64,000 bases of DNA. Origin: Nitrococcus mobilis Nb-231. Its GTDB lineage: Bacteria > Pseudomonadota > Gammaproteobacteria > Nitrococcales > Nitrococcaceae. Location: positions 995,671 through 1,059,670 of the forward strand of contig NZ_CH672427.1 in the NCBI RefSeq assembly GCF_000153205.1, written 5' to 3'. Shown here one piece after another: positions 1-64,000 of the stretch. The translations under genes were made by a program, and so were the position numbers. The notes beneath the pieces are model-generated. The model searched no databases. It had not been told where the DNA came from and was given only the letters and a program-made list of their open reading frames with translations. Each line of letters begins with the position of its first letter. Positions within the stretch are counted from its first letter, which is position 1.

Positions 1-757
1 ATTGGCAATGCCCGCAGTGGCCAATAGCGCATTTCATGTTGCGCTCCATCGACAAATGGATGGCAGCGTCGTCGACACCCGCCTTCTGTAACGCCGCGAC
101 GGCGAAGCGCATCATTACTTCCGGGCCGCACACGAAGGCGACCGTATCCGCAGGGTCGAACGACGCCGATGGGACAAGGTTAGTGACGACACCCACGCAG
201 CCGACCCAGTCGCTGCCGGCGTAGTCCACCGTAACCCAGGCCTCCAGATCCAAGCGGCGCCGCCAGCGCTCCAGCTCGCGACGGAACAGGATGTCGCCAG
301 GGCTTCGTGTCCCATAGAGCAACGCCACGCGCCCATAACGGGCGCGCCGGCTCAGAATGTAATACAGCGCAGGGCGCAAAGGTGCGAGCCCCAGCCCGCC
401 GGCGATCAGCACGACATCGGCGCCGGCCGCCGCCTCCACCGGCCAGCCCTGGCCGAACGGCCCGCGCAAGCCAACGGTAGCTGCCGGGCTGAGCGCCGCC
501 AGCGCCCGCGATACCGGCCCCACAGCCCGCACGGTGTGCACCTGCCGGTGGGGATCGGCCGAATCCCCGCTCAGACTGATCGGAATCTCGCCTACGCCAA
601 ATACGTAGAGCATGTTGAACTGGCCGGGAGCGAACGGGCGTCCCGCTGCGTCCCCGGGCTCCAGCTCCAAGGTCCATGTATCCGCCACCTCCCGGCGTCG
701 AGTCAGCACCCGCACCGGGACCGGCTGCATGGGATCGGACTGCATCGGCAGGCACAT
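1..757 (-). CDS. hydG: Sulfhydrogenase gamma subunit, FAD/NAD(P)-binding (partial)
   Basis: Flavin and NAD(P)H-binding subunit of a group 3b-type NiFe sulfhydrogenase; in that family it moves electrons between NAD(P)H and the Fe-S subunit. About 252 residues are visible and the C terminus lies beyond the left edge. The N-terminal part is a ferredoxin-reductase-like FAD domain with [17 protein letters not shown] and [11 protein letters not shown] Rossmann NAD(P) domain follows with [16 protein letters not shown] and [11 protein letters not shown]. The beginning of the terminal 2Fe-2S cysteine cluster, CAIGHCGHC, is reached just before the edge. The ATG start lies 4 bp after the stop of the preceding cyclic-nucleotide-binding gene, so the genes are probably co-transcribed. 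In related operons the delta and catalytic alpha subunits follow, which here would be outside the window. Identity of the class is fairly sure; the catalytic subunit itself is not seen. Confidence 0.85.
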
Positions 758-761
758 AGAA

Positions 762-1223
762 TTACCCCGGAGCGCCGTAGACATCGAGAATCTGCATGCG
801 GGTGGCCTGCAGACGCCCGACCAGTATCGGCATCAACCGCTTGATGACCTCATAGCCCAGATCATGGTCCGACTCGCACTTATTGCGCAGACAGCCGGCA
901 TCCATGACAATGGCGCGGGTCAACTCTATGGCACGAGCATCGTAGGCCCAGCGATAGGGCGGCACCAGCCAGGAAATACCGACCAGCTCATCGTCCCCCA
1001 GTGTCTGAAACCGCACGGCGGAACGACCGGGAACGGCAATTTCGAGCGCGACACGGCCGTGGCGAATGAGATAAAGCGTGTCGGCCAAACCGCCCTCATG
1101 TAAGAGATACTCGCCGCTGTCGAAGCGCACATTGCGCGCACAGGTGCAGACCAAATCGCAGAAAGCCTCGTCCAGCCCCTGGAAAAACGGATGCTCCCGG
1201 ACAATCTGTTCGATCCCTTTCAC
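762..1223 (-). CDS. Stand-alone cyclic nucleotide-binding domain protein of the hydrogenase operon
   Basis: A 153-residue protein consisting of one cNMP-binding beta-roll of the Crp/Fnr type ([20 protein letters not shown], then [14 protein letters not shown] and [12 protein letters not shown]). It ends after the long C-helix and has no helix-turn-helix, so it cannot bind DNA as Crp does. The phosphate-binding cassette is not the canonical one, so cyclic nucleotide binding is uncertain. It starts inside the last codons of the upstream Fe-S subunit gene (ATGA-type 4-bp overlap) and is followed after 4 bp by the gamma subunit, so it sits between two structural hydrogenase genes. This arrangement recurs in bacterial group 3b hydrogenase operons (from memory). 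A regulatory or assembly role is inferred; no function is shown by the sequence. Confidence 0.8.
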
Positions 1224-2356
1224 GAGTCGTCTCCGTCACACTCGCCCTCGTGAATCGCCCGGACCTCCTCGGTGATATCGATTCCGACCGGGCACCAGCT
1301 GATGCAGCGGCCACAGCCCACACAACCCGAGGTTCCGAACTGATCGACCCAGGTAGACAGCTTATGGGTCATCCACTGGCGATAACGCGCTCGGGTGGAA
1401 CTTCTCACGCTGCCACCATGGATATAAGAGAAGTCCATCGTAAAGCAGGAATCCCAGCGCCGGGTGCGGGCGGCCGTAGCACCGCTGAGGTCCGTCTCGT
1501 CTTCCACGCTCGTGCAGAAACAGGTCGGACACACCATGGTGCAGTTGCCGCAGGTGAGACAACGCTCGGCCACATTGTCCCAGCGCGAGTGTTCCAGGTT
1601 GCGCCGCAAAAGAGCGGGGACGTCGGTAGCCGGCATCTCGCGCCCCATGCTCTGCGCGGTGCGCTCTATGATGGCCCGTGCCGCCTCGATGTCGGACGGC
1701 GGCGCCGGCCGATGAGGCAACTCGGTGAGCACCTGTGCGCCGACGTCCGTCCCGCACTCGACGAGGAAACGGTGCGCGCCGTCGTGAACGATCTCGGTGA
1801 GGGCCAGGTCGAAGCCCGAGCCCACCCGTGGCCCGGTCCCCATGGACGCGCAAAAACAGGTTCCCCCGGCCACGGCGCAGTTCACGGCCACGACAAAGAT
1901 ACCCTCACGACGTGACCGATAGTGTGGATCCACATAGGGGCCGCCGAGGAAGACTTTGTCTTGGATGGCGATGGCATTGAGCTCGCACGCCCGGACACCA
2001 ATGAATGCATCGCGTGGCGGCTCGTCATCTTCATCGATAATCCGCATGTCATCGCCGCTGCGTTCTGCCCGCCAGAGCCGCAACTGGGGCGGATGCAGAT
2101 AGCGCTTCCAGGAATGCGGCCCAACCGCATAGCCAAAAAACGCCGCATCGTCGCGACGCCGAAGCCGGTAGTACCCACCGTCTTGTTCGTCGGTCCAGCC
2201 CACCGGGAAATCGTCGATGCCGTCGATTGCATCATAGCCGATCGCGCCATTGCGAACGGTTGGGCCAATCACCCGGTAACCGCGGGCGGTAAGCACCTCG
2301 ATAAGCCGCCGCACTCCATCGGGGGTTATGAGGGCCAAATCGCTGGTCGTGTTCAT
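1220..2356 (-). CDS. hydB: Sulfhydrogenase beta subunit, 4Fe-4S dicluster protein
   Basis: A 378-residue iron-sulfur subunit of a soluble group 3b-type hydrogenase. In the family it passes electrons between the flavin subunit and the NiFe subunits. Two 4Fe-4S motifs stand in the C-terminal third: CLTCGNCTMVCPTC (with a following FC) and CVGCGRCISWCPVGID. A further cysteine cluster (CAVAGGTCFCASMG) sits mid-protein, and FIGVRACELNAI precedes it, as is typical of HydB. The N-terminal 150 residues are the family's own fold. It is the first gene of the leftward operon and is preceded by an FNR-type site about 95 bp upstream of its ATG. Its stop overlaps the next gene by 4 bp. No key cysteine appears missing. 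Confidence 0.88.
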   Translation of the reverse strand: MNTTSDLALITPDGVRRLIEVLTARGYRVIGPTVRNGAIGYDAIDGIDDFPVGWTDEQDGGYYRLRRRDDAAFFGYAVGPHSWKRYLHPPQLRLWRAERSGDDMRIIDEDDEPPRDAFIGVRACELNAIAIQDKVFLGGPYVDPHYRSRREGIFVVAVNCAVAGGTCFCASMGTGPRVGSGFDLALTEIVHDGAHRFLVECGTDVGAQVLTELPHRPAPPSDIEAARAIIERTAQSMGREMPATDVPALLRRNLEHSRWDNVAERCLTCGNCTMVCPTCFCTSVEDETDLSGATAARTRRWDSCFTMDFSYIHGGSVRSSTRARYRQWMTHKLSTWVDQFGTSGCVGCGRCISWCPVGIDITEEVRAIHEGECDGDDS

Positions 2357-2418
2357 TCGCTGCCCTTTATGATCAATCGATGTGACGCAGTGTAGCTATG
2401 GGACACCCTACTCAGTAG

Positions 2419-2424
2419 CTTAGA
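2419..2424 (-). promoter_or_regulatory. Candidate -10 element of the hydrogenase operon promoter
   Basis: Read leftward the hexamer is TCTAAG, matching TATAAT at four of six positions. Its centre is about 31 bp from the centre of the FNR-type palindrome, the spacing expected of a class II FNR-activated promoter. No good -35 hexamer is present, which also fits activator dependence. Position and spacing are seen; function is inferred. Confidence 0.4.
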
Positions 2425-2445
2425 GTGCAATGGACCGAGTACAAG

Positions 2446-2459
2446 TTGATCCCGATCAA
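2446..2459. promoter_or_regulatory. FNR/Anr-type binding site upstream of hydB
   Basis: The 14-mer TTGATCCCGATCAA is a perfect match to the FNR consensus TTGATNNNNATCAA. It lies 90-103 bp upstream of the hydB ATG, in the 315-bp gap between two divergent genes. A plausible -10 stands at class II distance on the hydB side. This suggests that the sulfhydrogenase operon is switched on under low oxygen by an FNR/Anr-family regulator, which is not encoded in this window. Confidence 0.7.
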
Positions 2460-2671
2460 TAGCTGTAGCCGTGCCGTAATGAGGCGCGCTCAGAAGCATC
2501 AGGTACCGCCGCACTCCTGCGAGAGCCTGCCGGTAGAAATTCTTCGCGTGGGCTGTGTGGTTCTCGTGGCGGTCGCGTCCACGGCATCGGGCTGCCGCCA
2601 GGGCTGTCCAGGGAAATCCACCGCTGAGACGAGGTTCGCGCTGAAACGCGCGAGGAAGGGGTAGCACGGAT

Positions 2672-3691
2672 ATGCCATCAGCCGCCTTGGAAGCGCAGCG
2701 TGATCACCAACGTCGGATGGTCGACTCACTGCAGCGCACCCTGAGCCAGGGGAGTTCAGCTCCTGTCGAAGTCATGGAAACGCATCTGTCCTGGCTTCTC
2801 CTGTCGGCGGATCAGGTGATCAAGCTCAAAAAGGCGCTGCATTACAGCTACCTCGACTACTCCACCGTCGAGGCGCGGTATAGGCAGTGCCAGACCGAAG
2901 TCAGGCTGAACCGCCGCCTGGCTCCCGACGTATATTTGGCCGTGAGTAGCGTGATGCAGGATGAGCGTGGCGCGCTGACGCTGCATGGTCCTGGTACCGC
3001 AGTGGAGTATGTTGTGCGAATGCGCCGCTTGGCGGAAACGCAAAATTTCGACTGGCACCTGCAGCAGCGCAAGTTGACTCCCAAGGCTATCGATTCACTG
3101 GCCACCACCCTTGCCCGGTTCCATGAGCAACTGCCCGGCCTGGCGCTGGACCCGACGTTCTATGTCGAAGGTCTGCGCCGAAGAATCAGTGAAGACACCA
3201 ACATCCTAGCCGAGCGCGGCTACGGCCTTGACCGCCATCTGGTAAAGCAAATTGCCGCGGCTCTCCATAGCATCGCGCACGATTTAGAGCACACGTTGCA
3301 GGAGCGCGTCGGTGCCGGCCAGATTGTCGAGGGTCACGGTGATCTCCGCCCCGAGCATATCTACTTTACCCCGGAGCCGGTGGCCATCGACTGTCTGGAG
3401 TTCAACCACAGCCTGCGAACGCTGGATGCCGTCGACGAAGTCAGCTTGCTTGCCATGGAGTGCGACCGCTGCGGGGCGAACTGGGTGCGGGAACGGCTAC
3501 TGCGTCGCTACGTCGAAGCCATCCAGGATAAGCCATCGGAGGAGTTGTGCTGCTTTTTCATGGCCTGCCGCGCCATGCTCTGGGCGAAGCTCGCCGTCTG
3601 GCACCTGGCTCGAAACCCTGAACACGACCGGGACAAGTGGATTAACCGGGCGAACGAGTACCTGGCGCTGGCCCGCAAGTATGTACTGTAG
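2672..3691 (+). CDS. Phosphotransferase-fold protein of the COG2187 type
   Basis: A 339-residue protein with an aminoglycoside-phosphotransferase-like kinase fold. The catalytic loop is HGDLRPEHIYF and the second metal motif is IDCLEFN. The N-terminal part (THLSWLLLSADQVIKLKKAL and the YSTVEARYRQCQTEVRLNRRLAPDVYL stretch, here named by its ends) matches the conserved start of COG2187 proteins. Many relatives carry a C-terminal P-loop kinase half; here the protein ends after the phosphotransferase domain, so that half is absent and does not follow as a separate gene. The substrate is unknown and antibiotic resistance is not implied. A GGAAGGGGT stretch 9-17 bp before the ATG could serve as ribosome binding site. 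It is divergent to the hydrogenase operon. Confidence 0.75.
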   Translation: MPSAALEAQRDHQRRMVDSLQRTLSQGSSAPVEVMETHLSWLLLSADQVIKLKKALHYSYLDYSTVEARYRQCQTEVRLNRRLAPDVYLAVSSVMQDERGALTLHGPGTAVEYVVRMRRLAETQNFDWHLQQRKLTPKAIDSLATTLARFHEQLPGLALDPTFYVEGLRRRISEDTNILAERGYGLDRHLVKQIAAALHSIAHDLEHTLQERVGAGQIVEGHGDLRPEHIYFTPEPVAIDCLEFNHSLRTLDAVDEVSLLAMECDRCGANWVRERLLRRYVEAIQDKPSEELCCFFMACRAMLWAKLAVWHLARNPEHDRDKWINRANEYLALARKYVL

Positions 3692-3822
3692 GGAAATCCA
3701 ACGCAGACAAGCGGGACGACGAGCAATTGCCATGGCAAAGACCGCGCGCAGTGCCGCTCCGACGCACCCAGGCAAATCTCATGCGATTTTTGCGCAACAC
3801 CATCATTCCTCTTATTTTTTCT

Positions 3823-3851
3823 TTGAAAAAGCTCCGGCTGAACGATATGTA
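3823..3851 (+). promoter_or_regulatory. Candidate sigma70 promoter for the signalling cluster
   Basis: TTGAAA and TATGTA are separated by 17 bp in an AT-rich stretch upstream of the histidine kinase gene. The hexamers match sigma70 consensus at five and four positions. A transcription start near 3858 would give a leader of roughly 110 bases to the ATG start of the kinase. Confidence 0.4.
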
Positions 3852-3968
3852 ACAGTTAAGACTTAATGTTAACTTCATCACATACTAACAGCTGCCAATT
3901 TCGCAATAATTAATTTGGGGAAACAAACCAAATGCAGGGGTGCAGGGTTGTCTTCTAGACAAGACGAT

Positions 3969-5516
3969 ATGGCTCAGCAGCACGGGAGTCAGCCTCCTCG
4001 AATAGGTTCCACCGTTGAAGGGCACCTAACTGAGGCAATTCTTTCGGCATCCGTGGAAATACTCTGGGTCTTCGATCGGGAGAGCCGTTACCGCTATGTG
4101 AGTCCTTATGCAGCCAGCCTGTTGCAACTCGACCCAGCCGCCATGATCGGACGCTCATGGCGCGAACTGGGATTCCCCGCCGAGTTCATGGTGCCCTTCG
4201 AGGAGAACCTCCGCTGCGTCTTCCGAGAGAACAAAACGCTAAGGGGGGAGACGCCATTCCTGATCCGAGACGAGCGCCGCCATTTCGAGTACGTACTGAC
4301 CCCATTGGAAACAACCGATGCTGGGATGGAGCTGGTGATCGCCAACGCCTGGGATGTCACCGACCGCGAACGCATGGGGGAGTCCTTACACCGAAGCGAG
4401 CGGCTCTTTCGCAGCCTATTGAAAGCCGCACCGAGCGCCATCCTACTCATCGATGCCGCAGGCACGATCACGCTCGCCAATGAGCAGGCGGAAGTGGTTT
4501 TCGGGTTTCCCCACGACGAGCTCATCGGCATGCGCATTGAAACGCTGATGCCCGAGCGATTCCGCTCTCGGCATGTAGGCTACCGGGAGACCTACCAAAC
4601 AAACCCTGTGACACGCCCTATGGGGGCGGGGCGTGAGCTCTATGCAAGACACAAAAACGGTGCGGAGTTCCCCGTCGACATCAGTCTCAGTCCTTTGGAA
4701 ACCGACGCTGGGCTGCTCACGATCAGCATCGCCCGCGACATTACCGATCGTATTGCAACCACCAACACGATACGCAAGCTCAACCGCACTCTTGAACACA
4801 AAGTAACGCAGCTTTCCGTCATAAACCAGGAACTGGAAGCTTTCTGCTACTCGGTTTCGCATGATCTGCGCGCGCCCCTGCGCGGCCTGGACGGCTTCAG
4901 CCAGGCCTTGCTCGAGGACTACGCCGAAACGCTGGATGAAACGGGCCAGGATTACCTCCGGCGCATCCGCGCAGCGAGCCAGCGCATGGCACAGCTGATC
5001 GATGACCTGCTGCGGTTATCGCGAATCACTCGCGCAGAAATAACCCTCGACACCGTGGACCTGACGGGCATCGCCAACGAAATTATAGCCGAGCGCCGAG
5101 CACAGGCGCCGCATCGCCAAGTGATGACCCATATTGCGCCCCGTCTGAGCGTCGAAGGTGACCGGCGGCTATTGCGCGTGGCCCTGGAGAATCTTCTGGA
5201 TAATGCCTGGAAATTCACGGCGGGGAAGCCTCAGGCAGAGATCGAGTTGGGAATTGACGCCGCCGACCGAGCCACTCCGACCTACTACGTTCGGGACAAC
5301 GGGGCCGGTTTCGATATGGCTTATGCGGAACGTCTTTTCGGGCCTTTTCAACGGCTGCACTCGCCACAGGAGTTCGAGGGCCACGGCATCGGCTTAGCCA
5401 CCGTCCAGCGTATCATTCAGCGTCATGGCGGCTGCATCTGGGCCAATGCCGAGCCTCAGCGAGGGGCGATTTTTTGTTTCACACTGGCCGATCCGGATTT
5501 TCACGGCAAACGATAA
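3969..5516 (+). CDS. Soluble PAS-PAS sensor histidine kinase
   Basis: A 515-residue kinase without any membrane segment, so it probably senses a cytoplasmic signal. The order is PAS domain (about residues 20-135), second PAS domain (about 145-265, ending in DITDR), a short coiled linker, HisKA-type dimerisation domain with the phospho-accepting histidine in SVSHDLRAPLRGLDGF, and an HATPase_c domain with LENLLDNAWKF (N box), RDNGAGFD (G1) and GHGIGLATVQRI (G2). This C-terminal half resembles bacteriophytochrome-type and Rcp1-partner kinases. The chosen ATG gives MAQQHG; an in-frame TTG at 3915 would add 18 residues and cannot be excluded, since neither has a strong Shine-Dalgarno sequence. It is followed after 19 bp by a single-domain receiver gene, likely its partner. 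Confidence 0.85.
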   Translation: MAQQHGSQPPRIGSTVEGHLTEAILSASVEILWVFDRESRYRYVSPYAASLLQLDPAAMIGRSWRELGFPAEFMVPFEENLRCVFRENKTLRGETPFLIRDERRHFEYVLTPLETTDAGMELVIANAWDVTDRERMGESLHRSERLFRSLLKAAPSAILLIDAAGTITLANEQAEVVFGFPHDELIGMRIETLMPERFRSRHVGYRETYQTNPVTRPMGAGRELYARHKNGAEFPVDISLSPLETDAGLLTISIARDITDRIATTNTIRKLNRTLEHKVTQLSVINQELEAFCYSVSHDLRAPLRGLDGFSQALLEDYAETLDETGQDYLRRIRAASQRMAQLIDDLLRLSRITRAEITLDTVDLTGIANEIIAERRAQAPHRQVMTHIAPRLSVEGDRRLLRVALENLLDNAWKFTAGKPQAEIELGIDAADRATPTYYVRDNGAGFDMAYAERLFGPFQRLHSPQEFEGHGIGLATVQRIIQRHGGCIWANAEPQRGAIFCFTLADPDFHGKR

Positions 5517-5535
5517 GCACGCTAAGGAGAGCCGC

Positions 5536-5982
5536 TTGATACAAAACGCTACCCTCCTGCTGGTTGAGGATAATGCCGACGATGTGGCGCTTATGTTACG
5601 GGCGCTGCGCAAACACAATGTAGCCAACCAAATTCTGGTAGCCCGGGATGGTGTGGAAGCGCTTGATCTGCTGTTCCCGGCTGAGGCGAAGAATAATGCA
5701 GCGCCACAGAATTTGCCCCATCTCGTGTTGCTGGACTTGAAGCTGCCGAAGGTCGATGGGCTGGAAGTGTTGCGCCAGATTCGTTCCCACCCCACGACGC
5801 GCTCGATTCCTGTCGTCATTCTGACCACTTCTGATGAGGAGAAGGATTTGCTCGCCGGCTACGATTACGGCGCCAACAGTTATGTTCGCAAGCCGGTGGA
5901 CTTCATCGAGTTTACCGAAGCCGTACGACAGCTAGGTATCTACTGGTTCATGCTCAACCGCCTGCCACCGCGGGGAGAGTAA
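5536..5982 (+). CDS. Single-domain response regulator (Rcp1/CheY-like)
   Basis: A 148-residue receiver domain with no output domain. The acidic pocket is VEDNADDVALML, the phospho-acceptor aspartate is in HLVLLDLKLPKVDGLE, and the conserved threonine and lysine are in VVILTTSDEEKD and YVRKPVDFIEF. The start is taken as TTG because AAGGAG lies 6 bp before it and translation from there begins directly with the receiver fold; the frame is open further upstream inside the kinase gene, but no better start is seen there. It lies between a PAS histidine kinase and a receiver-GGDEF-EAL protein, so it probably receives phosphate from that kinase. It may shuttle phosphate or act by protein contact. Confidence 0.85.
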   Translation: MIQNATLLLVEDNADDVALMLRALRKHNVANQILVARDGVEALDLLFPAEAKNNAAPQNLPHLVLLDLKLPKVDGLEVLRQIRSHPTTRSIPVVILTTSDEEKDLLAGYDYGANSYVRKPVDFIEFTEAVRQLGIYWFMLNRLPPRGE

Positions 5983-5988
5983 CGATCG

Positions 5989-8445
5989 ATGAACACGCCG
6001 TTGCGGGTGCTAATCATCGAGGACTCGGAAGACGACGCGCTGTTAGTCGCACGGGCGCTTCGAGCAGGCGGCTACGATCCGATCTTACACCGAATCGAAA
6101 ATGCCTCGCGCATGGAAGAGGCCTTGCAGCATCCCTGGGATGTGATCATTTCCGACTACACTATGCCCTCCTTCAGCACACCGCAGGCCTTGCGATTGCT
6201 CCAGCGCAAGGGAGTCGACATCCCCTTTATCATGGTCTCCGGGACCGTGGGCGAAGACCGTGCCGTGCAGGTCATGAAGGCCGGTGCCCATGACTACATC
6301 ATGAAGGAGCAACTCAGCCGTTTGGTCCCAGCCGTGCGCCGTGAGCTGCGGGAGGCCAAGCTGCGGCGCGAACGTGTGCGCGCCCAAAAGCAATTGCAGA
6401 AGCTCTCGCGCGCGATCGAGCAGACTGCGGAGTGCGTGTTCATCACCAATCCCGACGGGATCATCGAATACGTCAACCCTGCATTCGAGCGTTTAACGGG
6501 TTTCACATCGGAAGAAGCCATGCGCAATTCTCCACGAATACTGCGCTCTGGACAGCACTCCGCGTCATTTTATCGTGATATGTGGCGAACGCTGAAAGAC
6601 GGCGGTGTCTTCCGGGGCATGGTGATCAATCGCCGTAAAAACGGGGCGCTTTTCTATGAGGAGAAGGTGATCACCCCGATAAAAGATAGCAACGGCGTCA
6701 TTACCCATTTCGTCTCCACCGGTCAGAACATTAGCGATCGGATGGAGGCCGAGACGATTCGCAAGCGGCTGACTGCAACGCTGGAGGCGACGACCGATTT
6801 CGTGGCCATTGCCGATCTCCAGGGGCATCTTCTCTACGCTAACGCGGCGCGCCGGAGCGTATTAGGCTTGGCACCGGAGGATAAAGTCGGCATCTGCACC
6901 CTATCCGATGGGCATACCGAATGGGCGTCTGCCAAACTGATGAGTAAGGCGATTCCCACAGCAATGCAGGAAGACACCTGGAGTGGCGAACTCGCTCTGA
7001 TCGATCGGGACGGGCTGGAAATTCCCGTCTCCGAGGTCATCATTGCCCATCGCGGTCCAGACGGTGAGGTACAGTTTTTTTCAGCCATCGCACGAAACAT
7101 CAGTGAACGCAAACGCTTGGAGGAGGAGCTTGCCTATCGGGCTAGCCATGATGCGCTGACCTGCCTTCCCAATCGCTCGCTGTTATTGGACCGCATGCAG
7201 CAGGCCCTCGCTTATGCCCGCCGCTACAATCATCGTGTCGGTGTGCTGTTCGTCGATTTGGATCGCTTCAAGCGAATCAACGACACCCTTGGCCATCACG
7301 CAGGCGATACCATCCTCCGCACCGTAGCCGAGCGCATCTGCCAGGGCGTACGGCGTAGCGACACGGTGAGTCGACATGGCGGTGATGAGTTCGTGGTCAT
7401 CGCCGCCCAAGTTTTCGACAGCAACGACCTGGCCTCCATCGTGAGCAAAATCCGCAAGACGGTGAGCGAACCCATCAAGGTAAAAAATCGCCAGGTCGTG
7501 CTGACATGCAGCATCGGTATCGCTCTATATCCTTTCGATGGAGAGGACACGGATACGCTGCTGAAGAATGCGGATACGGCCATGTATCAGGCCAAAGAAA
7601 ACGGGCGCAATGACTTTCAATACTACACCAAAGAAATGAATGCCCAGTCCCACGAGATGCTGAATCTCGAGGAAGAATTGCGGCGGGCGGTGAAAGCAGG
7701 TGAGTTCGTGCTCCACTATCAACCGCAGGTCGATCTGCAAACCGGGGCGCTTTCCCGGCTAGAGGCACTGATCCGCTGGCAACATCCCGAGCGTGGGATG
7801 CTAGCTCCTGGAACCTTCATCCCCGTGCTGGAAGAAACCGGCTTGATCGAGCCGGTAGGCGAGTGGGTGGTTCGGGAGGCTGTTAGGCAGTGCGCGGTCT
7901 GGAAGGAGATGGAACTCCCTCCTGTTACGGTAGCCGTAAACCTATCGGTCAGACAGTTTGCCAATCTCAATATTGCCGAAGCCATCGAGCGCATCGTCAC
8001 AGAAGCGGGGATTCCCCCGGCATGCCTGGAGCTGGAAATCACTGAGAGTGTGCTGATGGCGGATGCATTCGACGGCGCAGAAGCTTTGCGGGCACTCTCG
8101 CAGCGCGGCCTGAGAGTGGCGGTGGATGATTTCGGTACGGGCTATTGCGCGCTGCACTATCTGCGCCGGTTGCCAGTGAACACACTCAAGGTGGATCACA
8201 GTTTTGTCTCGGACTTGGAAGGGGACCCGACCACAGCCGCGATTGTTTCCGCCATTATCACGCTCGGTCATGATCTCGGGTGCAAGGTGGTGGCCGAGGG
8301 GGTGGAGACACTCGCCCAATGTAACCACTTGCACCGACTCGGCTGCGATCTCGCCCAGGGCTATCTCTATTACCGCCCGTGCCCGCCTGAGGAAATAGAA
8401 CCCCTGCTACAAGGCGGGAATCATGGACACTACAAAGTACAGTAA
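5989..8445 (+). CDS. Receiver-PAS-PAS-GGDEF-EAL cyclic di-GMP protein
   Basis: An 818-residue cytoplasmic protein acting on cyclic di-GMP. An N-terminal receiver domain (about 1-125) has the phospho-acceptor D56 in DVIISDYTMPSF. Two PAS domains follow (about 135-255 and 260-370). The GGDEF domain (about 380-545) has an intact HGGDEFVV signature and FVDLDRFKRIND. The EAL domain (about 565-810) has RLEALIRWQHP, ELEITESVLM, VDDFGTGYCALHYL and VVAEGVET, so all main catalytic residues are present and both synthesis and hydrolysis are possible. It starts 6 bp after the preceding receiver gene and is probably the output of the same signalling pathway. Which activity dominates cannot be read from the sequence. 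Confidence 0.9.
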   Translation: MNTPLRVLIIEDSEDDALLVARALRAGGYDPILHRIENASRMEEALQHPWDVIISDYTMPSFSTPQALRLLQRKGVDIPFIMVSGTVGEDRAVQVMKAGAHDYIMKEQLSRLVPAVRRELREAKLRRERVRAQKQLQKLSRAIEQTAECVFITNPDGIIEYVNPAFERLTGFTSEEAMRNSPRILRSGQHSASFYRDMWRTLKDGGVFRGMVINRRKNGALFYEEKVITPIKDSNGVITHFVSTGQNISDRMEAETIRKRLTATLEATTDFVAIADLQGHLLYANAARRSVLGLAPEDKVGICTLSDGHTEWASAKLMSKAIPTAMQEDTWSGELALIDRDGLEIPVSEVIIAHRGPDGEVQFFSAIARNISERKRLEEELAYRASHDALTCLPNRSLLLDRMQQALAYARRYNHRVGVLFVDLDRFKRINDTLGHHAGDTILRTVAERICQGVRRSDTVSRHGGDEFVVIAAQVFDSNDLASIVSKIRKTVSEPIKVKNRQVVLTCSIGIALYPFDGEDTDTLLKNADTAMYQAKENGRNDFQYYTKEMNAQSHEMLNLEEELRRAVKAGEFVLHYQPQVDLQTGALSRLEALIRWQHPERGMLAPGTFIPVLEETGLIEPVGEWVVREAVRQCAVWKEMELPPVTVAVNLSVRQFANLNIAEAIERIVTEAGIPPACLELEITESVLMADAFDGAEALRALSQRGLRVAVDDFGTGYCALHYLRRLPVNTLKVDHSFVSDLEGDPTTAAIVSAIITLGHDLGCKVVAEGVETLAQCNHLHRLGCDLAQGYLYYRPCPPEEIEPLLQGGNHGHYKVQ

Positions 8446-8471
8446 AGTTGTGAGATCCCGTGTTGATACAC

Positions 8472-9077
8472 CTACTCAGGCAGCGGAATCCATTCATGCT
8501 CGCCCGGTACCGGTTCGAAACGTTCGGCCTGCCAGCATCGCATCCGCATAGAAGAGTTCGGAAGCCGTTTTCACCGGGGCACGCTTGCCGTAGAGGGCCC
8601 CGGCGGTGACGCAGATCCGAACGCCCGCGCCTTCTTCGCGCGTTGGCTGTTCCTCTGCGCCATGGTGCGCGAACGTCGGCTCACCCTTTTCTGCCTCATC
8701 GGGCAGGGCAACCCAGGACTGGATGCCGGCGGCACGCGAGCGCGCCCGGCGCTCATCCAGTTGACTTCCCCTGGCCGGATCGTCTGCACGCTGCCCAGAC
8801 TATCGCGATACAGCAACTCGCCTTCGAAAAGATAAGTCACCGTCGCCAGTCCGAGGTGCGGGTGCGACCGAACGTCGATGCCTTGCCCAGTTTCGAATAT
8901 CGCCGGCCCCATATGATCGAAGAAGATGAACGGCCCGATCATCTGCCGCTGCGCCGCGGGTAGCACTCGACGCACGGTAAACCCGCCGAGATCATGGGGA
9001 CGCGGGATGATCTCCGCCTTCAGGCCCGGACAGCCAGCGGGGAGCACCTCCGGTTCTTGCGTGGGTCGCCAGCTCAT
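8472..9077 (-). pseudogene. Decayed pirin-family gene
   Basis: The first 116 codons encode a good pirin N-terminal cupin ([30 protein letters not shown], the metal-site stretch [18 protein letters not shown] and [12 protein letters not shown]). After MSAGR the expected GIVHSE metal-binding segment is missing. The homologous reading then continues in another frame ([19 protein letters not shown], then [15 protein letters not shown] and ASELFYADAML). It shifts frame again to RFEPVPGEHEWIPLPE before a stop at 8472-8474. Loss of a segment plus two frame changes, and a length well under the roughly 290 residues of intact pirins, mark it as a pseudogene. An intact paralogue lies 40 bp upstream on the same strand. 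Sequencing error could explain one shift but not the missing segment. Confidence 0.75.
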
Positions 9078-9117
9078 CGTATTGCGCTCTTCGGTTGAGG
9101 TTCAAAGAAACATCGCG

Positions 9118-10023
9118 TCAGCTCACCTCGGCCGAGCGTGTGATCTCACCCAGCTTGCCGGCCCGGAAGTCCTGAACAGCCTGCCTCAACTCTTCTTCGG
9201 TGTTCATGACGAACGGCCCGTAGCGCGCGATCGGCTCGTGCAACGGCACACCGGCCAACAGCAGAAGCCGGGCCGGGGCAACCGCATCCGCATGGCAGCG
9301 CAGGCGAGCCGCGCCGCCGTCGCCGAGGACGGCGAGCTGGCCCTCTCCAACCCCTGTGGCGTCATCCCCCAGCAACGCGGCGCCCTCAAACACATAGACA
9401 TAGCCGCGTTGCTCGGTGGTAAGGCGCACGGTAACGTCCGCGCCGGGCTCCAATGTCCAGTCTTGGAACACGATCGGCGTACGTGTGTCGATCGCGGCCA
9501 CAGCACCCAAGGCCGCACCGGCGATCACACTGACCCGGGCCAAGCCGTCCCCGCTCGTTGCGCTCGGGATGGCTGCGGCGGCCAGTTCCTGGTATCTCGG
9601 GCGCATCAGCTTGTCGCGCGCCGGCAGATTCACCCAGATCTGGAAGCCGTGAACGCGACCGCCCGCCTCCCGTATCCGGGCCGAGGGCATCTCCGAGTGC
9701 ACGATACCGGCACCGGCGGTCATCCATTGCACATCGCCCGGTCTCAGCGTGCCCCGGTGCCCGGCGGAGTCTTCGTGCTCGAACTCGCCGTCGATCATAT
9801 AGGTCACGGTCTCGAAGCCGCGATGGGGATGATCGGGTGCACCCACGGCCTCGCCGGGCCCATAGTCCACCGGCCCCATCTCGTCGAGGAGTAGAAAAGG
9901 GTCGGCAGCGTCGAACCCATGGCTCGGCAAAGGGCGGCGGACCATGAAACCCGCCCCTTCGCGCTGGCGGTGCGCGGTCACGACCCGTGCGACCTCCCGA
10001 ATCTTGTCTGTGGCAACATTCAT
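9118..10023 (-). CDS. Pirin family protein
   Basis: A 301-residue bicupin of normal pirin length. The N-terminal cupin carries the metal ligands in DHPHRGFETVTYMIDGEFEHEDSAG (given by its ends) and GIVHSEMP. The second cupin has WTLEPGADVTVRL and GYVYVFEGAALLG. The C terminus has the family signature GVPLHEPIARYGPFVMNTEEEL. Bacterial pirins are cytoplasmic; some degrade quercetin and others modulate metabolic enzymes, so the substrate here is unknown. The chosen ATG follows GGAGAGCACC; an ATG 33 bases upstream is in frame but has no such site. It precedes the decayed pirin copy in the same direction. Confidence 0.85.
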   Translation of the reverse strand: MNVATDKIREVARVVTAHRQREGAGFMVRRPLPSHGFDAADPFLLLDEMGPVDYGPGEAVGAPDHPHRGFETVTYMIDGEFEHEDSAGHRGTLRPGDVQWMTAGAGIVHSEMPSARIREAGGRVHGFQIWVNLPARDKLMRPRYQELAAAAIPSATSGDGLARVSVIAGAALGAVAAIDTRTPIVFQDWTLEPGADVTVRLTTEQRGYVYVFEGAALLGDDATGVGEGQLAVLGDGGAARLRCHADAVAPARLLLLAGVPLHEPIARYGPFVMNTEEELRQAVQDFRAGKLGEITRSAEVS

Positions 10024-10375
10024 GGTGCTCTCCGCAAAGCATGTCATCATTGACAAACGATAGGCGCTCTCCCGGCTATTGGCTAGGATTCAGCAGTGGA
10101 ACGCCCCGTTTCTACCGGAGAGACGCTAGGAGAAATCGCTTACCGAGCGCCTACTGCGAGAAATTCGGGAGATTCCGTTCCCATGGAACCGCCCTCGACG
10201 ACGAGGAGATAGGCATCAATGTCCACAAGCTGGAAATTCATCGGCGCACCGTTTTGGTACACGTCTCTAAATCGTAGAGTCTATCCTGATTGAGGAACTG
10301 ACCGAGCACCGACGGGGCGCCGCTACAGCACCTATAGTCAAGACAAACGGAGGATATCATCCGAGGGGGCGCTTC
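10024..10375. other. Intergenic region between pirin and tetR
   Basis: About 350 bp separate the divergent pirin and TetR-type genes. No coding frame with recognisable similarity was found on either strand. Both promoters, and possibly the TetR operator, must lie here, but no clear hexamer pair or long palindrome stands out by eye. Confidence 0.4.
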
Positions 10376-11047
10376 ATGACAGAACCGGCAGCAAACACGG
10401 CCCCTTATCCCGCCACTGCCGACCAACGCATACTGGATACCGCTATCACTCTGGCGGAACGCGTCGGTTGGGAGGCGGTCCGGTTCGCCGACGTGGCCGA
10501 TGCGCTCGGCATCGGCCTCGACGATATCCGCCGCCACTACCGGGAGAAAGAAGCCATCGCCGATGCATGGTTCGACCGGGCGGATGCGGTGATGCTGCAA
10601 GCGGCGGCCGGCGAGCGGGCCAAACTCCTGCCGGAGCTGGAACGCGTCGAGGATTGCATCATCGCCTGGCTCGGCGCGCTCGACACGCACCGGCGCGTGA
10701 CCCGCGAGATCATCCTCAACAAGCTGGAGCCGGGCCATCTGCATGTCCAGATCCCCGCTGTGCTTCGCATCAGTCGCACGGTTCAGTGGGTACGGGAGGC
10801 CTGCGGCCGCCCGCAAACCTTCGTGCTGCGGGCGCTCGACGAAAGCGTCCTGACCACGCTGTTCGTCACGACTTTCGCGTACTGGCTCCTGAACCCGCGT
10901 GACAATCTCCAGGCCACCCGGCGCTTCCTGCATCGCTTGCTCCGGCTGGCGGCCGCCTTCGGCCGGCTGCCACCCCTGCCGCGGTTGTTGCGCTTGCTCG
11001 ATGCGCGTGCTGGCAGGGCGGCGTCCCGTCGGCGTGGGGCTCACTAG
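10376..11047 (+). CDS. TetR family transcriptional regulator
   Basis: A 223-residue regulator with an N-terminal TetR helix-turn-helix at about residues 18-65 (ILDTAITLAERVGWEAVRF, then VADALGIGLDDIRRHYREKEAIADAWF). The ligand-binding helical domain follows with WLGALDTHRRVTREIILNKL and FAYWLLNPRDNLQATRRFLHRLLR. The C terminus is arginine-rich. A GAGGGGG stretch lies 6 bp before the ATG. The next gene on the same strand begins 18 bp after its stop, so the two are likely one operon, and the divergent pirin may be a target. The ligand is unknown. Confidence 0.8.
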   Translation: MTEPAANTAPYPATADQRILDTAITLAERVGWEAVRFADVADALGIGLDDIRRHYREKEAIADAWFDRADAVMLQAAAGERAKLLPELERVEDCIIAWLGALDTHRRVTREIILNKLEPGHLHVQIPAVLRISRTVQWVREACGRPQTFVLRALDESVLTTLFVTTFAYWLLNPRDNLQATRRFLHRLLRLAAAFGRLPPLPRLLRLLDARAGRAASRRRGAH

Positions 11048-11065
11048 AGCGCGAGCCATAATGCT

Positions 11066-12115
11066 ATGGATACCGCAACACATGCGCTGCTGGGGGCACT
11101 GGTGGCCCGCGCCGTGCCCGCCTCGGCCACTGGCACCAGCCCGGCGCGACACGGTTGGCTCGGCGCAGTGGCTGCTGTCTTCCCCGACATCGACTATCTG
11201 ACCTATTGGATCGATCCCCTGGTCTTCCTCGCTCAGTGGCACCGCGGGCCGACGCACTCGCTGGTGTTGCTGCCGCTGTGGGCCGCCCTGCTCGGCCCGG
11301 TGTTGGCCCGAATGTTCGCCGTACCGCGGACCGTCGCGATCGCCTTGGTGGCATTGGCCATCGCTTCACACATCGGCGCCGACCTGCTGACTTCCTATGG
11401 CGTCCACTTGCTTGCCCCATTGTCGAACTGGCGTCCCGCGCTCGACGTCAGCTTTGTGGTCGACGCGCTTTTCACCGGCGTGGTCATCCTGGGGCTTCTC
11501 GCCTCCGTGCGCTGGCATGCGCACATCGGCGCCAGCGCCGGCCTGCTCGGACTGGTCCTCTACATCGCCGTCCAGGCGTGGGCAAAAAACGCGGCCGAAA
11601 CGCTTGCCAGGATCCACGCACAAACCCCCATGGCGGGCGAGCACGCTTTCCACGCTCTACCCATGGCACCGCTGCCGGTGTACTGGAAAGTGCTGGTCGC
11701 GGGCGATGGGCGCTACGCGGCAGCCTACCTCGTGCTTGTGCCCGCGCTGCACGAGCGGCTGCGCCGACTCCCGGGCGTGGCAACGCTGATCCGCCCTTAT
11801 CGCGCCCCTTCGCAACTAGTTTGGCGGGAACATGTAACTCCCCCCGCCTCGTCCTCGGCAACGGTCCGGCAGATGTGGCGCCACCGGGAGATGGCGCCGT
11901 TTCGGCGGTTCACGCGCTACCCCGTAGTCTATCGTGACGAGATACGGGGCGTGCAGCGGTGCGTGTGGTTCACCGATCTGCGCTACGTGTTCCCGGGACT
12001 GACACCCGCCTTTCGGTACGGCATGTGTCGTCATTCGCAATCGGGCGCGTGGCATCCCTACCGCCTGCGCCGATTTACGATAGACACTCGCGTGCCGCTA
12101 AGGCCCAAAGAGTAA
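11066..12115 (+). CDS. DUF457/YdjM-type inner membrane metal-dependent hydrolase-like protein
   Basis: A 349-residue membrane protein. The N-terminal region has the family motifs MDTATHALLGAL, FPDIDYL, HRGPTHSLVLLP and ASHIGADLLTSYG, whose histidines and aspartates form the presumed metal site. Several hydrophobic helices occupy residues 1-185 (for example TVAIALVALAIASHIGADLL and FVVDALFTGVVILGLLA). A hydrophilic tail of about 140 residues ends the protein, as in longer members of the family. The family's reaction is not established. It is 18 bp downstream of the tetR-type gene and probably co-transcribed with it. Confidence 0.78.
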   Translation: MDTATHALLGALVARAVPASATGTSPARHGWLGAVAAVFPDIDYLTYWIDPLVFLAQWHRGPTHSLVLLPLWAALLGPVLARMFAVPRTVAIALVALAIASHIGADLLTSYGVHLLAPLSNWRPALDVSFVVDALFTGVVILGLLASVRWHAHIGASAGLLGLVLYIAVQAWAKNAAETLARIHAQTPMAGEHAFHALPMAPLPVYWKVLVAGDGRYAAAYLVLVPALHERLRRLPGVATLIRPYRAPSQLVWREHVTPPASSSATVRQMWRHREMAPFRRFTRYPVVYRDEIRGVQRCVWFTDLRYVFPGLTPAFRYGMCRHSQSGAWHPYRLRRFTIDTRVPLRPKE

Positions 12116-12188
12116 GCCTGGCCCTATCTTGCAGAAAGGGAGGGTTCCCTATTTGCTGGGCGCGAACTGAAACGGAGATTGAACGATC

Positions 12189-12329
12189 ATGCCAAAGCTC
12201 TACACCATGCCCGGTACCTGTGCGCTGGCACCCAATATCGCCATCGCTTGACTCGCTGCGCCGATCGAAATTCACAACTTGGCCTATGGCGACCACAAAA
12301 AGGACGACTACCTCACTATCAACCCATAA
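12189..12329 (+). pseudogene. Glutathione S-transferase N-terminal remnant
   Basis: An ATG preceded by GGAGATTGAACGATC opens a frame reading MPKLYTMPGTCALAPNIAIA, a stop (TGA at 12249-12251), then LAAPIEIHNLAYGDHKKDD and YLTINP before a second stop. This matches the N-terminal thioredoxin-like domain of bacterial glutathione S-transferases (KLYxxPGTCxLAPHIAL, then KKxDYLxINPxG). The rest of the gene is gone and the acetolactate synthase-like gene ends 36 bp further on. The in-frame stop plus the missing remainder show it is non-functional. Confidence 0.7.
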
Positions 12330-12364
12330 AGACCGCCGTCGAGAGCGACCTGCAATACGATGCC

Positions 12365-14014
12365 TCAGATCGAGCAACGGATCTCGCCGAGACGGCGGGT
12401 GAGCAGGCGGTTTTCGCGATAATCGATGGGGATGACGATCAGCGACGGACCGCGGTGGGCGAGCGCGGCATCGATCGCTGGGCGCAGTTCGCGGGCATTG
12501 GCGACATACTGCCCCTGCCAGCCGAAGCTCACGGCGAGTTTAAGCCAGTCCGGGTTGCCGAAGGCGAGGTCGGTGTGGCGACCGAACTCATCCTCCTGCT
12601 TCCAGGAGATCAGCCCATAGCCGCCGTCCTCCCAGACCATCAGCGTAATATCCACATCGAGCCGGCGGGCGGTCTCCATCTCCTGGACGTTCATCAAAAA
12701 ATCACCGTCACCGGCAATGCCGAAGATCCGGCGTTCCGGGTAGACCAAATGAGCACCGATCGCCCCGGGCAGCGGCATGCCCATCGAGCAGAACCCGTTG
12801 GGGATGAGACAAGTGTTGGGCTCGTAGCAATGATAGTAGCGGGCGATCCACATTTTGTGGGCGCCGACTCCGGAGAGCAGGATGTCGTGCTCGCCGAGCG
12901 CTTGGCGAACATCCCAGATCGCCTTTTGCGGGCGGATCACCCCCTCGGTATCATCCTCGGCGTGCAACGCGAAGTCCTCCTGCATGCGCTGGCGGGTGCG
13001 GCGCTGCAGGTCGAGCCCGTAGTCGGGCACCCCACGGGCCGCCGCACACTCATTAAGCGCCCAAAGCGCATGGGCGATGTCGCCCACCAATTCAACCTGG
13101 GGGTGGTATTCCCGATCGATGCCGGCCGGTGTGAAATCGATGTGGAGAATGGTTTTGTCGCCCTGGGGATTCCACAACCGCGGCGGATATTCCACCAGAT
13201 CGTAGCCGACCGTGATCACCAAATCGGCCTGATCGAGGGCGTAACTGACGTAATCTTTTTGTTGCAGGCCGATGGTGAACAAGCAGTAATCGGCATCGAG
13301 ACGGACACTACCCTTGCCCATGAAGGTGCTCATGACGCCGATGCCGGTTTGCTCACAGAAACGGCGCAACTGACGACTGGCGCGTTTGCGAATGGCGCCG
13401 TTGCCAGCGATGATGATCGGGCTCCGGGCCTTGCGCAGCAACTCGAAGGCCTGATCCGTCACCTTGTCGTCGGGGCCCGGTCGACGGAACCGGCGCGGTT
13501 CCATGGGAGGGTATGTCGAGTCGAGCTTGGCAATGTCCTCGGCGAGTTCGATGTGCACCGCACCCGGCTTCTCGGCACGGGCGGTGCGCACGGCCCGGCG
13601 CACCACTTCGGGGATGTTGTCCGGATGCCGCACGGCATGCGCCCATTTGGTTACCGGCGCGTACATGCTCACCACGTCCATGATCTGATGGCTCTCCTTG
13701 TGCTGCCGGGTGGTGGCCCCTTGGCCGGTCAGCACGAGCATCGGGGCGTGATCCATGTTGGCGTCGGCCACGGCGGTGATCAGGTTGGTCGCCCCCGGCC
13801 CCAGCGTGCCCAGACATACGGCCGGGTTGCCGGTTAGGCGCCCGAAGGATTCCGCCATGAACGCCGCTCCCTGCTCATGGCGCGCCAGCACGAAGCGAAT
13901 GCCTGAGTCCTGCAGCGAGAGCATGAAATCGGCGTTCTCCTCTCCCGGTACGCCAAAGACGTGGGTAATGCCCTCGCGCTCCAGGCATTGCACGAACCGA
14001 TCGGAGGCTTTCAT
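12365..14014 (-). CDS. alsS: Acetolactate synthase-like thiamine diphosphate enzyme (AlsS type)
   Basis: A 549-residue enzyme predicted to join two pyruvates into acetolactate, most like the FAD-independent catabolic AlsS form. The N-terminal PYR domain has VFGVPGEENADFMLSL with the catalytic glutamate, RHEQGAAFMAESFGRLTG and LGTLGPGATNLITAVADAN. The central domain has PIIIAGNGAIRKRASRQL. The C-terminal PP domain has the thiamine motif GDGDFLMNVQEMETA followed by WEDGGYGLISWKQ. An acetolactate decarboxylase, the usual partner, is not in the window, nor is the small regulatory subunit of the anabolic enzyme. The start ATG gives MKASDRFVQCLE, the usual beginning of the family. Other decarboxylase-type members cannot be fully excluded. 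Confidence 0.82.
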   Translation of the reverse strand: MKASDRFVQCLEREGITHVFGVPGEENADFMLSLQDSGIRFVLARHEQGAAFMAESFGRLTGNPAVCLGTLGPGATNLITAVADANMDHAPMLVLTGQGATTRQHKESHQIMDVVSMYAPVTKWAHAVRHPDNIPEVVRRAVRTARAEKPGAVHIELAEDIAKLDSTYPPMEPRRFRRPGPDDKVTDQAFELLRKARSPIIIAGNGAIRKRASRQLRRFCEQTGIGVMSTFMGKGSVRLDADYCLFTIGLQQKDYVSYALDQADLVITVGYDLVEYPPRLWNPQGDKTILHIDFTPAGIDREYHPQVELVGDIAHALWALNECAAARGVPDYGLDLQRRTRQRMQEDFALHAEDDTEGVIRPQKAIWDVRQALGEHDILLSGVGAHKMWIARYYHCYEPNTCLIPNGFCSMGMPLPGAIGAHLVYPERRIFGIAGDGDFLMNVQEMETARRLDVDITLMVWEDGGYGLISWKQEDEFGRHTDLAFGNPDWLKLAVSFGWQGQYVANARELRPAIDAALAHRGPSLIVIPIDYRENRLLTRRLGEIRCSI

Positions 14015-14047
14015 CGCTTTTTTACTCCCTTCCTTGCGGTATCGGGC

Positions 14048-15487
14048 TCAAATTATGGGTTTGTTTTTGACCACGTAGTGCTGGTATGCCTCCAGCGCCC
14101 GCTCGCGCCCGCGCTTGAGTTCGATCAGCGGCGCCTCAGGGTACTTTTGCTCCGGATCAAGGCTCCAGTGGCGCGGACAGGCATCAAAATAAGCCAGAGC
14201 CGCTTCACCCGGATTATCGCCTGCGAGTTCGGCTACGTAGCGCCTGCGATAGACCGCGTCGGGATCGAATTTCTCCGCCTGCGTGGCCGGGTTGAACACC
14301 CGGAAAAACGGTGCCGCATCCGGGCCGCTGCCGGCGACCCATTGCCAACCCAGCGCGTTAGCGGCCGGATCCCAGTCGATGAGGCACTGCGCAAACCAAT
14401 CCATGCCGATTTTCCAGTGGGTCATGAGGTGCTTGGTCAGATAGCTCGCCACCAACATCCGAGCCCTGTTGTGCATGGTGCCGGTCACATACATCTGCCG
14501 CATCGCCGCGTCGATCACCGGCTCCCCGGTCAACCCCTTGCGCCACCGCGCCGCCTGTTCATTATCCCCGCGCCACGGGAAGGCATTCCATTCGGCGCGC
14601 CAATTGCGCTGCGTGATATGGGGCGTGTGATAAAGGAGGTGATAGGAGAACTCACGCCAGACCAGCTCCTTGAGAAACGTCTCGCCGCCCTGCTCCTGAT
14701 CGCCCCCGCTCGCGCACACGCCGTGCCAGATCGTTCGCGGGGATATTTCCCCATAGGTGAGGTTTTCCGACAGCAGCGATGTCGCCGCTAGATCGAGGCG
14801 ATCACGCCCATTCCGGTAGGCGCTCCAGGGTTCGTCGAGAAAGGCGGCAAACCGCTCGAGTGCGGCCTGCTCGCCAACGCAGGCATACCGTGCCACCACC
14901 TCCGCGCCGCGGTTCATCGCGGCATCCAACCGCCACCCTGCCAGATTATCCGAGCGAGGCCATAACGCGGGGGCGGGCAACGCTTCGATCTCCGGGACAA
15001 CGGGGGCGATTTCGATTGTCCTGAACGCCCGCCAATACGGCGAATAGACCCGAAAGTGATCACTCGCTGCCGGCGAGACCGCCCAAGGCTCGATGAGTGT
15101 ATGGCCGGGATGACTCAGCGCGTGCCGCCCCGCCCTTTTGAGCGCGGTTTTCACCTCCTGATCGCGTTCAATCGCATCAGGCGTATAGTTGCGCGACCAA
15201 TGCACCTCGCAAGCGCCGGTCTCTTCCAGCAGTTCCAGCAGCGTCTCCTTTGCCGGACCGCGGCGCAGGATCAAATCGCTGCCAATTGCCTGCAAACGCT
15301 CGCGGAAACTGGCGATGGCCAGTCCGAGGCGCCACTTGGCAGCGGCGCCCAGTGCTTCTGTCTGCGGATCGAGGATGAAGACCGGGATAACCGGCACACG
15401 CGCAGCCTGGCACGCCACAAGGCCGGGGTGGTCCGCCAGGCGTAGATCGCGCCGGAACCAGAACAGAACGGGCGTCCGATTCGACAT
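14048..15487 (-). CDS. phrB: Deoxyribodipyrimidine photolyase
   Basis: A 479-residue light-dependent DNA repair enzyme that splits cyclobutane pyrimidine dimers using FADH-. The N-terminal antenna domain opens with LFWFRRDLRLADHPGL. The C-terminal FAD domain carries TGEPVIDAAMRQMYVTGTMH, NRARMLVASYLTKHL, DWFAQCLIDWDPAANALGWQW and RVFNPATQAEKFDPD, all diagnostic of class I CPD photolyases. Length is normal. It lies 33 bp upstream of the acetolactate synthase-like gene on the same strand and 75 bp downstream of truD. Confidence 0.92.
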   Translation of the reverse strand: MSNRTPVLFWFRRDLRLADHPGLVACQAARVPVIPVFILDPQTEALGAAAKWRLGLAIASFRERLQAIGSDLILRRGPAKETLLELLEETGACEVHWSRNYTPDAIERDQEVKTALKRAGRHALSHPGHTLIEPWAVSPAASDHFRVYSPYWRAFRTIEIAPVVPEIEALPAPALWPRSDNLAGWRLDAAMNRGAEVVARYACVGEQAALERFAAFLDEPWSAYRNGRDRLDLAATSLLSENLTYGEISPRTIWHGVCASGGDQEQGGETFLKELVWREFSYHLLYHTPHITQRNWRAEWNAFPWRGDNEQAARWRKGLTGEPVIDAAMRQMYVTGTMHNRARMLVASYLTKHLMTHWKIGMDWFAQCLIDWDPAANALGWQWVAGSGPDAAPFFRVFNPATQAEKFDPDAVYRRRYVAELAGDNPGEAALAYFDACPRHWSLDPEQKYPEAPLIELKRGRERALEAYQHYVVKNKPII

Positions 15488-15562
15488 ATTCGCAAAGCCC
15501 TTTTGGTTACCCGCCGACCTGCGCTGACAATCCGCTCGATGAGTTTGGTTATAGACCGTGCC

Positions 15563-16648
15563 TCAGTCGACTCCAGCCGCTTCGATGAGCTCGAAGCACT
15601 CGCCCAGCACGGTCGTCGCGTAGGCACCCGGTGGCAACCGAAACCCGACTATCAGCTCACTCGTGGCCGGCCACCACCAGGCGAGCTCTGCCACCCGCAG
15701 GCGCAGCGAGCGGCGCTGAGCACTGACCTTGCGCCGAATCAACAACGCCGTCAGCTCCGGAACCTCGTCGAGAACGGCTTGCTCCAGCCGCTGAGCCTTA
15801 TCGGTTACCAGCGGCTTGCCCACCCCGGGCAATGGGCCGGTCGGGTGGATCGTCTGCAAAGCCAAGCGCTGGGCAAGCCGCGCCGGAGTCTCGTCGGCGG
15901 CCGCAAAGACGCTGCCGCGGCCATCGAGAATCATCCAGTCGCCGGTCAGAGCGCGATCCCAGGTGCCGGTTTCCACCCGGTGGCGAAGCACTCGATTGAA
16001 GCACTCTGCACGCACCGCCGACAACAACAAGCCTTGGAGGTCGCGCCGGCGGATCGTTAATTCGCCGCGTTGCCAAGCAAGTGCCTTGGCCACGTTCTCC
16101 CCGCCGCGGCCGAAACGCTGACGGCCGAAATAGTTGGGCACGCCGTGATGAACGATGCGCAGCAACCGCCGGTCCGCCGCGGCACGGGGCACGTCTATAC
16201 CGCGCAGCCGAATCTGGAACCGGTTGCCGGCCAGGGCGCCGACCCGGAGCTTGCGGCTATGCCGGGCTGCACTCAGAATCTCGAGCCCCGGAGCGATCGC
16301 CCCAGGCACCGGTAGCTGCCGACCGCCGGGCTGGTGCACACTCAACCACTGGGTGGTTACCGCGTTGCGGTCCTTGCGCCCGGCGTGGCCGACGGCGCGG
16401 GGCGCTACGCCGAGCAAGCCGGCGAGCCGCTCGACCGCTTCGGCGGTGGTGAGGCCGCGTTTGCGGATCTCGACGAGCAGGTGCTCGCCCTGCCCGTCCG
16501 GTTGGAAGCGTGGTATTTCTGTAACCTGGAAATCCTCGGCAACGCTTTTGAGCCAAGCGCGACCGAGCGGCGGTCCGTGAGCCGGTAGCACGCGGGTCAA
16601 AAGGTCATTCGCAGGCTTGTGATCCACGCTGTTCAAGCCGATACCCAC
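15563..16648 (-). CDS. truD: tRNA pseudouridine(13) synthase TruD
   Basis: A 361-residue enzyme converting U13 of tRNA-Glu to pseudouridine. The family's catalytic aspartate sits in GHAGRKDRNAVTTQWLSV. Other signatures are EDFQVTEIPRFQPDGQGEHL, LRGIDVPRAAADRRL and the NYFGRQRFGRGGEN motif. The C-terminal TRUD insertion domain includes TGPLPGVGKPL and ends in GECFELIEAAGVD. In many gammaproteobacteria truD sits beside ispF and surE; here it instead leads photolyase on the same strand. Confidence 0.92.
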   Translation of the reverse strand: MGIGLNSVDHKPANDLLTRVLPAHGPPLGRAWLKSVAEDFQVTEIPRFQPDGQGEHLLVEIRKRGLTTAEAVERLAGLLGVAPRAVGHAGRKDRNAVTTQWLSVHQPGGRQLPVPGAIAPGLEILSAARHSRKLRVGALAGNRFQIRLRGIDVPRAAADRRLLRIVHHGVPNYFGRQRFGRGGENVAKALAWQRGELTIRRRDLQGLLLSAVRAECFNRVLRHRVETGTWDRALTGDWMILDGRGSVFAAADETPARLAQRLALQTIHPTGPLPGVGKPLVTDKAQRLEQAVLDEVPELTALLIRRKVSAQRRSLRLRVAELAWWWPATSELIVGFRLPPGAYATTVLGECFELIEAAGVD

Positions 16649-16879
16649 TCAAAGCGAAACGGCCTGCGCCCCGCCTGGCAAAGCTCAGCGAACATTACGT
16701 CCTCCCGCATTGGCTTCGGCAAGCGTGTCACGATCATAGGGGTAGAACAAGCAGTCGCGCCACCGGCCGCCATTTCAATCAGAGCAACGCCAATCGGTCA
16801 TTCATGTCGAACTTGAATCGCCCACACCGGTCGACTTGCTCCCAGATAAGCGGCGTCAGAGCAGCCTAACCGCGCGATG
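16649..16879. other. Short gap upstream of truD
   Basis: About 230 bp between two leftward genes. Read leftward, one frame contains GGRWRDCLFYPYDRDTLAEA before a stop, which looks protein-like but has no start, no extension and no family I recognise. It may be a gene scar. The truD promoter should be here. Confidence 0.25.
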
Positions 16880-17896
16880 TCAGCTTGCCCAGCCTTCCAG
16901 CACGATCTTTCCCTTGGCCGCGCCGGTTTCGATCAGCCGATGCGCCTCGCGCATGTTGACGGCATTGATCGGGGTAAATACCTTGTTGACGGTCGTGCGG
17001 ATGCGCCCGGCGTCGACCTCCTCGGCCACCCAGGTCAGCAGTTTGTGCTGCTCGATCATGTCCGGTGTCTGGTGCATGGCACGGGCGAACATGAACTCCC
17101 AGTGAAGGCTGGCCGCCTTCATCTTCATGCCTTCCATCGGCATCGGCCGGTCGGTGTCATCGATGGAGACGATGCCGCCTTGGGGCCGGATCAGCTCGAC
17201 CGCCGTTTCCCAGTGGCGCATATCGTTGAAAATCGCGATGTGATCGACATGCTGGAATCCGAGGGCACGCACTTGCTCAACCATGGGTTCGCGGTGATTG
17301 ACAACATGGTCTGCGCCAAGCTCTTTGACCCAGCTGGTCGTCTCCGGGCGCGAGGCCGTAGCGATGACGACCAGCTCGGCCGCCTTGGCAAGCTGAATGG
17401 CAATCGAGCCGACACCGCCACCCGCTCCGATGATGAGCACCGACTGCCCTTTATCGGCACCGGCTCGATCAATACCGAGACGATCAAAGAAAGCCTCGTA
17501 GGCGGTGAGCGTTGTCAGTGGTAGCGCTGCGGCTTCGGCAAAACCAAGGCTCTTCGGCTTGAATCCGACGATGCGCTCGTCCACCAGCTGAAATTCTGCA
17601 TCGGAACCGGACCGGGTAATATCGCCGGCATAATAGACTTCATCCCCCGGCTTGAAGAGCGTGGCGTCCGGGCCGACAGCTTCGACAATCCCGCTGGCAT
17701 CCCAACCAAGAACGCGGGGGACCTCTTCCACCTTGTCTTTTGGCCTGCGGACCTTGGTATCGATCGGATTGACTGATACGGCCTTTACAGAGACCAGAAG
17801 GTCACGACCTGAAGCTGCAGGCTTGGGCAAGTCCACGTCAAGAAACGCTTTCGGGTTATCGACGGGAAGATAATGGGTGAGAGCAACAGCTTTCAT
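16880..17896 (-). CDS. Zinc-binding-family alcohol dehydrogenase / quinone oxidoreductase
   Basis: A 338-residue medium-chain dehydrogenase/reductase. The GroES-like N-terminal half has VSVNPIDTKVRR and PRVLGWDASGIVEAVGPDA. The Rossmann half has SVLIIGAGGGVGSIAIQLAKAA. The catalytic-zinc cysteine and histidine pattern of true alcohol dehydrogenases is absent, so it is probably an NADPH-dependent quinone or enone reductase of the ZADH/YhfP type. The ATG is chosen because GGAGGTTTAACA stands directly before it and MKAVAL is the usual start; a longer in-frame start 42 bases upstream lacks these. Substrate unknown. Confidence 0.83.
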   Translation of the reverse strand: MKAVALTHYLPVDNPKAFLDVDLPKPAASGRDLLVSVKAVSVNPIDTKVRRPKDKVEEVPRVLGWDASGIVEAVGPDATLFKPGDEVYYAGDITRSGSDAEFQLVDERIVGFKPKSLGFAEAAALPLTTLTAYEAFFDRLGIDRAGADKGQSVLIIGAGGGVGSIAIQLAKAAELVVIATASRPETTSWVKELGADHVVNHREPMVEQVRALGFQHVDHIAIFNDMRHWETAVELIRPQGGIVSIDDTDRPMPMEGMKMKAASLHWEFMFARAMHQTPDMIEQHKLLTWVAEEVDAGRIRTTVNKVFTPINAVNMREAHRLIETGAAKGKIVLEGWAS

Positions 17897-18400
17897 TGTT
17901 AAACCTCCTGATTTTTTGGGGCCGGTTAGGCAATGCACATTGTTTCAGCCAAAACCGCTTCGATACCCGCACAATCTCTTCGGATTTCCGTGGATGCAGT
18001 TGACCCGCAATCCATCAGGGCAAGTTTGACTGTATGACGGCGACAAACGCTGGTGATGAGATGGCCAGCGCCCTTCTTTGGCACCGCCCCCAGCCGGCTA
18101 TGTGGCATTTGCGGGTGCTGCAGATCGTCGGCAAAGCGAATGACGGGCGGCTCGTCGGGCCGCGGCACGGAGCACACCAGACGCCGCAGCTCGCGGAACC
18201 CGTGTGCTCGTGCAGCACTTGTCCAGTTGCACCGCGCGCGGCCGCGGCCCGCTTACGCGCATCCCGCCCCGCACAGCTCACCGGCAACGACGGTAGGAAG
18301 CATTCTCGCGCCGGCTCATGTCGTTTCAGCTACCGTCCTGGCCGCTTTCTTCTTTATGCTCAGAAATCGGCTACGCCGTAGCGCCGATTCCCCGACCGTC
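17897..18400. other. Undefined region beside the Zorya-type operon
   Basis: This stretch holds no gene I can name. Leftward, a frame from about 18245 to 17932 stays open (containing PVIRFADDLQHPQMPHSRLG and KLALMDCGSTASTEIRRD, ending in ETMCIA and a stop) and reads like protein, but no convincing start or family was recognised. It may be the 3' part of a broken gene or a short unknown protein. Confidence 0.3.
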
Positions 18401-18545
18401 GTGCCAAGTTGCATTGAAGGCCAGCACACGCCTGCGCTTGCTCGGGCTCATCAAACGCGTCACCGACACTTATCGCTACTACCTCACCCGCCTCGGCACG
18501 GTTTCACTGGATGCCACACTGGCGCCTGAGGCGCAATGTCCTGCG
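18400..18545 (+). pseudogene. Remnant of a winged-helix C-terminal segment
   Basis: One frame reads STRLRLLGLIKRVTDTYRYY, then LTRLGTVSLDATLAPE and ALYPSS. This resembles the C-terminal winged-helix pattern (RLRxxGLIxRVxxTxRYxLTxxGRxV) found in a group of transposon-associated or plasmid-type hypothetical proteins. No matching upstream part or start is present. It lies just downstream of the HNH endonuclease gene, convergent with it. Assignment rests on pattern memory only. Confidence 0.35.
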
Positions 18546-18566
18546 GTTATTGCGCTCTACCCATCT

Positions 18567-19673
18567 TCACGTTCTCAAAGCATCAATCATACTGAATGCT
18601 TTCCATCCAGCCTTGCGCGCGGCGTCCCGATCAGCGGCTGATATTGCAACGCCCATCTTCTCCCGTGGCCAGGCGATCTCGAGATTCGCGACGACAGCCT
18701 TGGTGGCATCCTGCACGTCGTAGCTCACTTCCGGCATTTTTACTCCGCGAGCGCGGTACGCATCCAAAACCCCGTGTAGCGCCGGATCACAGAATTTGAA
18801 CACTTCGCTCCAGCCGAGATCCTCCATGACACCCTGCCTCTGCCGGAGACGGTTGATCGTGCGCATATCTTTGTGAGCGACGAACATATGACCATGATCG
18901 GCTTGCTCCCGGTGGCACGCCGCGCAGAGCGTTCTAAGGTTCGCGCGACGATTGTCGCTCTTGACTCCATTTTCGTGGTGGACATGGAGTAAACGTTTCT
19001 GCGTACTCAAATCGACCTTGCAGGACTGGCACCGAAAATCCTGATCGGCCTTGTAGCGGGCGGCTACCCGATGCCAGTCCTGTGTGTAATCTTCTTGCGT
19101 CCCATCCCCCGCGTATCGGCTCGGGAGGTGCGCAAAAAACGAGCTGTAGATCGAGAAGAATTCTTCAATATCGAAGGATTGCGCAATGTCGCGCACATTA
19201 CGCCGCTGAGCACCTTTGTAATTCAGTGAATTTAAGCAATTCTGGCATACCCAAAGACGCGCGTAGCCTTCATTTTTCTGGCCTGTGTACCAGTCCTTCC
19301 CAAAAACATAAAACTCACCGTCGCGCCGGTTGGTAACCACAAAGCGTTCATACCGTCCTTTCGCCCGCATGTTTTTCAACGTCTTGCAATCGGCGACATG
19401 GAATCTTCTGCCCTGATAGCCGTCTTCAAGCGCCACCGCGACATTTGGACCGTGATCCTGGATATACAAAAGGATCTGCCGTCCCTTGTAACCAAGCAGC
19501 CCATTGTCGCTTTCCACCTCCGCAAGATCGGGAAGCTCGACCCCCTTCTCGAGCTCACAACCAATTATGGGTGGCGGTGGCATTTCTCTTTCAATGGACA
19601 ACTCCACCGGCTCGGCGCCCATGAGCCTTGCGGCTTCCTGCAGGCCAGAAAGATCCACGTTCAACCGTTTCAT
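18567..19673 (-). CDS. zorE: HNH endonuclease of a type II Zorya-like system (ZorE-like)
   Basis: A 368-residue protein with an HNH nuclease domain at about residues 212-265: CQSC (215-218), LLHVHHENG with the paired histidines 232-233, SDNRRANLRTLCAACHREQA and a closing histidine. The zinc-knuckle cysteines C215, C218, C250 and C253 and the catalytic histidine are all present. A second cysteine pair, CQNC at 143-146, and a hydrophobic beta-rich N-terminal domain precede it. The gene overlaps the end of the MotB/OmpA-like gene by 4 bp and is the last of the operon. In type II Zorya anti-phage systems the third gene is an HNH nuclease (ZorE), presumed effector acting on invading DNA. The assignment to ZorE rests on gene order and domain, not on a sequence search. 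Confidence 0.78.
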   Translation of the reverse strand: MKRLNVDLSGLQEAARLMGAEPVELSIEREMPPPPIIGCELEKGVELPDLAEVESDNGLLGYKGRQILLYIQDHGPNVAVALEDGYQGRRFHVADCKTLKNMRAKGRYERFVVTNRRDGEFYVFGKDWYTGQKNEGYARLWVCQNCLNSLNYKGAQRRNVRDIAQSFDIEEFFSIYSSFFAHLPSRYAGDGTQEDYTQDWHRVAARYKADQDFRCQSCKVDLSTQKRLLHVHHENGVKSDNRRANLRTLCAACHREQADHGHMFVAHKDMRTINRLRQRQGVMEDLGWSEVFKFCDPALHGVLDAYRARGVKMPEVSYDVQDATKAVVANLEIAWPREKMGVAISAADRDAARKAGWKAFSMIDALRT

Positions 19674-20389
19674 CCCGATTCCTCGAGAATCTTCCGGATC
19701 TGGATCTCAGCGTTCGTTATGACCCGAAAAGTTACCCGACGAGAGTGGGCACGATCTTCTTTCCCGTCAGGCCGGAGTATAGGGCGTGAGGATGAAAAAC
19801 CGACGGCGGCGAACTGCCGCTGCACCCACGGTTGATCCCCCCGAATCGAAGGCATCCGATAAACATGCTGCAAAACCGAGCGTGTCCGCCCCTGCGACAG
19901 TTCCATGTTGAGAAAATAGGCTTTGGTATCCGTAACCCGCTGATTCCAAGTGCTACTCGTATGCCCTTCAATGCGTACCTCGTCGATGGAATCTTTGAAG
20001 CCCTTCAAGATGCCGAGGTAACGCGGGAAGAAATCCTCGAGGATGTCCTTGAAGCGCGGCCTGATTTCCGCTGATCCTACCTCGAACAGCACGTCCGGCG
20101 ACTTGAATCGAAACGCCAGACTGTCCCGGTCAATGCTCGCGTTCCAGTGCGCGAGATCGTCTTTGAACTCCTTCATCAATGCGTTGTAGATGGCAACCTG
20201 GTTCTCTTGGTATGCAACGGCAATCTCCCGAATCTGGTCACGTTCTTGAAATGCGTTGCGCATCAAAGCAATGGCGATAAACATAAAAACCATCATTAGC
20301 CCGGCCATCAAGTCGGCTACCGATAGCCAGTGGGCCTCCTGTCCCTCGCCGCCCGCGCGATACTTGCCGAACACCTTTTCCATGCTCAA
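19670..20389 (-). CDS. zorB: MotB/OmpA-like stator protein of a Zorya-like system (ZorB)
   Basis: A 239-residue inner-membrane protein. One membrane helix at about residues 22-43 (WLSVADLMAGLMMVFMFIAI) contains D26, in the place of the proton-binding aspartate of MotB/ExbD stators. After a helical linker an OmpA-like peptidoglycan-binding domain follows, with FEVGSAEIRP, IEGHTSSTWN, SQGRTRSVLQHVY and RAHSRRVTFRV. It starts 12 bp after the ZorA-like gene and overlaps the HNH gene by 4 bp, so translation is probably coupled. In Zorya systems ZorA and ZorB form a proton-driven motor anchored to the cell wall that senses infection. An in-frame ATG two codons downstream could be the true start. 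Confidence 0.82.
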   Translation of the reverse strand: MSMEKVFGKYRAGGEGQEAHWLSVADLMAGLMMVFMFIAIALMRNAFQERDQIREIAVAYQENQVAIYNALMKEFKDDLAHWNASIDRDSLAFRFKSPDVLFEVGSAEIRPRFKDILEDFFPRYLGILKGFKDSIDEVRIEGHTSSTWNQRVTDTKAYFLNMELSQGRTRSVLQHVYRMPSIRGDQPWVQRQFAAVGFSSSRPILRPDGKEDRAHSRRVTFRVITNAEIQIRKILEESG

Positions 20390-20401
20390 TCTCGGCGCGC
20401 G

Positions 20402-22114
20402 CTAACGGGCCATGCGCACAAACTGCCGATTTTGCTCAACGACTTGACCCATTTGCGATGTAAGATCCTTGTAATCGCTAGTAAAGCGCTGAGTGATACC
20501 GGCGAGTTCCCTGCCCATTGCTTGCATTACCCGCTCGATTTCGTTGAGCATCGCCTTGTCAATGGCTTCGAGCTGGGTGTTGACTGCCTCGCTGGTGGTG
20601 CGTACGGATTTGCGCAACTCCTCGTCCAACGCGCCAAACGTTCGAGCGATTTCCCGAGTCTGGGCCTGAAACACCTGTTCCAACGCACTCTCCAGCCGCT
20701 TCTGCATGGAGTCGATGGAATCGGTCACCTGGTACTGAACCTCCTTGATGCTCGTCTCCAAACGCTTGTTGGCGTCGACAAGATTGTTGCCGATGGCCTT
20801 CGAGCTATCCGTCACCTCCGCGATCATGGCCCGGACGCTTGCATTGATATCTTTAACGGTGGCAGCCAATTGCTCGCGAATCCGCTCACTGTTGTTCGCG
20901 AGCTGGTCGGATGTATTGGTCAGTCCCTCGTTCGTGCGGCTCACGCGGTTCTCGAAGTCCTTGGCGCCTTCGACGATGGCCTTATGGGTCGCTTGAGTGG
21001 CCATCATGATCTGCTGGCCGGCGTCCTTCACGGCCGCGGATACGTCCTGCACCATCTGGTCCATCTGCTGGCGGATCTGCGGCACCGCTTCCACGGCGCG
21101 ATCGCGCATATCCCGGAATGCTTCCAAATGCCGTTCCAGCTCCCGGATCTGATGATTGGCCGTCTCCATCACGGCCTTGAGCTCGCTCATCGTCTCCGGG
21201 ATCTGCCGGGATTGCTCGCTGATCTCGGTAACTGAGTTCGCCGTTTGAGTGATCGCCTGCACGCCCTGCGCATACTGCTCGTTCATCTCGGCCAGCTGAT
21301 TACGGTAGTTCTCCTGCCATTGGACCAGCTCGTCCACCGCCGCGTTGAGCTTTTTGAAGTTATCTCCAAACTGTTCGGTCAGATTGCGGTTGAAATCGGC
21401 AACGACTTCTTTCAGAGCGTTGATAACCTGTTCCGTCGCGGACTTGGAGAGCATCTCGGCAAAGTCGTCGAGCTTGTTCCATAGCGCGTCGGTGAATTCG
21501 TTGAAGCTCTGCTGTTGCAACTTGCTATTTCTGGACAGGGAAGCCTGTAGTTCGCTTTGAGCCCTCAACTGCTCCAATGAGCTTTTCGATTGATCCTGTG
21601 CGTCGCTTCGCAACAGCCGGATCTGACTAATCAAGGCGGAGTCCTCGTCGCCCGCGATGGCCCAACTCAACCGCTCCGTCGCCTCACGCTGGCCACGCAA
21701 CTCCGCATGGATCTCGCTCGGACCGATGTGCTCGGGAACTGCGTCCTTATCGCGCCGGAACATGCTGGTCATGCCGATGCTATCGAGCACCTTAAAGACG
21801 ATCGCTAGGCACATGCCCGCGATACTGGTGATGAACGCTGTTTTCAGACCTTCCAGAAGCGGACCGATGCTGGCATCGATGTCGTTGACCTTGAAAGCCA
21901 ACAACCCGACAACAATCCCCACAAATGTACCGAGGATGCCTAAGGAGGTAAGCAGGTTCGGCGTGTAATGGCCAAATCTCGGCATTTTCCCCCATATTGC
22001 CGCAATAACAGCCAAGAAGAAAATAGCGAACAGCAGGAAAAGGACACCGTTCGTGATCTCTGCCGCTGAGACCTGCTGTAATGCGGTCTCGATAATGCTG
22101 GCCAAATCCAACAT
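20402..22114 (-). CDS. zorA: MotA/TolQ/ExbB-like channel protein with long helical tail (ZorA)
   Basis: A 570-residue protein. Three membrane helices lie at about 22-41 (NGVLFLLFAIFFLAVIAAIW), 55-74 (LTSLGILGTFVGIVVGLLAF) and 90-112 (LKTAFITSIAGMCLAIVFKV), in the MotA/ExbB arrangement. The remaining 450 residues are a continuous hydrophilic, glutamine- and glutamate-rich helical tail, predicted coiled coil, with repeated patterns such as QIRQQMDQMVQDVSAAVKD. A long cytoplasmic tail is the hallmark of ZorA compared with flagellar MotA. The start is placed at the ATG with GGAG upstream (MLDLASIIETAL); the frame is open 36 codons further but that part looks non-coding. It heads the operon with zorB and the HNH gene. 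Confidence 0.82.
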   Translation of the reverse strand: MLDLASIIETALQQVSAAEITNGVLFLLFAIFFLAVIAAIWGKMPRFGHYTPNLLTSLGILGTFVGIVVGLLAFKVNDIDASIGPLLEGLKTAFITSIAGMCLAIVFKVLDSIGMTSMFRRDKDAVPEHIGPSEIHAELRGQREATERLSWAIAGDEDSALISQIRLLRSDAQDQSKSSLEQLRAQSELQASLSRNSKLQQQSFNEFTDALWNKLDDFAEMLSKSATEQVINALKEVVADFNRNLTEQFGDNFKKLNAAVDELVQWQENYRNQLAEMNEQYAQGVQAITQTANSVTEISEQSRQIPETMSELKAVMETANHQIRELERHLEAFRDMRDRAVEAVPQIRQQMDQMVQDVSAAVKDAGQQIMMATQATHKAIVEGAKDFENRVSRTNEGLTNTSDQLANNSERIREQLAATVKDINASVRAMIAEVTDSSKAIGNNLVDANKRLETSIKEVQYQVTDSIDSMQKRLESALEQVFQAQTREIARTFGALDEELRKSVRTTSEAVNTQLEAIDKAMLNEIERVMQAMGRELAGITQRFTSDYKDLTSQMGQVVEQNRQFVRMAR

Positions 22115-22445
22115 GGGCACTCCAATAAGGATTCTTATCTCGTGTTCGAAGGCGGCCCAGGCACTGCCGCAATCCCGCGTGCCCTCGATTAAACCAGGTA
22201 GGACGCAATAACCGAAGGGCATTGCGCCGATTCCCTCGATTTACGGCCGTATACGGTATCCGGTTCGGCGATCCGTGATCCGGGCGCGGCCGCCCCCTTC
22301 ACACATCGCCGCAGCGTGATTTTAGTGATTGACCCTAAATCCAACGGAGCGCAAGTTTGACTTTGCGATAGCGGCAAGCGCCAGTTTGGCGCCGACGATG
22401 CCAGGAGTCACGATTTCTGAGGGATTCCAGCTAGAGGTGAACGAT
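22115..22445. other. Divergent intergenic region upstream of the Zorya-like operon
   Basis: About 330 bp between the divergent channel-protein gene and the dihydrolipoamide dehydrogenase-like gene. It contains the perfect palindrome CCGTATACGG (22247-22256), a possible operator. No clear promoter hexamers and no gene were recognised. Confidence 0.35.
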
Positions 22446-23870
22446 ATGGCTCGCAGGGTACGTTTGGCGATTATCGGTGCCGGCACCGCTGGCTTGACCG
22501 CGCTCAAGGAAGCCCAGCGCATCACACCCGACGTGGTGCTCATCAACGACGGTCCTTATGGTACCACCTGCGCACGGGTGGGTTGCATGCCCTCCAAGGC
22601 CCTGCTCGCCTCCGCCCATGCTTTTCACGATCGTGCTTTTCTCGCCGAGGCCGGGGTGCGCGGTACCGAGGCACTCTCGGTGGACATGTCGGCCGTACTT
22701 GAACGAGTGCGAAGCTTACGCGATCGCTTCATCGCCGGCCCAATTCGGCTGGCCGAGTCGCTCGGTGAGCGCAATTTACGGGGGCGGCCGCGCTTTCTCG
22801 ACCCACACACCCTGGAACTCGGCGGTGAGCGGATCGAGGCGGAGGCAACGGTTATCGCCACCGGTAGCCGACCCGTGTTGCCGGAGCCTTGGCGGCAGCT
22901 GGGGAAGCGGGTGCTGACTTCCGATGACATCTTCGAGCAGGAGGATCTATTGCCGCGTGTGGCCGTGGTCGGTCTCGGCGCCGTCGGCGCCGAACTCGGC
23001 CAAGCCTTGGCGCAGCTTGGCTTGCACGTCAGCGGGTTTACCCTCACTGAAACCGTGGCCGGGCTGACCGACCCGCAGGTTTCGCAAGCGCTGATCCGCT
23101 GCCTGCGCGCGGACATGCAAGTCTTCACCGGGACCGAGGTACACCTCGAGCCCGCAGACTACAATGCGGTGCATGTGCGCACCGGTGATCGAACCATGGA
23201 GGTGGATTGGGTGCTCGCCAGCCTCGGGCGCCGCCCCAATATCGAAGGACTGGGCCTCGAAAATCTCGATGTGGAATTCGATGGGCAGGGAATTCCCGTG
23301 TTCGACTCGACAACGCGGCGCCTCGGCAAACATCCGATCTACATCGCCGGCGATGTCAACGGCGAGCGCCCGGTTCTGCACGAAGCCGCAGACGATGGCC
23401 GCATCGCCGCTTATTTTGCGCTGCATCCCGATGCGCAGTGTCTGACCCGCCGCACCGCACTCGGCATTGTTTTCACCACCCCTAACGCCGCACGCGTGGG
23501 GCAAAGCTATGCAGAGCTCGACCACGAACACATTGTCGTCGGAGAAGCCGATTTCTCCCGACAAGGACGCGCGCTCATGGCGGGGCGCAATGCCGGTTGC
23601 CTACGGGTCTACGCAGCCACTGCGGACGCGCGCTTGCTCGGCGCGGAAATGGCCGCACCCGAGGGCGAGCACTTGGCACACCTGCTGGCTTGGGTCATAC
23701 AGCAAGGTCTAACGGTCGACGAAGTGCTGCAGCTGCCCTTCTACCATCCGGTGGTTGAGGAAGGCCTGCGTTCGGCGCTGCAGGCGGCTCGGCGCGAACT
23801 CGGGCAGCACCGTAGGACCCCGGACTTGCCGTTATGTGAGGAACCGGTCGATTGGGCTTTGGGTAAGTAA
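22446..23870 (+). CDS. Dihydrolipoamide dehydrogenase-like FAD disulfide oxidoreductase
   Basis: A 474-residue class I pyridine nucleotide-disulfide oxidoreductase. The FAD-binding start is RLAIIGAGTAGLTALKEAQR, the redox-active disulfide is in GTTCARVGCMPSKALL, the NAD(P) site is VAVVGLGAVGAELGQALAQLG, and the second FAD motif is YIAGDVNGERPVLHEA. The C-terminal dimerisation domain carries FYHPVVEEGLRSAL; lipoamide dehydrogenases have HPTxxE here, so the active-site His-Glu pair is kept with small changes. It is not next to 2-oxoacid dehydrogenase genes, so it may serve another disulfide or quinone substrate. The ATG follows GAGGTGAACGAT; a longer open frame upstream looks non-coding. Confidence 0.83.
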   Translation: MARRVRLAIIGAGTAGLTALKEAQRITPDVVLINDGPYGTTCARVGCMPSKALLASAHAFHDRAFLAEAGVRGTEALSVDMSAVLERVRSLRDRFIAGPIRLAESLGERNLRGRPRFLDPHTLELGGERIEAEATVIATGSRPVLPEPWRQLGKRVLTSDDIFEQEDLLPRVAVVGLGAVGAELGQALAQLGLHVSGFTLTETVAGLTDPQVSQALIRCLRADMQVFTGTEVHLEPADYNAVHVRTGDRTMEVDWVLASLGRRPNIEGLGLENLDVEFDGQGIPVFDSTTRRLGKHPIYIAGDVNGERPVLHEAADDGRIAAYFALHPDAQCLTRRTALGIVFTTPNAARVGQSYAELDHEHIVVGEADFSRQGRALMAGRNAGCLRVYAATADARLLGAEMAAPEGEHLAHLLAWVIQQGLTVDEVLQLPFYHPVVEEGLRSALQAARRELGQHRRTPDLPLCEEPVDWALGK

Positions 23871-23924
23871 GGGGCTTTCTTTAACGTAATGAAATCACCC
23901 TACAAGGTTCCCTAATAGGAGCGC

Positions 23925-24923
23925 TTATTTTTGGCAAAACGCCTCGGCCAGTTCGCTCAACGAACCATCAGTATGCAGCCGTCGGATCGCCTCGCCCAGC
24001 AACGGCGCCGTCGGCACCAGCGTGACTCGATTCTGCAAGACCTCGGCTTGCAACCGGAAAGGCGGCACCGTATCGGTTACGAACAACCGCTCGAGCGGTG
24101 CCCCCGCCAACACACGGCTGGCCGCGCCGGTGAAAAGACCGTGCGTGGCCGCCGCATAGACCGCCCTCGCCCCGGCCTTCCGACAAGCCATAGCGGCTTT
24201 GACGAGCGTACCGCCCGTGCTGATCAGATCATCGACGATCACGGCGACACGGCCCGAGACCTCGCCAACCAATGCCTCCCCCGAGACCACATCGTCGCTG
24301 CGCTTTTTCTCCATGAACGCTAGGCCGGGTGAACTGCTCCGCTGCTTCGCGAGCAGTTCCCGCAATCGTTCCGCGCGTTTGTAACCGCCGGCGTCGGGCG
24401 AGACGACGACCACTTCGGAGTCACCCGCCTGGCGGCAGAGCGCGCGCACGAACAACGCACCGGCTTCTAAATGGACAACCGGCACTCGAAAGGCGTTCTC
24501 GAAGGCGGCAATGTTGTGCACATCCATGGTCAACACCCGATCCACCCCCACGGCCTCCAGAAGCTGCGCAACATACCGAGTCGTAACGGGATCGCGCGGC
24601 TTAGTGCGGCGATCCTTGCGCGCGTAGGCCAAATACGGGATGACCGCAGTGAGACAGCCCGCGTGTGCGTCCCTGAGTGCCCCCAAAAAGAACAGCAGCC
24701 GTACCAGCTTGTCGTTGACACCCTCGCTCGCATCCTGATAGAGGGAGTGCAGCACGTAGACATCGCGGCCTCGAACACCCTCCAAAGGCCGACTCTTGTG
24801 CTCACCGTCCTCGAAAGCACGCTCCTCGTGGGTCGCGAGCTCACCTCCCAGACAGGCGGCGACCTGCTGGCCGTACTCCCGGGTCGCGCCCAAGGCGAAC
24901 AACGTCGGCTCAGCTCCACTCAT
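23925..24923 (-). CDS. Ribose-phosphate pyrophosphokinase-like protein
   Basis: A 332-residue PRPP synthetase homologue, predicted to make phosphoribosyl diphosphate from ribose 5-phosphate and ATP. Two phosphoribosyltransferase folds are visible. The first has RDVYVLHSLYQ, VIPYLAYARKDRRTKPRDPV and VLTMDVHNIAAFENAF with the metal histidine. The second has VVVSPDAGGYKRAERL and the PRPP loop VAVIVDDLISTGGTLVKAA. It diverges from housekeeping Prs (for example FEDGEHKSR instead of the usual FSDGE pattern) and is probably a second, specialised copy. GGAGGCACCC stands directly before the chosen ATG. It ends convergent to the preceding flavoprotein gene and follows the addA-like gene by about 90 bp. 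Confidence 0.78.
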   Translation of the reverse strand: MSGAEPTLFALGATREYGQQVAACLGGELATHEERAFEDGEHKSRPLEGVRGRDVYVLHSLYQDASEGVNDKLVRLLFFLGALRDAHAGCLTAVIPYLAYARKDRRTKPRDPVTTRYVAQLLEAVGVDRVLTMDVHNIAAFENAFRVPVVHLEAGALFVRALCRQAGDSEVVVVSPDAGGYKRAERLRELLAKQRSSSPGLAFMEKKRSDDVVSGEALVGEVSGRVAVIVDDLISTGGTLVKAAMACRKAGARAVYAAATHGLFTGAASRVLAGAPLERLFVTDTVPPFRLQAEVLQNRVTLVPTAPLLGEAIRRLHTDGSLSELAEAFCQK

Positions 24924-25012
24924 GGGTGCCTCCGGCAAAAATACGAGACTTACCTTCAGCATAAGCCGCCGGCGCGCTTTCTCCAGTACCGATCGAGCGG
25001 CCGCCTCAGGCA

Positions 25013-28000
25013 TCAAGCCGCGGTGATCTCGTCCACTTCGGCCAGGCTCATATACACGACCAGGCCACGCTTGGCCTGTGTTGCGACAAGATACGCACGC
25101 ACCTGTTCGCGGTAGAGCCGGCGCACGCGCTCGCTTGGAGCGATATCGCTTTTCCAGTCGATCACCGCCTCGACGGTGCCGTCGACACCGAGCGCGAGCG
25201 CATCGGCGACCCCCGAGATCAGCGTTTCCGCTCGTGGGGCCTCAGCCACCTTATAGCAGTCGTAGATCGGTACTTCCGCCAGCAGCCGTGTCCGCAACGC
25301 CACCACCACCGGCAAAGCGAGCGTGCGCCGTACCACCTCGGCGAGTTCGGCGGGTGAGTCGCTGATCGGCGGGGCTTCGACCGGCGCGGGCGCCAACTGC
25401 GCCAGTAACTCGGCCGCGCGCGTTTGCAGCACCTGCGCCGCCTCGTCCACCTCTTCCGTCAGCACCTCCTCCATGAGCTTGTGCAGTACTGTTCCACGCA
25501 GCGCACCGCCCTCAGCGGGACTCATCGCGTCCGCAGCCGGCTCGGCGAAGACGCTGGATTCCTCCGCCATGCTCGGCGCAGCGCCGGCCGGCTCATGCTC
25601 GCTCGGCCGGCGCCAAACGAGCGCTCGGCGGGCGGCTTGGATGCGCTGCGCCTCGTGCTGAAACCTCACTCGGTCCTGGCCATTGATGATCTGCGCAGGT
25701 ATACGCTCCGGCAACGACGACCCCCAACCGCCGTCATCGAGCGTCGGCAACTGATCGAGGCGCAGATCCAGCAGGCCAAACCAACCTGATTCGGCTTCGA
25801 GCGGCTGCGGCAACACCAGCAATTGCTCGGCCCGCGTGAAAGCCACATAAAGCAGCCGAACCTGCTCGCGCCGCTGCTCGGCCTTCTCCTCATCGAGCGC
25901 TGTGACGTAACGCTCCGCACGGAAAGCACCCAGGCAGTAGTGGATCCGTTGGTCCGAGCGATCGAACAAAGGGCCGCCGGCGGCGCGGCCCTCGCTCACG
26001 GTATTGACAGGGATCACGATAGGCCATTCTAGGCCCTTGGCGGAGTGCATGGTGATGAGGTGAACGGCGTGCTCCTGTGCGTCCGGGCGGCCTTCCGTAC
26101 TCGCCTCGGCGTCCTCCCAACGCGTGCGCATATCGGCAGCGAAGGCGAACAAGCCCCGCGCCGCGTACGGTTTGCTCATCTCCAGAAATAGCTCGACATT
26201 GGCCAGGGCGCGCTCCGCCCCGCCGCTGTGGCGGTGTATCAGCAAGGGACGCACGTGCAGCTCGGCAACGGCCTGCCCGAGCAGCGCAAACGGCGTCGTA
26301 TCCAACGCCCGCGCCGCCAGCGCCTGCAGGATCTCGAGGGTCGTCCGGGCCAGCGTGTCGGCCACGTACGCAGGCTCGGTCCACAACGTCAGCCGCGCAG
26401 ATCCGGCACAATCCTCCGGCGGCGGCAACTGATCGACGATGTCGAGCAACGCCTCCTCGGTGAGTCCCACCAGTGGCCCGCGCAACAGCGCACCGAGTGC
26501 TACGGTGTCGCGGGCATCGGCCAGCACGCGGGTGATGGCGATGAGATCCTGGATCTCCTGGCGGCGGAAGAACCCCTTACCGGCCTGGCTCGCAACCGCG
26601 ACCCCCCGATCTTCGAGGGCTCGTTCGTAGCGCCAAAGCTCGGTTCCGGACGGCGCCAGCAACACGATATCACCCGGCCGGCAGGGGCGTGGCCGACGGC
26701 CGGTATGGATCGGGTAACCGCCGATAAGCCGTTGGCAAAGTTCCGCCACGCGCTGCGCCTCCGCCTCGCGGCATTCGCTCGGCCGAGGTTTGTCATCGGC
26801 GGCAGCCACCGGCACCGTCAGCCGAACCACGCGCGGGGCGTCATCCGGTGGAGTCCGGGTCGGGGCAAGCGGCTGGAAGCCGGGCTGACCGACGGCCGTA
26901 AGCGGCGCAGCAAAGCGCTCGTTCACCCATTCGAGTATCGGCCGGTAGGAGCGGAAATTGGCGGTCACCTCGAGGATGCACTCGGGATCGGCGGCTTTGA
27001 GCCGCTCCCGAGCGGCGACGTAGGTGGCCACGTCAGCGCCGCGAAAGCGATAGATCGCCTGCTTGGGATCACCGACGCAGAAAAGTGCGCCTGACCGCAG
27101 CACGCGCTCTTGCCAGGGCGTGTCGTGCGTGCCCTCGCCGCACAACCGCCACAGGATCTCTACCTGCAGAGGATCCGTATCCTGAAACTCGTCCACCAAA
27201 ATGTATCGGTAACGCGCACTCAGCGCACGGCGCACCGGCTCGTTGGCGGGGTCACGCAGCAAAGCACACGCCGTTGCCAGCAGATCATCGAAGTCCAACA
27301 AAGCGGCGGCGCGTTTATAGTCTTGATAGCGCTCCAGCAAAGGGCGTAACGATTCGGCCAGCTGTTCGAATGCACCGATGGCAACGGCCCCCTGCAGCGC
27401 CGTACAAGCGGCTCCGACCACTTGATACAACGCTTCTCCCTCCCGTGAGAGCGCGGTGCCGGCGGCCTTGGATAGACCACTCGCCGTCGCGGCGCTCTGC
27501 CACTTGCCTTGCCGACCCCACTTCCGGAAGGTGAGCTTCTGAGTGTGGGCACTGCACCGCGGCGGAACGAACGCCAAGGCCATCAGCGCGCGCGGACTCG
27601 CCCCATGTTGCAATGCGCGCCGATAGACCTGCACCAGCGCGCGCAGCTCGGCCACCAACTCCACCGTGCTCGGCTCGCTGCAGAGCTGTTCTTGCAGCCA
27701 ATTAGCCAGTGCTGTTACCGCCTCGTGCAGCGACTCGAGCCACTTCGTAGCGTCTTGTGCCGCAACCGGGTCGGTACTCCTGCTCCGCCGCAAAAAGCGC
27801 GCGATCCGGTCGATCTCTGCGGCTGAATTCGCACCCGCCGCCTCGATGAAGGCGACCAGCGGATCACCCTCATCCGCTGCCTCGAGGCGCTCTCTTAGAA
27901 ACGCCTCCAACAGATCTTGCCAAGCCAACTCGGCCGCCGGTGCATCCATAATCGCCGCCCCCGGATCGATATCGGCCTCGACCGGATACGGGCGGATAAG

Positions 28001-28378
28001 CTGTTGGCAGAAGCCGTGAATCGTGGTCGCGGTGAGCTCTGCAAGACGCTCGCGGGCCGTCGTCAGCCGAATCCTCTCGGCGTCGCTCAGACCCTTGGGA
28101 AAAGCGGCTTGCAGCTCGACCGGGGTTTCGCCGCGCAAGGCCCGCTCGAGAAAGCCGCGAATGCGGATCAGCAGTTGCCCGGCGGCCAGTTCCGTGAATG
28201 TAATCGCGGCGATCCGCCCCGGCTCGATGCCTTGCGCCAGCGAGTAAACGATGCGCCCGGCCATGAGCGCCGTCTTGCCGGAGCCTGCCCCCGCTTCGAC
28301 GAGTAAAGTGGAATCGATGGCGGTCAGCGCGCGGAGCCGTTGCCGATGATCGATAAGCTCGCTCACGGCAACTCCCAA
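25013..28378 (-). CDS. addA: UvrD/RecB-type helicase-nuclease (AddA-like)
   Basis: A 1121-residue double-strand-break repair enzyme. The superfamily 1 helicase motifs are VEAGAGSGKTALMAGR (Walker A), ITFTELAAGQL, ILVDEFQDTDPLQVEILW (Walker B), FCVGDPKQAIYRFRGAD, VTANFRSYRPI, ITMHSAKGLEWPIVI and LLYVAFTRAEQLLVLPQP. The C-terminal part is a RecB-type PD-(D/E)XK nuclease with LRGTVLHKLMEEVL, VDGTVEAVIDWKSDIAPSER and YREQVRAYL, so both helicase and nuclease look active. It overlaps the end of the AddB-like gene by 16 bp, and the two probably form one complex that resects DNA ends, replacing or supplementing RecBCD. No recBCD is in the window. Confidence 0.85.
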   Translation of the reverse strand: MGVAVSELIDHRQRLRALTAIDSTLLVEAGAGSGKTALMAGRIVYSLAQGIEPGRIAAITFTELAAGQLLIRIRGFLERALRGETPVELQAAFPKGLSDAERIRLTTARERLAELTATTIHGFCQQLIRPYPVEADIDPGAAIMDAPAAELAWQDLLEAFLRERLEAADEGDPLVAFIEAAGANSAAEIDRIARFLRRSRSTDPVAAQDATKWLESLHEAVTALANWLQEQLCSEPSTVELVAELRALVQVYRRALQHGASPRALMALAFVPPRCSAHTQKLTFRKWGRQGKWQSAATASGLSKAAGTALSREGEALYQVVGAACTALQGAVAIGAFEQLAESLRPLLERYQDYKRAAALLDFDDLLATACALLRDPANEPVRRALSARYRYILVDEFQDTDPLQVEILWRLCGEGTHDTPWQERVLRSGALFCVGDPKQAIYRFRGADVATYVAARERLKAADPECILEVTANFRSYRPILEWVNERFAAPLTAVGQPGFQPLAPTRTPPDDAPRVVRLTVPVAAADDKPRPSECREAEAQRVAELCQRLIGGYPIHTGRRPRPCRPGDIVLLAPSGTELWRYERALEDRGVAVASQAGKGFFRRQEIQDLIAITRVLADARDTVALGALLRGPLVGLTEEALLDIVDQLPPPEDCAGSARLTLWTEPAYVADTLARTTLEILQALAARALDTTPFALLGQAVAELHVRPLLIHRHSGGAERALANVELFLEMSKPYAARGLFAFAADMRTRWEDAEASTEGRPDAQEHAVHLITMHSAKGLEWPIVIPVNTVSEGRAAGGPLFDRSDQRIHYCLGAFRAERYVTALDEEKAEQRREQVRLLYVAFTRAEQLLVLPQPLEAESGWFGLLDLRLDQLPTLDDGGWGSSLPERIPAQIINGQDRVRFQHEAQRIQAARRALVWRRPSEHEPAGAAPSMAEESSVFAEPAADAMSPAEGGALRGTVLHKLMEEVLTEEVDEAAQVLQTRAAELLAQLAPAPVEAPPISDSPAELAEVVRRTLALPVVVALRTRLLAEVPIYDCYKVAEAPRAETLISGVADALALGVDGTVEAVIDWKSDIAPSERVRRLYREQVRAYLVATQAKRGLVVYMSLAEVDEITAA

Positions 28379-31032
28379 AGCTCCGGCAACGGTGCCAATC
28401 TCTGGGCCGCGAGCGGGCGCTTCGTTTCCAGATAGATCGCCTTAGCATTACCCGGCAAAACGAACCGTAACGGGTCGCTGTCGAACTCGGCGGTGCCCGG
28501 CCCGGGCAGCGCGTGGCCCGTCAGCAGATGCTCGTGGGCGGCGACCAGGTAACCAGCGATCTCCTCGAGACGCTCACGCGGCGCATCCATGCTTAGCAGC
28601 GTGCCGGGCTCGCCCGGATAGAGCAACCGCGCCTCCACCACGAGCTGCGGCCCGAGCAGAGCCTGGACTGCGAAGGCATACAGGCAGCGCTGCAGCTCCG
28701 CACCGCCCCTTACAATGACCGTCTTGCCCGGGGCCGGTGGTTTGCCCGTCTTGTAATCCGTCACCCGAGCAACGCTTTGATCGGCCGCAAGATCCAGCCG
28801 ATCGATCCGGCCGGTGATAGCGAGGTCGGTGCCCGGAATTCGCACGGCCGTGGCGCCATGCCAGGGGACGGGCCGATCCGCCTCGTGCGCTGCGCGGCCG
28901 CCGCCGAATGCGACCTCGGCGAACGAGCGCTGACCTGCCAGAGGTGGCTCCTCGTAGGTCAGCGCGGCGAGCGCCAGCTGCCTGATCTCGGCCTGAGTGC
29001 GGCGCCAGAGAACCCGCGGTGGGACGGGCTCGTTCACCTCATACTCGGTAACCGAGTCAGCCAATGCGGCATCGACGGCCTGTCTCACCTGACCAGCGGT
29101 CGCACCGGCCAGCCCGCCCGCCTGCTCAAGACGCACCAATGCCCGCTCCAGCACCTGATGTGCCAGGTTGCCGTAGGCCTGGGCATCCAGCGCAAGCGGT
29201 TCACGCTCTACCAGCGGCGCCTCCCATCCCAAAACGTAGCGCCAGACGAATCCCAAGGGGTCGCGCACGAGCGCGCGCAGCCGAGTTGCAGAAAAAGGGC
29301 GCTGCAATGCCCGCCGCACAGCCGGATGCTCCGCACGCAGTAGCCCATCATGCGCCGTGAGCTGCGGGCGATGCCAATTGAGCCAACACGCGCGTGCGCT
29401 GCGGGCGCGGGGCTGTTGCGCGAACACCTCAGGTCGGGCCAGCACCCGGTCGGGTTCACTCACGGCATGCTCCGGCACGCGCGCATCGTGCCGGTAAATT
29501 TCTTTTGCATCGATGGCACGCAGCAGCGCGCTCTCGCCATTCTCCCGACCCTCGGCATCGTGGCGGGCCCAGGAGAGAATGAGCCGCTTCGCTGTCGTGT
29601 GCAAAATGGCCTGAAAATCCCGTCGGTCGCGCTCCGTTAACGAAACCGGATCGAGTATAGCCGGCGCCAGTACGTGGGCAGGCAGCAGCGCATCCTCTTG
29701 CGAGGCCCGTGGCCAGCCGCGACTGGTCAAGCCCAGCAGCCACACGTAAGGTCGAGGACAAGCGGCGAGATCGGCGGCCTGGCCGAACAAGATGGCTGTC
29801 GCCGGCTCGCAGTCGTCCTTGATCCTCAGGCGCTCGAGTGTGACATCCAATCCCCAGGCCGGTCCCTCGCTCAGCGCCGTGCGCCAAATGCCCAGGGCCC
29901 GGTTGCCAAGGAGCAGCTCGCCGATGGCCTCCGCCGCATCAAGGCCGCGATCGAGCTGCTCCAGCACACTGAGCAGTCCCTCCACCGCGCCATTGTCTGC
30001 CGTCACGGCACGCGCTAGGCACACCCGCCATTGGTCGAGACGCAGCAGCGGCGCGTCCTTCGGCAGGATCCGCCGCCAGGTGGGCGGAACTTGGGCAGTC
30101 AGCGGCGTTTGCCCGCGCACCAGGCTGAGCAGCCGCTGCACGCGGCTGCGGCTCAGTCCCTTGAGCAGAATCTCCGCCAGCGCGGCCGCCGCCTGTCCGT
30201 CCCGCGTCGACAACGCCGGGCGCCCGCCGGCAAACGCAACGGGCAGGCCGGCCTCGGCGGCGATGAGCGCGATGTGCGGCTCCCATTCGGCCGTTGCCGG
30301 CGCCGCAATCGCAATCTCCTCCGGCCGAACCTCGTCGGCGGCAAGCAGCTCCCGTGCCCAGCGCAGCGCTTCCAAGGCCTCATGCCGCGGGTTGGCGCAG
30401 GAGACTCGGCTCACTTGCGGAGTCGCTCGGCTGATCGCCTGCCACTTGATCCGGGCGCCGTTACAGGCCCAGTGCGGCCTGGAATCCGGCAGAGCCTCCC
30501 AGCGAACGGGGCAGACCTTGGCAAGCTCGAGCAGCAGGGGGCGCCAGACGGGATCGAGCTCGAACATTCCCCGCAAGGTAATTGGGCCGAGCAGGCGGGA
30601 GGCTCGATCGATATGCTGCAACGCCTTGGCGAGCAATTCGCGTGGCCGCAGCCGGCCGCCGGGCAACCGGCTCAGCACCGCTTGCTCGAGCTGCGCCATG
30701 GCCTGCAAGCGCGGCTCACCGTGTGCCGCCAACGTACTCAAATCTTGCCCGCTCAACCAAACCCGGCGCAGCGATTGGGCGCTGGCGCGCACCATCCCGG
30801 GCAAGCGGCGAATACCCTCGAGCTCGCCTAGGGCAATGAAGTCATCCCTGAGAACCGCATCGAGCGCTTCCTGCACGGCAACCGCCTCCGGCGCCTGCAG
30901 AAATCCGCCAGCCAGGCGAGCGGCCGCTTGCGCCGGACTCAGCACCTGACGTCCGTGCGCCCGTTCGCGGGCGGCGTCGACCAGGGCCATCCGCCGTGCC
31001 AATGAGCGCGTTACCAGAATCGTATGCCGCAC
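28363..31032 (-). CDS. AddB-like PD-(D/E)XK nuclease family DNA repair protein
   Basis: An 889-residue partner of the AddA-like helicase. The N-terminal two thirds resemble an inactivated helicase: it begins HTILVTRSLARRMALVDAAR and lacks a Walker A motif. The C-terminal third is a RecB-type nuclease: FSATRLRALVRDPLGFVWRY, YGNLAHQVLERAL, ITGRIDRLDLA and VTDYKTGKPPAPGK hold the expected catalytic residues, followed by ELQRCLYAFAVQALL. It fits the gammaproteobacterial family of probable DNA repair proteins found next to AddA-like genes (TIGR03623, from memory). The start is taken as GTG with GGAAGAAG about 10 bp upstream; an in-frame TTG at 31092 would add 20 basic residues. Iron-cluster cysteines of Bacillus AddB are not evident. 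Confidence 0.78.
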   Translation of the reverse strand: MRHTILVTRSLARRMALVDAARERAHGRQVLSPAQAAARLAGGFLQAPEAVAVQEALDAVLRDDFIALGELEGIRRLPGMVRASAQSLRRVWLSGQDLSTLAAHGEPRLQAMAQLEQAVLSRLPGGRLRPRELLAKALQHIDRASRLLGPITLRGMFELDPVWRPLLLELAKVCPVRWEALPDSRPHWACNGARIKWQAISRATPQVSRVSCANPRHEALEALRWARELLAADEVRPEEIAIAAPATAEWEPHIALIAAEAGLPVAFAGGRPALSTRDGQAAAALAEILLKGLSRSRVQRLLSLVRGQTPLTAQVPPTWRRILPKDAPLLRLDQWRVCLARAVTADNGAVEGLLSVLEQLDRGLDAAEAIGELLLGNRALGIWRTALSEGPAWGLDVTLERLRIKDDCEPATAILFGQAADLAACPRPYVWLLGLTSRGWPRASQEDALLPAHVLAPAILDPVSLTERDRRDFQAILHTTAKRLILSWARHDAEGRENGESALLRAIDAKEIYRHDARVPEHAVSEPDRVLARPEVFAQQPRARSARACWLNWHRPQLTAHDGLLRAEHPAVRRALQRPFSATRLRALVRDPLGFVWRYVLGWEAPLVEREPLALDAQAYGNLAHQVLERALVRLEQAGGLAGATAGQVRQAVDAALADSVTEYEVNEPVPPRVLWRRTQAEIRQLALAALTYEEPPLAGQRSFAEVAFGGGRAAHEADRPVPWHGATAVRIPGTDLAITGRIDRLDLAADQSVARVTDYKTGKPPAPGKTVIVRGGAELQRCLYAFAVQALLGPQLVVEARLLYPGEPGTLLSMDAPRERLEEIAGYLVAAHEHLLTGHALPGPGTAEFDSDPLRFVLPGNAKAIYLETKRPLAAQRLAPLPELWELP

Positions 31033-31105
31033 GGATATCGTCTTCTTCCTTTTATTTAGGACCGGTTTATCCCCGCGTGGCTTGCGCCTCAAAACATATC
31101 AGTTC

Positions 31106-32740
31106 CTACATGTTGGGGTAGGTGGGACCGTCGCCGCCTTGAGGTACGACCCAATCGATGTTCTGCGTCGGATCTTTGATGTCACAGCCCTTGCAGTGCA
31201 CGCAATTCTGGGCATTGATTTGCAGACAAGGCCGCCCATCCTCGCCAGCGACGATCTCGTAGACTTCGGCGGGACAATAATACCGCTCAGGCGCATCATA
31301 ACGAGCGAGATTGACATCGATAGCTGTCTGTGCATCGCGCAGCTTGAGATGGCAAGGCTGGTCTTCGGCATGATGGGTGTTGGAGAGGTAGACGGAGGAC
31401 AAACGATCGAAGCTCACGACGCCATCGGGCTTGGGATAATCGATACGCCGCACCTCAGCCTTGGATTTCAAACACCTATGATCGGCCCGATGGCCGAGCG
31501 TCCAAGGCGCTCGACCGCGCAAGAGATAGGTGTCCACCGCCGAGTAAGCGAGTGCCGGCCACAACCCCCAGTGAAAGCTCGGTCGTATGTTGCGTGCTCG
31601 GTAGAGCTCATCCCAGAGCCAGCTTTGGCGCAACTGCTCGGGATAGGCCACAATCTCCCGCGGGGTTGCGCCGGCCTGAGTCAACGCCTCGAATACCGCC
31701 TGCGCGGCTGTCATGCCGGATTTCATGGCCATATGGGTCCCCTTGAGCTTGGGGACGTTGAGAAAACCAGCCGCGTCACCGATCAGCATCCCACCCGGAA
31801 AGGTGAGCCGCGGCAAGCTCTGATAGCCGCCTTCAACCAGCGCCCGCGCGCCGTAACACACCCGCCGGCCACCGGTGAAGGTGGGCCGGATGGCGGGATG
31901 CAACTTGAAACGTTGCAGCTCTTCGAACGGGGAGAGATAGGGATTGCTGTAATCCAGCCCGACTACGAACCCCACCGCGACCTGACGATCCTCCAGGTGA
32001 TACAGGAAAGCCCCGCCGTAGGTCCGTGAGTCGAGCGGCCATCCGAGTGTATGGATCACACGGCCCGGGTGGTGGTGCTGCGGCTCGATCTCCCAAAGCT
32101 CTTTGATGCCTAAACCGTAGGTTTGCGGTTGCGCACCTTGTGCCAAGGAATAGCGCTCGAGTAGGACTTTGGTCAGCGAACCGTGGCAGCCTTCGGCGAA
32201 CAATGTCTGCTTTGCATGCAGCGCGATACCCGGCTGATAGTTGGCTCCGGGCAACCCGTCCGGGGTAAGTCCCATATCGCTGGTGGCCACCCCTTTGACC
32301 GAACCATCGGCGTGGTAGAGCACTTCGGCGACGGCAAAGCCGGGATAGAGCTCGACGCCCAACGCTTCGGCCTGCTCGGCTAGCCAGCGGCAGACGTTGC
32401 CAAGGCTGATGATGTAGTTGCCGGCATTGCGCATCTGCAGTGGCACAGGCAAAGCGTAGGCGTTCGCCCGACTGAGGAAAAGGAACCGATCCTCGGTCAC
32501 CGGTGTATTCAGCGGCGCCCCGCGCTCGCGCCAGTCGGGTAGGAGTTCATTCAACGCCCGCGGCTCGAGCACCGCACCCGATAGGATATGGGCGCCGATC
32601 TCACTGCCCTTCTCCAGCACGCACACCGACAGCTCCCGGCCGTGCGCCACTGCCAATTGCTTGAGCCGGATCGCCGCCGCCAAGCCCGCGGGACCGCCGC
32701 CTACGATCACCACTTCGTAGTCCAAGCTCTCACGTTCCAA
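31106..32740 (-). CDS. Electron transfer flavoprotein-ubiquinone oxidoreductase
   Basis: A 544-residue membrane-associated enzyme that takes electrons from reduced ETF and passes them to ubiquinone, linking acyl-CoA dehydrogenases to respiration. The FAD-binding start is YEVVIVGGGPAGLAAAIRLK. GSEIGAHILSGAVLEPRALNE, GCHGSLTKVLLERY, MLIGDAAGFLNVPKLKGTHM and the C-terminal 4Fe-4S region (CPAEVYEI, then QNCVHCKGCDIKDPTQNIDW) are all diagnostic of ETF-QO. Length is normal. FadE and glutaryl-CoA dehydrogenase elsewhere in the window could be its electron sources through ETF, whose genes are not here. The AMP-dependent ligase gene ends 77 bp upstream of its start. Confidence 0.92.
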   Translation of the reverse strand: MERESLDYEVVIVGGGPAGLAAAIRLKQLAVAHGRELSVCVLEKGSEIGAHILSGAVLEPRALNELLPDWRERGAPLNTPVTEDRFLFLSRANAYALPVPLQMRNAGNYIISLGNVCRWLAEQAEALGVELYPGFAVAEVLYHADGSVKGVATSDMGLTPDGLPGANYQPGIALHAKQTLFAEGCHGSLTKVLLERYSLAQGAQPQTYGLGIKELWEIEPQHHHPGRVIHTLGWPLDSRTYGGAFLYHLEDRQVAVGFVVGLDYSNPYLSPFEELQRFKLHPAIRPTFTGGRRVCYGARALVEGGYQSLPRLTFPGGMLIGDAAGFLNVPKLKGTHMAMKSGMTAAQAVFEALTQAGATPREIVAYPEQLRQSWLWDELYRARNIRPSFHWGLWPALAYSAVDTYLLRGRAPWTLGHRADHRCLKSKAEVRRIDYPKPDGVVSFDRLSSVYLSNTHHAEDQPCHLKLRDAQTAIDVNLARYDAPERYYCPAEVYEIVAGEDGRPCLQINAQNCVHCKGCDIKDPTQNIDWVVPQGGDGPTYPNM

Positions 32741-32817
32741 GCGTGTGCTCCTCTAAATACGGCACCGCCGCTGCCTCCCGTCAAACTCAGGCCCGCCACG
32801 CTTGCCGAGAACAACGG

Positions 32818-34416
32818 TTAGAGCCGCCAGGCGTAGGCCCGCAGTTTAAACTTCTGCACCTTGCCGGTGGATGTCTTGGGCAGCTCGCCGAACACCACAG
32901 TTTTAGGCACCATGGAATGCGCCATGTGCTGCCGGCAGAATTCGATGATCTCGGTGGCACCGACGTTCGCGGCATCCGGCTTCAACACGACGAAAGCACA
33001 GGGGGTTTCACCCAGTTCCTCATCCATTCTCGCCACCACCGCCGCCTCCATGATCGCGGGGTGTCGGCAAAGCACCGACTCGATCTCGAGGCTCGAGCTG
33101 GGCTCGTCGTCTAAGGTGATGATATCCTTCGCGCGGTCTTTGATCTCCATATAACCGTCGGGATGCCAGATCGCTAGATCACCCGTGTGAAACCAGCCGC
33201 CGTCGAATGCCTCCTCGGTGGCCTGCGCGCTTTTGAAATAGCCTTTCATGACGGTGTTGCCGCGTATAAAGATCTCGCCGATCGTTCGCCCGTCTTTCGG
33301 CACCGGAACCAGGGTATGCGGATCCGCCACCATGAGCCCATCCAGCATAGGATAACGCACGCCTTGCCGCGCTTTGAGCCGAGCGCGCTCCTCGCGCGGT
33401 CTCGCGTTCCATTCCGGATGCCACGCGCAAACCGCCGCCGGGCCACCGGCTTCGGTCAGCCCATAAACATGGGTTATCTCCATACCCATGGCCTCGATGC
33501 CCTCGACGACGGCGGCGGATGGAGCCGCTGCGCCCGCCATTACTTTAACGGGGTGATCGAACTTGCCAGGCCTGCGCTCCACAGATACCGCAAGCAATGC
33601 ATTCAAAACAGCCGGGGTGGCGCAGAGATGACTCACCCGATGACGGCGAATCGCCTCAAATACAGCCTCGCCCCGCGCTTCCCGTAAACAGACGTGCACT
33701 CCCGCCATGGCCGTGATCGTCCAGGGGAAACACCAACCGTTGCAGTCGAACATCGGCAGCGTCCACAGATAAATGGGGTGCGGGGCTAGCCCCCAAACCA
33801 AAACATGACTGACTGCCTTGAGATAGGCCGCGCGGTGATGGTAGACAATCCCGTTGGGATTAGCGGTTGTCCCCGGCGTGTAGTTGAGCGCGATCGCCTC
33901 CCACTCATCCGGCGGGGGCTCCCAGATGAAAGTCGGATCACCCTCGGCAAGTAGGGCCTCATAGCCCAGCTTGCCGAGACCTTCCCCACCGCCGCCTTGC
34001 GGATCGTCGACATCGATCACCAGCGGCGGGGATGGCAACAAGGCCAGCGCCTTTTCAATGGTCTTTGCGAATTCCGTGTCAGTAAGCAATACCCGGGCGC
34101 CGCAGTCCTGCAGAATGAAGGCGATCGTGCGGGCCTCCTGATGCACGTCGAGGGCGTTGAGCACCGCGCCGACCATCGGAACGGCAAAATGAGCCTCGAG
34201 CATCTCCGGCGTGTTAGCGAGCATGACCGCTACGGTATCGCCTCGTTCGACACCCCGGCCGCGCAGCGCCGAGGCAAGCCGCCGCACGCGCTCGTAAGTC
34301 TGTTCCCAGCTCCGCTGCAGCTCTCCATGGATGACGGCCGTGCGCTCAGGGAATACCGCGGCGCTGCGTTCAATGAACGTCAACGGCGATAATGCGCCGT
34401 AATTGGCATGCTCCAT
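32818..34416 (-). CDS. AMP-dependent acyl-CoA synthetase with altered nucleotide-binding motif
   Basis: A 532-residue ANL-family ligase predicted to activate a carboxylic acid with ATP and CoA. Conserved parts include YERVRRLASALRGRGVERGDTVAV, PMFDCNGWCFPWT, HVYGLTEAGGPAAVCAWHPEWN, RGNTVMKGYFK, FHTGDLAIWHPDGYMEIKDR and the C-terminal LPKTSTGKVQKFKLR with the catalytic lysine. The P-loop-like motif, usually YTSGTTGxPKG, here reads YTPGTTANPNGIVYHHR: serine, glycine and lysine are replaced. The rest of the fold is intact, so activity may be changed rather than lost. Closest relatives act on medium or long-chain acids. It precedes ETF-QO on the same strand, fitting fatty acid oxidation. Confidence 0.85.
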   Translation of the reverse strand: MEHANYGALSPLTFIERSAAVFPERTAVIHGELQRSWEQTYERVRRLASALRGRGVERGDTVAVMLANTPEMLEAHFAVPMVGAVLNALDVHQEARTIAFILQDCGARVLLTDTEFAKTIEKALALLPSPPLVIDVDDPQGGGGEGLGKLGYEALLAEGDPTFIWEPPPDEWEAIALNYTPGTTANPNGIVYHHRAAYLKAVSHVLVWGLAPHPIYLWTLPMFDCNGWCFPWTITAMAGVHVCLREARGEAVFEAIRRHRVSHLCATPAVLNALLAVSVERRPGKFDHPVKVMAGAAAPSAAVVEGIEAMGMEITHVYGLTEAGGPAAVCAWHPEWNARPREERARLKARQGVRYPMLDGLMVADPHTLVPVPKDGRTIGEIFIRGNTVMKGYFKSAQATEEAFDGGWFHTGDLAIWHPDGYMEIKDRAKDIITLDDEPSSSLEIESVLCRHPAIMEAAVVARMDEELGETPCAFVVLKPDAANVGATEIIEFCRQHMAHSMVPKTVVFGELPKTSTGKVQKFKLRAYAWRL

Positions 34417-34592
34417 TGGTCTCCTCCCGGATTAAGCAAAGCCGCGCCCGTGGTTGCTGCTGGGCCCAAGCATCATTACGCAGCTCACGGCGCACGCCCC
34501 GTCGCCTATGAAGCAAAATGACCTGTTTTGGGCCATTCAGGTGAATTTCGGAAGGTTTTTTCGGTGCGGCAGGATATTTACCCCGAATCCTA

Positions 34593-34631
34593 ACACCTAC
34601 CTACCCAGGTGTACTCGCTTAGCAAAGCGAG
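34593..34631. other. Two small stem-loops in the gap upstream of the acyl-CoA synthetase gene
   Basis: ACACCT/AGGTGT (34593-34598 with 34607-34612) and CTCGCTT/AAGCGAG (34614-34620 with 34625-34631) form adjacent hairpins. They lie between the 3' end of the SRPBCC gene's downstream neighbour region and the synthetase start, in a leftward run of genes. Neither is followed by a T tract on the minus strand, so termination is doubtful. Confidence 0.25.
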
Positions 34632-34670
34632 AGCCGCCAACGATACCCGTCAGTCGGGCGTAGGTGATCC

Positions 34671-35195
34671 TTACGGTGCGCCAAAGTGCTGTTGAATGCC
34701 CTGCAGACCGACATGTAACTGGTTGCGCACACGATCGCTATAGAACCATGCGATGAGCCGATCGAACGGATTCCACCCGGTCTCGCCTGACACCGCCCAC
34801 GTCAGGCGGGTACCGCCTGACGCACGTTCGGCTTGGAAGCGACCGTCACGCACAGGCCCATCGTTGGTCTGCCGCCGATAGCGCAGCTCAGCGGGCTGAA
34901 CCTGAAGCAACCGCCACACTGTGGTCTTGGGGCCCATTTCCCACACTTGCTCGGAGCCGGCGTTGCGGGAGGTGCCACGATAGGAAAAAGTCGACCCGGG
35001 GAAATGCTGCGTGTTCCAGACACTCCACTGCCGCCAAGTATGAAAATCGGCCACGTAGGCGATTACCTCGCGCGGCGAGGCGGCCACAGGAGTGCTCACC
35101 GCAACCTGCCACCGTGACCCCATCGCGAAACCGGTCAAGGCAGCAAGGACGACCAGCGCGACCAAGGTTAGCGCAATGACGTATTCCACACGCAT
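34671..35195 (-). CDS. SRPBCC (START-like) family protein with N-terminal membrane anchor
   Basis: A 174-residue protein. Residues 4-25 form a hydrophobic helix (YVIALTLVALVVLAALTGFA), probably a membrane anchor or uncleaved signal. The rest is a polyketide cyclase/START-like fold: VSTPVAASPREVIAYVADFH, TWRQWSVWN, SEQVWEMGPKTTVWRL, and the closing helix WFYSDRVRNQLHVGLQGIQQHF. Such folds bind hydrophobic ligands, and no ligand can be read here. It stands alone between an M23 peptidase gene and the acyl-CoA synthetase gene, all leftward. Confidence 0.75.
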   Translation of the reverse strand: MRVEYVIALTLVALVVLAALTGFAMGSRWQVAVSTPVAASPREVIAYVADFHTWRQWSVWNTQHFPGSTFSYRGTSRNAGSEQVWEMGPKTTVWRLLQVQPAELRYRRQTNDGPVRDGRFQAERASGGTRLTWAVSGETGWNPFDRLIAWFYSDRVRNQLHVGLQGIQQHFGAP

Positions 35196-35283
35196 GTCAA
35201 GAACCTGCCCGACTCAGCGGGAATTCTACTGTGCGGGTTGAAAGCACCACATCAATCTCCTCTCATCACAACACTCCACAGCC

Positions 35284-36123
35284 TCAACGCTTAGAGCGCA
35301 TCTCGGCCATGCTTGGTACGAGCAGACTCGGATCGAGCCGACGGTCAAACCAGTTCAACCCCCAATGCAGGTTAGGGCCGGTCGCGCGACCGCTCGCCCC
35401 GACCTCACCGAGGCTTTGCCCTTTTTGGACTGCCTGACCCGTATGGACCAAGATCCGCCTGAGATGAACATAGGTGGTCGAGATGCCGTGCCCATGATCC
35501 AAAATCACGGTTCCGCCGGAGAAAAACAGCCCTTGTTCGGCAAAGCTGACTGCCCCATCGATAGGAGCACGAACGGGCGTACCCGCCGGAGCGGCGATAT
35601 CGACACCTCTGTGCGGACTGCGCGGCTTGCCATTGAGAATCCGTTGACTGCCGTAAACCCCTGTGATCGTGCCGCTTACCGGCCAAATCCAAGTACCGTC
35701 GAAATCGGTGCGGGTGCTGTTTGCGGAGCGCGCCTGGCGAATTTGCGCCGCCTCACGGCGGATCCGGACAAGCTCCGCTTTGCCCGGCGTCACCTGCTGC
35801 GCGGACAGACCGCTGATCCGCTGAATAGGATAACGACGCTGGCGCACCGTCAACCGTCGCCTTGATACCTGAGCATCCGGATAACGGATCTCAAGCAGCA
35901 TGTGCTCACGCGCATCACGGCCGAAACCAATGACGAATTCGCCGTTGTCCGCGACCCTGACATCGCGTCCATCGAAGCGCACCTGCGCGCCTGGCATCGT
36001 ACGGCCAATCACCATCCCGCCCTGGACGAGCTGGCCTTTGAGCTCGAGCCGCTCACCCGCCGCCAGTACGCCGCTCGTGAAGAGCAGCAGAACCAAGTTG
36101 GCTAGCCACCACGGCCGTCGCAT
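35284..36123 (-). CDS. M23 family murein peptidase, exported
   Basis: A 279-residue LytM/M23 metallopeptidase expected in the periplasm. A signal peptide is clear (MRRPWWLANLVLLLFTSGVLA). An N-terminal beta-rich domain (about 25-130) holds GAQVRFDGRDVRVADNGEFV. The peptidase domain has WIWPVSGTITGVYGSQR, the zinc motif PHRGVDIAAPAGTPV, ILDHGHGISTTYVHL and the final motif GPNLHWGLNWFDRRLDP, where the usual HLHF-type motif reads NLHWG, so one histidine is replaced by asparagine. Related proteins cleave peptidoglycan cross-links. It follows the zinc-type transporter permease gene by 45 bp on the same strand. Confidence 0.85.
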   Translation of the reverse strand: MRRPWWLANLVLLLFTSGVLAAGERLELKGQLVQGGMVIGRTMPGAQVRFDGRDVRVADNGEFVIGFGRDAREHMLLEIRYPDAQVSRRRLTVRQRRYPIQRISGLSAQQVTPGKAELVRIRREAAQIRQARSANSTRTDFDGTWIWPVSGTITGVYGSQRILNGKPRSPHRGVDIAAPAGTPVRAPIDGAVSFAEQGLFFSGGTVILDHGHGISTTYVHLRRILVHTGQAVQKGQSLGEVGASGRATGPNLHWGLNWFDRRLDPSLLVPSMAEMRSKR

Positions 36124-36168
36124 ATTCCTATGCCAATAAAGGGCGGCGCTCGATCTGTCCGGCACAGG

Positions 36169-36996
36169 CTACCCCTGAACCCGGCGTTTGCGAATACCCA
36201 TCATTAGGGTGGACAAGAAATAGACCAACGCGCTGACAAGCACGATGGTCGCGCCGGAAGGGAGATCCGGCCCATAGGACAAACCTAACCCGGAGAGCGT
36301 AACTATGGCGCCCAAAACCGTCGCCAGCAGCATCATCGCACCCAGCGAGCGCACCCATTGCCCAGCAACGGCTGCTGGTAGCGAGACGAGCGCGATCACC
36401 AGAATCAAGCCAACCACCTGGATCAACAAAACGAGGGTCAGCGCTACCATACAGAGCAGCAGAAGATAGAATTGAGTCACTCCGACCCCGCGCAGGCGCG
36501 CGAATTGCTCATCGAAGCAAACCGCCTGGAACTGGCGATGAAACACCATAATCAAAGTAAAAATGACCGCATCCAACCCGGCCATCAGCAGCAAATCATC
36601 CCGTGTGATCAGCAGGATATTGCCGAACAGATAACTCATTAGATCGACATTGTAGCCGGGCGCACGCGAGATGAAGAGAATGCCGACCGCCATACCCCCG
36701 GCCCAGAACGCACCGATCAGCATATCCTCCTGTTGCCGCCAGCGCAGGCTCACCCAACCGATCAGCAACGCCCCTAATACGGCAGCCACCAAGGCACCGC
36801 CGAACGGCGGCCAACCGAAATAATAGGCCACACCCACGCCGCCCAGCACGGCATGCGCGATGCCCCCGACCAGATAACTGATCCGCTTGACCACAACGTA
36901 GGGACCGATCATGCCGCAGCCGAGGCTGGCGAGAAGCCCGCCCAGCAGCGCATTTTGCAGGAAGCTGAAATCCATCAAGGCGCGGAGGAATTCCAT
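36169..36996 (-). CDS. znuB: Zinc/manganese-type ABC transporter permease (ZnuB-like)
   Basis: A 275-residue membrane protein of the ABC-3 permease family with eight or so hydrophobic helices. Family stretches are LLGGLLASLGCGMIGPYVVVKR, ISYLVGGIAHAVLGGVGVAYYF, GAFWAGGMAVGILFIS, the cytoplasmic coupling region QAVCFDEQFARLRGVGV, and VVGLILVIALVSLPAAVAGQWV (each shown in part). It would import a divalent metal, most likely zinc, with the ATPase and binding protein encoded just upstream. The chosen ATG (MEFLRALMD) is 4 bp after the ATPase stop; an ATG 21 bases earlier overlaps the ATPase gene. Zinc versus manganese is inferred from the binding protein. Confidence 0.85.
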   Translation of the reverse strand: MEFLRALMDFSFLQNALLGGLLASLGCGMIGPYVVVKRISYLVGGIAHAVLGGVGVAYYFGWPPFGGALVAAVLGALLIGWVSLRWRQQEDMLIGAFWAGGMAVGILFISRAPGYNVDLMSYLFGNILLITRDDLLLMAGLDAVIFTLIMVFHRQFQAVCFDEQFARLRGVGVTQFYLLLLCMVALTLVLLIQVVGLILVIALVSLPAAVAGQWVRSLGAMMLLATVLGAIVTLSGLGLSYGPDLPSGATIVLVSALVYFLSTLMMGIRKRRVQG

Positions 36997-37000
36997 CACA

Positions 37001-37738
37001 TCAACCGTGCCCCTCATGCTGGACGAAGCGAATGGGATGACCGTAGAGTCGTTCTATGGTCTCGGCCGTAAGCGGTTCAGTGGTATGACAAACGAGTTCC
37101 CGGTTGAGACAAGCGACACGGGTTACGTATTCGGAGACGAATGCAATGTCGTGGGTGACGACAAGAATGGTCATCCTTCGGTTGAGGCTCTTGAGCAACC
37201 CGAACAGGTCCCGCTCCGCACGCGGATCCAGATTGGCGGCGGGCTCATCGAGCAACAGGATCTCCGGCTCAGTGGCAAGTGCCCGGGCGATCAGTACCCT
37301 TTGGAACTGGCCGCCGGAGAGTTCACCGATCGGTCGCTCGCAGAGGTCCACCAGCCCTACTTCGCGCAGGCTGCGCATGGCGATCGTCCGATCGCAACGG
37401 CGGTAACCAAACAGTGGCGGGCTCTGCCCTAACCGCCCCATTAACACCACCCCACATACAGAGATGGGGAAATCCCGCGCAAACTCGGCATATTGCGGCA
37501 CATAACCTACCTGCCGGCGAGCACGCAACGGGACGGCTCCCAACACCCGCACCCGCCCGCGACTCGGCATCAGCAGGCCCAAGATCACCTTGAGCAGCGT
37601 GCTCTTGCCGCCGCCGTTGGGGCCAACCAACCCCAAGAACTCACCGGCACCGACGCCCAAGGTCACATCTTGGAGCACACTCGGGCCACCGTATCCGGCG
37701 CAAATCCCCGTGAGCTCGATCACCGGCCGCGCTATCAT
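37001..37738 (-). CDS. znuC: Zinc/manganese-type ABC transporter ATPase (ZnuC-like)
   Basis: A 245-residue ATP-binding subunit. Walker A is GLVGPNGGGKSTLLKVI, the Q-loop is VGYVPQYAEFARDFP, the signature is IGELSGGQFQRVLIARALA, Walker B is EILLLDEPAANLD, and the H-loop is LVVTHDIAFVSEYV. It overlaps the end of the binding-protein gene by 4 bp and is followed closely by the permease, an intact three-gene import operon. The C terminus (VQHEGHG) is short, as in related gammaproteobacterial proteins. Confidence 0.88.
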   Translation of the reverse strand: MIARPVIELTGICAGYGGPSVLQDVTLGVGAGEFLGLVGPNGGGKSTLLKVILGLLMPSRGRVRVLGAVPLRARRQVGYVPQYAEFARDFPISVCGVVLMGRLGQSPPLFGYRRCDRTIAMRSLREVGLVDLCERPIGELSGGQFQRVLIARALATEPEILLLDEPAANLDPRAERDLFGLLKSLNRRMTILVVTHDIAFVSEYVTRVACLNRELVCHTTEPLTAETIERLYGHPIRFVQHEGHG

Positions 37739-38604
37739 CGCAGCGCCTCCTGTAATGACCGGGCAAGGTGGAGTAGGCTGGGCGCATAGTCCTCGGCAAG
37801 CGGATCCACTCGAATGATCCGGGCGTCAAGCGCCTGCGCCACCGCCAAGGCGGGGGCCGAACTGTGCTGGCGCTGAACGAAAATAGTATGGATCTCCTCT
37901 CGCTTGGCCCATTTGATCAGCCGCCCGAGAGCAGCGGCCCCAGGCGTCTTACCGCCGACCTCAATAGCAATCTGTTGCAAGCCGTACTCGTCGGCAAAAT
38001 AACCCCAGGCCGGGTGAAACACGAGAAAACGTCGGTTGCTCAATCCGGCCAACACATTTCGGATCTCGGTATCGAGCGCGCGCAGATCGACGACGAAGGC
38101 CTGATAGTTCGCCTCGTAAGCATCGGCGCCGGCGGGATCCAAATCCGTGAGCGCATCGCGTATGCGGGCGGCCATCGAAATGACCCGCCGCGGGCTTGTC
38201 CAAATGTGAAAATCCTGAAGGGAAGGCTCGTGCTTCGCCCCGAGGTGACGATGATCCGCGCCATTGCGCGGGGGAAGCCCTTCCCGGAGATCGACCACTT
38301 TCATCCGGGGATTCATACTGCGGATGCGCTGCATCCAACTCCGTTCAAACGGCACTCCAACGCGAAAATAAAGATCGCTGTCGGCCAACGCTGTTATCTG
38401 CCTCGGCGTGGGCTCATAAGTGTGCGGGCTGCTGCCGGGCTGAACCATAACGGCGACCTGCACCCGCTGACCACCGACACGCGTTACGAACGTCTTCTCC
38501 GGGGCGACGCTGACGAAGACGCGCAGCGGCAACGCCGCGGCAGCAGTAGTAGTAGTAAAAAGTGTTGCCAGTGACAGCAGGCAGAAAAAAACAAGACAGC
38601 GCAT
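37735..38604 (-). CDS. znuA: Zinc-type ABC transporter substrate-binding protein (ZnuA-like)
   Basis: A 289-residue periplasmic cluster A-I binding protein. The signal peptide (MRCLVFFCLLSLATLFTTTT and four alanines) precedes LRVFVSVAPEKTFVTRVGG. Metal-binding histidines of the family are in SSPHTYEPTPRQ, DFHIWTSPRRV and LVFHPAWGYFADEYGL, and the closing aspartate is in IIRVDPLAEDY. A short histidine-containing loop (GADHRHLGAKHE) stands where ZnuA proteins have their His-rich loop, favouring zinc. The open frame extends 92 codons further upstream but the ATG with the signal peptide gives the normal length. The (ACT)4 repeat coding the four threonines lies in the signal peptide. Confidence 0.83.
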   Translation of the reverse strand: MRCLVFFCLLSLATLFTTTTAAAALPLRVFVSVAPEKTFVTRVGGQRVQVAVMVQPGSSPHTYEPTPRQITALADSDLYFRVGVPFERSWMQRIRSMNPRMKVVDLREGLPPRNGADHRHLGAKHEPSLQDFHIWTSPRRVISMAARIRDALTDLDPAGADAYEANYQAFVVDLRALDTEIRNVLAGLSNRRFLVFHPAWGYFADEYGLQQIAIEVGGKTPGAAALGRLIKWAKREEIHTIFVQRQHSSAPALAVAQALDARIIRVDPLAEDYAPSLLHLARSLQEALR

Positions 38605-38743
38605 TCGAACCGGCGCGAACACGGCCGCCTGCGAACTACGCCGTGCAGCCGCCAAGCCTGAGAATGACTCACTCATCGGAATATAGTAAGGCCCTTCGCG
38701 AGGCGGGATCGTCGTCCCGGCTTCAACCCGCCCCCCCCGGGCT

Positions 38744-38757
38744 TGCGTTATTATGCA
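38744..38757. promoter_or_regulatory. AT-rich imperfect palindrome upstream of znuA
   Basis: TGCGTTATTATGCA matches its own reverse complement at 10 of 14 positions and lies about 140 bp upstream of the znuA start. Zur sites are AT-rich palindromes containing GTTAT, so it is a weak Zur candidate only. Confidence 0.2.
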
Positions 38758-38792
38758 GGCCAGTTTGCCTTTCCCGGGTGTGAAATCCCCGC

Positions 38793-39137
38793 TCAAGCAA
38801 CGACCATCGGGCCCATAGGCCGTCCGCCCATCAAATGCAGGTGCAAATGATAAACTTCCTGCCCGCCGTGGCGATTGCAATTCACCAATAGCCGATAACC
38901 GTCCGCAGCGATCCCTTCTTTCCTGGCGAGATCACGAGCGACAAGGACCATATGACCAACCAACCGCTCGTCCGCATCGTCGATGTCATCGACTGTAGGA
39001 ATCACTTTGTTCGGAACAATGAGAATGTGGACTGGCGCCTTCGGGTTGATATCCCGAAAGGCCGTCACCTGATCGTCCCGATAAACGATATCGGCAGGCA
39101 CTTCACCGTTGATAATCTGCGCAAAGATATTTGCCAT
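38793..39137 (-). CDS. hinT: Histidine triad (HIT) nucleotide-binding protein
   Basis: A 114-residue HIT protein, a purine nucleoside phosphoramidase in characterised relatives. The start [19 protein letters not shown], the middle [20 protein letters not shown] and the catalytic triad [15 protein letters not shown] are all typical, and the length matches the family. It is leftward, 188 bp upstream of the zinc transporter operon and about 270 bp downstream of tsaB. No functional link with either is apparent. Confidence 0.92.
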
Positions 39138-39192
39138 AATCGCTCCGCCTTCTGGTGCTCAGACGTCGACCATAGCCTGATAACACAAGCCT

Positions 39193-39251
39193 AGTAACAC
39201 AGCAGTTGGGTGGTCCAGCCGCCGGCCAACACGGCTTTTTGCTGTGCTACT
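39193..39251. repeat. Inverted repeat with inner hairpin between tsaB and hinT
   Basis: The 13-mers AGTAACACAGCAG (39193-39205) and TTGCTGTGCTACT (39239-39251) are nearly perfect inverted copies. Nested within them, AGCCG (39217-39221) pairs with CGGCT (39232-39236), which is followed by TTTTT on the plus strand, giving a terminator-like look for rightward transcription. There is no annotated rightward gene ending here. It may be a relic of a mobile element or of a lost gene. Confidence 0.4.
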
Positions 39252-39411
39252 TGAGATCACATGCCCAGCCTGAGCGCGATGCACCCCAACCGCGCGCGCA
39301 TCATAACCCAACGGCGCGTGCAGCGCACGCTGGAGCCCGGCATCCGGCGCGCCTACTCCATGCCTTCGTATTATATGGGACCAGCACGACCAGTGAGTTG
39401 TTCGATGGCCA

Positions 39412-40092
39412 TCAGGTCACACGGTTGCGAAGATAGACAGGCAGCGCATCACTTGCACCCACCAGAGCGCCCTCGCGGTACCTGGCAAGTGCCATGCTCA
39501 GGCAATCCCGAGCATCCGGCAAACGTCCGCCGTCGAGACCGCCGGTCGGTTTACCACAGCGCGCCACAAGCCGCTCCTTATACAAACTCCAACCCGATCC
39601 GGCTCCATACCATGAACCAAGCAGCGGCGGCACGGGCACCGCATCCGGCGAGACCACCAGCTCATCGGCCATAGCGACCATGATGCCCTGTGCGGTGAGC
39701 TGATAGACTCCCCAATAGACCTCATCCATGCGCGCGTCGATTGCCGTCAACACCACCTCGCCGCCTTGTTCGCGGTAGACGCCTTGCGCAAGGCAAGCCA
39801 AGGTCGAAACCGGGATCAGCGGCCGATTTACCCCGTAGGCAAGCCCCTGGGCAACACCAGCGGCGATGCGGATACCGGTAAACGAACCGGGTCCACGGCA
39901 ATAGGCAATAGCATCCAGGTCACTCAATTGCAGCGCCGCCTGCCCTAGGAGCTCATCGAGCAGAGGAAGCAATCGCCGGGTATGCCCACGTGGCATGATC
40001 TCAGAGCGACTGAACACGCCCTGCGCCGTCGAAAGCGCTGCAGAACAGGCCTCGCTCGTTGTATCAAAAGCCAATATTCGGGGATCGCTCAC
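39412..40092 (-). CDS. tsaB: tRNA threonylcarbamoyladenosine biosynthesis protein TsaB
   Basis: A 226-residue ASKHA-fold protein needed, with TsaD and TsaE, to make t6A37 in tRNAs reading ANN codons. Typical stretches are RILAFDTTSEACSAAL, MPRGHTRRLLPLLDELL, IAYCRGPGSFTGIRIAAGVA, QGLAYGVNRPLIPVSTLACL and AIDARMDEVYWGVY. The C terminus ends in PVYLRNRVT as usual. Length is normal. Its neighbour to the right is a stretch of mobile-element debris, and to the left lies the inverted repeat and hinT. Confidence 0.92.
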   Translation of the reverse strand: MSDPRILAFDTTSEACSAALSTAQGVFSRSEIMPRGHTRRLLPLLDELLGQAALQLSDLDAIAYCRGPGSFTGIRIAAGVAQGLAYGVNRPLIPVSTLACLAQGVYREQGGEVVLTAIDARMDEVYWGVYQLTAQGIMVAMADELVVSPDAVPVPPLLGSWYGAGSGWSLYKERLVARCGKPTGGLDGGRLPDARDCLSMALARYREGALVGASDALPVYLRNRVT

Positions 40093-40304
40093 ATTCGCTC
40101 CATAAAGGTAGTATGGCTACGCAGCGCTGACCCGGCCGCGCGGACAAACGCGCATACTCATGGCCGATCGACGCAGACAAACCCCCACCACCACAGACTC
40201 ATTCGTGGCCAAGACGAATCTGTTCTCTACAGATACCCCAGACTTCCCAATGAGTTAAATCAGCTCGCTGGACATTCCGAATCGTGCGCTGGTACCAAGG
40301 AAGC

Positions 40305-40480
40305 ATGACACGGCCCTTTCCATTGGTCACGCCCGTGCTGTCCGAGGTCATCGTCCACCCGATCGAACGCCACGAAGAGCCGCGCTATCAGGCCGAGGCG
40401 CGCATCATTACCTCGGCGAACGGCCCACAATCGGCGAGACGCTGTGGTCACAGCGTTACCGACAACTCATCCGTTGAGTT
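40305..40480 (+). pseudogene. DUF4338 (transposase-associated) N-terminal fragment
   Basis: An ATG opens a frame with HPIERHEEPRYQAEAR. After one frame change the match continues as HHYLGERPTIGETLWS. EEPRYxxLMxxHHYLGxxxxIGETLWY is the recognisable start of DUF4338 proteins found beside or fused to transposases. The remainder is missing, cut where the IS5-like transposase fragment begins. The gene is dead on two counts, frameshift and truncation. Confidence 0.65.
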
Positions 40481-41031
40481 GAACAACGGCCGCACCACGA
40501 TAGCCCGCATTGCCGGAGAAGCCCTTCACAGGGTGGGCATTTATCCCGTGCCGCGCGCAGCACCGCACAGCCTCCCGCGGTGTCATCGACGTTGGCCGCG
40601 TGGATGATCACCTGAATCAGATGGCCCAGTGTGTCGACTACGAGATGGCGTTTGCGTCCCTTGATTTTCTTGCTGCCATCGATCCCCCGCGCTTTGCTGG
40701 CGCTGACCGTTTTGACGCTCTGGGAGTCGATGATGGCGTAGCTTGGGGTTGGGGTTTTGCCGTTTTTTTTTCGATGCAGCGCGTTGAGCGCGTCAAGGGC
40801 AGCCGCCCAAACACGGCGCCGATTCCAGTTGCTGTAATGGTCGTACACGGTCTGCCAGGGTGGGAACTCCTTGGGCAACATCCGCCATTGAGCGCCGGTT
40901 TTGTTGATGTAGAGGATGGCGTTAACAATAGTGCGCTTGGAATGGATCGGAACAGCGCCGCGGTTGTCTTTGGGTTCAAAGTGGTGCGCGATGAGCTGCC
41001 ATTGTTCGTCGGAGAGGTCACTGTCGTACAC
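40456..41031 (-). pseudogene. IS5-family transposase, frameshifted and 3' truncated
   Basis: The frame reads MYDSDLSDEQWQLIAHHFEP, SKRTIVNAILYINKTGAQWR, LPKEFPPWQTVYDHYSNWNR and then the DDE region IIDSQSVKTVSASKARGIDG and KIKGRKRHLVVDTLGHLI with the first catalytic aspartate and VDDTAGG. This is the IS5-type (IS427/IS1031-like) transposase. After ARDKCPPCEG the homologous reading moves to another frame (GFSGNAGYRGAAVVQLNG, stop at 40467), and the final part with the last catalytic glutamate is absent. No terminal inverted repeats were identified, so the element boundaries are unknown. Confidence 0.8.
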
Positions 41032-41155
41032 GAGCTGATCTCTTGTGTGAGATTTAAATATATTTATATGATAAATAACAGCGTTTTAACAAGACAGCTT
41101 CTGAGCTCGGCAAAGGGCATGCAAGAGCGAAGCGAAAATATCCGCCGCCAAGATT

Positions 41156-41849
41156 AGTCTGCGAGGACGATGGAGACGAAAGGAAACGATATTACTCCGG
41201 CGAGCGGATCCCAACGCTCGAGGTCGCGCTCACCGAGCACATGAATGTCGGCGACCTCAAGGCGCGGCTCGAGACCTTCGTGCCGAAACCTGCGAAAGCC
41301 AAGGTCAATACCATGCCGGGGCTTCCCGCTGCCTGTGAACTGCCCTGGTCCAGGTGGAATTCCAAGACGAGGACAGAAGAAAAAGGCACAGAGGAGGTTC
41401 CACTGGTGGTTCACCAGACCGAATTGACCGCTCAGCGAGAGCTGCTCTCGGTGCTGCGCCTCATCGATTCGGGCAAGGTCTCTGTCAGCGACAAGACGCG
41501 ACGCCCCTCGGCCGCGACCATCAAGGCCATCACCAACGTCCTAGAGGGCGGCGACTACTACCCGATCCTCCCGGTCAAGAGCAAGTGGAGCGATGAGAAC
41601 GCAGGTCCGATTCGCGCCTTTGCCTGGCCGCTCATCGCGCAAGCCGGGAGGATAGCACAGCTCTCGGGCTCGAAGTTGCAGCTCACCGAGGCGGGTCGCA
41701 AAGCACTCTCGGAGCCCGCCGCCGCGACCCTTCACAAGCTCTGGTCCAAGTGGATCGATACGACCCTGCTCGACGAGCTATCGCGCATCGAGTGCGTCAA
41801 GGGACAGACCGGCCAGGCGATCATCCGCGCCACCGTGGCCGGCACGTGA
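41156..41849 (+). pseudogene. Truncated internal part of a large unknown protein
   Basis: The open frame starts without an initiation codon near 41156 (CEDDGDERKRYYSGERIPTL, then EVALTEHMNVGDLKARLETF). It continues through ELTAQRELLSVLRLIDSGKV, PSAATIKAITNVLEGGDYYP, IRAFAWPLIAQAGRIAQLSG and TTLLDELSRIECVKGQTGQ before a stop. The phrases recall a family of long uncharacterised proteins, of which this would be joined pieces of the N-terminal and middle parts. An ATG at 41241 could give a 202-residue product. It is bounded by an IS5-like fragment on the left and an IS110 fragment on the right, so it was probably carried and cut by transposition. Function unknown. Confidence 0.55.
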
Positions 41850-41986
41850 AGGCGAGCGAACAGGCGATCGGGCGCGCCTTGACGGGTAACTGGCGCGAGG
41901 AGCACCTGTTCGTGCTTGGCCAGGCGCTCGCGGTGTACGACGACATCGGGCTAAATCTGAGCACTCTTCGGGGATTTTACTCTTGA
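41846..41986 (+). pseudogene. IS110-family transposase internal fragment
   Basis: In the frame shifted from the preceding truncated gene one reads KASEQAIGRALTGNWREEHL, then FVLGQALAVYDDIGLNL and a stop. The ALTGxxRxEHLFxLxQALxxYD stretch is characteristic of the middle region of IS110 DEDD transposases. About 40 codons remain, with neither catalytic end nor element termini, so it is a relic. Confidence 0.7.
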
Positions 41987-42011
41987 CACCGTCGCGGCTG
42001 GCGTCTTTAAT
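41983..42011 (+). promoter_or_regulatory. Consensus-like promoter about 300 bp upstream of ectA
   Basis: TTGACA and TTTAAT are separated by 17 bp, immediately after the IS110 relic. It points toward ectA with no gene in between. Whether it drives ectABC or is a leftover of the mobile element cannot be decided from sequence. Confidence 0.4.
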
Positions 42012-42295
42012 TTAATTGAGCATTATGTTTATTTATAGGAATGCTTTTGATTTCAACTGCTTCATATGTCAGGCTCGCTGGCCTGATCGCATGCCGATAT
42101 CCCCTCTCGTCTTTTCATAGACCTGCTAGAGTCTGGCTTTGGCGTAACGCGTTGCTTTTGCAGAAGGAAGATAATCGCGACCGCAAGGGAGACGCCCCAC
42201 AATCCTTCGGTAATGGCCGAGTTGGACGGTGCTCGTATTGGGTCATCGCAAACCGAATAACGTCTTGCGTGAAGTGGATATAAAGGAGCCTATAC
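42012..42295. other. AT-rich leader region upstream of ectA
   Basis: About 285 bp with no recognised gene. It contains a TATAAA at 42279-42284, suitable as a proximal -10 (start near 42291) but without a good -35. That would suit an alternative or activator-dependent sigma, as ect promoters are osmotically controlled in other bacteria. An AAAGGAG at 42283-42289 is not followed by a start codon at useful distance. Confidence 0.3.
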
Positions 42296-42309
42296 CCCTA
42301 AAAATAGGG
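42296..42309 (+). promoter_or_regulatory. ectA: Small hairpin overlapping the ectA ribosome binding site
   Basis: CCCTA, a four-A loop and TAGGG form a 5-bp stem. The right arm shares GGG with the GGGAGG Shine-Dalgarno sequence (42307-42312) of ectA. Folding would partly hide the ribosome binding site. The stem is short, so any effect on translation is inference. Confidence 0.3.
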
Positions 42310-42317
42310 AGGCAGCT

Positions 42318-42824
42318 GTGACCCACACTGAGCCGAATACAGGGATTCCCATTATTCGCCAGCCCGATGTCAATGACGGCAGTGGTATATGGCGCGTAGT
42401 GAAAGAATCCAACGTCCTCGATCTCAACTCCAGCTACCTCTATCTGCTGTTGGCCAAGGATTTTGCCGAGACCTGCGTCGTCGCGGAGCTCAGCGGCAAG
42501 ATCGTCGGCTTCGTCACCGGCTACCACCCACCGGCACGCCCCGAGGTCCTGTTTTTATGGCAGATCGGAATCTTGCCTAGCATGCAGGGCTGCGGCCTAG
42601 GCAAGCGGCTCGTGACCAGCTTTTTGCATAGTCCTGGCGCTCAAGGAGCCACGCTACTCGAGACCACCGTAGCACCCTCGAATGCCGCCTCCCGAGCACT
42701 TTTTCTAGCCATTGCCCGACAACTCGGAGTGGAATGCCGTATTAGCCCGTGCTTCAGCGCCAGTCAGTTTCCCGAATCCGGGCACGAGGATGAAGAGCTC
42801 TACCGCATAGGACCGTTGCCTTAA
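42318..42824 (+). CDS. ectA: L-2,4-diaminobutyrate N-acetyltransferase
   Basis: A 168-residue GNAT enzyme, second step of ectoine synthesis: it acetylates L-2,4-diaminobutyrate with acetyl-CoA. The family reads IIRQPDVNDGSGIWRVVKES, LDLNSSYLYLLLAKDFAETC, GFVTGYHPPARPEVLFLWQI and the acetyl-CoA loop LPSMQGCGLGKRLV, with the C-terminal LETTVAPSNAASRALF. The start is GTG with GGGAGG 5 bp upstream. The diaminobutyrate aminotransferase gene follows after 100 bp and ectoine synthase after that. The sequence is intact although mobile-element debris lies directly upstream. Confidence 0.93.
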   Translation: MTHTEPNTGIPIIRQPDVNDGSGIWRVVKESNVLDLNSSYLYLLLAKDFAETCVVAELSGKIVGFVTGYHPPARPEVLFLWQIGILPSMQGCGLGKRLVTSFLHSPGAQGATLLETTVAPSNAASRALFLAIARQLGVECRISPCFSASQFPESGHEDEELYRIGPLP

Positions 42825-42924
42825 AGCGCGAGCGTGCGTTAACCAGCAGCGCGCGCGCTTAAACCAGAAACGGCAACCGCCCGCCACCAATTAGGCTTAG
42901 CAACAAACCAACCGAGGTGCACTC

Positions 42925-44220
42925 ATGGAATTAATGGAGGCGATCGAACGCTACGAGTCCGAGGTGCGTAGTTATGTCCGCAACTTCCCGACGGTGTTCG
43001 AGAAGGCGCGGGGATCCTACCTCTATGACATCGACGGCAAAGCCTACCTCGACTTTTTCGCCGGAGCCAGCGTGCTCAACTACGGGCATAATCACCCCGA
43101 ACTCAAAAAGGCACTGATCGAGTATTTGGCCGGCGATAACATCACCCACAGCCTTGATATGGCGAGCCGTGCCCGAGCGGAGTTTCTCATGACCTTTCAT
43201 GAGAAAATACTCAAACCTCGGGGTCTGAACCACCGCGTCCAGTTCCCTGGCCCCACAGGCGCTAACGCCGTCGAAAGCGCATTGAAGATTGCCCGCAAGA
43301 GCAAGGGCCGGCAGAAGATCATTGCCTTTACCAATGCCTTCCACGGTATGACCCTGGGCGCGCTGTCGGTTACCGGTAACGCGTTTAAGCGCGCCGGCGC
43401 CGGCTTGTCGTTGACCCACAGTGATCCGATGCCGTTCGATGGTTACATGGGTGAAGGGTTCGACACCATCGATTATCTTGATCGCGTGCTTGATGACGGC
43501 GGCAGCGGGGTCGATCAACCGGCGGCGGTCATCACCGAGACCGTTCAGGCTGAGGGTGGCGTCAATATCGCCTCCGTTGCGTGGCTGCGCAATCTGCAGC
43601 AACTTTGTCGCAAACACGACATGCTTTTGATCGTCGACGACATCCAGGCCGGTTGCGGGCGTACCGGAAAATTCTTCAGCTTCGAAGAAGCGGAGATCGA
43701 CCCGGATGTGATCACGATATCCAAATCGCTCAGCGGATACGGGCTGCCATTCTCTCTTACGCTGGTAAAACCAGAATACGATATTTGGGAGCCCGGCGAG
43801 CACAACGGCACGTTCCGTGGCCACAATCCTGCCATGGTCACCGCCAAACGGGCCATCGACCTCTTTTGGAGCGACTCAACCTTCAGCCAGGAGGTGACGG
43901 CCAAGGGAGACTACATCCGTGAGGCCTTGGAAAAAATGGCCAGTAAATATCCGGAAACGCTGGGCACGGTACGTGGTCGCGGCATGCTGCAGGCAATCGA
44001 GTTCATGGACAAGGAATTGGCGGGCGCCGTCTCGAAAAAGGCTTTCAAACTTGGCCTGATTATCGAGACAGCCGGCCCGGTGGATGCCGTGCTCAAGCTC
44101 ATGCCTCCGCTCACCATTGCACAGGCGGACTTGGACAAGGGACTGCAAATCATCGATCGTGCCATCGTCGAGGCCATGCAGGAACTCGACATCGGCGCAC
44201 CCCAAGCGGCCGGCCAGTAG
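42925..44220 (+). CDS. ectB: Diaminobutyrate-2-oxoglutarate transaminase
   Basis: A 431-residue class III PLP aminotransferase that converts L-aspartate semialdehyde to L-2,4-diaminobutyrate, the first committed step of ectoine synthesis. It opens with YESEVRSYVRNFPTVFEKAR. The cofactor and active-site parts are VQFPGPTGANAVESALKIAR, AFHGMTLGALSVTGNAFKR, LLIVDDIQAGCGRTGKFFSF and the PLP lysine in ITISKSLSGYGLPFSL. NGTFRGHNPAMVTAKRAIDL is also typical. GAGGTGCACTC precedes the ATG. The coding sequence is full length and the order ectA-ectB-ectC is the common one. Confidence 0.95.
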   Translation: MELMEAIERYESEVRSYVRNFPTVFEKARGSYLYDIDGKAYLDFFAGASVLNYGHNHPELKKALIEYLAGDNITHSLDMASRARAEFLMTFHEKILKPRGLNHRVQFPGPTGANAVESALKIARKSKGRQKIIAFTNAFHGMTLGALSVTGNAFKRAGAGLSLTHSDPMPFDGYMGEGFDTIDYLDRVLDDGGSGVDQPAAVITETVQAEGGVNIASVAWLRNLQQLCRKHDMLLIVDDIQAGCGRTGKFFSFEEAEIDPDVITISKSLSGYGLPFSLTLVKPEYDIWEPGEHNGTFRGHNPAMVTAKRAIDLFWSDSTFSQEVTAKGDYIREALEKMASKYPETLGTVRGRGMLQAIEFMDKELAGAVSKKAFKLGLIIETAGPVDAVLKLMPPLTIAQADLDKGLQIIDRAIVEAMQELDIGAPQAAGQ

Positions 44221-44252
44221 TTCTCTGGGTAGGGAAGCGAGAGTAGTTGCCT

Positions 44253-44636
44253 ATGATTTATCGTACTTTGGACGAGCTGGTAGGAAGCGAGAACGACGTC
44301 CGTGCATCGACCTTTCACAGCCGCCGCTTCTTGCTCAAGTCGGACGGAATGGGTTTTTCTTTCCATGACACCATTCTGTTCGCAGGCTCGGAGACCTACA
44401 TTTGGTACGCTAATCATCTGGAAGCGGTTTACTGCATCGAAGGTGAAGGCGAGCTCGAGACCGTGGACGACGGTAAGATTCACCCTATTCATCCCGGTGT
44501 TTTCTACGCCCTCGATAAACACGACAAGCATTACCTGCGTGCCAAATCACAGCTGCGAATGATGTGTGTGTTCAACCCACCGCTCACCGGACGGGAGGTT
44601 CACGACGAGCAAGGCACCTATCCGCTCATGGAATAG
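44253..44636 (+). CDS. ectC: L-ectoine synthase
   Basis: A 127-residue cupin that closes N-gamma-acetyl-diaminobutyrate to ectoine. Signature parts are [52 protein letters not shown] with the metal-binding glutamate, and [18 protein letters not shown] with the metal-binding tyrosine and histidine. The ATG giving MIYRTL is the family's normal start; a TTG two codons upstream is in frame but unlikely. It begins 32 bp after ectB. Neither an aspartokinase (ask_ect) nor ectoine hydroxylase (ectD) follows, so the operon makes ectoine only. Confidence 0.94.
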
Positions 44637-44672
44637 CAGCCTACCAAGCCTGTCTGGTTGCCCTTACCTCTT

Positions 44673-44706
44673 GGACCGGGTTCGCTCTTCTTCAGCGACC
44701 CGGTCC
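44673..44706. terminator. Strong hairpin between ectC and the convergent helicase gene
   Basis: GGACCGGGTTCGCT (44673-44686) pairs with AGCGACCCGGTCC (44694-44706) apart from one bulged T, closing a 7-base loop. It lies in the 187-bp gap between two converging genes, 37 bp after the ectC stop. There is no T tract on either side, so it may act as a bidirectional transcript end or RNA-stabilising stem rather than a canonical terminator. Confidence 0.5.
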
Positions 44707-44823
44707 GATGCACCTTCCCAACGCTTTGCCGCGGCGGATGCGAGCCGTCGGCGCGGTTTCCGTTGGGCGTCTCACGTAGCGCACTTTATGCCTTATCGAC
44801 GGCAAGCACCCGAGGACAATGCC

Positions 44824-46812
44824 CTACGATGGCTCCTTAACGGTGACGGAACTGTACTCGCCGAAAAACGCTTGCACATCGCCGATTCGTCGTGTCAGCG
44901 GAATCGGAGGTAGGCTACGCAGAAACACTCGCCCGTAGGACCGGCTTACCAAGCGATTGTCGCCAATGACGAGCACGCCGCGATCCAAGCTGTCCCGAAT
45001 CAAGCGCCCGACACCTTGGCGCAACGCAATCACCGCCTGTGGCAACTGGAGATCGACGAAGGGGTTGGCATTGCGCCGCCGCAGGGCATCCACACGCGCC
45101 TGCTGAACAGGCTCCGAGGGCGCAGCAAATGGCAGGCGATCAATCATGACGCAGGATAAGGCATCACCGCGCACGTCCACCCCTTCCCAAAAACTTTGCG
45201 CCCCCAGCAAAACAGCATCACCGAGATCACGAAACCGCTGCAACAATTGATTCTGAGATAACTGGCCTTGCACCAGCAGTGGATACGGCAGACGCTCGGC
45301 GAGAAAGCGCACGGCATTGTCGAGTGCTTGATGGCTGGTGAACAGAAGAAAGGCCCGGCCACCGCTCGCGCGCAGGACCTGCAGCACCGTTTCCAGATAA
45401 CGTGCTTGGTAGTCATGCGCATTTGGCAGCGGCAAACCCGTTGGCACATACAGCAGGGCATTGCGTGCGTAGTCGAACGGACTCTCCACCTGCAGGGTAC
45501 GCGGCTGCCCGAGTCCGAGCTGGGCCACATAGTGATCGAAACGCCCGCCTACGGCTAAAGTCGCGGAGGTGAAAATCCAGGCGGCCGGATGCTCCGCCAT
45601 ACGATCATGAAAGGTAGCGGTGATATCGAGCGGTGTCAGGTGCAGAGTAAAAGAGGCTGCACCGGTCTCCCACCATGGGACATAGCCCGCTTCCTCCTCG
45701 GGGGCGAGAAAACGCTGCAACGTGCCGGCGATCTCCGCCGCTCGCCGCCAGCAGCTCTCCAGCCCTTTGCCACGCTGGACCAGCGGCCCGAGCACCGTGT
45801 GCAGGCTCTGCAGCGCCGCAAGCTGGATTTGTAGTGCTTGCAATACTCCGGGCCGGCTTGATACTTCAGCCCAAGCGCCCCGGCGGGCACCTTGGCCCAG
45901 CGCGAGACGCAGCACCCGCATGGCTTGTTGCAAATCCTCGGCGGCACCAGTGAGCGCCGGTGAGTCGGGCGCCTCGCGCAGCTGCTGCAAGCGGGTATCC
46001 CGAGCCAGATCCTTGAGTTGACGGCTGCTCACAGAGCGCCCGAAAAACCGCGCCGCCGTCTCCGCGAGCTGATGTGCCTCATCCAGAACGTAGGCATCCG
46101 CGGCCGGCAACACTTCACCGAAGCCACCACGGCGCACCGCCCAGTCGGCCATCAGCAGATGGTGATTGACAACAACCACATCGGCTTCCTGGGCTCGGCG
46201 CCGCGCCTCCATAAGAAAACACGTCGCATAGGCCGGGCATTGCTGCCCGAGGCAGTTATCCGCCGTCGCGGTGGCCCGCCCGAGCAGGCCAGGATCGTTC
46301 AAAGCCAGCGGCGCCTCGGTCAGATCCCCGCTCGAGGTGATTCTCGACCAATCGTAGAGCTCGCCAAAAGCGGCTGCTTGTTTGGCATTGTCGAAGCGCC
46401 CCTCCTCGGCCGCCGCCGCCAGGCGGTAGCGGCATAGATAATTGGCGCGCCCCTTGAGCAGCGCAGCGTGTAACGGCCGCTCCAGCGCCTTGGCCACTAA
46501 TGGCAGATCTCTATAAAAAAGCTGATCCTGCAGGGTCTTGGTACCGGTGGAAAGCACGACCTTACGCCCGGAGCATAGAGCAGGGACCAGATAGGCGAAG
46601 GTTTTACCGATCCCGGTACCCGCCTCGATGACCACGGTGGCGCTGTCGGTCAGGGCTTCGGCCACAGCCTGCGCCATCTGGAGCTGTTGGATGCGTAGTT
46701 GAAAGCCCGGCACCGCCCGAGCGAGGCAGCCGCTGCCACCGAGCGCGTGCCGGCATACCTCGACGAGATCATGGCTTTGCACTGGAATTAGCAAGCCTGG
46801 CCGCCCGAGCAT
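44824..46812 (-). CDS. DinG/YoaA-like XPD-family DNA helicase
   Basis: A 662-residue superfamily 2 5'-3' helicase with an iron-sulfur cluster, closest in layout to YoaA. Motifs: FQLRIQQLQMAQAVAEAL (Q region), VIEAGTGIGKTFAYLVPAL (Walker A), VVLSTGTKTLQDQLFYRD, the four cluster cysteines spread over GRANYLCRYRL and DNCLGQQCPAYATC, VVVNHHLLMAD, YVLDEAHQLAETA (DEAH), WIFTSATLAVGG, LLGAQSFWEGVDVRG and ALRQGVGRLIRDS. YoaA supports repair of stalled replication forks in E. coli. The chosen ATG has GAGG upstream and overlaps the lipoprotein gene end by 44 bp; a GTG at 46782 would shorten it by 10 residues. Confidence 0.87.
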   Translation of the reverse strand: MLGRPGLLIPVQSHDLVEVCRHALGGSGCLARAVPGFQLRIQQLQMAQAVAEALTDSATVVIEAGTGIGKTFAYLVPALCSGRKVVLSTGTKTLQDQLFYRDLPLVAKALERPLHAALLKGRANYLCRYRLAAAAEEGRFDNAKQAAAFGELYDWSRITSSGDLTEAPLALNDPGLLGRATATADNCLGQQCPAYATCFLMEARRRAQEADVVVVNHHLLMADWAVRRGGFGEVLPAADAYVLDEAHQLAETAARFFGRSVSSRQLKDLARDTRLQQLREAPDSPALTGAAEDLQQAMRVLRLALGQGARRGAWAEVSSRPGVLQALQIQLAALQSLHTVLGPLVQRGKGLESCWRRAAEIAGTLQRFLAPEEEAGYVPWWETGAASFTLHLTPLDITATFHDRMAEHPAAWIFTSATLAVGGRFDHYVAQLGLGQPRTLQVESPFDYARNALLYVPTGLPLPNAHDYQARYLETVLQVLRASGGRAFLLFTSHQALDNAVRFLAERLPYPLLVQGQLSQNQLLQRFRDLGDAVLLGAQSFWEGVDVRGDALSCVMIDRLPFAAPSEPVQQARVDALRRRNANPFVDLQLPQAVIALRQGVGRLIRDSLDRGVLVIGDNRLVSRSYGRVFLRSLPPIPLTRRIGDVQAFFGEYSSVTVKEPS

Positions 46813-47278
46813 GCGCCTGCCTCGCTCCGGCCTCATCACCCTGCAGTTCCCGCGCGGCACCGATCAACACCCAATTCTGGCGCTTGAGCTCGACATCGTC
46901 GCCCGCCAGCGCGATCGATTTGAGCGCCAAACTCTCGGCCTGAGCGTATTGCTGTTGCCGATACCGAACCACCGCCAAATTCTGCCAGATTATGGCGTTG
47001 CGCGGCACGATGCGCAGGGCGCGCTCCAAATAAGCGGCCGCACGATCATGCTCACCCGCCGCGGAGCTGTCCTCTGCCCTAGCTACCAGATCGCGCACCG
47101 CCGCGGGCATAACGACTTTGCGTTCACCTGGAGCAGGCGGAGGCGGGAGCGGTTGCTCACCGGTCTCAGCAGGCACTGGCGGGGGCGCGGGGCCTCCCGA
47201 GGGTGGCGCAGCGCAGCCTGTGAGCAAGCCGAGCACCAAGCCGGCCACGGGCCAACGTACAGCAATTCCTGTGCCCAT
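46769..47278 (-). CDS. TPR-containing lipoprotein downstream of PBP1B
   Basis: A 169-residue lipoprotein. The signal peptide ends in the lipobox LLTGC (WPVAGLVLGLLTGC), followed by a proline-rich linker (PPSGGPAPPPVPAETGEQPL). Tetratricopeptide-like helices then occur: SSAAGEHDRAAAYLERALRI, WQNLAVVRYRQQQYAQAESL, and a last helix ending DEAGARQAHARAARL. The ATG overlaps the stop codon of the PBP1B gene (TGATG), indicating translational coupling. Lipoprotein regulators of PBP1B are known (LpoB in enterics); this one differs in fold, so a role in cell wall synthesis is only suggested by position. Confidence 0.8.
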   Translation of the reverse strand: MGTGIAVRWPVAGLVLGLLTGCAAPPSGGPAPPPVPAETGEQPLPPPPAPGERKVVMPAAVRDLVARAEDSSAAGEHDRAAAYLERALRIVPRNAIIWQNLAVVRYRQQQYAQAESLALKSIALAGDDVELKRQNWVLIGAARELQGDEAGARQAHARAARLANSSAKP

Positions 47279-49596
47279 CAGTTGAATAGCCTCTTCACCC
47301 AATTCATCGCTCGATCGACCTCACTCGCCGAGCGGACGCACCCCGAGGTACCATCTGGTGCGCTGTCGCGGATATACGGCAACTCCACGGCGTGCTCACA
47401 ATAGGCAGCGGCGAGCGCTCCCGTCTGGGTATCGATCCAACGCCTTCGCACCCGCTGCGGGGGAGTCGGCTCGAATGCCTGCAGTGGCAATTGCGCCATC
47501 ATTTCACCCCAAATCTGCATCGCGCCGCTCGCACCGGTTAATCCGATCCGGCCATTATCGTCCCGCCCCACCCAAACCACCCCGAGCCTCTGCCCGGTAA
47601 AACCAGCGAACCAGCTATCACGGGTATCGTCGGTGGTGCCGGTCTTACCGGCTACATAAAGCTTCGATGGCAGCCATCGAGACAGTCCGCGTGCGGTCCC
47701 TTGCTGCACCACTTCCTGCAAGCCATATCGCAGCAGATAAATCGGGCCCGGATCGAAGACCCGCGCGACCTCGAGTGGATAGTGACTCAGGACTTCGTAA
47801 TCCGGCGTCATCACGGCTCGCACCGCTCGCAGCGGGGTACGGAAACCACCCGAGGCAATCGTCTCGTACATCCTGGTCACCTCGAGCGGAGTGAACTGTA
47901 CGGCACCCAATAGCAAGGACGGATACACCGTGTCCGGTACCCGACCGCCCAGCCGCCGGATGGTATCCGCCACCGCCCGCAGCCCGACCTCCAATCCCAG
48001 CCGCACGGTAGGAACATTGTAGGAGTGCGCCAGCGCCGACCACAACGGCACCTTACCATGGTGCTTGCGGTCGTAATTGCGCGGCGTCCAAACCTGGCCG
48101 TTGGCATTTTGGAGGGTAACGGGCGTATCCGGTAGCAAGCTGCCGAGACCAAAGCGTTGCGGTCGCTCCAGGGCCGTGAGGTAGACCGCCGGTTTGATCA
48201 ACGAGCCGATCTGGCGGCGGGCGTCCAATGCCCGATTGAACCCGGCATAGCGCAGATCGCCCCCCCCCACGACGGCCTCTACTTCGCCATCCTCCACGGT
48301 GGTCACGATCACGGCCCCCTCTGTGCCGGGCAACCAACGCCGAACCCGCTTGGCCAACGCCTGCTCCGCGGCATGCTGCACGGATGGCGCCAGCGTAGTG
48401 AAGATAAGCAGCCCCTCGGAGGTCAAATCCTCGTAGCGGTAGTCGCGGCGCAAGTGGCGTTTGACCAAATCCATGAAGGCTGGGAACGCCGTGTTGCTGC
48501 TCGGTGGCCGATGCACCACCCCAAGCGGTCGGCGCTTTGCCCGTCGAGCTTCGGCACTCGAGGCAAAGCCCTGCTCACGCATGGCATCAAGTACCCGGTT
48601 ACGACGTACCCGCGCCCGCTCCGGGTGCCTGCGCGGGTTATAATATGAAGGCCCTTTGACCAATCCCACTAGCAGTGCCTGCTGCTCGAGAGCAAGCTGA
48701 TCGAGTGGCTGGTCGAAATAGTATCGGCTGGCAAGACCAAAGCCATGCACCGCACGATTCCCATCCTGGGCGAGATAAACTTCGTTGAGATAGGCCTGCA
48801 GGATCTCGCGCTTACTGTAGTGCAGCTCTAACAAAATCGCCATGAGCGCTTCATTGAGCTTGCGCCAGAGCGTGCGCTCGTTACTAAGAAAATAATTTTT
48901 CACCAGTTGTTGGGTCAGGGTGCTGCCACCCTGCACCCACCGCCCGGCTCGGATATCGGCTATGAGCGCACGGGCAATACCGGGCAGCGAAATGCCGTGA
49001 TGCTGTAGGAACCGGTGATCCTCTATGGCGATCAGCGCCTCCACCAGCGGTTGCGGCACCTGATCCAAGCGGATCAAAATGCGATCCTCGCGCCGAGCAG
49101 GATAGATGTTTGCGATATGGGCTGGATCCAGTCGGACCAGAGGCAAGGCTGTACCGTCTCGAGCATTGCCCAGCTCCGCTACGCGGTCATCACCGCCAAA
49201 GCGCACATGCAAAATTCGCGCAGGCTCCCCTCCGTCCCAGAATCGAAAAGCCCGCGTGTGGACTCGGAAGGTCTCGCCCTGATGAACATACGAACCAGGC
49301 TGCTCCACACTCGCCGATTGGCGGTAGCCGGCGGCTCGCAATTCGACCAAAAAATTCTCCGGACTCAGGCGCTCGCCTGGGTACAGCTCAAGTGGGCGGG
49401 CGAAAACTCGAGCCGGGATAGCCCAGCGCTTGCCTTCGAACTCGTTGACGATGCGACGATTCAACCAATACGTGTAGGCTGCGCCGCCGGCTACCAGAAG
49501 CAGTAGGAGAAGCAGAAACAAACGCCGCAGAAACCGACCGCCCCGGGGCGAATTTCGTTTGCGGTTAGGCTGCTGCTTGCGCCGACGTTTGGCCAT
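47278..49596 (-). CDS. mrcB: Penicillin-binding protein 1B (bifunctional transglycosylase/transpeptidase)
   Basis: A 772-residue class A PBP. A basic cytoplasmic start (KRRRKQQPNRKRNSPRGGRF) leads to one membrane helix (LFLLLLLLLVAGGAAYTYWL). The UB2H-like domain follows, then the glycosyltransferase with IAIEDHRFLQHHGISLPGIA, GGSTLTQQLVKNYFLSNERT and KREILQAYLNEVYLAQDG. The transpeptidase has the SxxK serine in GSLIKPAVYLTAL, the SYN motif in AHSYNVPTVRLG, and the KTG box in VAGKTGTTDDTRDSWFAGF. All catalytic residues are present and length is normal. It is leftward and ends in overlap with a TPR lipoprotein gene. Confidence 0.93.
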   Translation of the reverse strand: MAKRRRKQQPNRKRNSPRGGRFLRRLFLLLLLLLVAGGAAYTYWLNRRIVNEFEGKRWAIPARVFARPLELYPGERLSPENFLVELRAAGYRQSASVEQPGSYVHQGETFRVHTRAFRFWDGGEPARILHVRFGGDDRVAELGNARDGTALPLVRLDPAHIANIYPARREDRILIRLDQVPQPLVEALIAIEDHRFLQHHGISLPGIARALIADIRAGRWVQGGSTLTQQLVKNYFLSNERTLWRKLNEALMAILLELHYSKREILQAYLNEVYLAQDGNRAVHGFGLASRYYFDQPLDQLALEQQALLVGLVKGPSYYNPRRHPERARVRRNRVLDAMREQGFASSAEARRAKRRPLGVVHRPPSSNTAFPAFMDLVKRHLRRDYRYEDLTSEGLLIFTTLAPSVQHAAEQALAKRVRRWLPGTEGAVIVTTVEDGEVEAVVGGGDLRYAGFNRALDARRQIGSLIKPAVYLTALERPQRFGLGSLLPDTPVTLQNANGQVWTPRNYDRKHHGKVPLWSALAHSYNVPTVRLGLEVGLRAVADTIRRLGGRVPDTVYPSLLLGAVQFTPLEVTRMYETIASGGFRTPLRAVRAVMTPDYEVLSHYPLEVARVFDPGPIYLLRYGLQEVVQQGTARGLSRWLPSKLYVAGKTGTTDDTRDSWFAGFTGQRLGVVWVGRDDNGRIGLTGASGAMQIWGEMMAQLPLQAFEPTPPQRVRRRWIDTQTGALAAAYCEHAVELPYIRDSAPDGTSGCVRSASEVDRAMNWVKRLFN

Positions 49597-49626
49597 GGTT
49601 TGGATAGCTCGGATGCAACGCCCGCG

Positions 49627-50151
49627 TCAACGGCGGGAACCGGGCGGATGCGAGCGCGCACGCCCCCAATTCACCAGCACGCTCGCCACGCCGAGGGCGA
49701 CGAAACCCGCCAGACTCCAGGCCGGAAGGGAAACCCCCAGCAGTCGATCCACCTGCGCGCATTCACCGGAGCCCTGCAGCACCATACGCACTGCATCCGC
49801 GAGTGGGAGCGTCTCGAACAGGTAGTCCAGGCCCGGCCCACACGCTGGAACCTGATCCAGGGGCAACGATTGGATCCAAATATGGCGTGCGGCCAGCCCA
49901 CTTCCTACGGCCGCGATGGCGAGCAGCACCACAGCATAAACGCGGGCGCCACCCCGGTGCGGTGCATGCACCCCGGCACTAAGGAATCCGCCGCCCAATA
50001 CAAGGAACCCAATGCGCTGGAATACACACAGCGGACACGGTTCCATACTGTGTGCAAACTGCAGGTAGTAGGCAAACACCAGTAAAGCCGCGCAGGTCGC
50101 GGCGCCAACCAGATTCAGGGGTCGACGCCAACCGACTAATCTTTCGAGCAT
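49627..50151 (-). CDS. dsbB: Disulfide bond formation protein DsbB
   Basis: A 174-residue inner-membrane protein with four helices that reoxidises DsbA and passes electrons to quinone. The first redox pair is in SMEPCPLCVFQRIGF and the second pair in VPACGPGLDYLFE and GSGECAQVDRLLG. Helices include AATCAALLVFAYYLQF, VYAVVLLAIAAVGSGLAA and SLAGFVALGVASVLVNWG. The ATG giving MLERLVGWRRPLNL is the usual beginning; the frame is open 36 codons upstream but that part does not match the family. It lies 30 bp upstream of the PBP1B gene on the same strand. Confidence 0.9.
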   Translation of the reverse strand: MLERLVGWRRPLNLVGAATCAALLVFAYYLQFAHSMEPCPLCVFQRIGFLVLGGGFLSAGVHAPHRGGARVYAVVLLAIAAVGSGLAARHIWIQSLPLDQVPACGPGLDYLFETLPLADAVRMVLQGSGECAQVDRLLGVSLPAWSLAGFVALGVASVLVNWGRARSHPPGSRR

Positions 50152-50340
50152 AATCTTCGTGACGTCGGCTGCTACAGGGAGTCCAGCCATATTACCAGAA
50201 CTCAGCTCTCGACCCAGTTCCAACGGCTTGTCCAGAATCGACGAATTTCCATTTTCCATACGCTATAGTATGGATTCGAGCGAGCCCAGCTTGCTAGAGG
50301 GTATGGGCGCAACATACCGCAAGATTTAAGGAGCGACCTG

Positions 50341-52845
50341 ATGCTGACTCTTTTATGGCTGGCCTTGTTCGTAGGTTTGATCGGTATCCTCGCGTTCAAT
50401 CGTGCCCCTCTATGGCTCAACACGGCGGCAGTAGCCGCTTATTTGGTCTTGATCAGCATAGTGGGGAATCATCCTTGGCCCTGGGATGTAACGCTTTGGG
50501 TAATCTTCTTGGGAATCGCCATCCCTCTCAATGCCCCTGTATTGCGTCGTCTGATGCTCACCAAACGTCTGTTCATCCGATTCCAAAACACGCTGCCGAG
50601 CCTATCGGATACCGAAACCGCAGCCTTGGAAGCCGGCACCGTCTGGTGGGACGCAGAGTTGTTTACCGGCCGACCCGACTGGAGAAAATTGCTGGCCTAT
50701 CCGCTATCCAAGCTATCCGAAGAAGAACGGGCCTTTCTCGATGGTCCGGTGGAAACGCTCTGCCGCATGGTAGACGACTGGGACGTTACTCATAACCGTT
50801 TGGACTTGCCTCCGCAAGCCTGGCTATTTCTCAGGGAGCAAGGCTTCTTCGGGCTGATCATTCCGAAGGAGTATGGCGGCAAGGGCTTCTCAGCGCTGGC
50901 ACACTCCGAAATCACCATGAAACTCGCCAGCCACTGCAATGATCTGGGCTCTACGGTCATGGTTCCCAATTCCTTGGGTCCAGCCGAACTGCTGATACGT
51001 TACGGAACCGAGCAACAGCGTGACCATTATCTCCCGCGGCTGGCACGGGGCGAGGAGATCCCCTGCTTTGCCCTGACCGGACCGGAAGCGGGCTCCGATG
51101 CCAGCTCCATCCCGGATAAGGGAATCGTTTGCAAGGGGAATTGGAACGGTGAGCAGATCATCGGTCTGCGCCTGAACTGGGAAAAACGCTACATCACGCT
51201 TGGCCCGATCGCTACGCTGCTCGGCCTCGCCTTCAAAGCCTATGATCCGGATCATCTCTTGGGGGAACAAGAAGAACTCGGCATTACCTTGGCCCTTATT
51301 CCCACGTACACGCCCGGTGTGGAAATCGGTCGACGGCATTTCCCACTCAACGCGGCATTCATGAATGGTCCCAATCGGGGCCATAACGTCTTCATCCCGC
51401 TGGCTTGGATCATTGGCGGGCCCGAGCACATTGGCCAAGGCTGGGTCATGCTTATGGACTGCTTGGCCGTCGGTCGCTCCATTTCGCTGCCATCCGGCGC
51501 AACCGCATTGGCGAAAAAAGCGGCTCTTACGAGCGGCGGATATACCCGTATCCGCCGCCAATTTCAGCGCCCAATCGGGGAGTTCGAAGGGGTTCAGGAA
51601 GCGCTCGCTAGGATCGGCAGCAACACTTACGTGATGGATGCGGCGCGCAAACTGACCGTCAGCGCCATCGATCGAGGGGAAGAGCCGGCCGTTTTGTCCG
51701 CCGTAGTCAAATACCACCTGACCGAACGGATGCGCGCTTGCATCAATGATGCGATGGATATTCAAGGCGGCAAGGGTATTTGTCTAGGACCGAACAACTA
51801 TCTCGGCCGTGCTTACCAAACGGCGCCCATCAGCATCACCGTAGAGGGCAGTAACATCTTGACCCGGAGCATGATGATTTTCGGTCAGGGTGCGCTGCGC
51901 GCTCATCCCTATCTGCTCGCTGAGCTACTCGCAACCCGCAATCTCGATCCCGAAGCCGGCCATGCCGCATTCGACCGGTTGCTGGTCAAACACGTTGGCT
52001 GGCTCGCAAGCAATGCCGCACGGGCCTTTTTATTGGGCATCAGTCGTGGTTGGCTTACCCCGGGAGCCGGAGCCATACCAACGCGCCACTACTATAGACA
52101 GCTCAGCCGCATGGCGGCGGCTTTCGCCCTTACGGCCGATGTTTGCATGCTTGTTCTGGGCCGCTCGCTCAAACGCCGGGAACGCATCTCAGCTCGTCTC
52201 GGCGACCTGCTGAGCTACCTCTACCTGGCTTCGGCAACCCTGAAACGTTATGAGGATCAAGGCTGCCCACGAAGCGATCTGCCGCTGGTGCAATGGGGGG
52301 TGGAAGATGCCTTACACGTCATGCAGAGCCGACTGGATGAGATATTAAAGAATCTACCGACGCGCACCGCAGCGACCCTACTGCGGCTGCTGATCTTTCC
52401 CGGCGGCCGTTGGTATCGCCCCCCTGCAGACGCAATCGGCAGCCACATCGCCCGCCTGCTGATGCAACCTGGTGAGGGTCTTGAGCGACTCGTGGCCGGC
52501 GTCTACCGCAGTGCGGATCCGGGGGATGCAACCGGACAGCTGGAGGATGCCTGGGCAAAGGTTATTGCGGCCGAACCCATCGAGCGTAAAGTCGACGAGG
52601 CACGACGCTTGGGCAGCCTGAGGCTGCATTGGCGCTCGAATTTGATCGAAGCAGCGAGCAAGGCGGGAGTGATCAGCTCCGAGGAGGCAGAAATACTGCG
52701 TCAGGCCGAGCAAGCGCGCCGGAACGTAATCCGGGTAGATGATTTCGAGCCACAGGAACTGATCCGTGCAACTGACTCGAAGCGGAGTCTGGCTCCAGAG
52801 CAGACGGGAGGGCCCCATATCGCTCACGACGATGAGATCCTGTGA
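50341..52845 (+). CDS. fadE: Acyl-CoA dehydrogenase FadE
   Basis: An 834-residue flavoenzyme for the first step of fatty acid beta-oxidation, of the long gammaproteobacterial FadE type. Two hydrophobic helices at the N terminus (LLWLALFVGLIGILAFN, VAAYLVLISIVG) probably tether it to the membrane. The dehydrogenase core contains FGLIIPKEYGGKGFSALAHS, CFALTGPEAGSDASSIPDKG, GQGWVMLMDCLAVGRSISLP, DIQGGKGICLGPNNYLGRAY and VEGSNILTRSMMIFGQGALR. The C-terminal 280 residues are the family-specific DUF1974 region. AAGGAGCGACCTG precedes the ATG. The gene is divergent to dsbB and convergent with a diguanylate cyclase gene. Confidence 0.93.
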   Translation: MLTLLWLALFVGLIGILAFNRAPLWLNTAAVAAYLVLISIVGNHPWPWDVTLWVIFLGIAIPLNAPVLRRLMLTKRLFIRFQNTLPSLSDTETAALEAGTVWWDAELFTGRPDWRKLLAYPLSKLSEEERAFLDGPVETLCRMVDDWDVTHNRLDLPPQAWLFLREQGFFGLIIPKEYGGKGFSALAHSEITMKLASHCNDLGSTVMVPNSLGPAELLIRYGTEQQRDHYLPRLARGEEIPCFALTGPEAGSDASSIPDKGIVCKGNWNGEQIIGLRLNWEKRYITLGPIATLLGLAFKAYDPDHLLGEQEELGITLALIPTYTPGVEIGRRHFPLNAAFMNGPNRGHNVFIPLAWIIGGPEHIGQGWVMLMDCLAVGRSISLPSGATALAKKAALTSGGYTRIRRQFQRPIGEFEGVQEALARIGSNTYVMDAARKLTVSAIDRGEEPAVLSAVVKYHLTERMRACINDAMDIQGGKGICLGPNNYLGRAYQTAPISITVEGSNILTRSMMIFGQGALRAHPYLLAELLATRNLDPEAGHAAFDRLLVKHVGWLASNAARAFLLGISRGWLTPGAGAIPTRHYYRQLSRMAAAFALTADVCMLVLGRSLKRRERISARLGDLLSYLYLASATLKRYEDQGCPRSDLPLVQWGVEDALHVMQSRLDEILKNLPTRTAATLLRLLIFPGGRWYRPPADAIGSHIARLLMQPGEGLERLVAGVYRSADPGDATGQLEDAWAKVIAAEPIERKVDEARRLGSLRLHWRSNLIEAASKAGVISSEEAEILRQAEQARRNVIRVDDFEPQELIRATDSKRSLAPEQTGGPHIAHDDEIL

Positions 52846-52890
52846 TATCGCAGGACTGACGGTCAACGGGAAGAGATACTGATAATCGAT

Positions 52891-54501
52891 TCACGATTTC
52901 CTCTTCGAGGCGCCCACCTCATATATTACGATCCGATTGCGACCGGTCTGCTTAGCTTTATAGAGCGCCTGGTCGGCCCAATACATGAGATCGGTCGAGT
53001 CGTCGATCTCGGGAAACGCGGCCACTCCCGCGCTGAAGCTCGCTTGGAAAGTACCATTCAGAGCAATCTGGCTGATCCGGCCGAAGGCAATCCGAATTTC
53101 ATCCAGCGTACGTTTCCCATCCTCCGCGGTCGACTCGGGCATGATTACCGCAAACTCCTCTCCGCCATAACGTCCTACGTAATCCGAGCGCCGCAGCCGC
53201 TGCTTAAACAAGCGCGCCAGCGTCTTGATCACACGATCTCCGGCCGGATGGCCATAGGTGTCGTTAACAGCCTTAAAATCATCAAGGTCCACCATGGCAA
53301 AGGCCAGCGGTGTCTGGCGGCGAATAGCACGGGCAAGTTCCTTACCGAGCTGTTCTTTGGTGCAGGTATGATTGAGTAATCCGGTCAGGTTGTCAGTGAG
53401 CATCAGCGAGCGCAACTTACGCCCACGTTCGGCACGGATTCTCACGAAGCGAACCAGATAACTGGCGTGGGTCGGCCCTGAGAGGAAATCATCGCCTCCC
53501 ACGCCGATGGCGTCGAGCTGTTGATCCATAGCCGTTCGTGGCCCGAGAAACACGATCGGGATGCTGGTATGGATCGGGAATTGACGAATGATCCGGGCCA
53601 GCTCAGCACCCGTGCACTCATCCAGATACATGGCCATGAGGATGACATCCGGGGAAAACTCCTGCAAAGCGGTCAGCGCCTTCTCCGGCTGGCTCACCGC
53701 AGTCACCTCCAACCCCCCGTCTTCGAGTATCCCACAATAATTGTTCGCCCGCGCTACGCTCGGCTCCACCAGAAGTACGTGCAGGCGATCCGGCTCGCGC
53801 CGATGAGTCAGCAAATCGAGCTCCATTACCAAGTCATGAGGATCAACAGGGGGGATGAGATAAGATGCCACCCCGGCGCGTACTGCATTGAGCCGGGTTT
53901 GAAAATCGTCATTATGGCTGACGCCAAGTACCGGCAGCAGGCGCCCGGCCGAGTCCCGCACTTGAACCAATAACCGTGTGAGCGCTTCAGCACTGCCCGG
54001 TGCGTCCAGATCCATGATGATTGCATTGGCTGGATAATCGAGTAAGGCCGCAATCAAACCATCACCATCGACAACGGAGCGAAGCCGGTAGCCGAACAGA
54101 CCCATCTCGCGACTGAGCTGATTGACAATATCGTAACTTTGCTCCAGCACCAGTATCTGGTGGCGCGCATCTTGATCGCTCAGAAGGATAACCCCGTCAG
54201 CGGGTTCTTCGATGCTACTGCGCAGAGCTTCCAGATCCTTAGCAATATGCATGAGAAACTCTGGGCCCAGATGCTCCTGTCCCGCCGCTGCGGGAGCCAA
54301 CTTGTGGCTCAGGTTCTGGACGAGTTTGGCGGCATGCTCGAGCCCAGCTGCTTGGAGACGTTTAGTGAAAACCTCGATCAGCTGCACCATCCGTATCAGG
54401 TTGCCATACTCGGAACCGTATCTGATTGCATGCCATGTGCGTTCAAGCTCAGTGACAGTCTGACGAATGGAAGTCATCTCTATATTATTTGCATCCTGCA
54501 C
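52891..54501 (-). CDS. Two-receiver diguanylate cyclase with a degenerate receiver
   Basis: A 536-residue cytoplasmic protein. Residues 1-110 form a helical region that may be Hpt-like. A first receiver-like domain (about 113-232) keeps an aspartate at the acceptor position (D164 in AIIMDLDAPGS). A second (about 240-360) has alanine there (A290 in DVILMAMYLDECTGAE). The GGDEF domain (about 365-530) has FAMVDLDDFKAVNDTYGH, RSDYVGRYGGEEFAVIM with an RxxD inhibitory site, and FSAGVAAFPEIDDSTDLM, so diguanylate cyclase activity is expected. The layout resembles PleD, with the phospho-receiver lost in the second domain. It is convergent with fadE, stops 46 bp apart. Confidence 0.85.
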   Translation of the reverse strand: MQDANNIEMTSIRQTVTELERTWHAIRYGSEYGNLIRMVQLIEVFTKRLQAAGLEHAAKLVQNLSHKLAPAAAGQEHLGPEFLMHIAKDLEALRSSIEEPADGVILLSDQDARHQILVLEQSYDIVNQLSREMGLFGYRLRSVVDGDGLIAALLDYPANAIIMDLDAPGSAEALTRLLVQVRDSAGRLLPVLGVSHNDDFQTRLNAVRAGVASYLIPPVDPHDLVMELDLLTHRREPDRLHVLLVEPSVARANNYCGILEDGGLEVTAVSQPEKALTALQEFSPDVILMAMYLDECTGAELARIIRQFPIHTSIPIVFLGPRTAMDQQLDAIGVGGDDFLSGPTHASYLVRFVRIRAERGRKLRSLMLTDNLTGLLNHTCTKEQLGKELARAIRRQTPLAFAMVDLDDFKAVNDTYGHPAGDRVIKTLARLFKQRLRRSDYVGRYGGEEFAVIMPESTAEDGKRTLDEIRIAFGRISQIALNGTFQASFSAGVAAFPEIDDSTDLMYWADQALYKAKQTGRNRIVIYEVGASKRKS

Positions 54502-54945
54502 CTGTGCCCTCCTTGCGCCCGCTGCCCAGGTTGCCGCCTTTCCTCCAAGCCACGCTGCCAGTGGAACTCATCCGATGAGGCCAGCAGACGACTCTCAATA
54601 TAATTCCATGAAAGTATTTTGGATTAAAAATTAAACACGTCACGCATTATTTTTATTTTAACTGGACTATTAGCTTAATGCTGCCCGAGTTGGAAGCGGG
54701 GTATATGTGACAGCGGTCGCGAACAGGCATGGAGGCAGTTGATCTTCGCGCTGACGGCTGAAGCGATAAACGGGCTCATCGATCTACCCTGGTAGATGTT
54801 GCCCGCAGGCGCCTTCCGACTACCCGTGAGAGGGGGGAAGAAGGAGATAGTTTCCCTTTGATCCGAATTAACTATAAGACCATGATATCAGGGAAACAAT
54901 CTATCGAATAACAGCGACATCATAGGTAAGCTTACGGCAACTCCC
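54502..54945. other. Intergenic region upstream of the diguanylate cyclase gene
   Basis: About 440 bp. Its left third is AT-rich and probably holds the cyclase promoter. On the plus strand a short frame reads REQAWRQLIFALTAEAINGL and IDLPW before a stop, protein-like but without start or family I recognise, possibly a gene scar. No RNA gene was identified. Confidence 0.35.
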
Positions 54946-55281
54946 TCAGATGAGTCCCAGCTGGAGCTTGCCTGCTTCGGATACACGATCGGAACTCCAC
55001 GGCGGATCCCAAGTCAACTCGACCTCAGCCGCCCGCACACCAGCAACCTGCTCGACGGCGGATTTGACCATACCCGGCATTTGGCCTGCAACAGGACAGG
55101 AAGGGCTCGTCAGCGTCATCACAACATCCACGAAGCCCTCGTCATTGACATCCAATTCGTAGATCAACCCCAGCGCGTAGATGTTGATCGGTATCTCCGG
55201 GTCGTAGACACACTGCAGTGCCTCCACCACCGCTTCGCGTAGCCTCTCACCACCCACTTTTGCGGTAGCGGCCTCGCTCAT
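54946..55281 (-). CDS. sufT: SufT-like DUF59 (MIP18) protein
   Basis: A 111-residue DUF59-domain protein that helps iron-sulfur cluster assembly or transfer in SUF systems. Typical parts are LREAVVEALQCVYDPEIPIN, IYALGLIYELDVNDEGFVDV and VMTLTSPSCPVAGQMPG with the conserved cysteine. The ATG is preferred because GAGGTG lies 6 bp upstream; an in-frame GTG three codons earlier is possible. It is the last gene of the leftward suf operon, 10 bp after sufU. Confidence 0.88.
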   Translation of the reverse strand: MSEAATAKVGGERLREAVVEALQCVYDPEIPINIYALGLIYELDVNDEGFVDVVMTLTSPSCPVAGQMPGMVKSAVEQVAGVRAAEVELTWDPPWSSDRVSEAGKLQLGLI

Positions 55282-55291
55282 TCGATTCACC

Positions 55292-55735
55292 TCACTCGGT
55301 GGTTACCTCGTCCTTCTCTGTCAATGCCGCATGCAGCGTATGCCACGCGAGAGTGGCACATTTGACCCGCATGGGGTAATCTCGCACGCCCGCCAACACT
55401 GCGATTTTGCCGAGGGCTGCTTCAGGGCAGGCCTCGTCGCGAGTCACCAAATCATGAAATTGATCGAAGAGAGCTTGCGCCTCGTCGACAGTCTTGCCTT
55501 CGAGCACCTCGGTCATGATGGAAGCCGACGCCGTCGAGATCGCGCAGCCATCGCCTTGGAAGCCGATACTGGCGATCATCCCGTCTTCAACACTAAGCTG
55601 GATCGTCACACGATCGCCGCACAGCGGGTTGTAGCCATCCGCCTGGTGTGAATGCGGCTCCACACTTCGGAAATTCCGCGGGTGCTTATTGTGGTCGAGA
55701 ATGACCTCTTGATATAGGTCGCGTAGATCAGACAT
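55292..55735 (-). CDS. sufU: SUF scaffold/sulfur-transfer protein SufU
   Basis: A 147-residue IscU-fold protein. The three conserved cysteines are in YNPLCGDRVTIQL, GFQGDGCAISTASASIM and MRVKCATLAWHTL, and an aspartate follows the first. The insertion between the second and third cysteine regions is typical of SufU, which in Gram-positive bacteria binds zinc and takes sulfur from SufS. In gammaproteobacteria it occurs in sufBCDSU-type operons like this one in place of SufE. It begins directly after the sufS stop and precedes sufT by 10 bp. Confidence 0.9.
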   Translation of the reverse strand: MSDLRDLYQEVILDHNKHPRNFRSVEPHSHQADGYNPLCGDRVTIQLSVEDGMIASIGFQGDGCAISTASASIMTEVLEGKTVDEAQALFDQFHDLVTRDEACPEAALGKIAVLAGVRDYPMRVKCATLAWHTLHAALTEKDEVTTE

Positions 55736-56995
55736 TCAGATAAACAACTCCCTAACCTTGCCCAGTGCGCGCACGAGCGCATCCACGTCATCGTAAGTGT
55801 TGTACACTCCGAACGAGGCTCGGGCTGTAGCCGCTATGCCGTAGCGCTGCATCACGGGTTGCGCACAATGATGGCCCGCCCGAATCGCCACCCCTTCCAG
55901 ATCCAACACCGTCCCGATGTCATGCGGGTGCACGCGTCCCAGCACAAAGGAGATAACCCCCGCCTTGGCGGCCGCGGTGCCAATAATGCGCACGCCTTCT
56001 ACTTCACCAAGCCGCGCCGTGGCATAATCGAGCAGGGCATGCTCATGAGCGGCGACCCGCTCCGTACCGATGGCATGAACATAATCGATCGCCGCACCTA
56101 AACCGACGACACCGGCGATATTCGGAGTACCGGCCTCGAAGCGTTGCGGCGGCTCAGCAAATTCGCTGCGCTCGAAGGTGACGTAGCGGATCATCTCGCC
56201 ACCGCCCTGATACGGCGGCATTTCACGCAGTAGATCCAACCGTCCCCATAAAACGCCCACCCCGGAGGGCCCATAAATCTTGTGGCCCGAGAAACAGTAA
56301 AAATCACAGCCTAACTCGGCCACATCCACTGACAGATGAGGAACTGACTGGGCGCCGTCGACCAGCACTGCCGCACCACGCTCATGTGCCGCGGCGATCA
56401 TCTCCTGCACTGGGTTGACGGTACCCAAGGCATTGGAAACGTGTACCACGCTGACGAACTTCGTTCGCGCCGTGAGTCGGCTGCGAAAATCCTCTAAATC
56501 CACCTCACCCGTATCCGTTATCGGCGAAACCACGAGCGTGGCGCCCGCTTGCTCACACAACAACTGCCAGGGGACGATATTGGAATGATGCTCCATACCC
56601 GTAATCAGAATTTCATCGCCGGGACCCAACCGGGGCCGCACATAACTATGCGCCACCAGATTAATAGCCTCGGTGGCACCGCGAACGAAAACCACTTCCC
56701 GGTCGTCAGCGCCGTTGAGCAGCGCTCGAACCTTGCCACGCACTGCCTCATACGCCTGCGTGGATCGCTGTGAGAGTTGGTAGACGCCACGGTGAATATT
56801 TGCATAATAGTTCTGGTAGCACTCCTCGATCGCCCGGATCACGGCTACAGGCTTCTGTGCGCTGGCTGCGCTATCCAGAAATACCAACCGCTTGCCGTTC
56901 ATCGGCTGAGCGAGGATCGGAAAGTCCGCTCGTATGCGCTCCACCGCAAGAGGTGCGACTGCGGCATGCTCCTGCACTGGATTGACCGTGCTCAT
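55736..56995 (-). CDS. sufS: Cysteine desulfurase SufS
   Basis: A 419-residue group II PLP cysteine desulfurase that mobilises sulfur from cysteine for Fe-S assembly. Marks are VFLDSAASAQKPVAVIRAIE, NIHRGVYQLSQRSTQAYEAV, EILITGMEHHSNIVPWQLL, the PLP lysine in CFSGHKIYGPSGVGVLWG, and the active cysteine in IRAGHHCAQPVMQRYG. Its ATG overlaps the end of sufD by 4 bp and its stop directly abuts sufU, so it is an inner gene of the suf operon. Confidence 0.93.
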   Translation of the reverse strand: MSTVNPVQEHAAVAPLAVERIRADFPILAQPMNGKRLVFLDSAASAQKPVAVIRAIEECYQNYYANIHRGVYQLSQRSTQAYEAVRGKVRALLNGADDREVVFVRGATEAINLVAHSYVRPRLGPGDEILITGMEHHSNIVPWQLLCEQAGATLVVSPITDTGEVDLEDFRSRLTARTKFVSVVHVSNALGTVNPVQEMIAAAHERGAAVLVDGAQSVPHLSVDVAELGCDFYCFSGHKIYGPSGVGVLWGRLDLLREMPPYQGGGEMIRYVTFERSEFAEPPQRFEAGTPNIAGVVGLGAAIDYVHAIGTERVAAHEHALLDYATARLGEVEGVRIIGTAAAKAGVISFVLGRVHPHDIGTVLDLEGVAIRAGHHCAQPVMQRYGIAATARASFGVYNTYDDVDALVRALGKVRELFI

Positions 56996-58323
56996 AACAC
57001 TTCCCCCGTCAGCTCGGCGCCTGGTAGCCGTTGCAACAGCAACTGGCGTTCGTATTGATAAAGCCGATCCAGACGAATTGGCTTGAGCATCTCGGCAGCG
57101 AATGCAAACGTCAGCAGACCTTGAGCCTCATCAAGCCCGATGCCGCGGGTATTGAGATAAAACAACGCTTCATCGTCGAGCTTGCCCACGGTGGAACCAT
57201 GCGAACACTTGACGTCGTCGGCATGGATCTCGAGCCGTGGATTGGAGTGCGCGAGCGCCAGCTTTCCCAGCAGCAAATTGCGATTCTGCTGTTGCGCATC
57301 AATCTTCTGCGCGCGTTCGAACACCTTCACCAGTCCATCGAAGACGGTCTCCGAGCGCCCCTGCAAGACACCCTTGAATACCTGCCGGCTGGTACCGTGC
57401 TCCGCCTTGTGATTGACCCAGGTGTGGTGGTCGCAATACTGCCGGCCCGTGGTCAGGTACAGACCATTGAGCGTGACATCGGCACCCGGGCCGATCAGAT
57501 TGGCGTAGATGTCAGTGCGCGCGAGCTTGGCACCACAGGCGAGCGAGTGAATGTGGACGGTTGCATCCCGAAATGTCTCGGCATGAACCGCTCCGAGGTG
57601 AGCGCTGCCCGCGCCCTCCTCCTGTACCTTGTAGTAATCGACGTTGGCTCCTTGTCGGGCCACGATCTCCGTAACCGGACAGTTCAGCGCAAAAGGCTCG
57701 TCGGCGCCGACAAACTGTTCTATCAGGGTAACCTGAGAGGCCTCTTCGGCTACGAGCACGGTGCGCGGATAAACTGCGCGGCGATCGGCCTCGGGGGTCA
57801 ACAAATGGACCACCACGACCGGTTGCTCCACCGTTGCCCCACGAGCCACATGCATTATGGCACCGTCGCGAAAGAAAGCCGTATTGAGCGCCGTGAACGG
57901 ATGTGTTTCGGTATCAACAAAACCACCAAGTGCTTCCTGGATAACCGCTGGCAAACGCTCGCCGTACTCGGACAACGGCGCCAGTGTCAACCCGTTCGGC
58001 AACTTGTCCACGTCGGATAAGCCCGGATCGAACCAACCATCGACGAATACCAAGCGATGTACTTGGCCCAGCACGCCCACTTTTTCGAGCAACTCCGGCC
58101 CCATCTGGCCCGGTCCGCTGGCGGGCACGAAATGCTCGCGCAGTACCGGCGTAAGATCGGTCTTGCGCCACGCCTCCACCTTCCGCCCGGGGAATCCTTG
58201 CGCTTCGAAGCACTCGATGCCGTGCTGGCGCAGCCGCGCCAACCACTCGGGTGCGTCTTGATGAGCCGAATGCGCCTCGTAATCCTGTAAGTAAACACTT
58301 TTCTGTTCAGCAATCGCTTCCAT
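56992..58323 (-). CDS. sufD: Fe-S cluster assembly protein SufD
   Basis: A 443-residue beta-helix protein that with SufB and SufC forms the SufBC2D scaffold. It reads RQHGIECFEAQGFPGRKVEA, WRKTDLTPVL, FVGADEPFALNCPVTEIVAR, YANLIGPGADVTLNGLYLTT and the C-terminal KCSHGSTVGKLDDEALFYLN with the conserved histidine, then GIGLDEAQGLLTFAFAAEML. It is 18 bp downstream of sufC and overlaps sufS by 4 bp. Confidence 0.92.
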   Translation of the reverse strand: MEAIAEQKSVYLQDYEAHSAHQDAPEWLARLRQHGIECFEAQGFPGRKVEAWRKTDLTPVLREHFVPASGPGQMGPELLEKVGVLGQVHRLVFVDGWFDPGLSDVDKLPNGLTLAPLSEYGERLPAVIQEALGGFVDTETHPFTALNTAFFRDGAIMHVARGATVEQPVVVVHLLTPEADRRAVYPRTVLVAEEASQVTLIEQFVGADEPFALNCPVTEIVARQGANVDYYKVQEEGAGSAHLGAVHAETFRDATVHIHSLACGAKLARTDIYANLIGPGADVTLNGLYLTTGRQYCDHHTWVNHKAEHGTSRQVFKGVLQGRSETVFDGLVKVFERAQKIDAQQQNRNLLLGKLALAHSNPRLEIHADDVKCSHGSTVGKLDDEALFYLNTRGIGLDEAQGLLTFAFAAEMLKPIRLDRLYQYERQLLLQRLPGAELTGEVL

Positions 58324-58341
58324 CCGGACCTCCGTCGCCAG

Positions 58342-59097
58342 TTAAGCGGCGGCCTCCTCAAACAGTGCGTAACCGCTCTCCTCTAACTCCTCGGCAAGTT
58401 CCTTACCACCGGTCTTGACGATTCGTCCACGGAGCAGCACGTGCACCTCATCCGGGACGATGTAGTTGAGCAGGCGCTGGTAATGCGTAATGACCAGGAA
58501 GCCGCGCTCTTCGTTGCGCAGGGAATTCACGCCCTCCGCCACGGTACGCAAAGCATCGATGTCCAGCCCGGAATCTGTCTCATCAAGGATCGCTAGATAC
58601 GGCTCCAACACGGCGAGCTGAAAGATCTCGTTGCGCTTCTTCTCTCCCCCTGAAAAGCCTTCGTTGACGGGGCGTCGCAACAGCGACTCATCCAGATTCA
58701 CGGACTTGGCGCGCTCTTTGATGAGCTGGAGGAATTCCATGGCATCCAGCTCCTGCTCGCCTCGGTACTTGCGAATCGCGTTCAGAGCGGCCTTGAGAAA
58801 GTACGTATTAGATACCCCAGGAATCTCGACCGGGTACTGAAAGCCCAAAAAAACGCCTTCCCGAGCCCGATCCTCGGGCGACAGCTCCAATAGATTACGA
58901 TCTTGGAAAAATACTTCGCCGTCGGTTACCTCGTAGCTCGGGTCGCCGGCCAGAACTTTCGCTAACGTACTCTTGCCGGAGCCGTTCGGCCCCATGATCG
59001 CGTGCGTCTCCCCGCGCTCGATCTTGAGGTTTATCCCCTTAAGAATCTCCACGCCTTGGATCTTGGCATGCAGATTTCGGATCTCAAGCAGTGCCAT
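58342..59097 (-). CDS. sufC: Fe-S assembly ATPase SufC
   Basis: A 251-residue ABC-type ATPase acting in the SufBC2D complex. Walker A is AIMGPNGSGKSTLAKVLAG, the signature is EGFSGGEKKRNEIFQLAVL, Walker B is LAILDETDSGLDIDALR, and the switch histidine is in FLVITHYQRLLNYI. VFLGFQYPVEIPGVSNTYFL is diagnostic of SufC. GGAGGGCCATTC precedes the ATG. It is separated from sufB by an unusually long 152 bp. Confidence 0.94.
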   Translation of the reverse strand: MALLEIRNLHAKIQGVEILKGINLKIERGETHAIMGPNGSGKSTLAKVLAGDPSYEVTDGEVFFQDRNLLELSPEDRAREGVFLGFQYPVEIPGVSNTYFLKAALNAIRKYRGEQELDAMEFLQLIKERAKSVNLDESLLRRPVNEGFSGGEKKRNEIFQLAVLEPYLAILDETDSGLDIDALRTVAEGVNSLRNEERGFLVITHYQRLLNYIVPDEVHVLLRGRIVKTGGKELAEELEESGYALFEEAAA

Positions 59098-59249
59098 GAA
59101 TGGCCCTCCGTCGACGTCGTCTTATCTCGATTTCAGCTTTGATCGATACCGCCGCCACGCTGCGATCAGCGGCCTCGCGCACCCAACCAAACCGCGCGAC
59201 ACGTTGTGCGCTCCGTAATCCACGGTCTTTTCCACCCGCGCCGACAGCG
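59098..59249 (-). other. 152-bp spacer between sufB and sufC
   Basis: Leftward the spacer holds a 44-codon frame starting with TTG or, nine bases later, further alternative codons ([20 protein letters not shown], then GLVGCARPLIAAWRRYRSKL) and ending 22 bp before sufC. No family is recognised and no Shine-Dalgarno sequence is evident, so it may be just spacer. No stem-loop of note was seen. Confidence 0.25.
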
Positions 59250-60698
59250 TCAACCCACGCTGCCCTCCAGGGTGATCTCCATCAGTTTTTGCGCTTCGAC
59301 CGCGAACTCCATCGGCAACGTGCGGAAGACTTCCTTACAGAACCCGTTGACGATCAACGAAACCGCATCCTCGGTGGCGATCCCGCGCTGATTACAATAC
59401 AAAATCTGCTCCTCGCCGATCTTCGAGGTCGTGGCTTCGTGCTCGAGCTGAGCGGTCGAGTTCTGAATATCGATGTAGGGGAAAGTATGCGCCCCGCAGG
59501 TAGAGCTCATCAGCATGGAGTCGCACTGTGAATAGTTGCGTGCGTTCTCCGCCTTGGGCGTGACCCGTACCAGGCCGCGATAGCTCTGCTGGCCATAACC
59601 GGCCGAGATGCCTTTGCTGACGATGGTGCTGCGGGTGTTCTTACCCATGTGGATCATCTTGGTACCCGTGTCCGCCTGCTGCCGACCCCGGGTCACCGCC
59701 ACCGAGTAAAACTCACCGACCGAGTTGTCACCGCGGAGCACGCAGCTCGGATACTTCCAGGTGATCGCCGAACCGGTTTCGACTTGAGTCCAAGAGATCT
59801 TGGAGTTGTTCCCGGCGCATAAACCCCGCTTGGTGACGAAATTGTACACGCCCCCGCGGCCTTCCTCGTCACCCGGATACCAATTTTGCACCGTCGAATA
59901 CTTGATTTGCGCATCGTCCAACGCAATCAGCTCCACCACGGCGGCATGCAGCTGATTTTCGTCGCGCACGGGGGCGGTGCAGCCCTCGAGATAGCTCACA
60001 TGCGAACCTTCCTCGGCGATAATCAGCGTGCGCTCGAACTGGCCCGTGTTCGCCGCATTGATCCGGAAGTACGTCGACAGCTCCATCGGACAACGCACGC
60101 CTTTCGGGATAAAGACGAACGAGCCGTCCGTAAACACCGCCGAGTTCAATCCCGCGTAATAATTGTCGGTGTAGGGCACCACGCTGCCCAAGTACTTCCG
60201 TACCAGCTCCGGGTGCTCTCGTATCGCCTCCGACATCGAGCAGAAGATGATGCCCTTCTCCTTGAGCTTCGCCTTATAGCTCGTCGCCACGGATACTGAG
60301 TCGAACACGGCATCAACAGCCACTCCGGCCAACATCTCCTGCTCGTGCAGCGGTATGCCGAGCCGATCATAGGTCTCTTTCAATTTGGGATCGATCTCAT
60401 CGAGGCTCTGCGGCATGTCTTCCTTGCGCTTCGGCGCGGAATAATACGAGATCGCCTGAAAATCGATCGGCGGATAATATACGTTGGCCCATTCCGGCAC
60501 GGGCATTTGTAGCCAGTTCCGATAAGCCTTGAGCCGCCATTCGAGCATCCATTCCGGCTCGGCCTTCTTCTCGGAAATAAAGCGGATGATGTCTTCATCG
60601 AGACCGGGCGGAACAGTGTCCTGCTCGATATCGGTGATAAAACCCGCCTCGTACTTTCGATTAGTCAGTTCTTCCAACGTCTTGGTGGTTGCCGACAT
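59250..60698 (-). CDS. sufB: Fe-S cluster assembly protein SufB
   Basis: A 482-residue beta-helix scaffold protein. Characteristic parts are [120 protein letters not shown] and the C-terminal [20 protein letters not shown]. The catalytic cysteine region of SufB is intact. The start [20 protein letters not shown] is chosen over an ATG seven codons upstream. It begins 11 bp after the regulator gene and leads the structural suf genes. Confidence 0.94.
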
Positions 60699-60709
60699 AA
60701 TGGACTCCG

Positions 60710-61171
60710 CTAAACGCAAGAGTGGTGTACCGTGATCGCCTGACCGCCGGTCGGTGTGCCTGTTGGCTCCGAGACATCCATCTCCGCCAGGCTGATGGCT
60801 TCCAGCGCCATGCGAATCTTTTGATTAATGTGGCGCCAGCGGGCACTTACGGCACAGTTGGCGCCATACTGACAGGCATCCGCGCCCCCGATGACACACT
60901 CGGTCAGCGAGATCGGACCCTCCAGCGCGACGATAATGTCCGCCAAAGAGATCTCCTCGGGCGAACGCGCCAAAGCATAGCCCCCCTGGACCCCGCGATA
61001 AGAAATAAGGATCCCATTGCGCGCCAAGTGCTTGAGTATTTTGCTAACGATCGGTTGCGGCAGCCTCCGCCACTGGGCCAACTCGGCGGCGTTGAAACGC
61101 TCCCGCCGGCGCCGCGCCATAAGCGTAAGAATGCTGATCCCGTAGTCGGTTTCACGGTTAATTCGGATCAT
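60710..61171 (-). CDS. sufR: Rrf2-family SUF regulator
   Basis: A 153-residue iron-sulfur transcription factor of the SUF-associated Rrf2 group. The winged helix-turn-helix is [20 protein letters not shown], then [20 protein letters not shown] and [20 protein letters not shown]. Three cysteines that would hold the cluster are in [21 protein letters not shown]. The ATG giving [11 protein letters not shown] is the family's usual start. It is the first gene of the suf operon. An IscR type 1-like palindrome overlaps its promoter, and the -10 box sits so close to the ATG that the mRNA leader would be only a few bases. Autorepression according to cluster supply is expected. Confidence 0.88.
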
Positions 61172-61181
61172 GACGGTTCGA

Positions 61182-61187
61182 ATTATA
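61182..61187 (-). promoter_or_regulatory. -10 box of the suf operon
   Basis: Leftward the hexamer is TATAAT, a perfect consensus. It ends 10 bp before the sufR ATG, so transcription would start about 4 bases from the start codon. The -35 region is poor and overlaps the IscR-like operator. Confidence 0.6.
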
Positions 61188-61191
61188 GCGG

Positions 61192-61216
61192 ATAGTGGAC
61201 TCTTTGAGTACCCTAT
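61192..61216. promoter_or_regulatory. IscR type 1-like operator in the suf promoter
   Basis: The 25-bp palindromic stretch, with half-sites ATAGTGGACT and AGTACCCTAT around CTTTG, matches the IscR type 1 consensus (ATA, GACT, three W, AGT, TAT) at about 19 of 25 positions. It covers the -35 region of the TATAAT promoter, a position suited to repression by the Rrf2 protein encoded just downstream. Confidence 0.65.
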
Positions 61217-61520
61217 TTTTACTGGCGCGCACCCATCGAATGCCGGATCGAGCACCCCGCAGCTGTGGCAATGGCCTCGATTTCCGCCTGCGAGGCATTT
61301 GTCGTTAAAGGTTGACTCTTGGGACTCTCTTGCCGTCTATCGAATGATGCAGGCACATTCGCGGACTGAGGCTGACAAAGACCGTTGACCAGAGCGGGCG
61401 TGAGTGTCACGCCTCGGTGCTGACACCGCTGCTACGGATAGCCTGCGCTAGTGCATTTTCGCCCCCCGGCCGCTAGCTTTGCTTTAACCACGGCCGCGAC
61501 TCGCACGGGAGGAAACTGAC
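61217..61520. other. Divergent region between sufR and the glutaryl-CoA dehydrogenase gene
   Basis: About 300 bp with no recognised gene. GGAGGAAACTGAC stands directly before the rightward ATG. No convincing promoter hexamers were found for the dehydrogenase gene. Confidence 0.35.
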
Positions 61521-62693
61521 ATGACCATACCCTTCGAATGGGCTGATCCATTGCGCCTGGACGAGCAGCTGACTGAGGATGAGTGTATGGCCCGAGACGC
61601 GGCGCGTGATTATGCGCAGCAACGTCTCATGCCCCGCATTCTAGACGCCAACCGGCACGAGCGTTTCGACCGTGAAATCATGCGCGAGATGGGCACGCTC
61701 GGACTCCTCGGCCCAACGCTACCGGAGCAATACGGTGGCGCCGGCGCAAATCATGTCTGTTATGGGCTCATCGCGCGCGAGCTGGAGCGAGTCGATTCCA
61801 GCTATCGTTCCGCCTTGAGCGTGCAATCCTCGCTGGTGATGTTTCCGATCGCAACCTTCGGCAGCCCGCAGCAACGATCCAAATACCTTCCCCGACTCGC
61901 AAGCGGCGATTGGGTCGGCTGTTTCGGCCTTACCGAACCCGACCACGGTTCGGATCCGGGCGGCATGACGAGTCACGCCCAAAAGGTCCGGGGAGGCTAC
62001 CGCGTGTCCGGAGCCAAAAGCTGGATCACCCATTCGCCCATCGCTGATGTCCTGGTGATCTGGGCAAAGCTCGATGGCGAAATCCGCGGTTTCATCCTGG
62101 AACGTGATATGACGGGCCTCGAGACCCCGAAGATCGAGGGCAAATTCGCGCTGCGCGCTTCCGTAACCGGGCAAATCCATATGGACGAGGTCTTCGTTCC
62201 CGAGGCGAACGCGCTCTTGGTGGAAGGGCTCAAGGGTCCGTTCAGCTGTCTGAGCAAAGCCCGCTACGGCATCATATGGGGCAGCATGGGTGCGGCGGAG
62301 TTCTGCTGGCAGGCCGCACGCCGCTACAGCCTGGAGCGCACTCAGTTCGGACGGCCGCTGGCGGCCAATCAGCTCATACAAAAAAAACTCGCCGATATGC
62401 AAACCGAGATCACGCTCGGGCTACAGGCGGCGTTGCGCTTGGGCCGGCTCATCGACGCGGATCGTTGGGCACCGGAAATGGTCTCGCTGCTCAAACGCAA
62501 CAACTGCGGCAAGGCACTCGAGATCGCCCGTACGGCACGCGATATCCACGGCGGCAACGGCATTGTCGACGAATACCACGTCATCCGTCACATGCTGAAT
62601 CTAGAGGCGGTGAATACTTACGAAGGCACGCACGACATCCACGCCTTGATACTCGGCCGAGCCCAGACAGGCATCCCCGCTTTTACCGGCTGA
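61521..62693 (+). CDS. gcdH: Glutaryl-CoA dehydrogenase
   Basis: A 390-residue acyl-CoA dehydrogenase of the glutaryl-CoA type, which oxidatively decarboxylates glutaryl-CoA to crotonyl-CoA in lysine and tryptophan breakdown. Marks are [136 protein letters not shown] and the catalytic glutamate in [18 protein letters not shown]. Length is normal. Electrons would go through ETF to the ETF-QO encoded in this window. Its 3' end overlaps that of the convergent lnt gene by 11 bp. Confidence 0.92.
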
Positions 62694-64000
62694 AACCGTC
62701 CGCCCGCCGACGCGGCCACAAGGCGCTCCCAGCCAGCCCGAACAATACGCCGGCGACGACCGGATAGTCGGTCCAGATCACATAGGGGGTGGCCCCTATC
62801 CGGGGTTGCGCTTGCCCAGTGACTACGACTGGCTGGAACAAGGGTCCATGCTCGCGTACCCGACCCCGCGCGTCGATGATGGAGGTAAGGCCGGTATTGG
62901 TCGCGCGCAGTAGATAGCGCTGCGTCTCCCGGGCGCGCATGCGCGCCATCTCTAGGTGCTGATAGGGCGCCAAAGAATCGCCAAACCAAGCGTCATTGCT
63001 GACGTTGACCAGCAGATCGGCTGCTGGCAGCGCGGCGGCAATTGCCTTGCCAAAAGTAATTTCATAGCAGATGGACACTCCGATCCGCTGGCCAGCCACC
63101 AGCAGCAGAGTCGAAGACTCGCCAGCAGCGAAATCGCCCATGGGCGCGCCCAGAACATCAAGCGTATTGCCGAACACGGCACGGAAAGGTACATATTCGC
63201 CAAACGGCACGAGATGGCGCTTATAGTAAAAAGCGGGCGGGACGCCAAGTCGCGCTACGGCGTTGAAAGCGATATTACGGACCGGATCCACAACCGGCAC
63301 CCCGGTAAGGATGGTGGTACCGTACCGCGCCGCCTCCCGTGCCAGCGGATCCAGATAAGCTGCACTAACCTCATGGTAATATGCCGGCACGGCGGTCTCC
63401 GGCCAGATTACGAGATCCGCCCCAAAATGACGCTCGGTCAAGTGCCGGTAACGTTCCAGCGTCGCGAGTCGGTGCTGCGGCAACCATTTCTGCTCCTGTG
63501 CAAAGTCGCCCTGCACCAATGCAACGCGGATCGGCTCGCCTTGAGGCGCTGTCCAGGACCGATCCAACCCCCAACCGCCAAGCAGGCTGACGCCCAGGGT
63601 TACCACAAAAACCATCAGCCAAGTTCGCGCCGGCCGTAATACTACTCCGGCCAAACTGCCGGCAATGAGCACCACGGCCAAACTGATACCATAGGTGCCG
63701 AACACGGGGGCGATACCGGAGAGCGGGCCATCGATCTGAGTGTAGCCGACGGTCAGCCAGGTCGTTCCACTGAAAAGCCAGCTTCGAATCCACTCGATCA
63801 ACACCCACGCCAATGGCAATGCCAAAACCAGCGTGCGACATCGGTTACCACGCCCGAGATATTTACCCAATGCGCAGGCCAGCAGCGGGTAGAGCGCTGC
63901 AATTAGCGTGAGCAACATCGTAACCAGCACACCCGCGAACACTCCGCCACCGTAGTGGCTGACGCTGATGTAGATCCAGTAGCAGCTCAGAGCGACATAA
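62683..64000 (-). CDS. lnt: Apolipoprotein N-acyltransferase (partial)
   Basis: The C-terminal 438 codons of the inner-membrane enzyme that adds the third acyl chain to lipoproteins; the N terminus lies beyond the right edge. The first visible stretch, [19 protein letters not shown], and the following hydrophobic helices belong to the membrane part. The nitrilase-type domain has the catalytic glutamate in [13 protein letters not shown], the lysine in [15 protein letters not shown], the cysteine in [14 protein letters not shown], and the typical [21 protein letters not shown] last membrane helix ([18 protein letters not shown]) ends it. It would serve the TPR lipoprotein and others. Confidence 0.93.

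Follow-up and report, generated by a model that had tools for sequence, protein, structure and literature searches.

We have found that, in Nitrococcus mobilis Nb-231, a strain of a marine bacterium that oxidises nitrite, the DNA directly upstream of an intact ectoine (salt-stress) gene cluster has been replaced by a dead scar of mobile-element debris, which stops just short of the ectA promoter. The reading that we favour, with reasonable rather than high confidence, is that ordinary decay of IS elements clipped a candidate upstream promoter element, with the native promoter kept in place and a change in the expression of ectABC as the likely outcome. The window, by which we mean the whole stretch of 64,000 nt that was analysed (G000:C1:995671-1059670), lies in a genome of 3.62 Mb and 9 contigs. 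It was compared with four further genomes of the genus, G001, G002, G003 and G004; matched by coordinates, the relatives L010 and L009 are the metagenome-assembled genomes G002 and G004, respectively, and the ectA protein of the window is 89% identical to that of L009 and 87% identical to that of L010. Judging from titles and the openings of abstracts, we found no paper on this locus.

The debris covers some 1.74 kb, from about 40209 to about 41951, between ectA and the divergent, intact tsaB on its left (39412-40092, minus strand; PF00814, E = 1.5e-28; collinear in L009 and L010). Collinearity with L009 extends to 40208 and resumes at 41952, the 236 bp in between standing opposite 1,743 bp of the window; with L010 it extends to 40107 and resumes at 41980, 143 bp standing opposite 1,872 bp. 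Debris is absent from both of these relatives, which are the two where tsaB adjoins ectA, and the native flank on the tsaB side (40093-40208) has been kept, aligning to L009 as far as its position 5396. Since both edges are fixed by two debris-free relatives and the BLAST and HMM E-values are tiny, the debris is not a chance resemblance. The original prediction had described a mobile-element graveyard before ectABC, and all four kinds of debris that it named are present, with edges and identities that we have corrected; the interval it proposed, 40305-41986, does contain debris, but its right end falls inside the native -35 hexamer.

G003 and G001 are likewise debris-free. Here, divergent MFS transporter sequence takes the place of tsaB upstream of ectA (L051 and L052, respectively), as an adjoining gene in G003 and as homologous sequence visible on the short contig of G001, which implies that the position of the ect locus has changed within the genus. 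A different insert is seen in G004, where about 165 bp between tsaB and the AT-rich stretch described below (L009 5397-5560) are private to that genome and unmatched in the other four of the genus. We considered whether this insert might be common to G004 and others, and rejected the idea, as the 241-bp interval around it (L009 5380-5620) matches only G004 among the five genus genomes. The gap between tsaB and ectA may be a recurrent insertion spot.

Downstream of the scar, the DNA is native. The ectA promoter region and its leader (41952-42317, plus strand) are 84% identical to G004 (L009) and 76% identical to G002 (L010) over 29-377 of 379. The -35 hexamer, TTGACA (41983-41988), is identical in all five Nitrococcus genomes and is followed after 17 bp by a -10-like hexamer, TTTAAT (42006-42011), such that TTGACA-N17-TTTAAT and the leader are common to the window, L009 and L010, with TTGACA-N17-TATAAT in G001 and G003. 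This is the best promoter site within the 600 bp upstream of ectA. It should be borne in mind that ect promoters assigned from sequence have proved unreliable, as the part of PMC5924519 dealing with them points out, and this applies to the present assignment too. With a length of about 300 nt, the leader (42012-42317) is conserved in both L009 and L010, and no Rfam family reached the gathering threshold between 39900 and 42400. The synteny comparison that had been suggested for the tsaB-ectA interval thus finds it clean in L009 and L010, and identity of the ectA upstream region with debris-free relatives, which had been named as the observation that would count against any role for the debris, holds for the core promoter and leader and fails for the stretch beyond them.

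The genes themselves are full length with intact frames, as had been predicted: ectA (42318-42824; TIGR02406, E = 4.9e-54), ectB (42925-44220; TIGR02407, E = 5.3e-195) and ectC (44247-44636; PF06339, E = 5.4e-59), all on the plus strand. These profiles identify an ectABC cluster, and the relevant passage of PMC5818414 describes Nitrococcus as having the standard ectABC cluster without ectD. Counting synonymous against nonsynonymous substitutions, and leaving aside codons on which no two of the three genomes agree (8, 10 and 3 for ectA, ectB and ectC), those private to the window are mostly synonymous, at 13 to 6 in ectA, 29 to 6 in ectB and 14 to 3 in ectC, and the numbers private to L010 are similar, at 15 to 11, 47 to 6 and 16 to 3. 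For L009 the counts are 30 to 6 in ectB and 6 to 0 in ectC, with ectA running in the opposite direction on few changes (3 to 7). This pattern indicates that ectABC is under purifying selection.

What the scar has removed lies upstream of the -35. The scar reaches to 41949-41951, which leaves about 30 bp between it and that hexamer. Measured 21-60 bp ahead of TTGACA, the AT content lies at 0.70-0.95 in all four relatives and at 0.25-0.50 in the window. Within this stretch, the box CAATNNATTANTT starts 45-46 bp upstream of TTGACA in each of the four other Nitrococcus genomes and is absent from the window between 41501 and 42330. In L009 the box ends one base before the DNA common with the window resumes, which means that the scar took the box and almost nothing between the box and the -35. 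At the level of sequence, therefore, the window has lost a conserved AT-rich upstream stretch, which is a candidate promoter element.

How much weight the box can bear deserves some care. Required to stand 28-38 bp from TTGACA, it occurs once in each of the four relatives, always upstream of ectA, and not at all in G000, and a reversed-pattern control gave no occurrence in any of the five genomes. Because the pattern was derived from those same four sites, which represent only two clades, its recovery in the relatives is by construction, and it is the uniqueness of the box and its absence from G000 that constitute the result. Local alignment between the clades scores 27-29; dinucleotide shuffling gave scores this high in 1-3 of 300 cases and shuffling with the local composition preserved in 2-25 of 300, which is suggestive, though not decisive, of the box being more than AT-richness. 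In G003 and G001 the box is kept beside MFS sequence, which ties it to ectA and not to tsaB. We also considered the box as a family-wide feature and found none at 0-1 mismatch within 600 bp upstream of the ectA match in any of the 18 non-Nitrococcus family members; the best match outside Nitrococcus, in one family member, has 2 mismatches.

Ect promoters vary between species, according to the sections of PMC5924519 devoted to them. In Pseudomonas stutzeri, these place the determinant of osmotic control outside the -10, the -35 and the spacer, within a 116-bp fragment that suffices for osmotic control without known regulators. The Nitrococcus promoter, as predicted from sequence, resembles those described there for P. 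stutzeri and Halomonas in combining a sigma-70-type -35 with a gene cluster that is presumably osmoregulated, but it differs in the AT-rich box upstream of the -35, missing in the window strain. There is also a likeness to the EctR operator of methylotrophs, which likewise involves A/T-rich DNA near the ectA promoter; in the account given by the same sections, the region bound by EctR overlaps a -10, and the footprint of EctR is an A/T-rich 8-2-8 pseudo-palindrome. The Nitrococcus stretch, in contrast, lies upstream of the -35 and not over the -10, and we rejected an EctR-like operator since the best 8-2-8 A/T palindrome matched at 5-6 of 8 positions in all five genomes, which is not above shuffles.

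These comparisons bear on whether the loss matters. It is a serious possibility, although we hold it to be somewhat short of probable, that the scar is neutral: the history would be the same, with the AT-rich stretch lost without effect and the determinants all lying from the -35 downstream. Given that a 116-bp fragment is enough in P. stutzeri, where the evidence comes from the portion of PMC5924519 cited above, loss of the stretch may indeed be neutral, and the conservation of the core promoter, leader and coding genes under purifying selection is also in keeping with this. Set against it is the retention of the AT-rich stretch in all four relatives, in two gene contexts and at a fixed spacing. 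A bolder proposal, which we regard as doubtful, is that the box would be a dedicated upstream element, either alpha-CTD/UP-like or bound by a regulator, and that the strain would then be a natural knockout in which ectABC has been rewired and the pathway kept.

IS-element graveyards occur in bacterial intergenic regions, and the present locus is like them in that truncated members of several IS families are piled up at a single site and broken by short-repeat deletions. It differs in that debris-free relatives give the breakpoints to within a few bases and reveal the promoter DNA that was lost. The leftmost piece (40209-40448, plus strand) is the left part of an element of the DUF4338 (DruA) and ISAs1 type, its right part having been lost. 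Three further copies in the genome (L053, L054 and L055) share 74-80% identity with it, and it is shorter by 4 bases than two of them, L053 and L055. While the fragment alone gave no DruA Pfam match, its assignment follows from homology to fuller copies with both domains: L055 encodes a DruA/DUF4338 protein (PF14236) and then an ISAs1-type DDE_Tnp_1_assoc protein (PF13808), and L054 carries PF14236. The DUF4338 fragment that had been predicted is therefore real, and, like each of the other pieces, it has a fuller copy elsewhere. Our literature search found no paper treating both DUF4338 and ISAs1.

Adjoining it is an IS5-family element (40449-41105, minus strand), the transposase ORF of which (41031-40456) has its 3' end cut and frame-shifted. 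The transposase matches PF13340, PF01609 and NF033580, the last with E = 5e-42 and 144 bits (cut-off 110) over profile positions 2-165 of 258. Of its final part, 40449-40493 matches L059 and 40484-40541 matches L055 and L060, in which it forms a later part of the transposase (with small gaps relative to L055); this correspondence explains the frameshift. The last 177 bp (40929-41105) are 99.4% identical to L056, another site in the same genome. One end survives, a terminal inverted repeat on the start side (41085-41105), which agrees at 19 of 21 bases with what follows the stop of the IS5 transposase in L055, and a complete transposase with both terminal repeats was not found. This is a dead relic of the IS5 family (DUF4096 type), its frameshift and lost end agreeing with what had been predicted.

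Between 41102 and 41817 (plus strand) lies the relic of an XPB-helicase partner gene, encoding a Helicase_C_3 protein, together with its upstream DNA; the 3' half is lost. An earlier description of this region as joined pieces of a large unknown protein was right about the joining and wrong about the protein being unknown. Compared with the intact 635-residue gene in G002 (L088), the relic is 95% identical at the nucleotide level over 41249-41817 and 88% over 41102-41261, with a 300-bp in-frame internal deletion at about 41249-41261, the joint of which falls within the common 10-mer CGACCTCAAG; identity to G003 (L089) is 94% and to G284 (L015) 86%. The intact gene lies upstream of an XPB-type helicase, and it is homology to this full-length gene that identifies the relic as the N-terminal half of the partner. 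Unlike the intact pair, the locus lacks the helicase gene and shows the internal deletion and a fusion to IS110. A similar helicase and partner pair is found on a Gloeocapsopsis plasmid, and a defence function for the partner, which we considered, drew no PADLOC model. In G002 (G002:C100, L088 5000-17001) a TGT-like protein (PF01702), with a DndB-type protein (PF14072) on either side, is encoded within a few kb of the intact pair, a set reminiscent of dpd-type 7-deazaguanine DNA-modification islands. Near the pair in G003 (G003:C261, L089 2424-3686) is an ORF that by eye resembles a phage-type integrase.

The last piece (41795-41949, plus strand) is a putative part of an IS110-family transposase with about 40 bp missing inside, and it overlaps the helicase relic through the common 13-mer CAGACCGGCCAGG, a direct repeat. 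It is short and gave no Pfam match, such that its family, as predicted, is assigned from DNA identity only (89% and 91%) to the transposase gene of Burkholderia plasmid pBVIE04 (L061); a PF02371 search for further IS110 copies in the genome gave no matches. The position of these two junctions in direct repeats of 10 and 13 nt points to deletion between short repeats. We propose that the tsaB-ectA region took up the DUF4338/ISAs1-type element, IS5, a piece of an XPB-helicase island and IS110, and that deletions between short direct repeats later reduced this mobile DNA to the present scar; its anatomy is as described above, and the order of events is what we infer from it.

The debris could instead have come in as a single block assembled beforehand, such as an integrated plasmid or island, which we think possible but not likely. 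The 95% identity of the relic to G002, although the flanking DNA is about 87% identical, suggests transfer between lineages and that the helicase island may move between Nitrococcus lineages. The left edge of the debris, however, coincides with the end of the DUF4338 element, and IS110 stands at the right edge; neither an integrase nor replication or att sequences were recognised. This speaks against a single block.

There is only a slight chance that the debris supplies ectABC with a new outward promoter or a read-through transcript, as its delivery of a promoter had been envisaged. The helicase relic is co-directional with ectA and has an open frame of 256 codons, but a scan of 40000-42340 gave no consensus sigma-70-like site compared with 0.9 expected, under rules that also miss the native TTTAAT, and TTGACA-N17-TTTAAT and the leader belong to DNA common to debris-free relatives. 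The companion suggestion, that the debris had separated ectABC from its native regulator, is not supported, as in none of the relatives does a regulator gene adjoin ectA. The genes tested on its upstream side proved to be tsaB, HIT, ABC-transporter and MFS genes, and no MarR gene is among the ectA neighbours tested. An assembly artefact is very improbable, given that the contig around the stretch is 3.6 Mb long, the genome is 100% complete and both flanks are collinear with relatives.

Returning to the reading that we favour, both the leader and the native promoter of sigma-70 type have survived and most probably continue to drive ectABC, and the native DNA that was replaced included the AT-rich stretch with its box at a fixed distance upstream of the -35. 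The most likely consequence would be a changed basal strength or osmotic range of ectABC expression, brought about through a lost upstream contact for RNA polymerase or an activator, and not through a new promoter or the loss of a neighbouring regulator. Apart from the promoter question, the locus is one of ordinary genome decay. As set out in the cited sections of PMC5924519, the determinant of osmotic control in the one dissected ect promoter lies outside the -10, -35 and spacer. With the upstream DNA of the window strain replaced by debris, the five Nitrococcus genomes represent a ready, natural deletion series for the AT-rich stretch.
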